Virus record (IMG/VR): IMGVR_UViG_3300032288_004213
Span: 1 to 23,498 of that record
Source: a virus
DNA: 23,498 nt
Strand: one strand, 5' to 3'
Shown: positions 1 through 23,498 of the stretch, piece after piece
Layout: the number at the start of each line of letters is the position of its first letter
Numbering within the stretch: position 1 is the first letter of the stretch
Made by a program: the position numbers and the translations under genes
The notes under the pieces: generated by a model
Databases searched by the model: none
Told to the model about the DNA's origin: nothing
The model's input: only the letters and a program-made list of their open reading frames with translations

Positions 1-1
1 C

Positions 2-595
2 ACGTTCGTTTCTACAGGTTCAGGTGGAGCAACATGGGCTGCTCTAACTTCAACTAATACAGCCCTTCGTTTACTAATTAACGATCGCCTTCAAGTAGCC
101 AATGCAGCTGCAACTTATCAAACTATTTCAACAGAACGTGCGGCGTTAGCCAATACTAATGCTCGTATCAGTTTAGTTAACACTAATCTAACAGGCACCA
201 ATACAGCGCTTCGTACGCTCATCAGTGATAGACTTCAAGTTGCCAATGCTGCTGCAACATATGCTCTTAAAGATAGAATCGTCAGTTACGCAGCCGCAAA
301 CTCGATAACGTTAAACTCAGCAAACACTGATATAGCTAAATTGACTTATACAGGAGCTGCTGGCGGATTTGCTATCAATGCTCCGAGCGGATCGCCAACA
401 GACGCACAAAAGATACTGTTTAGATTGAATACTACTAATCAAATGTCGTTTGTATGGAATGCGATCTTTAGAGGATCAACAGATCTACCGCTACCATCAA
501 CTTCTTCTGGTAGTTCTAAAACTGATTATTTGGCTTTTGTGTACAACTCAGATTCTTCTAAATGGGATCTTCTTGCTAAGAACTTTGGTTATTAA
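2..595 (+). CDS. Tail fibre protein, C-terminal part (5' end outside window)
   Basis: The frame is open from the first bases, so only the last 197 residues are seen. The visible start rests on the window edge, not a start codon. The N-terminal half is rich in Asn, Thr and Ala and holds a 21-residue unit (core DRLQVANAAATY) twice, 48 residues apart, with a related NTNARISL/NTNLTGTN stretch between. Such regular heptad-like repeats fit a trimeric coiled-coil or beta-helical fibre shaft. The last ~90 residues (GGFAINAPSGSPTDAQKILF and onward) look like the compact C-terminal domain seen on many phage fibres, with a Ser-rich loop and a closing WDLLAKNFGY. The stop codon is followed at once by the ribosome binding site of the next gene. 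A role in host binding is inferred from composition and from the adhesin genes downstream; the receptor cannot be guessed. Confidence 0.7.
   Translation, partial: TFVSTGSGGATWAALTSTNTALRLLINDRLQVANAAATYQTISTERAALANTNARISLVNTNLTGTNTALRTLISDRLQVANAAATYALKDRIVSYAAANSITLNSANTDIAKLTYTGAAGGFAINAPSGSPTDAQKILFRLNTTNQMSFVWNAIFRGSTDLPLPSTSSGSSKTDYLAFVYNSDSSKWDLLAKNFGY
56..262 (+). repeat. Direct repeat within fibre gene, 144-nt period
   Basis: Two 63-nt copies, 56-118 and 200-262, encode NTALRLLINDRLQVANAAATY-like units (written here as the shared core LQVANAAATY). Most DNA differences are at third codon positions, so the repeat is kept at protein level. The period of 144 nt is 48 residues. More copies may lie upstream of the window. 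Confidence 0.8.
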
Positions 596-604
596 GGAGT
601 AACG

Positions 605-871
605 ATGACTTTAACAGTTGAAACGCTCGAAGATGGTCGAATCTCAATTCCCTATACTAGAAAACGCGAAAGACAAACATTTAGTGATGCTATAGTATTA
701 GATCCCGATGATTATCAAGCAATGACTGAAGAACAAATTGTTGCCATGATGGATCAACGATTTGATAACTGGTACAACTTTATTGTTTATGGTCCGCCAC
801 CTGTTGTTGAAGAAGTAATTTCAGTAGATGATCAAGTTACAGCAAACACAGAACCTACTATCGAAGGTTAA
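605..871 (+). CDS. Small acidic tail-associated protein, function unknown
   Basis: This 88-residue protein begins at an ATG preceded by a good ribosome binding site (AAGGAG, overlapping the previous stop). It has no signal peptide or membrane segment. It starts with a short beta-like stretch (MTLTVETLEDGRISIPYTRK), then a charged helical centre rich in Asp, Glu and Gln (around residues 30-60), then an acidic, Pro-containing tail. I do not recognise the family. Its place between a fibre and a large adhesin, with 9 nt and 2 nt gaps, suggests a fibre-associated or fibre-assembly role. That is inferred from position only. The ORF is surely real: spacing, ribosome binding site and codon use match its neighbours. 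Confidence 0.6.
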   Translation: MTLTVETLEDGRISIPYTRKRERQTFSDAIVLDPDDYQAMTEEQIVAMMDQRFDNWYNFIVYGPPPVVEEVISVDDQVTANTEPTIEG

Positions 872-873
872 CA

Positions 874-3800
874 ATGGCTAATAGATATTGGGTTGGTGGT
901 TCAGGAACATGGGGATCTACTACAAAGTGGTCCACAACGTCAGGTGGTACTTCTGGCGCATCAGTTCCTACGACTGCTGACTTGGCAATCTTTGATGCTA
1001 ACTCTGACGCTGGTAGCGCAATTACAGTAACGCTTGCTGCAGGTGCATCTTGCGGTGGTATTACTTTTGCAGGCATTGACCAAAACGTTTCATTTACAGG
1101 CGCATTCACGTTAACAAACGTAGGTAACGTAACTTTATCAGCAACAAAAACTGTTGATGTTACTGGTATCACTTTGTTCACAAACAATCTAACAGCACAA
1201 AGAACTTTTACTTCAAATGGTGGCACGCTTACTGGCAATATGACGATTAACAGTGCTACTGCAGACGGTTTTACATTTCAAGATAATTCTACGATCACAG
1301 GAACAATAACGCTCACTTTAGGTAACATCAATCTAAACGGTAAAACACTAACTATTGGTGCTTTCTCTTCTGGAGGTTCTGGTTCAAGAAATATTGCATG
1401 GAACACTACAGATTCAAAAATTGTTATTAATGGTACAGGAACTACCCCTTGGTCAGTTACGAGTGGTACCAATCTCACCTTTACATCACCACAACTTTCT
1501 AGAATTGAGCTACAAGGCGTTTCTGCTGGAACTCGTTCTATTAGACATAACGTTGGCGCCACTAGTTTATCACTAAACTTTTATGTAACAGCAGGTAGCG
1601 ATAACGTAGAAGTATATGCTGTTACAACTTCTTATATAAGAACATTAGATTTTACTGGATTTAGTGGAACGTGGAATGCTACTTCTTATGTACACAGCGG
1701 AGATCTAACGCTCAGCACAGGCATGACTTGTGCTACAGGCTCAACAAACATTACGTTTACCAATGCATTGGTTGTAAATCAAACAGTTACGACCAATGGT
1801 AAAAAACTTAATAGAAACATAATCTATACGGCTACTGGTACAAACTCATCTTTGGTACTTGCTGACGATATGGATTTAGAAACTGGTAACTTTACGTTCA
1901 ATTTAGGCACGTTAGATCTTGGTACTAACAACAAAAAATTAAGATGTACTAACTTCACGTCATCGAGTGCAACAGCTCGTGTTCTTGCGTTTGGCACAAC
2001 AGGTAAAGTTGAGTTGATTGGTGGAACGTTCTCTATGACCGACGTTACCAATTTTTCTTATACTGGTACAAGTTATATTTTGATGTCACGAGATGATGGA
2101 TCAGGTGTTGCAAAATCAATATCGGTTTCTTCTAGTGCGACTTATGCTCAATCTATGAACTTTTATATTACTGGTCCAAGCGTAGGAGGAAGTCTTGTAA
2201 CACCAAGTATAGGGTGTGTTTTTCGAACGTTAGATATGAGTGGCTGTGATAGTTCGTTGAATACTAACGCCATAACAGTTTATGGTGATTTGAAAATAGG
2301 ACTATTCGGTGGAATTGTTGCGTCATCAAACGCTATAACATTTGCTGGTACCAATGCTCAAGGTGCAGATGGCGATGGCATTATGGATTTCTATACTGGT
2401 CCTAATGTCAATTGCAATAGACCTGTTACAAAAACAGGTACAAGCACTTTGAGATTGACTAGCGATCTAACTATGGGAACAACGCTAACAAGAACATTTA
2501 CTTTAACTCAAGGTACTTTTGATATGCAGTCGTATGACTTGTATATCTGGGGAACGTTTAACTCATCAGGATCTACGGCTAGAACTCTTACACACGACGG
2601 ATCTGGAAAAATATATTTGACTGGATCTGGTACAGGTACTGGCGTAGAAATGTCAACAACAACAAACTTGACTGTTACAGCAGGACTTACTTTTGTTGCT
2701 ACTTTGGTTGGTGCAACTGCAAGATCTGGTACATTTAACTTTGGAACATTATCCGAAGCAACAGTGCCTAACTTTACGATTGATATGACGCCTTCTTCGT
2801 CATCAACACAAACTTGTACAGGTTATGTTAATAATATTACGATCTTAAATAATACCAACGCAAACTTTGCGCTTGGTGCAGGCGGTATGACCGTTTATGG
2901 CAATTTTAGCACTGGATCAAACCCAGTATTCAGTACTTCCGCAGGAACATTAACATTTGGTAAAACTAGCGGTACTCAAACGCTTACAACATCAGGCGAA
3001 ACGTTTGCTGGTCCTATAGTTAAAACTGGCGCTGGTGCATTACAAATGCTTGATGCTTGGACTACTTCTGGCACGTTTACACATACTCAAGGCACAATTG
3101 ATTTAAACTCAAAAACACTTACATTAGCTCAACCTTATAATACTAACAACTCAAATACGAGAAGAATTGAAAACACTGGTGGTAATACATCAGGTTCACT
3201 TGGTAAAATTCTTGTATCATATTCGACAGCTGGTGGTGTATTGTTTAATGCTGCAACATCAAGTGGCTTATCGTCAGATGGCAATGTTCTCGTTGAAATT
3301 CAAGGAGCAGCTGTACAAACTATTACTCCAGGTACAGTCAGTGAAGCTAATAATCCCATTAGTTTTTACATCAACAAATCTAGTAGTACTGCAACATTTA
3401 GTGATAGCAACAACGTAGGTAACTTAAAAATCAACTCGGCTGTTGTGACCACGACTACATTGAATGTTTATGGTGATCTTGTTATGCAAGCTGGTGGTAG
3501 CATTACTGGTGCTCTTGATTTTGATAAAACATCAGGAACACAAACTTTAACATCAGCAGCCAAAACATTAAACAATATCACCAAGAATGGTGCTGGTACA
3601 TTACAACTTCTTGATGCTCTGACTATGGGATCAAGTACAGTATTTACATTTACTGAAGGTACTCTTGACGTAAATACATATACGTTTACAATTCCTGGTT
3701 CGGTATCGTCTATTAATAATAATGTAAGAGTTTTAAGTTTTTCAACCAATGGTAAAATTGTTCTATCTGGCTCAGGAACGGTTTGGGATGCTTCAGTTGG

Positions 3801-4272
3801 AACAGGTAGCCTGACAACAACAGGTGCAAATCTTGGTTTGATTAATCTCACTTCAGCGTCAGCCAAGACATTTACTGGAAATGGTGGTTCTTATCCAAAG
3901 ATCAATCAAGGCGGTTTAGGTAACTTAACGATAAACAGCGATAATACGTTTTACGACATATCTAACAGCGTTCAGCCAGCTACAATATTGTTTGAAAGCT
4001 CAAAAACACAAACGTTCACTAATGGATTCAGTCTATTAGGAACTGCTGGAAACCTGATAACAATCAACAGCACAACATCGGGTGTTCAGCATACACTATC
4101 AAAAGCTAGTGGCACTGTTAGCGTTTCTTATCTTAGTATCAAAGACTCAAATGCAACAGGCGGTGCTAGATGGGAATCATATCTTACAAACGGTAATGTT
4201 GACAACGGAAACAATACCGGCTGGATTTTTTCATCGTTTCCTGTTTATGTTGGAATGATGACTTTCTTCTAA
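874..4272 (+). CDS. Large beta-structured tail fibre / adhesin, 1132 residues
   Basis: This is the longest gene of the window. The N-terminus (YWVGGSGTWGSTTKWS, then SVPTTADLAIFD) matches a domain I know from many phage and bacterial surface proteins, with a Gly-Trp core and a VP..AD...FD motif. The rest is almost wholly Thr/Ser/Gly/Asn-rich short beta strands, typical of a beta-solenoid or filamentous haemagglutinin-like shaft. A unit with core KTSGTQTLT, then GAGxLQxLDA, then GTxDxNxxT occurs near residues 695-750 and 883-940 (188-residue period), and a looser copy begins near 520. The C-terminal segment (from about 1060) reads SVSYLSIKDSNATGG and ends in a hydrophobic, Met/Phe-rich stretch, probably the trimer tip. 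No catalytic motif (depolymerase or peptidase) was recognised. Its role is probably receptor binding on the tail. Glutamine is nearly always CAA and the gene is AT-rich compared with the capsid gene. Confidence 0.75.
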   Translation: MANRYWVGGSGTWGSTTKWSTTSGGTSGASVPTTADLAIFDANSDAGSAITVTLAAGASCGGITFAGIDQNVSFTGAFTLTNVGNVTLSATKTVDVTGITLFTNNLTAQRTFTSNGGTLTGNMTINSATADGFTFQDNSTITGTITLTLGNINLNGKTLTIGAFSSGGSGSRNIAWNTTDSKIVINGTGTTPWSVTSGTNLTFTSPQLSRIELQGVSAGTRSIRHNVGATSLSLNFYVTAGSDNVEVYAVTTSYIRTLDFTGFSGTWNATSYVHSGDLTLSTGMTCATGSTNITFTNALVVNQTVTTNGKKLNRNIIYTATGTNSSLVLADDMDLETGNFTFNLGTLDLGTNNKKLRCTNFTSSSATARVLAFGTTGKVELIGGTFSMTDVTNFSYTGTSYILMSRDDGSGVAKSISVSSSATYAQSMNFYITGPSVGGSLVTPSIGCVFRTLDMSGCDSSLNTNAITVYGDLKIGLFGGIVASSNAITFAGTNAQGADGDGIMDFYTGPNVNCNRPVTKTGTSTLRLTSDLTMGTTLTRTFTLTQGTFDMQSYDLYIWGTFNSSGSTARTLTHDGSGKIYLTGSGTGTGVEMSTTTNLTVTAGLTFVATLVGATARSGTFNFGTLSEATVPNFTIDMTPSSSSTQTCTGYVNNITILNNTNANFALGAGGMTVYGNFSTGSNPVFSTSAGTLTFGKTSGTQTLTTSGETFAGPIVKTGAGALQMLDAWTTSGTFTHTQGTIDLNSKTLTLAQPYNTNNSNTRRIENTGGNTSGSLGKILVSYSTAGGVLFNAATSSGLSSDGNVLVEIQGAAVQTITPGTVSEANNPISFYINKSSSTATFSDSNNVGNLKINSAVVTTTTLNVYGDLVMQAGGSITGALDFDKTSGTQTLTSAAKTLNNITKNGAGTLQLLDALTMGSSTVFTFTEGTLDVNTYTFTIPGSVSSINNNVRVLSFSTNGKIVLSGSGTVWDASVGTGSLTTTGANLGLINLTSASAKTFTGNGGSYPKINQGGLGNLTINSDNTFYDISNSVQPATILFESSKTQTFTNGFSLLGTAGNLITINSTTSGVQHTLSKASGTVSVSYLSIKDSNATGGARWESYLTNGNVDNGNNTGWIFSSFPVYVGMMTFF
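2956..3690 (+). repeat. Long imperfect internal repeats of the adhesin gene
   Basis: Two units beginning near 2956 and 3520 (residues 695 and 883) share the order KTSGTQTLT, a hydrophobic strand, K(T/N)GAGxLQ(M/L)LDA, TF(T)xTxGT(I/L)D(L/V)N. A third, weaker copy starts near 2431 (residue 520: KTGTSTLRLTSDLTMGTTL). The copies are alike in protein more than in DNA, so they are old duplications within a beta-solenoid. Confidence 0.7.
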
Positions 4273-4286
4273 TAGTCTATAGGTTT

Positions 4287-4294
4287 TATAAATA
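4287..4294 (+). promoter_or_regulatory. T4-type late promoter (TATAAATA)
   Basis: The exact late-promoter octamer TATAAATA lies in the short gap before the 451-residue fibre gene, 33 nt from its ATG. In T4-like phages this box is read by RNA polymerase with the gp55 sigma factor, whose gene is at 16221. Gap position and exact match make it convincing. Confidence 0.8.
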
Positions 4295-4327
4295 GCCCTA
4301 AGAAAACTCTAATAATAGGTCTCAGAA

Positions 4328-5683
4328 ATGGCAGTATTCGCTAACGTTGCAGGTACAGACTTATTCTCTACGTGGCGTACACGCTTCAATCAGTCTCTCA
4401 AAAGACTGAATGCTTTTGCCATTGACGAGTCATCACTTTACGCCAATACTCTTACAGCTAACGTATCTTTTACATCTAAGGGTTTAACAACTCTTCAAGG
4501 TAGAGCAACAGTAGGAACCAATCTTTCTGTTACTGGTAATACCTCTACAAACAAAGCGACTGTTACTTCGGCGCTGACAGTTTCTGGTAATACAACTCTT
4601 GGTGGTTGGGCAACCATTACAACAGCAAACGCAGTATTTGATGGATCTACAACCAACCCACTTATTCGTATTACACAACGTGGTACTGGTGATGTTCTTC
4701 GTATTGAAGATTCTACCACTACAGATACAACACCGCTTGTTATTAAAGCGGACGGTATATTTGTTAAAGGTACTTCAAACGCATATAGTTTTTACAGTGC
4801 CACAAATCAATATACTCCTGGATTTCAAACGCATGCTATAAGTTCTGCTCTTGCGTCATGGGGGCAATATGGTTGGAACGGTGTTACACCAATTCACGCT
4901 TTTGCTGTTTCAAATACAGCGATAAACAGTTATGGTGCTGTTGCTCCAGGCGAAACGCTTGGTCTTATTTCTTTTACAGGTGCAAACAATTCAGCATTTA
5001 CTGAAGGAGCAAGAATTTTAGGTATAATTCCTACAGGAGCAATTACAACTGGTCAGTATATTCCTGTTGAACTTAGATTTGCAACTTCTCCAGGCGGCTC
5101 TACTGCAACACAAAATCGTTTCTTTATTTACTCAAACGGTCATTCTTATTTCACACAAACACTTGCTGTAAATCAAAACTTTACAGTTAATGGAAATACT
5201 GTACTAGGTAACTCAAATACAGCTGATAGAACAACAATAAGTGGTTTAACCACTGTTAAAGGTCGTCAGCTTGTAACTGCTAACTTTACCGTACAGGGTA
5301 ATACAACTTTAGGCGGAACTGGTAAAACAACATCAACGACTGGTTTGCTTGCACATACTGGTCGTGCAACAATCTCAACCAATTTGGCAGTATCAGGCAA
5401 TACAACAGTTGCAGGATTGATTGCTAACAACTCTCTTGGTACAGCAAATTATATCTTAAAAACAAACGGAACAACTGTATTCTGGGGTGCTGCTCCTGCA
5501 GCTGGTGGTGCTAAAGGTGGCGGTTCGGATCAAGTGTTTTATGAAAACGATGCAACTATTACAACAAACTATACAATTTCAACTAACAAAAATGCATTGT
5601 CACAAGGTCCTCTTACGATCAACAATGGTGTAGTTGTTACTGTTCCAAACAACTCAGTTTGGACTGTATTCGTAACGGCTTAA
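4328..5683 (+). CDS. Tail fibre protein with repeated TVSGNTT units
   Basis: This 451-residue protein starts with an N-terminal module (FSTWRTRFNQSLKRLNAF) that is common in fibres of marine T4-like phages and probably attaches to the tail. From residue ~45 it has short beta repeats of the type (N)LxVxGNTTxGG, seen at about 60-100 and again at about 285-360, with a globular insert between (residues ~100-280, containing RITQRGTGDVLRIED and a FFIYSNGHSYF stretch). The C-terminus has a widespread fibre-tip module: GGGSDQVFYENDATITTNYT, then GPLTINNGVVVTVPNNSVW. The beta repeats suggest a trimeric shaft. The ribosome binding site is weak (no clear GGAG before the ATG), but the late promoter just upstream and the conserved N-terminus support this start. 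It is probably a short or side tail fibre. Confidence 0.75.
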   Translation: MAVFANVAGTDLFSTWRTRFNQSLKRLNAFAIDESSLYANTLTANVSFTSKGLTTLQGRATVGTNLSVTGNTSTNKATVTSALTVSGNTTLGGWATITTANAVFDGSTTNPLIRITQRGTGDVLRIEDSTTTDTTPLVIKADGIFVKGTSNAYSFYSATNQYTPGFQTHAISSALASWGQYGWNGVTPIHAFAVSNTAINSYGAVAPGETLGLISFTGANNSAFTEGARILGIIPTGAITTGQYIPVELRFATSPGGSTATQNRFFIYSNGHSYFTQTLAVNQNFTVNGNTVLGNSNTADRTTISGLTTVKGRQLVTANFTVQGNTTLGGTGKTTSTTGLLAHTGRATISTNLAVSGNTTVAGLIANNSLGTANYILKTNGTTVFWGAAPAAGGAKGGGSDQVFYENDATITTNYTISTNKNALSQGPLTINNGVVVTVPNNSVWTVFVTA

Positions 5684-5694
5684 GGAGAATTACA

Positions 5695-6051
5695 GTGGCA
5701 TTTACTATTAATCAATACGGAGTTATTAGTGATAATGCTGGAAAGCTAAGAGCTATTCCACAAAGAGCTAAAACTGCTGCTTATGTTCCTAATGCAACTG
5801 ATGCTGGTTATCATATTTCTATTACGACTGGCGGTATAACAATTAACCAAAATATTTTTTCAGCCGGGGATATTTTACAAATATATAATAACTCTGGTTC
5901 AAGCCAAACAATTACACAAGGTACAAATGTAACACTAAGACTTGTTGGTACAGCTACAACAGGCAATAGAACATTAGCCCAATATGGTTTATGTTCTGTT
6001 TTTTGCGTGGCTTCTAATGAGTTTGTTGTTATGGGACAAGGAGTATCATAA
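5695..6051 (+). CDS. Small tail/adhesin protein, tandem paralogue 1 (GTG start)
   Basis: The protein has 118 residues. I choose the GTG at 5695 because a perfect AAGGAG lies 8 nt before it, while an upstream in-frame start at 5659 would lie inside the fibre gene and has no ribosome binding site. The fold appears all-beta, with the conserved order G(K/N)LRAIP, a Tyr strand, ISITTGGITI, FSAGDILQIYNN, QTITQGTNVTLRLVGTATTG, NRTLAQYG and a hydrophobic C-terminal strand with FVVMGQG. Two further copies follow head to tail. The module is familiar from phage tail regions and often accompanies fibres, but I know no assigned function. It could be a fibre-tip or decoration domain encoded as separate small proteins. 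Confidence 0.65.
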   Translation: MAFTINQYGVISDNAGKLRAIPQRAKTAAYVPNATDAGYHISITTGGITINQNIFSAGDILQIYNNSGSSQTITQGTNVTLRLVGTATTGNRTLAQYGLCSVFCVASNEFVVMGQGVS

Positions 6052-6410
6052 TGACAACAACACTTGGTGGTAATACAGCAATTTCAGATAGTATTGGAAA
6101 TATTCGTTCACTTCCAATTTTAGCTAAAACTAGTGGTTATACACTTATAGTATCTGATATTGGTAAATGTATTAGTATTACAACAGGTGGAATTACAGTA
6201 CCATCGGCAGTGTTTTCTGCTGGTGATATTATTTGTGTTTATAACAATTCATCATCAGATCAAACTATAACACAAGGTAGTGGTGTTACCATGAGAATGG
6301 TCGGAACAACATTTACTGGAAATAGAACATTAGCTCAAAGAGGTTTTTGTGCAATACATTGTACAACAGATCCGAGTACATTTATTATTGCTGGCGGAGG
6401 ACTTACCTAA
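6051..6410 (+). CDS. Small tail/adhesin protein, tandem paralogue 2
   Basis: The protein has 119 residues. Its ATG shares one base with the previous stop (TAATG), so translation is probably coupled. It is a clear paralogue of the preceding product: GNIRSLPILAKTSGYTL, ISITTGGITVPSAVFSAGD, QTITQGSGVTMRMVGTTFTG, NRTLAQRGFC and FIIAGGGLT align end to end. It is all-beta by appearance, with no signal peptide, catalytic motif or metal-site cluster. The three copies differ mostly in surface-like positions, as expected for adhesins under diversifying selection. Function is inferred only from context in the tail-fibre island. Confidence 0.65.
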   Translation: MTTTLGGNTAISDSIGNIRSLPILAKTSGYTLIVSDIGKCISITTGGITVPSAVFSAGDIICVYNNSSSDQTITQGSGVTMRMVGTTFTGNRTLAQRGFCAIHCTTDPSTFIIAGGGLT

Positions 6411-6796
6411 TGCCAACATCAGTATCATTTGATGGCAGTGGATATATCTACGATGCATTTGGTAATATTCGAAGTATTCCAAATAAAACATCTACTGCTT
6501 ATTATCCTTTAGCTTCAAAGGCCGGTACTGAAAGTGTACCAGGATCTAATGATATAGGATTTAGATTTCTACCTAGTCAATCAATAACAATCAATCCTGG
6601 ATTATTTTCTATTGGCGATGTAATAAACATATATTGTTCTTCTACTATATCAATTCTTTCAGGATCCGGAGTAACAATTAGATTGGCAGGAACTGCTACA
6701 ACAGGAACATTATATCTAGCACAATTTGGTATAGCAACTCTTTTATGTGTTGGCAGTGATACATTTGTTGCTTCAGGCGGAGGTTTATACGCATGA
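6410..6796 (+). CDS. Small tail/adhesin protein, tandem paralogue 3
   Basis: The protein has 128 residues and starts at the ATG overlapping the previous stop by one base. A longer upstream reading would run inside the previous gene. It belongs to the same family as the two proteins before it (FGNIRSIPNKTSTAYY, ITINPGLFSIGDVINIY, GSGVTIRLAGTATTG, YLAQFGIATLLCVG, FVASGGGL) but is the most diverged. It carries an extra ~10 residues near position 35-50 (KAGTESVPGSNDIGF) and lacks the QTITQG motif, which is replaced by SISILSGSG-like sequence. It ends by overlapping the glycine-rich gene with ATGA. Probably a tail-tip accessory; function not known. Confidence 0.65.
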   Translation: MPTSVSFDGSGYIYDAFGNIRSIPNKTSTAYYPLASKAGTESVPGSNDIGFRFLPSQSITINPGLFSIGDVINIYCSSTISILSGSGVTIRLAGTATTGTLYLAQFGIATLLCVGSDTFVASGGGLYA

Positions 6797-7536
6797 CGGC
6801 TTATAATGCAGTTTTAGGACATACAGTTATTGGTAAAACAGCAACAGTTGATTATCTTGTTGTTGCTGGTGGAGGTGGTGGTTCTAGTCCATCTGGAATA
6901 GGCGGCGGTGGTGGTGCTGGTGGTTATCGTACTGCAAATAGTTTTGCCGTTTCTTCTGGTGTATCACTTACAGTAACTGTTGGTGGCGGCGGGGCTGTTG
7001 GAGCAAAAGGTAGTGATTCTGTTTTTAGTTCTATCACATCAACTGGTGGTGGTTTAGGAAGTACAGGTACAACTACTGGCGGTGGCTCTGGAGGTTCTGG
7101 TGGTGCTCCTGGCGGTGCTGGTAATACTCCATCAACATCACCTTCACAAGGTAATGCTGGTCAAGCAGTGGCTGGTGGTCAGGGTGGTGGTGCAGGTAAA
7201 GTAGGCGGTGGCGGTGGGGTTATTGGTAGTGCTAATAATGCAATTTACCGTGATCAAAATACTGTAAATCCAGGAACTTTAGCATCAGGTGGAAATGGTA
7301 ATGCAGGAGCTTCGAGTCCTGGTAGTACCAATAGTGGAAATGGTGGTGGTGGTGGATATACTGCTCCTAAATGTGGAGGTACACAAACAGGTTCAGCAGG
7401 TGGATCTGGTGTTGTTTACGTTAGATATCGTTCGGATTATGCAGCTGCAGCATCAACTACTGGTTCACCAACAGTTACAGTTTCGAATGGTTGGAGAACG
7501 TATAAATGGACAACATCGGGTTCTATTACATTCTAA
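6793..7536 (+). CDS. Glycine-rich tail adhesin
   Basis: This 247-residue protein opens with a short beta part (YLVVAGGGGGSSPSGIG), then long glycine runs across residues 24-205 broken by Ser, Thr, Ala and Asn, a pattern suited to a polyglycine-II sandwich like that of the T4-group receptor-binding adhesin gp38 of phage S16. The C-terminus (SGVVYVRYRSDY, then TGSPTVTVSNGWRTYKWTTS and GSITF) is a known ending of many phage glycine-rich fibre proteins. The start overlaps the previous stop by ATGA. It probably sits at the fibre tip and contacts the host surface. The similarity to gp38 is by composition, not by clear alignment. It is not a signal-peptide-bearing cell wall protein. Confidence 0.7.
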   Translation: MTAYNAVLGHTVIGKTATVDYLVVAGGGGGSSPSGIGGGGGAGGYRTANSFAVSSGVSLTVTVGGGGAVGAKGSDSVFSSITSTGGGLGSTGTTTGGGSGGSGGAPGGAGNTPSTSPSQGNAGQAVAGGQGGGAGKVGGGGGVIGSANNAIYRDQNTVNPGTLASGGNGNAGASSPGSTNSGNGGGGGYTAPKCGGTQTGSAGGSGVVYVRYRSDYAAAASTTGSPTVTVSNGWRTYKWTTSGSITF

Positions 7537-7545
7537 GAGGAAGTT

Positions 7546-7932
7546 ATGGCACACTTTGCACAATTAGATGAAAACAATATTGTACTTCAAGTAATTGTTG
7601 TTCATAACAACGATTGTTTAGATGAAAACGGTAATGAAAATGAACAAGTAGGTATTAACTTCTGTAAGTCATTACTTGGAGCAAATACTCGTTGGGTTCA
7701 AACTAGCTATAATTCTAATTTTAGACATCGTTATGCTGGTATTGGATACATATATGATTCTGAACAAGATATTTTTATTCCACCTGCACCATATCCATCT
7801 TGGGAATATAGTGTTATTGTTGGACAATGGGAAGCACCAATAGCTCAACCCTTAGATGTTCCATTAGGAAACTATTGTGTTTGGAATGAAGAAAATCAAC
7901 AATGGGATATTGTCCCAATGCCAACAGAATAA
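7546..7932 (+). CDS. Small tail-region protein, possible fibre accessory or chaperone
   Basis: This 128-residue protein has a strong ribosome binding site (AGAGGAAG) and starts MAHFAQLDENNIVLQVIVV, a beginning I recognise from a family found beside fibre genes in many marine T4-like and other phages. It then has a Cys-containing helix (FCKSLLGANTRWVQTSYN), a Tyr/Phe-rich central region (HRYAGIGYIYD), a Pro-rich turn (PPAPYPSWEY) and a C-terminal part with several Trp (WNEENQQWDIVP). No enzyme motif is visible. The family is usually left as hypothetical or virion protein. Its constant place next to fibres suggests a fibre-associated or assembly role, but I cannot confirm this. Confidence 0.65.
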   Translation: MAHFAQLDENNIVLQVIVVHNNDCLDENGNENEQVGINFCKSLLGANTRWVQTSYNSNFRHRYAGIGYIYDSEQDIFIPPAPYPSWEYSVIVGQWEAPIAQPLDVPLGNYCVWNEENQQWDIVPMPTE

Positions 7933-7947
7933 TAGGGGATATATTAC

Positions 7948-8778
7948 ATGAAAACTATTGTGAATTTTTCTGGTGGATTAGATAGTATTTATGTTCTATG
8001 GAAAGAACTTACAACAACAGATAATAAAGTAACTGCTATTTACTATAGCGGCGAAAATTTCACTAACGAACAAATTGCTGAGTTTCCTTCCTTACAAATT
8101 ACCACTGGTAAATCAGCTGCACTTCGTTGGATGTATTGTCAACAAATTGCTGAAGTTATAAAACGTGAATCAAGAGACTTTACTCTTGTTAAAGAAATGT
8201 ATGATCTTTCGATTATCAAAAATATCACACATACATATGCTCCTATTGTAAGAGCTATTCAAACCATAAAGAACATCAATAACGGTCAATTTGATCGTTT
8301 TATGGCTGGTATCAGTCGTGACAATGATGGTTGGTACATTGATAGCAATGATTCTTCGTCTTCAGCAGTGGTAGATTGTTTTGCTAATAATGCAACTAGG
8401 GGCGAAATATATCTACCTTTAATTGAATCAAACTATACACCAGCTCATGCTTTTGCTGAATTACCAGAATCTCTTTTAACTATTCATCGTTCTTGCGATA
8501 ACAATCTTTATTCAACAAAAAATATTTCTTGCCATAACTGCTATAAGTGTCATATGCACAAGTTTGCTAAGAAGCTCATGAGTGAAGGCAAGACACCAGA
8601 TGAAATCTATGATATCTATACCGAAAAAAGTATAATGCCAAACGGTATGTGGAAAAGTCAAAAAATTTGGCTTTCTGAAGAAGTTCCTTTGTATAAGATT
8701 GAAAGTATTTGGGAAAATATAGAAAACTTCGAAATTCCAAAATGGAAATCATATTACAAAGTACCGAATAGCCAATAA
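7948..8778 (+). CDS. QueC-like PP-loop ATP-dependent enzyme
   Basis: This 276-residue protein has the PP-loop pyrophosphatase signature SGGLDS at residues 8-13, which binds ATP and activates a carbonyl by adenylation. A cysteine cluster near the C-terminal third (C183, C195, C198, C201; C-x11-C-x2-C-x2-C) resembles the zinc site of QueC, the enzyme that makes the nitrile of 7-cyano-7-deazaguanine. QueC is usually ~220-230 residues; this protein has an extra C-terminal ~50 residues rich in Trp, Lys and Glu. It stands alone between tail and head genes: no queD, queE, folE or DNA transglycosylase is in the window. Possible roles are preQ0 synthesis for deazaguanine DNA or tRNA modification, or another PP-loop reaction such as thiolation. 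The ribosome binding site AGGGGA fits the ATG. The PP-loop call is firm; the exact substrate is uncertain. Confidence 0.7.
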   Translation: MKTIVNFSGGLDSIYVLWKELTTTDNKVTAIYYSGENFTNEQIAEFPSLQITTGKSAALRWMYCQQIAEVIKRESRDFTLVKEMYDLSIIKNITHTYAPIVRAIQTIKNINNGQFDRFMAGISRDNDGWYIDSNDSSSSAVVDCFANNATRGEIYLPLIESNYTPAHAFAELPESLLTIHRSCDNNLYSTKNISCHNCYKCHMHKFAKKLMSEGKTPDEIYDIYTEKSIMPNGMWKSQKIWLSEEVPLYKIESIWENIENFEIPKWKSYYKVPNSQ

Positions 8779-8781
8779 TTT

Positions 8782-8789
8782 TATAAATA
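8782..8789 (+). promoter_or_regulatory. T4-type late promoter (TATAAATA)
   Basis: An exact TATAAATA lies in the 36-nt gap after the PP-loop gene and 25 nt before the ATG of the first prohead core gene. It would start the late transcript for the prohead core genes and the protease. An AAGGA ribosome binding site follows. Confidence 0.85.
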
Positions 8790-8814
8790 GATTATCACAG
8801 TTTAAGGATTTACT

Positions 8815-9009
8815 ATGGAACAAATTTATACTGCAATTCAAGCCGCCGCTACTCAAGACGCCGCAGGATTTCGCGACGCAATTAGCGATGCTCTTGCAGT
8901 TAAAATTCAAGATGCACTCGATTTAAAAAAAATCGAAATTGCAGCAAATATGTTTAACCCTCAAGAAGAAGTTTCCGCAGAGGAGATTGGAACAAATGAA
9001 GACGTTTAG
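8815..9009 (+). CDS. Probable prohead core protein (gp67-like)
   Basis: This small protein (64 residues) is mostly helical, Ala-rich in its first half (IQAAATQDAAGFRDAIS), with the segment LKKIEIAANMF near residues 37-47, a motif I associate with prohead core or scaffold peptides in T4-like phages of marine type. The C-terminus is acidic. In T4 the gene order is 67-68-21-22-23, and gp67 (80 residues) is a prohead core protein cut by the gp21 protease; place and size fit. A good ribosome binding site (AAGGA) and a late promoter precede it. Its last 14 nt overlap the next gene. The assignment rests on position, size and the short motif. Confidence 0.6.
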   Translation: MEQIYTAIQAAATQDAAGFRDAISDALAVKIQDALDLKKIEIAANMFNPQEEVSAEEIGTNEDV

Positions 9010-9586
9010 ACAACTGCGTGAAGCTTTTAAAAAAGAAGAAAATCCTGAAGCTGCAGCCTTAAAGCCACGTGCAGAGGGCGAGCTGGAATTTTATAATAAG
9101 CACGAACGCGAAACAACTGATTATCCTGTAAAGGGTACAAGCGATAAGACAAACGCTGGTTCTGCAGAAAAGACAATGCATCAACCAGGCAATGGTGATC
9201 GTACACCAATTAAGCAAGGTACATCAGATCTTAAGGATCAGTCTGGTTTTAAAGGAAACAAAACTCCGCTTACTCGTGCCGACAAAACACAAGGCGACAT
9301 GAAGCCAGTTAAGACTGCTCCTTCATCTGTTGCTGTTCCTGCATTTGCAGAATCAATTTTTGTTAACATACCTGTAATTAGTGAATCTAGTGAAGATGCT
9401 ATAGAGATTGAACTTTTAAATGGTGATGTTATTGAAATCAACGAAGATATCTTTAATGCAATCACTGATGTCTACGAACAACTGAATACTGGTAATCGTG
9501 CTGTATTCAAGGCTGCTGTTAACGAAAGCATCGATTCGTTCGAGCGTGTGCTTGAGTTCATTGAAAGCACAATCGAAGAGGAATAA
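8996..9586 (+). CDS. Probable prohead core protein (gp68-like)
   Basis: The protein has 196 residues from the ATG at 8996 (MKTFRQLREAFKKEE). An upstream in-frame start at 8939 lies deep in the previous gene and is rejected because the MKTFRQLRE-type N-terminus is typical of such phage proteins. Residues ~15-110 are charged, Lys/Gly/Thr/Asp-rich and probably disordered. Residues ~120-196 appear folded: a beta stretch (IEIELLNGDVIEINEDIF) and a helix ending in an acidic EEE tail. By place it matches T4 gene 68 (141 residues, prohead core), though it is longer and direct similarity is not evident. It could be a scaffold component degraded by the gp21-like protease. Confidence 0.5.
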   Translation: MKTFRQLREAFKKEENPEAAALKPRAEGELEFYNKHERETTDYPVKGTSDKTNAGSAEKTMHQPGNGDRTPIKQGTSDLKDQSGFKGNKTPLTRADKTQGDMKPVKTAPSSVAVPAFAESIFVNIPVISESSEDAIEIELLNGDVIEINEDIFNAITDVYEQLNTGNRAVFKAAVNESIDSFERVLEFIESTIEEE

Positions 9587-9589
9587 TAG

Positions 9590-9976
9590 ATGGCTGCCGA
9601 AGGTATTGTTAATAAACATAATAAAGGTGGTTGGGTTATCGCAAAATTTAATGCGACTGGTTTCATTAAAAGAAATCATGCAACGGCTACTATCGGCGCA
9701 AACTCAGCCGGTGAGAATGTTACTCGCCTAAACATTGTTTCAGCCGAATGGTCATGCGGTAACAATACCCATTGGGTTGTTGCTCGTGGTGCCAATACCG
9801 TTCTTCTTCTTACAGACGGTCAACATTGTTTTGATATGTCTGATGGCCGCCTTGTTGATAACGGCGATGCCGAAGCAACATCAAACGTTGTTGTAACAAA
9901 AGTAGGTACAGGTCCAGCAACACTTATTCTCAAGTTGCATAAGACGACCTCAATTAGTGGAGGCTCGCAATACTAA
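9590..9976 (+). CDS. Unknown head-region protein, all-beta
   Basis: This 128-residue protein starts 3 nt after the previous stop and overlaps the next start by one base. The sequence shows alternating hydrophobic strands (GGWVIAKFNATGFIK, HWVVARGANTVLLLTDGQHC, NVVVTKVGTGPATLILKLHK) with Gly/Asn/Asp turns, suggesting a small beta-sandwich. No catalytic motif, signal peptide or membrane segment is seen. Position between core genes and protease is constant, as far as I recall, in some T4-like phages of marine bacteria, where it is left as a hypothetical or structural protein. It may be a capsid decoration or minor virion protein, but this is inferred from context alone. Confidence 0.55.
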   Translation: MAAEGIVNKHNKGGWVIAKFNATGFIKRNHATATIGANSAGENVTRLNIVSAEWSCGNNTHWVVARGANTVLLLTDGQHCFDMSDGRLVDNGDAEATSNVVVTKVGTGPATLILKLHKTTSISGGSQY

Positions 9977-10632
9977 TGAAACTCATCTGCGAAGTTAACG
10001 AAAATCTACAGATCATTACTGAAGCAAATGAAGCAGGTGAGAAGCAGTATTTCCTAGAGGGCATTTTGATGCAGGGAAATATTGGTAACAAAAATGGTCG
10101 TGTATATCCTACAGATACTCTAGCTAACGAAGTTGCTCGATACAATCGCGAGTTCGTTGAGCAAAATCGAGCCTATGGTGAGCTCGGTCATCCACAAGGT
10201 CCAACTATCAATCTTGAACGTGTATCACATATGATTAAATCTCTCCGTCAAGAGGGAGATAATTTTGTTGGTCGTGTTAAGATTATGGACACACCATACG
10301 GAAATATTGTAAAGAACCTCATGAAGGAAGGCGCTAAATTGGGCTTTTCTTCTCGTGGCATGGGATCACTTGTTAAGCGCAGAGACGGTCTCATGGAAGT
10401 TCAAAAGGACTTTTATCTTGCAACTGCTGCCGACATTGTAGCCGATCCATCTGCACCACATGCCCTTGCTAACGGCATCATGGAAGGCAGAGAGTGGGTT
10501 TGGGATAATGGCGTTCTTATTGAAAAGCAAGTAGCTGGTATTAGAGAAGATATCAATAAGGGATATGCAACTAAACAGGATCGTGAAACAATCCTTTTAA
10601 ATGCATTTAATAAGTTCCTTAATCGTTTCTAA
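9976..10632 (+). CDS. 21: Prohead core scaffold protein and protease (T4 gp21 homologue)
   Basis: The protein has 218 residues, near the family's usual length. It is the serine protease that ripens the prohead by cutting scaffold and capsid proteins after (L/I)-x-E motifs. Visible marks are the N-terminal KQYFLEGILMQGNIGNKNGR with VYPTDTLANEVARYN, the GELGHP motif with the likely catalytic His72, and LGFSSRGMGSL with the likely nucleophile Ser125 or Ser126. The acidic third member of the triad is not certain. The start overlaps the previous stop by one base. The gene is part of the late transcript from 8782 and is followed by a new late promoter before the scaffold gene. Assignment is strong by motifs and by order 21-22-23. 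Confidence 0.92.
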   Translation: MKLICEVNENLQIITEANEAGEKQYFLEGILMQGNIGNKNGRVYPTDTLANEVARYNREFVEQNRAYGELGHPQGPTINLERVSHMIKSLRQEGDNFVGRVKIMDTPYGNIVKNLMKEGAKLGFSSRGMGSLVKRRDGLMEVQKDFYLATAADIVADPSAPHALANGIMEGREWVWDNGVLIEKQVAGIREDINKGYATKQDRETILLNAFNKFLNRF

Positions 10633-10644
10633 TGGCATCGTTTT

Positions 10645-10652
10645 TATAAATA
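10645..10652 (+). promoter_or_regulatory. T4-type late promoter (TATAAATA)
   Basis: An exact TATAAATA stands 12 nt after the protease stop and 39 nt before the scaffold ATG. It gives the scaffold and major capsid genes their own strong late start, in keeping with the large amounts needed. A GAGGAG ribosome binding site follows. Confidence 0.85.
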
Positions 10653-10691
10653 AACTAGAAGAATTTTCTAAACCCTGAGGAGAATATCAAT

Positions 10692-11801
10692 ATGTCAGTT
10701 CAGGATACCAACGTCGAAAAGCTCGACGTGCAAGAAGCAAAAAAGGCGAGCTACGGCGTTGAAGCTGAGGTCGCTGAACCTACTGGAGTTCAGGCCGCTG
10801 TTCCTGGCGGTGTCGCTCAGGAAGGTGAAAAGTCAGGTCCAATGACACAAGGTTCAGGCATTAAGCCATATACAAAAGTAGGAATGATCAACTCAATCGT
10901 TGATGTTCTATCTGGCCTTAAGAAGTCAGATGTTTCTGCTTTCTACGATGCAGCTTTTAAGGGCGACAAGACAAATCCAATGCAGGGTTCATCTGTTGAT
11001 CCAAAGCAGCGTTCTATTGGTGAAGAAGTAAAGGTAGCACGTCTTACAGCTGAAGACATTGATGTTTCGGAAGACATTAAGGCTATTTTCTCAGGAACAG
11101 AAGTTTCAGAAGAATTCATTGCTAAGGCAACAGAAATCTATACAGCTGCAGTTCTTTCCAAAGTAAATGAGCAGCTTGAAATTGTTGAATCAAATTTTGA
11201 TTCATCTCTTACAGAAGAAACAGCTACAATCTCTGATGAGCTTGTTGAGCGTGTTGATTCATATCTTGACTACGTTGTTGAACAGTGGATGGAACAAAAC
11301 GCTGTTGCAGTTGAACGTGGTCTTAAGGCAGAAATCGTTGAGTCCTTTATGTCAGGTCTCAAGGGTCTGTTCGAAGAACACTACATCGACATTCCAGACG
11401 AAGCAGTTGAAGTTGCTGAAGAGCTTGCATCTAAGGTTGATGCTCTTGAAGAAGCCATCAACGAAGAAATCGAAAAGAATGTTGAACTTACAGCAAAGAT
11501 TCGCGAGTTCGAGCGTGAAGCCGCATTCGCACAAGTTTCAGAAGGCCTGACAGATACGCAAGTAGCAAAGCTGCAGTCACTTTCTGAAGCAGTTGAGTTC
11601 GAAGATGTTGCGACATTTAAGAACAAGATTGCTACACTTCGTGAAAGTTACTTCCCAACAACAGGCAAGGCCAGCCAGTTGTCAGAATCAGTTTCTTTCG
11701 ATGAGGAACCAGTGGGCGACCTAGAAGAAGGCGCTGAAAAGCAGGTTCCAGTTGAGATGGCTGCTTATATGTCAGCAATTTCGCGTGGCATTAAAAAGTA
11801 A
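10692..11801 (+). CDS. 22: Major prohead scaffolding core protein (T4 gp22 homologue)
   Basis: This 369-residue, acidic, mostly helical protein lies between the protease and the major capsid gene, exactly where T4 has gene 22 (269 residues). Residues ~1-60 are Gly/Pro/Glu-rich and loose. From ~110 on there are long helical, coiled-coil-prone runs rich in Glu, Val, Ala and Ser (for example VESNFDSSLTEETATISDEL and VEVAEELASKVDALEEAINE). The C-terminal part keeps a short conserved ending, PVEMAAYMSAISRGIKK. It forms the inner core on which the head assembles and is then cut by gp21 and expelled; several L-x-E sites are present. Longer than T4's, but the family varies in length. RBS GAGGAG, ATG at 10692. 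Confidence 0.88.
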   Translation: MSVQDTNVEKLDVQEAKKASYGVEAEVAEPTGVQAAVPGGVAQEGEKSGPMTQGSGIKPYTKVGMINSIVDVLSGLKKSDVSAFYDAAFKGDKTNPMQGSSVDPKQRSIGEEVKVARLTAEDIDVSEDIKAIFSGTEVSEEFIAKATEIYTAAVLSKVNEQLEIVESNFDSSLTEETATISDELVERVDSYLDYVVEQWMEQNAVAVERGLKAEIVESFMSGLKGLFEEHYIDIPDEAVEVAEELASKVDALEEAINEEIEKNVELTAKIREFEREAAFAQVSEGLTDTQVAKLQSLSEAVEFEDVATFKNKIATLRESYFPTTGKASQLSESVSFDEEPVGDLEEGAEKQVPVEMAAYMSAISRGIKK

Positions 11802-11824
11802 TTTAGTTTAAGGAGAATAAAACA

Positions 11825-13222
11825 ATGCAATCTCTGAATGAAGCAGTTCAGAAAAAGTGGCAGCCAGTCCTGGAACATCCTGATCTGGCTCCAATTAAGG
11901 ATGCTCATCGTCGCAGCGTAGTTGCACAGCTTCTGGAAAATCAGGAGAAGTCAGCTCGTGAAGAAGGTTTCGGTTCAGGCGGTTATCGTGCACCATCACT
12001 TCTCGGTGAAACTGCACCAATCAACAGCATGGGCGCATCTTCGTCAACAGCCGGCGACGGTTCAATCGACACATTCGACCCAGTTCTGATTTCACTGGTT
12101 CGTCGTTCTATGCCTAACCTGATCGCATACGATATCTGCGGCGTTCAGCCAATGACAGGTCCAACAGGCCTGATCTTCGCAATGCGTTCACGTTACAGCA
12201 CACAGGGTGGTACGGAAGCTCTCTTCAACGAAGCTAATACAACCTTCTCTGGTTCAGCTGCTGGTAACACAGCTTCACGCAAGGTTGTTGGTAACACTAC
12301 AACTGGTCGTACTCAGTCATCAAATGATCCAACTGAGCGTGCATCAGCTGCTACAACTTCTTCATATACCCTTTCAACAGGTATGTCACGTTCAGCTGCT
12401 GAAGCTCTCGGTGACGGTTCAGCTAATGCATTCCAGGAAATGGCATTCAGCATTGAGAAGGTTGCTGTTACTGCAGTTAGCCGTGCACTCAAGGCAGAAT
12501 ACACAATGGAACTCGCACAGGACCTGAAGGCAATTCATGGTCTTGACGCTGAGACAGAACTCTCAAACATCCTCGCTGCTGAAATCCTTTCGGAAATCAA
12601 CAGAGAAGTTGTTCGTACAATCAACTATACAGCTTCTGCTGGTGCTCAGGAAAACGTAACAACAGCTGGTACGTTTAACCTGGACGTTGATTCAAACGGA
12701 CGTTGGATGGTTGAAAAGTTCAAGGGTCTTCTGTTCCAGATTGAGCGTGAGTCTAACCAGATTGCTAAGGCAACTCGTAGAGGTAAGGGTAACGTTCTGA
12801 TCTGCGGATCCGACGTTGCTTCAGCTCTTCAGATGGCTGGTGTTCTTGATTACACTCCAGCTCTTGCTAACAACCTGAATGTTGACGACACAGGCAACAC
12901 CTTCGCTGGTGTTCTGAACGGACGTATCAAGGTCTACATTGACCCATACTTCGCTTCAGCTGCTGGTAAGCAGTATTTCACACTCGGCTATAAGGGCACA
13001 TCAGCCTTCGATGCCGGTCTGTTCTATTGCCCATACGTACCACTTCAGATGGTTCGTGCAGTTGGTCAGGATACATTCCAGCCAAAGATCGGCTTCAAGA
13101 CACGTTACGGAATGGTTGCAAACCCATTCGCAACATCTTCAGCCGACGGTGTTATCGGTGCTCCAAACACCAAGGGTTACAACGTGTACTATCGCTTCGT
13201 ACAGGTTGCAAACCTTATGTAA
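11825..13222 (+). CDS. 23: Major capsid protein (T4 gp23 homologue)
   Basis: The protein has 465 residues. It is the HK97-fold hexamer subunit of the head. Recognisable conserved segments are RRSMPNLIAYDICGVQPMTG (about residues 93-112), EKVAVTAVSRALKAEYTMEL, AILSEINREVVRTI-like sequence (AAEILSEINREVVRTINYTA) and the C-terminal YRFVQVANLM. The N-terminal ~62 residues form the delta-type propeptide: SLLGE ends at Glu62 and matches the gp21 cut rule L-x-E, at nearly the same place as the T4 cut after residue 65. The gene has a perfect AAGGAG site. Codon choice is biased toward CAG, AAG and CTG, unlike the fibre genes, which fits very high expression. A strong terminator follows 28 nt after the stop. 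Confidence 0.97.
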   Translation: MQSLNEAVQKKWQPVLEHPDLAPIKDAHRRSVVAQLLENQEKSAREEGFGSGGYRAPSLLGETAPINSMGASSSTAGDGSIDTFDPVLISLVRRSMPNLIAYDICGVQPMTGPTGLIFAMRSRYSTQGGTEALFNEANTTFSGSAAGNTASRKVVGNTTTGRTQSSNDPTERASAATTSSYTLSTGMSRSAAEALGDGSANAFQEMAFSIEKVAVTAVSRALKAEYTMELAQDLKAIHGLDAETELSNILAAEILSEINREVVRTINYTASAGAQENVTTAGTFNLDVDSNGRWMVEKFKGLLFQIERESNQIAKATRRGKGNVLICGSDVASALQMAGVLDYTPALANNLNVDDTGNTFAGVLNGRIKVYIDPYFASAAGKQYFTLGYKGTSAFDAGLFYCPYVPLQMVRAVGQDTFQPKIGFKTRYGMVANPFATSSADGVIGAPNTKGYNVYYRFVQVANLM

Positions 13223-13249
13223 TAACAAGACGGTTTCAAGCCGCAAACT

Positions 13250-13275
13250 GGGGGAGAGCAATCTCCCCCTTTTTT
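13250..13275 (+). terminator. Intrinsic terminator after the major capsid gene
   Basis: A perfect 8-bp stem, GGGGGAGA (13250-13257) with TCTCCCCC (13262-13269), closes a GCAA tetraloop of the stable GNRA type and is followed by six T (13270-13275). It ends the very strong capsid transcript. The next late promoter starts only 4 nt after it. Confidence 0.95.
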
Positions 13276-13279
13276 ATTA

Positions 13280-13287
13280 TATAAATA
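13280..13287 (+). promoter_or_regulatory. T4-type late promoter abutting the tail gene start
   Basis: An exact TATAAATA lies directly after the terminator T-run and only 5 nt before the ATG at 13293. In T4 late promoters transcription starts about 6 nt after this box, so the mRNA would start at or next to the A of the ATG. No Shine-Dalgarno sequence lies between. Confidence 0.8.
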
Positions 13288-13292
13288 AGTAT

Positions 13293-13841
13293 ATGAGCAT
13301 CTTAGAATCATCACCGACTAATATAAACTTTCTTGGTCAAAACGGTTTTCGTTTTGCAGTCAAAAGACTACCGGGAGTAAATTACTTTTGTCAGTCGGTA
13401 ACTCTACCTGCTGTTTCTGTTGGTGCCATTGAATCCCCAACTCCTTTTGCTGTAGTACCTAGACCTGGTGATCGTATCAATTACGATCCACTTGTTATTC
13501 GTTTTAAGGTCGATGAGGATCTTACTAACTATTTTGAAATCCAAAAATGGCTTGAAGGTATTGGTCACCCAGACGATCTTTCGCAGACAAGAGAATTATC
13601 AAAAAACATCAATAACAATCTAATTGCTGGTACACGTCCAATTGGCTATTATACCACTTTTATATCTGACGCTTCGTTATCAATTCTTACAAGTGCCAAA
13701 AATATAAACAAAAATATATTCTTCTATGACTTATTTCCTGTGGCATTGACAGAACTATCATTCGAATCCACAGTTACAACCATTGAGTATCTTGAGGCAA
13801 CGGCAACTTTCCGTTATCGCAAATACCAACTTGAAGAGTAA
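13293..13841 (+). CDS. Tail-tube-like protein (gp19 superfamily; gp3/tail terminator by position)
   Basis: The protein has 182 residues. The ATG at 13293 is the only sensible start: the frame stays open upstream, but that lies in the capsid gene and terminator. The sequence FRFAVKRLPGVNYFCQSVTL, then PTPFAVVPRPGDRINYDPL and VIRFKVDEDLTNYFEIQKWL, is the pattern of T4-like tail-tube family proteins found in many marine phages. The C-terminal half (ALTELSFESTVTTIEYLEAT ending TFRYRKYQLEE) also fits. In related phages the gene following 23 is, as I recall, annotated as gene 3, the tail completion and sheath-stabilising protein; T4 gp19 itself is 163 residues. I therefore call it a tube-like tail protein and leave tube versus terminator open. 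Its late promoter suggests a leaderless mRNA. Confidence 0.75.
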   Translation: MSILESSPTNINFLGQNGFRFAVKRLPGVNYFCQSVTLPAVSVGAIESPTPFAVVPRPGDRINYDPLVIRFKVDEDLTNYFEIQKWLEGIGHPDDLSQTRELSKNINNNLIAGTRPIGYYTTFISDASLSILTSAKNINKNIFFYDLFPVALTELSFESTVTTIEYLEATATFRYRKYQLEE

Positions 13842-13906
13842 TTATAACCCGTGTACACAAGATCATTATATGGTCAAACATTGAATATGTCAATACAAAA
13901 TATGTC

Positions 13907-13935
13907 TTGACTCTAAGTTATTGATATGGTACTAT
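13907..13935 (+). promoter_or_regulatory. Sigma70-like promoter for uvsY operon
   Basis: TTGACT (13907-13912) and TACTAT (13930-13935) are separated by 17 nt. Expected transcription start is about 13941-13943, at the ATG of uvsY. It would drive early or middle expression of the recombination genes. Direct copies of AATATGTC at 13884-13891 and 13899-13906 lie just upstream and might bind an activator. A T4 MotA box is not evident. Confidence 0.65.
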
Positions 13936-13942
13936 TATAGCT

Positions 13943-14380
13943 ATGAAACTAGAAGATATCTATGCCATGTGGGATACTGACTCTAAGTACGACGATCTTA
14001 ACTTAGACAAAGAATCCCTCAACATCTCATCTCTCCACGCCAAATACAATCGCTTGCTGAGTGAAACACGCAGCCAGTTGCGTTCTGCTATCATTCGCAA
14101 GAAGGCGCATTACAGTACACTCCGCGACTACTATCTTGGCAACCTTAACAATCCAGAAGACCTAGAACGTATTGGGCGTCAACCGTTTCTTAGCAAAGTT
14201 CTTAAGAACGAAGTGCAGGGATACATCGACGCTGATGGTGATCTTGTTCGTATGGACGAGCGTATTGCTTTGCTCGAAGAAAAGGTAGAAGTGATCGTTG
14301 AGATTATGAAGTGCATTCACAAGCGAGGTTATGATATCAAATCCGCTATTGAGTGGAGAAAGTTTACGAATGGCTTCTGA
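13943..14380 (+). CDS. uvsY: UvsY recombination mediator
   Basis: The protein has 145 residues; T4 UvsY has 137. UvsY loads the UvsX recombinase onto single-stranded DNA coated with gp32. The N-terminus MKLEDI matches T4 MRLEDL, which fixes the start. The centre is a basic helical region (RSQLRSAIIRKKAHYSTLRD) with the YYLGN pattern that aligns with the T4 LDYYSG segment. The C-terminal part (LEEKVEVIVEIMKCIHKRGY followed by IKSAIEWRKF) forms the hexamer-making helices and resembles the T4 ending. It overlaps uvsW by 11 nt. No ribosome binding site precedes the ATG, and the promoter just upstream predicts a leaderless message. Confidence 0.9.
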   Translation: MKLEDIYAMWDTDSKYDDLNLDKESLNISSLHAKYNRLLSETRSQLRSAIIRKKAHYSTLRDYYLGNLNNPEDLERIGRQPFLSKVLKNEVQGYIDADGDLVRMDERIALLEEKVEVIVEIMKCIHKRGYDIKSAIEWRKFTNGF

Positions 14381-15875
14381 TCTAACACTTACGAAAGTCA
14401 ATGAAGCTATGCTTCGCGTCGAAGGCGATATGGGTATTGCGCGCGAGCTGTCAGAGCATTTGACATTCGAAGTGCCAGGAGCTAAGTTCTCACCAAAGTA
14501 TAAGGCTCGCGTGTGGGATGGTAAGATCCGTTTGCTCAACTCACGCAATATGCAAGTCTATGCTGGTCTCGTGAACGAGATACAGAACTTCTGCGAAGAA
14601 CGTGGATACACATTAGACGTTGATCCAGAACTGACTATGACTGAGGAGTTTTCCCTTGCAGAAGCTAAAGAGTTCGCTGATTCCCTTTCTCTGCCGTTTG
14701 TTCCGCATGATCACCAGCTTCGTGCATTCGCCCTTGCTATACGTCATGCTCGCGGTATCCTTATTTCTCCTACTGCAAGTGGTAAGTCACTAATCGCGTA
14801 TCTGATTACGAGGTTCTATTATGACAGTTTTAAAAGTCGTGTTCTTATACTCGTTCCTACTATTTCTCTTGTTCATCAGCTTACCTCTGATTTTAGCGAC
14901 TACGGTTTTAGAGTGGATACTCACGTTCATGGGGTATTTGGAGGACAAGATAAACACTCTGATAGACCAGTCGTGATCTCAACATGGCAGTCGGTTTATG
15001 AACTTCCTAAGTCATACTTCGATATGTTTGATGTAATTATTGGTGACGAAGCGCATTTGTTCAAAGCACAGTCGCTTACTAAGATTATGACCAACGCAAT
15101 CAACGTAAAATATCGTTTCGGTATGACAGGAACGCTGGATGGCAGTCAGGTTAACGAGCTTGTGCTGACTGGACTGTTTGGTCCTACTCACAAGATTATT
15201 GATACAAAGGAGCTTATCGACAGTGGAAAACTTGCAGCAATCAAAGTCAAATGTCTTGTTCTCAGCCATCCTCTTGAAGAGCGTAAGAAGCTTTCTGCTG
15301 GAACCTACCAAGATGAAGTCGAGCACATTATTAGTTATCAACCTCGCAATCAATTCATTCGTAATCTTGCTGTATCTCTCAGGGGGAATACGTTAATACT
15401 CTACGCATACGTCGAGAAGCACGGCGAAGTCCTACACGAAATGATCCGCGATAAAGCTGGCGAACGTAAAGTGTTCTTTGTGCATGGTGGAGTTGATGGA
15501 GCTGAACGTGAAGCCATTCGTGGTATTGTTGAGAAAGAAACTGATGCAATCATTGTTGCTTCTTACGGAACATTTTCGACAGGTATAAATATCAAGAACC
15601 TTCATAATGTGATATTTGCAAGTCCGACTAAGAGTCGTATTCGTACATTACAATCAATTGGTCGTGGACTTCGTATTTCAGATACTAAAGATAGTATGAC
15701 ACTATTTGATATTGCTGACGATCTAACTTATAATAAGAAAAAGAACTATACATTAAATCATCTTATAGAACGTGTTAAGATGTATAGTTCAGAAGGTTTT
15801 CCTTATGAGTTACATAATATCAAACTAAGGAGTGATAATGGAACAGGGCGAAGTTTATTTTCTGAAGATGAATAA
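14370..15875 (+). CDS. uvsW: UvsW-type superfamily 2 DNA/RNA helicase
   Basis: The protein has 501 residues from the ATG at 14370; T4 UvsW has 503. An upstream in-frame start (14331) lies inside uvsY and is not supported. UvsW unwinds branched DNA and R-loops and turns off origin-dependent replication late in infection. Domains in order: an N-terminal substrate-binding part with the conserved FSPKYKARVWDGKIRLL (residues 40-56), RecA-like domain 1 with Walker A SPTASGKS (133-140, Lys139), LVPTISLVHQ motif Ia, DEAH box (226-229), and GMTGTL motif III (251-256). Domain 2 carries VASYGTFSTGINIKNLHNVI and motif VI QSIGRGLRISD with the arginine finger. All key residues are present, so the helicase should be active. 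The gene overlaps its two neighbours, and translation is probably coupled with uvsY. Confidence 0.95.
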   Translation: MASDLTLTKVNEAMLRVEGDMGIARELSEHLTFEVPGAKFSPKYKARVWDGKIRLLNSRNMQVYAGLVNEIQNFCEERGYTLDVDPELTMTEEFSLAEAKEFADSLSLPFVPHDHQLRAFALAIRHARGILISPTASGKSLIAYLITRFYYDSFKSRVLILVPTISLVHQLTSDFSDYGFRVDTHVHGVFGGQDKHSDRPVVISTWQSVYELPKSYFDMFDVIIGDEAHLFKAQSLTKIMTNAINVKYRFGMTGTLDGSQVNELVLTGLFGPTHKIIDTKELIDSGKLAAIKVKCLVLSHPLEERKKLSAGTYQDEVEHIISYQPRNQFIRNLAVSLRGNTLILYAYVEKHGEVLHEMIRDKAGERKVFFVHGGVDGAEREAIRGIVEKETDAIIVASYGTFSTGINIKNLHNVIFASPTKSRIRTLQSIGRGLRISDTKDSMTLFDIADDLTYNKKKNYTLNHLIERVKMYSSEGFPYELHNIKLRSDNGTGRSLFSEDE

Positions 15876-16221
15876 TGGCGAAGATCTTCTCGTTCAACTA
15901 GTTGGCGACGAAGAAGATTGTCTATGGGTAACTCAGCCTTATCGTGTTGAACTTATGCCATCTGTTTCTACGATGACAGTTACTACATCTATCATGCGTT
16001 GGATTCCATTTGAAAGCCTAATGGATGAAAAAGTTCGTATAGGTAAAAATATGATCTTGACATATATGATGGTAGATGATATAGTTGCAGAGAAATATCT
16101 GAATACAATCAATGATCAATCTAGAGAAGTACGTAATAGACAAAGAGAGCAGAGGCTACAGACTGCTAGAAATCTATTGTCCATGTTTAATATTGCCAAT
16201 ACATCAGGATCTCTTCACTAA
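15838..16221 (+). CDS. Small conserved protein between uvsW and gene 55, possibly Sm-like
   Basis: The protein has 127 residues. I choose the ATG at 15838, which follows AAGGAG by 5 nt; an in-frame GTG at 15832 overlaps that site. It overlaps the end of uvsW by 38 nt. The N-terminal half (EVYFLKMNNGEDLLVQLVGD, then WVTQPYRVEL) has the five-strand rhythm of an Sm/LSM-like fold, followed by RWIPFESLMDEKVRI, a segment I recall from T4-like phages of marine bacteria, where the gene is hypothetical. The C-terminal 40 residues are a charged helix (SREVRNRQREQRLQTARNLL). It might bind nucleic acid or act in late gene control, given its neighbour. That is inference only. Confidence 0.7.
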   Translation: MEQGEVYFLKMNNGEDLLVQLVGDEEDCLWVTQPYRVELMPSVSTMTVTTSIMRWIPFESLMDEKVRIGKNMILTYMMVDDIVAEKYLNTINDQSREVRNRQREQRLQTARNLLSMFNIANTSGSLH

Positions 16222-16757
16222 TGAAAAAGCCTAAAGCACATTATGTAAACAATAAAGACTTATATGCTGCGATGGTTGAGTTCAAAGCAAAAGTTAAAGA
16301 GCATGAAGAGGCTGGAAAGCAACCTCCTCGTATTCCTCATTATGTTGGCGAATGCATTATGAAGATTGCTACACATTTGGCTTATCGTCCGAACTTTGCT
16401 AACTATACGTTCCGCGACGAAATGATCTCTGATGGAATCGAGAACTGTTTGCTATACATTAACAACTTCGACCCAGCCAAGTCACAGAATCCGTTCGCAT
16501 ATTTTACTCAGATCATTTACTTTGCGTTTATCCGCCGTATTCAAAAAGAAAAGAAGCATCTCTATACGAAGTATGCTGCTATCGAATACGCAAACATTAT
16601 GGGTGAAACTTCCGGGTCACAAGACGGTGATCGCAGTAACAATTATGATACTGATATCAAGTATGGTGAGTGGTCTAAGGAACAGATGGAAAAGTTTATG
16701 GCTGACTTCGAGAATAGTAAGGGTATCAAGCGTGGGAGCAAGAAAGCTTCAGCATGA
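16221..16757 (+). CDS. 55: Late-transcription sigma factor (T4 gp55 homologue)
   Basis: The protein has 178 residues; T4 gp55 has 185. It is a minimal sigma factor that lets host RNA polymerase read the TATAAATA late promoters, such as those at 4287, 8782, 10645 and 13280. The region EMISDGIENCLLYINNFDPA, then NPFAYFTQIIYFAFIRRIQK (about residues 70-112), is the sigma region 2 homologue that contacts polymerase and the -10 box. T4 gp55 ends with a hydrophobic sliding-clamp-binding motif. Here the end is WSKEQMEKFMADFENSKGIK followed by a short basic tail, so the clamp contact, if kept, would be the Met/Phe helix and not the extreme terminus. The gene starts one base inside the previous stop and overlaps gene 47 by ATGA. 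Confidence 0.92.
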   Translation: MKKPKAHYVNNKDLYAAMVEFKAKVKEHEEAGKQPPRIPHYVGECIMKIATHLAYRPNFANYTFRDEMISDGIENCLLYINNFDPAKSQNPFAYFTQIIYFAFIRRIQKEKKHLYTKYAAIEYANIMGETSGSQDGDRSNNYDTDIKYGEWSKEQMEKFMADFENSKGIKRGSKKASA

Positions 16758-17815
16758 AGATTGCATTGATTACTGACACGCACTGGGGCGTTCGCAATGA
16801 TCAGCTCGCGTTTCTTGACAACAACAAGAGATTCCTAGATGACATTTTTTTCCCGTATCTTGATACTCATAACATTCAGTCTGTTATCCATCTCGGTGAT
16901 CTTGTTGATCGCCGCAAATACCTCAACATCAACACAGCTAAACGCCTGCGTGACGATTTTATACAACCTCTCCGTAAGAGAGGCATCCATGCCCATCTCA
17001 TCGTCGGAAACCACGACACCTATTACAAGAATACGAATTCAGTCAACTCCGTTCGAGAGTTTTACGAAGATGACTTCTATATCTACGAGTCAGCAACACA
17101 GGTAACATTTGAAGATGTTCCCATACTTTTCATACCGTGGATTTGTGAGGACAACCGCGAAGCCACCCTCAAACTCATTGGTGAAACGAATGCTCAAATT
17201 GCTTTGGGACACTTGGAGCTCGCGGGCTTTGAAATGTATCGAGGCAGTCCCGTCAGTCATGGCGATGACCGCGTTCTTTTTGATCGGTTTGATTTGGTAT
17301 GCAGTGGTCATTATCATCACCGTTCCACTTCTGGTAATATTCACTATCTTGGTAGCCATGCTGAATTTACTTGGAGCGACTACGATGACCCTAAAGGATT
17401 CCATATCTTGGATACTGAAACTCGTGAACTTACGTTCGTAGAAAATCCATACAAGATGTTTCGTAAGGTTTGGTATAATGATAAAGATATGAGTACCGAA
17501 GACTTGCTAGATCGTGATTGGAAGAAGTATAATAACTGCTATGTTAAGTTGATCGTCCAGACCAAAGACAATCCTATGAACTTTGATCTATTTACGACTA
17601 AATTATATGAGGCAGGTCCAATCGAAGTTACCATCGTCGAAGATCATCGTAATATGGATACCATCGACGAGAATGATTTACTAAACGAAGCCGAAGATAC
17701 ACTTACCATTCTTTCCAAGTATATTGATACCATTGAATCCAATGTTGATAACAAAGAGCTTGACAAGTTGATGAGATCACTTTACCATGAAGCTCTTCAG
17801 ATGGAAGTTGAATGA
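16754..17815 (+). CDS. 47: Recombination endonuclease subunit (T4 gp47, Mre11/SbcD family)
   Basis: The protein has 353 residues; T4 gp47 has 339. It is the nuclease half of the gp46/gp47 complex that resects DNA ends to give 3' single strands for UvsX/UvsY recombination and recombination-dependent replication. Metallophosphoesterase motifs are complete: DTHWG at residues 8-12 (Asp8, His10), HLGDLVDRR with Asp49 and Asp52, VGNHD at 84-88, GHLELAG, and the metal-binding SGHYHH. The C-terminal ~120 residues are the capping and partner-binding region, helical at the end (LDKLMRSLYHEALQMEVE). It overlaps gene 55 before it and gene 46 after it by 4 nt (ATGA), which supports coupled translation and equal amounts of the two subunits. 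Confidence 0.95.
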   Translation: MKIALITDTHWGVRNDQLAFLDNNKRFLDDIFFPYLDTHNIQSVIHLGDLVDRRKYLNINTAKRLRDDFIQPLRKRGIHAHLIVGNHDTYYKNTNSVNSVREFYEDDFYIYESATQVTFEDVPILFIPWICEDNREATLKLIGETNAQIALGHLELAGFEMYRGSPVSHGDDRVLFDRFDLVCSGHYHHRSTSGNIHYLGSHAEFTWSDYDDPKGFHILDTETRELTFVENPYKMFRKVWYNDKDMSTEDLLDRDWKKYNNCYVKLIVQTKDNPMNFDLFTTKLYEAGPIEVTIVEDHRNMDTIDENDLLNEAEDTLTILSKYIDTIESNVDNKELDKLMRSLYHEALQMEVE

Positions 17816-19515
17816 TTTATTTTACTAAAGTTCGTTGGAAGAACTTTCTTTCAACTGGTAATGCCTTTACAGAAATTCAGCTAGATCAAAATGACTCAAC
17901 CCTCATCGTTGGTGAAAACGGTGCGGGTAAGTCAACGATGCTTGACGCCTTGTGTTTTGGTTTGTATGGCAAGCCGTTTCGCAAAGTCAAAAAGGATCAG
18001 CTTATTAACTCAGTCAATGGTCGAGATGTTCTTGTCGAGATTGAGTTTTCTGTTCATGATCATCAGTACGTTGTAAGACGTGGAATCAAACCAAGTATAT
18101 TTGAAATTATAGAAGATGGCGTACTGATTGACCAAGACGCAGCTGCTCGTGACTATCAAGATTATCTGGAGAAGCATATTCTCAAGTTAAGCATGAAGTC
18201 ATTTACACAGATTGTGATTCTTGGCTCGTCGTCGTTTGTTCCGTTTATGCAACTGTCAACAAATGTTCGACGTGAAGTCATCGAGGATCTGTTAGATATC
18301 CGCGTCTTTTCCTCGATGGCACTTCTTCTCAAAGATCGCGTAGCAACTAATCGCGAGGAGCATAAGCTCAATGAACAAGACATCTCTTACACGCAGGAAA
18401 GTATCAGAGCGCAAGAGAAGCTTCGAACGGAGCTTGACGAAAAGCGAACCGAGAAGATTGAGGAATTCCAGAAACGTATCAAGCAGGCTCAAGAGAGTAT
18501 TGCTCGCGAGGAAGCGCTCGCGGCTGTATTGGGATCTTCCATTGAGGAACTGATGGAAGGATTAGGTGATCGCGATGCAGTTAATGCTCGTATCCAAAAG
18601 ATCCTGACACTTGAGAAAAATCTAGAGTCCAAGAAAACAAACGCTCGTAAGAGTATAAAGTTCTATACTGAGAATGATGAGTGTCCGACTTGTACACAAT
18701 ATATTGACGATCACATCAAGGTGGAGAAGATCGGTGAAAAAGAAAAAGTCATTGAAGAAGTCGAAGAAGCACTTGAAAAGCTGTCTGACGAACTCGCAAA
18801 AGGAGAAGATACTCTCGCTGCAATATCAGAAGTACAGCGAAACATATCTCAGAAGCAGAATGATCTTAGCTCTAAACTCAACAACATCAAAGTCTATCAA
18901 AAAGAAATCTCTGTTTACAACAAAGAAATCGACAGTCTTAACAAAACGGAAGCAACCTATACACAATCCAACATATCTACCTTACAATCAGATCTTCAAC
19001 GATTTCTGGTGATAAAAGAACGTATCCTACGTGACAAGGAAATGTATGAGTTGGCTACTATCATTCTTCGTGATAGCGGAATCAAGTCTCGTATCATCAA
19101 GCAGTATATTCCAGTCATAAATACCCTTGTCAATAAGTATCTTGCTGCTATGGACTTCTTTGTGAAGTTTGAATTGAACGAATCGTTTGAAGAAAGAATC
19201 CTGTCACGACATCGTGATGACTTTACTTACGACTCGTTCTCTGAAGGCGAGAAGATGCGTATCGACCTTGCGTTATTGTTTACCTGGCGTTCTATTGCAC
19301 GCATGAAGAATAGTGCAAGTACCAATCTTCTAATTCTTGACGAAGTATTTGATGCATCTCTTGATGCCAACGGCTGCGACGAGTTTTTGAAACTCATACA
19401 TAATCTAGAAGATACCAATATCTTTGTCATCTCCCATAAAGGTGATGTACTTCACGACAAGTTTAGTAACATTTTGCGCTTTACAAAAGTCAAAAATTTT
19501 AGTAGGATAGTCTGA
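17812..19515 (+). CDS. 46: Recombination endonuclease subunit (T4 gp46, Rad50/SbcC family)
   Basis: The protein has 567 residues; T4 gp46 has 560. It is the SMC-like ATPase partner of gp47. Domains in order: N-terminal ATPase lobe with Walker A GENGAGKS (34-41) and the Q-loop region SFTQIVILGSSSFVPFMQL; a first coiled coil (about 175-285) rich in Glu, Lys, Arg and Gln; a zinc hook CPTC (Cys291, Cys294); the returning coiled coil (about 300-410); and the C-terminal lobe with the ABC signature SFSEGEKMR (475-482 or so), Walker B LLILDEVFD (506-514) and the switch His in VISHKGD. All parts needed for an active complex are seen. It overlaps gene 47 by ATGA and the deformylase gene by one base. 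Confidence 0.95.
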   Translation: MIYFTKVRWKNFLSTGNAFTEIQLDQNDSTLIVGENGAGKSTMLDALCFGLYGKPFRKVKKDQLINSVNGRDVLVEIEFSVHDHQYVVRRGIKPSIFEIIEDGVLIDQDAAARDYQDYLEKHILKLSMKSFTQIVILGSSSFVPFMQLSTNVRREVIEDLLDIRVFSSMALLLKDRVATNREEHKLNEQDISYTQESIRAQEKLRTELDEKRTEKIEEFQKRIKQAQESIAREEALAAVLGSSIEELMEGLGDRDAVNARIQKILTLEKNLESKKTNARKSIKFYTENDECPTCTQYIDDHIKVEKIGEKEKVIEEVEEALEKLSDELAKGEDTLAAISEVQRNISQKQNDLSSKLNNIKVYQKEISVYNKEIDSLNKTEATYTQSNISTLQSDLQRFLVIKERILRDKEMYELATIILRDSGIKSRIIKQYIPVINTLVNKYLAAMDFFVKFELNESFEERILSRHRDDFTYDSFSEGEKMRIDLALLFTWRSIARMKNSASTNLLILDEVFDASLDANGCDEFLKLIHNLEDTNIFVISHKGDVLHDKFSNILRFTKVKNFSRIV

Positions 19516-20045
19516 TGGATCTAATTAAAGGTAATGATTTTCGTCTCAAAGAAACGTGCCCAGAGTTCAACTTTGAAACTGGTTATCTTATGGAAGATAA
19601 CACTGTTCTTCAAGCCAAAGAATTATATGAACTATTACGTGACAAGATGATTGAGCATAAAGGTGTTGGTCTTTCTGCCTGCCAACTTGGTATTATGACA
19701 CGCGTATTTGTAATTGGTAATCCATCCGATCCAGCAAGTATTATTGGTGTATTCAATCCATTGATTGTTGATTATAGTGAGGAAACAGTTGTCTATGAAG
19801 AAGGATGTGTCAGTTATCCAGGACTGTTTATCAAAATCAAACGCCCTCGTTCCATTCGCGTCCGTTATCGTGGTTGGAACGGAGAGGCTGATACCACCCG
19901 CTACGAAGGTTACACAGCACGTGTATTTCAGCACGAGTACGACCATCTTAACGGAATCACGTTCCAAAGCCGCGCCAATCGTTATCACCTAGAGCAAGCT
20001 CGTAACTTCAAAACAAAAGCAGATAGAAAGTTAAAGTTGGCATGA
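19515..20045 (+). CDS. def: Peptide deformylase
   Basis: This 176-residue metalloenzyme removes the formyl group from N-terminal Met of new proteins. All three family motifs are intact: GVGLSACQLG (residues 50-59), EGCVSYPG (96-103, metal ligand Cys98), and QHEYDHLNG (139-147, ligands His140 and His144, catalytic Glu141). Size fits a full catalytic domain. Phage deformylases of T4-like cyanophages are usually shorter at the C-terminus; here there is a basic end (NFKTKADRKLKLA). In those phages the enzyme is thought to aid turnover or synthesis of host photosystem or other proteins; here the target is unknown. It is linked with gene 46 by a one-base overlap and with the methyltransferase by ATGA. 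Confidence 0.95.
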   Translation: MDLIKGNDFRLKETCPEFNFETGYLMEDNTVLQAKELYELLRDKMIEHKGVGLSACQLGIMTRVFVIGNPSDPASIIGVFNPLIVDYSEETVVYEEGCVSYPGLFIKIKRPRSIRVRYRGWNGEADTTRYEGYTARVFQHEYDHLNGITFQSRANRYHLEQARNFKTKADRKLKLA

Positions 20046-21328
20046 CTGCATATCAACCATATACTGTAGACGATGTAAAGAAATCGTCAGCCCGTGAATT
20101 GTTTACAGTTGTTTCTACATTTGCTGGTGGCGGTGGTAGCTCTACAGGCTATCGTCTAGCCGGTGGTAAAGTTATTGCCATCAACGAGTTTGTCGAGGAA
20201 GCAATCAAAACATACTCGTTAAACTTTCCAGACACAAAGATTGTTCCTGGTGATATCAAAAAGATTACTGGTACCGATCTTCTTAGAGAAGCAAATCTAA
20301 AGCCAGGTGAACTTGATATTCTTGACGGTTCTCCTCCTTGTTCTGCTTTCTCTATCGCAGGTAAACGTGAGAAAGGTTGGAAAGGTGCAGTTCAGCGAAT
20401 TGGTAGTTCTATCAATATGGATGATGATATTCTTGAATTGAATGAAGGTGAAGTTATCGTCAACGATGGTATTAAAAGTTATAGTGACGGCAAGACAGTC
20501 GAAGCTATCGAGGATCTATTCCTTGAATACATTCGTATTGCAAAAGAGATTCAGCCTAAAGTAATCATTGCAGAAAATGTCAAAGGCATTACAATGGGCG
20601 AAGCAAAGAAGAAACTTGCTGAGTTTCAAAACGAGTTTGAAAATATTTCGCCTGGTTATATTGTAACCTATCATGTTCTCAATGCTGCCAACTATGGTGT
20701 ACCGCAAGCACGTGAGCGTTTGTTTTTTGTCTGCATTCGCAATGATGTTGCTGAAGCAGTCGGTATTAACTGGCTCAATATCGAAGCAGCTACGTTCCCA
20801 CCAGAAACAACTCCATATCGTCTAACAAAGGACAATCGTCCAGCTGACTATTCTCAACACGTTTCGCTTCGTGAAGCCATTGACAGCATCGAAAACGATC
20901 CAGCTGAAGTACAGATGCTTTTGGATTATGTGATGAATGGTTATCAGAAGAAGTTTATTCCTATTCTTCCATTCAATCCACCACGTCATGTAAAGCCAAG
21001 CGATCCAGAATATCGTGATATCAATCCAAAAGGATCTTGCTTTAGTATGATTCGTCCATGCCCAGATATGCCAAGTCCTACTATTACAGCAAACGGCAAC
21101 AAGCTATCAGTTTCTGGTGTTGTACATTATAATCAGAATAGAAAACTTACAATCAAAGAGCTAAAACGAGTAATGGGTCTACCGGAGGACTACATAGCAA
21201 CAGGTAATTTTGAAAAGCAATCCGAGAGAATTGGACGTATGGTTGCTCCTAAGGTTCTAGCAGCCCTTGCATCCAGAGTTTATGAACAAGTATTGAAACC
21301 ATATAAGGAACTACACAATGACAGGTAA
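20042..21328 (+). CDS. Cytosine-C5 DNA methyltransferase, possibly a carboxymethyltransferase
   Basis: The protein has 428 residues. Motif I is TFAGGGGSSTGYRLAGG (26-42), motif IV GSPPCSAFSIAG with catalytic Cys100, motif VI AENV (Glu178-Val180), motif VIII QARERLFFV (222-230), then a target recognition region (about 240-340), motif IX with SPTITANGN and RKLTIKELKRVMGLPEDY, and motif X ERIGRMVAPKV. The enzyme should attack C6 of cytosine and transfer a group to C5. Two oddities stand out: about 40 extra residues between motifs IV and VI compared with M.HhaI, and Arg399 in motif X where most family members have Asn (GNSV). It overlaps by 11 nt with the next gene, a CmoA-like carboxy-SAM synthase, so its donor may be carboxy-SAM and its product 5-carboxymethylcytosine. 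The C5-methyltransferase family is certain; the unusual donor is inference. No restriction partner is nearby. The target sequence is unknown. Confidence 0.93.
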   Translation: MTAYQPYTVDDVKKSSARELFTVVSTFAGGGGSSTGYRLAGGKVIAINEFVEEAIKTYSLNFPDTKIVPGDIKKITGTDLLREANLKPGELDILDGSPPCSAFSIAGKREKGWKGAVQRIGSSINMDDDILELNEGEVIVNDGIKSYSDGKTVEAIEDLFLEYIRIAKEIQPKVIIAENVKGITMGEAKKKLAEFQNEFENISPGYIVTYHVLNAANYGVPQARERLFFVCIRNDVAEAVGINWLNIEAATFPPETTPYRLTKDNRPADYSQHVSLREAIDSIENDPAEVQMLLDYVMNGYQKKFIPILPFNPPRHVKPSDPEYRDINPKGSCFSMIRPCPDMPSPTITANGNKLSVSGVVHYNQNRKLTIKELKRVMGLPEDYIATGNFEKQSERIGRMVAPKVLAALASRVYEQVLKPYKELHNDR

Positions 21329-22001
21329 GTTTACATTTGCTACGCGTGAAGAAGGTTTCGACAATCATATCGACGGTTCAATCCGTGGTTATGGTGATCT
21401 TTGGCAAGACGTAGTTGATATCTCCCAATACTTTGTCGAAAATCATACAATGGTAGCAGACATTGGTTGTTCTACAGGCAAGATGCTCAAGAGTATGATT
21501 ACACAAAATACCTTTGCACCTCATGCTATGTACGAAGGTATTGAAGTTGAAGAGGACTTCTATCCCGCTTATGCTCAAGATGAAAATGAATGGCATCAGC
21601 TTCAGTATTATCGTGGTGATGTTCTTGGTTATAACTTTCATAACTGTTCTTATGTAACCAGTATCTTCACTTTGCAGTTTATGTCTCATGCTCATCGCAA
21701 GGAAGTTTTCAATAAAGTATATGACGGTTTGAATCCTGGCGGTGCTTTTGTTTTTGCTGAAAAGACAATGCCTGAAAGTGTTCGTATTCATGAGATTCGT
21801 ACCTTTACATACTATGACTTCAAGCGTCGAACATTTACCACAGAAGATATTATGGACAAGGAACGTCAACTCCGTCATATGACTAAGCCATCCACCCGTG
21901 AAGAATTGGTTGATATGTGCAAGTATGCCGGATTCAGAGAGGTCGACACCTTCTGGCAGAACCATGCATTTACAGGTTTCATTGCTATCAAAAGCCCATA
22001 A
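21318..22001 (+). CDS. CmoA-like carboxy-S-adenosylmethionine synthase
   Basis: The protein has 227 residues; E. coli CmoA has 247. CmoA turns SAM and prephenate into carboxy-SAM, normally used by CmoB on tRNA wobble uridine. Compared with the E. coli protein from memory, the likeness is clear throughout: FDNHIDGSIRGYGDL near the N-terminus, VADIGCSTGKML (46-57, SAM-binding motif I), SIFTLQFMS (115-123; E. coli NFTLQFLE), KVYDGLNPGGAFVFAEK (133-149; E. coli KIYQGLNPGGALVLSEK), DFKRR, and YAGFREVDTFWQNHAFTGFI at the end. Arg183 aligns without gaps from FKR to E. coli Arg199, which holds the extra carboxylate. No CmoB is in the window. The gene starts inside the cytosine methyltransferase gene after AAGGA, so the two are co-translated. 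A plain methyltransferase remains possible but is less likely. Confidence 0.85.
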   Translation: MTGKFTFATREEGFDNHIDGSIRGYGDLWQDVVDISQYFVENHTMVADIGCSTGKMLKSMITQNTFAPHAMYEGIEVEEDFYPAYAQDENEWHQLQYYRGDVLGYNFHNCSYVTSIFTLQFMSHAHRKEVFNKVYDGLNPGGAFVFAEKTMPESVRIHEIRTFTYYDFKRRTFTTEDIMDKERQLRHMTKPSTREELVDMCKYAGFREVDTFWQNHAFTGFIAIKSP

Positions 22002-22004
22002 GAG

Positions 22005-22049
22005 TGTAACAAAACTGTAACACTACTGGTTTGTAACGGGTTTTGTAAC
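22005..22049 (+). repeat. Four short TGTAAC repeats after the CmoA-like gene
   Basis: TGTAAC occurs at 22005-22010, 22016-22021, 22032-22037 and 22044-22049, with 11, 16 and 12 nt between starts. Flanks are A/T-rich, often TTTTGTAAC or TGTAACAAAA. The cluster lies between the last stop and the terminator, outside any gene. It may be a protein binding site on DNA or RNA; I know no named element that matches. Confidence 0.5.
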
Positions 22050-22100
22050 AAAAATCCTCCAAAATAAGCCAAAAAACCTAAAAAAATTGTTATTTAATAT

Positions 22101-22139
22101 CAAGGGGTTAGTGGTTAGTTCCGCTAACCCTTTGTTTTT
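22101..22139 (+). terminator. Intrinsic terminator at the end of the long operon
   Basis: A 14-bp stem with two G-U pairs (22101-22114 with 22121-22134) closes a TTAGTT loop and is followed by five T at 22135-22139. The core is GGGTTAG paired with CTAACCC. It ends the transcript that carries the uvsY to CmoA-like genes and isolates the next promoter. Confidence 0.9.
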
Positions 22140-22155
22140 GCTTACGTTTTGTTCC

Positions 22156-22184
22156 TTGACAATAGGGGGTGTCTGGGATATGAT
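22156..22184 (+). promoter_or_regulatory. Strong sigma70-like (probably early) promoter
   Basis: Perfect TTGACA (22156-22161), 17-nt spacer, TATGAT (22179-22184). Transcription should start near 22191, giving a leader of about 24 nt with a GAAAGGAAG ribosome binding site. It lies just after a terminator and before a run of small genes. Its elements and spacing are identical to the promoter at 22982. Confidence 0.9.
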
Positions 22185-22214
22185 AATAATATAAGCAGAA
22201 AGGAAGTACCAAAC

Positions 22215-22421
22215 ATGTCGAACAGCTCAAATCCCAATCGTCGTCAGACCCTTCGTGACCTCGCTAACAGCGCACTCGCTGAGTATATTGCGAACGGTAA
22301 CAAGGTTCAGACTGTTACTCCGTCGAAAAAGAAAGTATCCACTTTCCGCTCGACATTCTCAGTTGCATCGCAAGGTCGCAAGTTGCAGACCCTTCGTTCT
22401 TCTGGTTACTCATCTCGCTAA
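22215..22421 (+). CDS. Small basic early protein, unknown
   Basis: This 68-residue protein starts at the ATG at 22215, after GAAAGGAAG; an in-frame start further upstream would lie within the promoter. It is very rich in Ser, Arg and Lys (NPNRRQTLRDLANSALAEYI, a short helix, then KKKVSTFRSTF and GRKLQTLRSSGYSSR). The basic, Ser-rich tail suggests binding to nucleic acid or to a host protein. I recognise no family. Such small early genes of T4-like phages often act on host machinery, but nothing in the sequence shows the target. The gene lies first behind a strong promoter and is followed 15 nt later by another small gene. Confidence 0.75.
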   Translation: MSNSSNPNRRQTLRDLANSALAEYIANGNKVQTVTPSKKKVSTFRSTFSVASQGRKLQTLRSSGYSSR

Positions 22422-22436
22422 TTGAAAGGAAAAAAT

Positions 22437-22649
22437 ATGAACTACGCTTTTGAAATGTATGTCCGTCTGTTTGCATCAGCTCTCGCTCATGCCGACGATG
22501 TAAACGGTTGGACAGCCGAGAAGTTGGAAGAAATTGCCACCAAAAACCACGTGGCTGACGGCTACTTTTCGTTCGACGGTATTCTCGACGACTTGACTGA
22601 ACTAACTGGCAGTGAAGATATCGCCGCTGCTATTCTTAACAACGCCTAA
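22437..22649 (+). CDS. Small acidic protein, unknown
   Basis: This 70-residue protein begins at the ATG at 22437, placed after AAAGGAAAA; a TTG in frame at 22422 overlaps the ribosome binding site and is less likely. The sequence is helical and acidic: MNYAFEMYVRLFASALAHAD, NGWTAEKLEEIATKNHVADG, FSFDGILDDLTELTGSEDIA and a hydrophobic end. There is no signal peptide, and the N-terminal hydrophobic part is amphipathic, not a membrane segment. It is the opposite of its basic neighbour in charge, so the two might interact; that is speculation. I recognise no family. Confidence 0.7.
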   Translation: MNYAFEMYVRLFASALAHADDVNGWTAEKLEEIATKNHVADGYFSFDGILDDLTELTGSEDIAAAILNNA

Positions 22650-22661
22650 GGAGAACACAAT

Positions 22662-22985
22662 ATGACTATCGCATCTGATATGAAAGCTGGTCTCGACCGT
22701 TACATCACCGCCATCAAGGCTGACTATGCTGGTTACAGCCCTATGAGCGATGTTCGTGCAGAGATGATTAAGGAATTCGACGCTGGGATTCGCTACGAGA
22801 TTCACCGCAAGTTCATCAAGGTAATCACTCGCGGTAGTGTTCACTCGTTCATCATGCGCGAAGATGATGGCAAGTTTAAGCGTGGCGACATTCTTAAAGC
22901 TGCCAGCTGGCGAGCACCTGCCAAAAACTTTGCCCGTGGTAATATTCTCAAGCCCCTAAGCAATGTTCGCTGGATGGGGGCTTGA
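22662..22985 (+). CDS. Conserved phage protein of unknown function
   Basis: This 107-residue protein has a perfect AAGGAG site before its ATG. The C-terminal half (FIKVITRGSVHSFIMREDDG, then KFKRGDILKAASWRAPAKNF and ARGNIL) is a pattern I recognise from many phages of marine and enteric bacteria, always as a hypothetical protein. The N-terminal half is helical (DMKAGLDRYITAIKADYAGY). The GDILKAASW and NFARGN pieces look like a small conserved domain, perhaps for nucleic-acid binding given its basic nature. Its stop codon lies within the -35 box of the next promoter, so transcription units are tightly packed. No function is known to me. Confidence 0.75.
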   Translation: MTIASDMKAGLDRYITAIKADYAGYSPMSDVRAEMIKEFDAGIRYEIHRKFIKVITRGSVHSFIMREDDGKFKRGDILKAASWRAPAKNFARGNILKPLSNVRWMGA

Positions 22986-23010
22986 CAATCTTCCGCCAGT
23001 CGGCTATGAT
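22982..23010 (+). promoter_or_regulatory. Strong sigma70-like (probably early) promoter overlapping a stop codon
   Basis: TTGACA (22982-22987), 17-nt spacer, TATGAT (23005-23010): the same boxes and spacing as at 22156. The TGA stop of the preceding gene (22983-22985) is part of the -35 box. Expected start is near 23017, leaving a leader of about 18 nt with GAAAGGA before the ATG at 23035. Confidence 0.9.
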
Positions 23011-23034
23011 TAACATACGATGAAAGGAAAACCC

Positions 23035-23498
23035 ATGGCTTATACGTTCGATGCCCAAATTGTTTCCGACCTCCATAAGGATGCTTATGGTTGCCGTCCT
23101 AGTGCATTCTGGTGGGAGTGCTGGAATAAGGCTACTGACGACGAGCGTCAGGCTGAGTGGGATGATCTCCTCGAGCAGCTCGACATGGCTATCCGTCAGG
23201 AAGAGGAAGAGCGCGGCTCCGCTTTGGCTGACTTTGAGAAGGAACTCGCAGCCGTTATGGAAACTGGCAAGTGCGACGAGGCGACAGCTCTGTCTTATAT
23301 GACGCCTCTTGAATTTGAGGAAAACCCTTATCTTAACTCACAGGATGTTGAACATTGGGTATGGCAGATGGGTATTCTGTTTACTGATCGTGGTCGAGAA
23401 GTTGTTAAGACTGTCTGTGACATTTATAATGTGGGTTATCGTGATCCTAATGGCTACGAAGATGACGGTCAGCCTGACGAAGCTCAGGAATGGCACGA
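23035..23498 (+). CDS. Conserved phage hypothetical protein (3' end outside window)
   Basis: The frame is open from ATG 23035 to the window end (154 complete codons). The start follows GAAAGGAAAA. An in-frame ATG at 23020 would be only a few nt from the expected transcription start and has no ribosome binding site, so it is less likely. The N-terminus (YTFDAQIVSDLHKDAYGCRP, then WWECWNKATDDERQAEWDDL) is a domain I recognise from many phage genomes, always of unknown function. It is followed by an acidic helix (EEEERGSALADFEKELAAVM) and a Cys at the GKCDEATAL turn. The visible C-terminal part (VEHWVWQMGILFTDRGREVV) is helical and Trp-rich. It is probably an early gene by its promoter. Confidence 0.8.
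   Translation, partial: MAYTFDAQIVSDLHKDAYGCRPSAFWWECWNKATDDERQAEWDDLLEQLDMAIRQEEEERGSALADFEKELAAVMETGKCDEATALSYMTPLEFEENPYLNSQDVEHWVWQMGILFTDRGREVVKTVCDIYNVGYRDPNGYEDDGQPDEAQEWH

Follow-up and report, generated by a model that had tools for sequence, protein, structure and literature searches.

We identified, in a T4-like phage fragment, a gene for a QueC-like PP-loop enzyme that lies directly behind a tail-fibre-tip protein and a chaperone-like protein, and that, judging from its modelled fold and its sequence, is best read as belonging to a previously undescribed QueC-superfamily branch. The family has a QueC-like predicted fold, a retained ATP loop, an altered substrate pocket, a dispensable zinc site and tight linkage to the fibre cassette; that the enzyme is active, that it targets a fibre protein and what type of bond it forms are inferred. 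At a confidence a little short of even, we hypothesize that the branch works with the tail-fibre tip and uses ATP-dependent carboxylate activation to modify a tip component.

The stretch analysed, hereafter the window, is the whole of IMG/VR virus record IMGVR_UViG_3300032288_004213 (23,498 nt; a virus fragment of ~23.5 kb). By gene content it is a fragment of a T4-like phage, with genes for prohead protease, scaffold, major capsid protein, tail tube and UvsY as well as a UvsW-type helicase, a late sigma factor and gp47/gp46. The features relevant here are as follows.

4287 to 4294, plus strand: T4-type late-promoter motif TATAAATA at the start of the tail-fibre unit; the fibre gene follows at 4328 (motif scan)
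6793 to 7536, plus strand: glycine-rich fibre-tip (adhesin-like) protein (Pfam Gly_rich_2, PF21722, E 6e-15)
7546 to 7932, plus strand: tail-fibre chaperone-like protein, 128 aa, directly upstream of the enzyme gene (phrog_7759, E 6e-44)
7948 to 8778, plus strand: QueC-like PP-loop enzyme, 276 aa, ATG start (ORF; predicted fold best matches QueC; QueC profile probability 98%)
7969 to 7986, plus strand: PP-loop SGGLDS, residues 8-13, ATP pyrophosphate-binding motif (sequence)
8320 to 8331, plus strand: family-specific D/E-N-D-G motif, residues 125-128 (N126 and G128 invariant in 17 core members)
8494 to 8550, plus strand: zinc-type cysteine cluster C183-x11-C195-x2-C198-x2-C201 (sequence; aligns with the QueC zinc site)
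8551 to 8775, plus strand: C-terminal extension past the zinc site (conservation in 17 members; alignment with QueC structures stops near residue 226 of the model)
8782 to 8789, plus strand: T4-type late-promoter motif TATAAATA for the prohead-core genes, marking the end of the fibre unit just past the enzyme stop (motif scan)

As the first-pass annotation had claimed, the gene lies between tail and head modules, with the tail-fibre block on one side and the prohead core, protease and capsid genes on the other, and it is an orphan across this 23.5-kb fragment, in which no other deazaguanine gene (queD, folE or dpdA) was seen. No RNA family or tRNA was detected in the window. The enzyme gene has a G+C content of 0.33 against 0.41 for the window, and is no oddity inside its own block, since the adjoining chaperone gene is nearly equal at 0.34. 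We also observed a group of genes after gp46 for a peptide deformylase (19515-20045), a DNA methyltransferase (20042-21328) and a tRNA-methyltransferase-like protein (21318-22001).

The ORF is more than a chance reading frame, because homologues occur in the same gene order on many other contigs. One syntenic relative (L008) was found among 80 loci fetched via the neighbouring head protease, and repeated IMG/VR profile scans yielded 17 core and about 9 outer members, the core sharing 26-40% identity with the window protein. These scans used short peptide patterns and returned few loci, so the number of members is a minimum; every related record is a fragment, and the counts are not phylogenetically independent. 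Loci that were distant or in another context (L105-L121 and L122) were excluded from the core family. The first IMG/VR scans, with a single sequence and with the cysteine pattern, returned nothing, and tblastn with the window protein (up to E 10), two core members (L083 and L089) and one outer member (L098) found no match in 50,697 phage records. A genome collection gave a single weak bacterial PP-loop match, and thus no host or prophage source, and our literature search found no paper describing such a fibre-tip, chaperone and QueC-like cassette.

The AF2 model of the enzyme (pLDDT 89.1, pTM 0.90) was compared with solved structures by VIA-align, in which QueC took the top rows with the widest coverage (3bl5, Z 14.4, rmsd 3.0 over 176 aa; 2pg3, Z 14.1, rmsd 3.9 over 191 aa) and several other N-type PP-loop enzymes tied within about 1. 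Argininosuccinate synthase and ArtA both reached Z 13.7 (146 aa for ArtA), Cap9 (9nto) 13.0 over 168 aa, and QatC (9y01) 11.8 over 193 aa. Sequence profiles resolve this near-tie toward QueC: the Pfam QueC model (PF06508) matched 23 of 26 members (best E 2.4e-9), the PADLOC QueC model matched 19 of 26, and hhalign to QueC gave 98.1% overall and 95.4% in a local comparison of the C-terminal half, which has no P-loop. NCBIfam results were mixed, with TIGR00364 (QueC) matching 12 members (best E-value 1.7e-7) and an argininosuccinate-synthase-related model matching 18. VIA-align, hhalign and Pfam together place the protein, including its C-terminal zinc half, in the QueC-type fold, which upholds the QueC-like PP-loop fold first proposed from motifs. 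The best PHROG match was phrog_1550 (E 9e-5), and in a viral structure library the closest models were those of viral proteins lacking a name or a characterised function; phage proteins annotated as 7-cyano-7-deazaguanine synthase came next.

Both motifs named at first pass, SGGLDS and C-x11-C-x2-C-x2-C, are present exactly as described, and they differ in how strictly relatives keep them. SGGxDS is retained in 25 of 26 members, with S8, G9, G10, D12 and S13 invariant in the 17 core members. The zinc cysteines, whose first spacing in the window is x11 against the C-x8-CxxCxxC of canonical QueC, have disappeared from a clade of six members and separately from L085 (7 members), while the ATP loop was retained; L094 has four cysteines at a different spacing and was scored as lost. 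No cysteine is conserved across the whole family, and we rejected the zinc cluster as a catalytic signature, given its loss at least twice.

The substrate pocket has been altered as well. In profile alignment, as distinct from superposed coordinates, the position of E. coli QueC Y131 is Ser or Ala in 16 of 17 core members, that of D133 is Ala, Val, Leu or Glu in the 17, and that of K165 is an invariant Tyr in the family; QueC R99 and the VPxRN and YxQxHxxE motifs are not conserved. Canonical QueC conserves these residues, among them Y131 and D133 of the CDG-binding YPDC motif, and mutation has shown part of them to be necessary in E. coli QueC (PMC13329287). The family has its own invariant residues (R76, N111, D116, N126, G128, F145, R151, G152, Y163, W235, W241, P264 and W266), and its D/E-N-D-G motif occupies the loop that carries the substrate motif in QueC. 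The protein runs ~47 residues further past the last zinc cysteine than E. coli QueC (231 aa), in agreement with the ~50 extra residues reported earlier, and this extension holds conserved W235-x-S-M/Q-K-x-W241 and P264-x-W266 motifs in 17 members. The QueC chemistry (preQ0) that the first-pass annotation had read from the motifs is not supported, given the unconserved substrate-binding residues and a zinc cluster that relatives dispense with, and canonical preQ0 synthesis is unlikely.

A common feature of the loci is the chaperone-like gene, which lies directly 5' of the enzyme gene in 14 of the 15 loci with upstream sequence; the exception, L094, has a glycosyltransferase in that slot. The enzyme gene and the gene before it share 4 nt, start codon on stop codon, in 13 of 15 loci; the exceptions are the window (15-nt gap) and L084 (6 nt). 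The glycine-rich gene usually stands two genes upstream of the enzyme, as tested by Pfam in the window and L083 and by reading elsewhere. In 80 control loci fetched by the chaperone alone, a PP-loop gene adjoined the chaperone in none, and a 4-nt overlap was found in 4 of 73 (Fisher 2e-10 for enzyme loci against control, the rows not being independent). The absence of a PP-loop gene from these 80 loci implies that the enzyme depends on the chaperone neighbourhood and not vice versa. Moreover, chaperone and enzyme distances are correlated (Mantel r 0.60, p 0.0006, 12 loci). The 128-aa protein encoded upstream in L087 (at 2262) and L089 (at 6001) shares its C-terminal tail with the chaperone but begins differently (MFARIK...). 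This suggests modularity, with the tail as the part that is paired with the enzyme.

The chaperone-like protein was itself modelled with confidence (pLDDT 90.8). Foldseek found nothing significant for it, and a second structural comparison gave two matches and no others, to the fibre complex of Pam3 (7ypx_a; Z 6.2, rmsd 1.7 over 55 aa) and to the tail-fibre/chaperone complex of Mu (5yvq_B; Z 2.8). As a sign of the fibre-binding N-terminal domain found in Pam3 gp25 and Mu Tfa, the Pam3 value is modest and below the level of a clear match taken alone. The matched Pam3 chain has 162 residues, the length of gp25. The Pam3 match, though not clear on the Z of 6.2 for this model, agrees with the gene order of the cassette.

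The cassette occurs in at least two phage types, and it has probably moved between them, as indicated by the differing contexts of four loci: L008 lies in T4-like head surroundings, L083 lies beside another virion protein family (phrog_3287), and L088 and L092 adjoin a T4-like neck gene. The nearest pair, L008 and L083, sit in different phage types. Outer members (L098-L104) lie away from the chaperone gene.

The tail-fibre end is a hypervariable region where unrelated genes gather. Several further genes were recorded in the loci examined. An unrelated 348-aa PP-loop protein (YSGGSDS) occupies the same slot before the prohead core, beside a Hint-like protein, in L010 (4019-5065) and L011 (6425-7471); it gave no clear family match, and a similar protein starts at position 2764 of L098. 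Three or more tandem PP-loop genes lie near tail or neck genes in L101, L102 and L104, and phrog_1550 is matched by one of these genes. In L098 the QueC-like gene is next to a gene for a 2OG-Fe(II) oxygenase (6912-7535), and such oxygenases occur near the chaperone gene in other phages (OR003939 and, by sequence reading, L181 and L212).

The earlier suggestion that the enzyme is expressed with tail genes gains support from the late-promoter motif TATAAATA, found at 4287 and 8782 and nowhere between, so that the enzyme gene would be the last of a late tail-fibre unit. The motif occurs five times in the window against 1.5 expected on both strands, and all five lie on the coding strand. A sigma-70 promoter scan was uninformative (20 found against 22 expected).

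The main rival to a fibre-tip role holds that the enzyme alters not the virion but a secreted factor or a molecule of the host surface (for example in a superinfection block), and that it travels with fibre genes because receptor choice has to match receptor masking. TctC-like proteins, apparently with signal peptides, lie directly 3' of the enzyme in L082-L085, L093, L094, L096 and L097, and glycosyltransferases are found near it in L084, L085, L087, L089 and L094; with such neighbours in several phages, the target could be a host surface molecule. However, the TctC-like gene is absent from the window and L008, the immediate overlapping partner is the chaperone-like gene and not the TctC gene, and a gene in a late unit, as in the window, comes late for superinfection exclusion; we judge this reading unlikely. 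Among outer members, TctC-like secreted solute-binding proteins were seen twice near the QueC-like gene (L098-L100 and L103). It is also conceivable, and in our estimate quite unlikely, that the gene is a counter-defence gene or other moron, a hitch-hiker of the variable fibre region whose product disrupts immunity by the host's QatC or Cap9 or has some unrelated small molecule as its substrate. Weak matches to QatC models (5 and 6 of 26 members in two model scans), the hypervariability of the fibre end and the unrelated PP-loop protein in the same slot of L010 and L011 are in its favour, whereas the strictly kept ATP loop, the position in a late tail unit, the nucleotides shared with the chaperone gene in most loci and the correlation between the divergence of the two speak against it.

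Readings drawn from known PP-loop chemistry fare worse. Sulphur transfer to tRNA or to a small molecule, by an enzyme of the LarE, TtuA, ThiI or MnmA type, would account for the Foldseek ranking by E-value, in which LarE and TtuA come first, and for a weak NCBIfam match to LarE. It is nevertheless very improbable: QueC heads the VIA-align ranking and has the longest alignments there, the match to QueC persists in the C-terminal half, where there is no P-loop, and no cysteine is conserved family-wide. We rejected the idea that Foldseek E-values alone make the protein a plain LarE/TtuA relative; the TM-scores behind that ranking are low (0.30-0.39). A canonical QueC, converting CDG to preQ0 for host tRNA queuosine or phage DNA deazaguanine, has the fold and the zinc cluster of the window protein behind it, and against it the replacement of Y131, D133 and K165, the loss of R99 and YxQxHxxE and of the zinc site in 7 members, and the 26 related records, all fragments, in which neither QueD nor a TGT/DpdA-type protein (PF01702 model) was matched; we consider it very improbable. 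Absence from fragments is suggestive only, and on these searches a second DNA-modification pathway or a tRNA support role, both raised at first pass, is unsupported.

Of the possibilities first put forward, a putative new PP-loop activity directed at a virion component is the best fit, since the gene belongs so closely to the tail-fibre-tip and chaperone cassette. We propose that the enzyme would be made late, its gene coming directly behind those for the glycine-rich tip protein and the chaperone-like partner. On the model of QueC, Cap9, ArtA and PesC, it could use ATP to adenylate a carboxylate (or amide), and the activated group might then be attacked by an amine or ammonia. Gene context points to a fibre-tip component as the candidate target, most likely the tip protein or the chaperone. 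A more specific version, which we regard as doubtful, is that the virus uses a QueC-family enzyme to modify covalently its own receptor-binding fibre tip or the chaperone, for example by joining a small carboxylic acid or converting a carboxyl end to an amide or nitrile. There is precedent for protein modification by the QueC family in Cap9 and, by inference, QatC (PMC13279940, PMC13329287). Counting against the fibre-tip reading are the hypervariable region, the modest chaperone match, the outer members away from the chaperone, and the lack of a Met-Gly partner: the substrates of Cap9 and QatC begin with Met-Gly, and no such start is conserved among the neighbours, the chaperone beginning MAHFA and the tip proteins MT, MS, MA or MP.

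Recent work has shown that enzymes of the QueC family modify proteins in bacterial immunity; if the fibre-tip reading is true, phages use the same fold on the structure that determines their choice of host. Host-range prediction and structural models of fibres would then both have to reckon with chemical finishing of the tail fibre. The three-gene cassette is a small system, in which the substrate could be found directly by mass spectrometry.

Compared with canonical QueC, the new family shares the fold over residues 1-226, SGGxDS and zinc-type cysteines (the latter in more than half of the members, the window protein among them), and differs in its replaced substrate motifs, its conserved extra C-terminal region, its fibre-cassette context and the lack of visible preQ0 pathway genes. 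Single QueC-like genes without a pathway have been described in phages (e.g. ECML-4, SFP10 and Muddy; Hutinet 2019, PMC6884629), where they were set aside as probably another subfamily (PMC6884629); the fibre-tip cassette was not recognised there, and tblastn tied our proteins to none of the phage records searched. QatC of qatABCD (9y01) and phrog_1550 likewise combine a QueC core with replaced Y and D substrate residues, which in QatC are two threonines (PMC13279940). QatC, however, has an N-terminal domain of ~145 aa and a QatB partner, whereas SGGLDS in the window protein begins at residue 8 and the gene lies beside fibre genes. The phrog_1550 protein (kuttervirus gp66, PMC10892097) has a QatC-like N-terminal extension of ~145 aa, and phages may thus also carry QatC-type enzymes. 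The nitrile synthetases ArtA and PesC share the PP-loop and ATP activation of a carboxylate or amide, PesC acting on a peptide C-terminus, but belong to argininosuccinate-synthase-like and asparagine-synthetase-like PP-loop families without the zinc half. Cap9 of type IV CBASS (9nto) keeps the QueC Y-x-D and modifies the N-terminal glycine of a CD-NTase, both of which are absent in the new family; it is nonetheless a QueC-fold enzyme with a comparable core (Z 13.0, 168 aa) that acts on a protein, and the phage enzyme, if our reading is true, would be a virion-directed counterpart of its protein-nucleobase conjugation.
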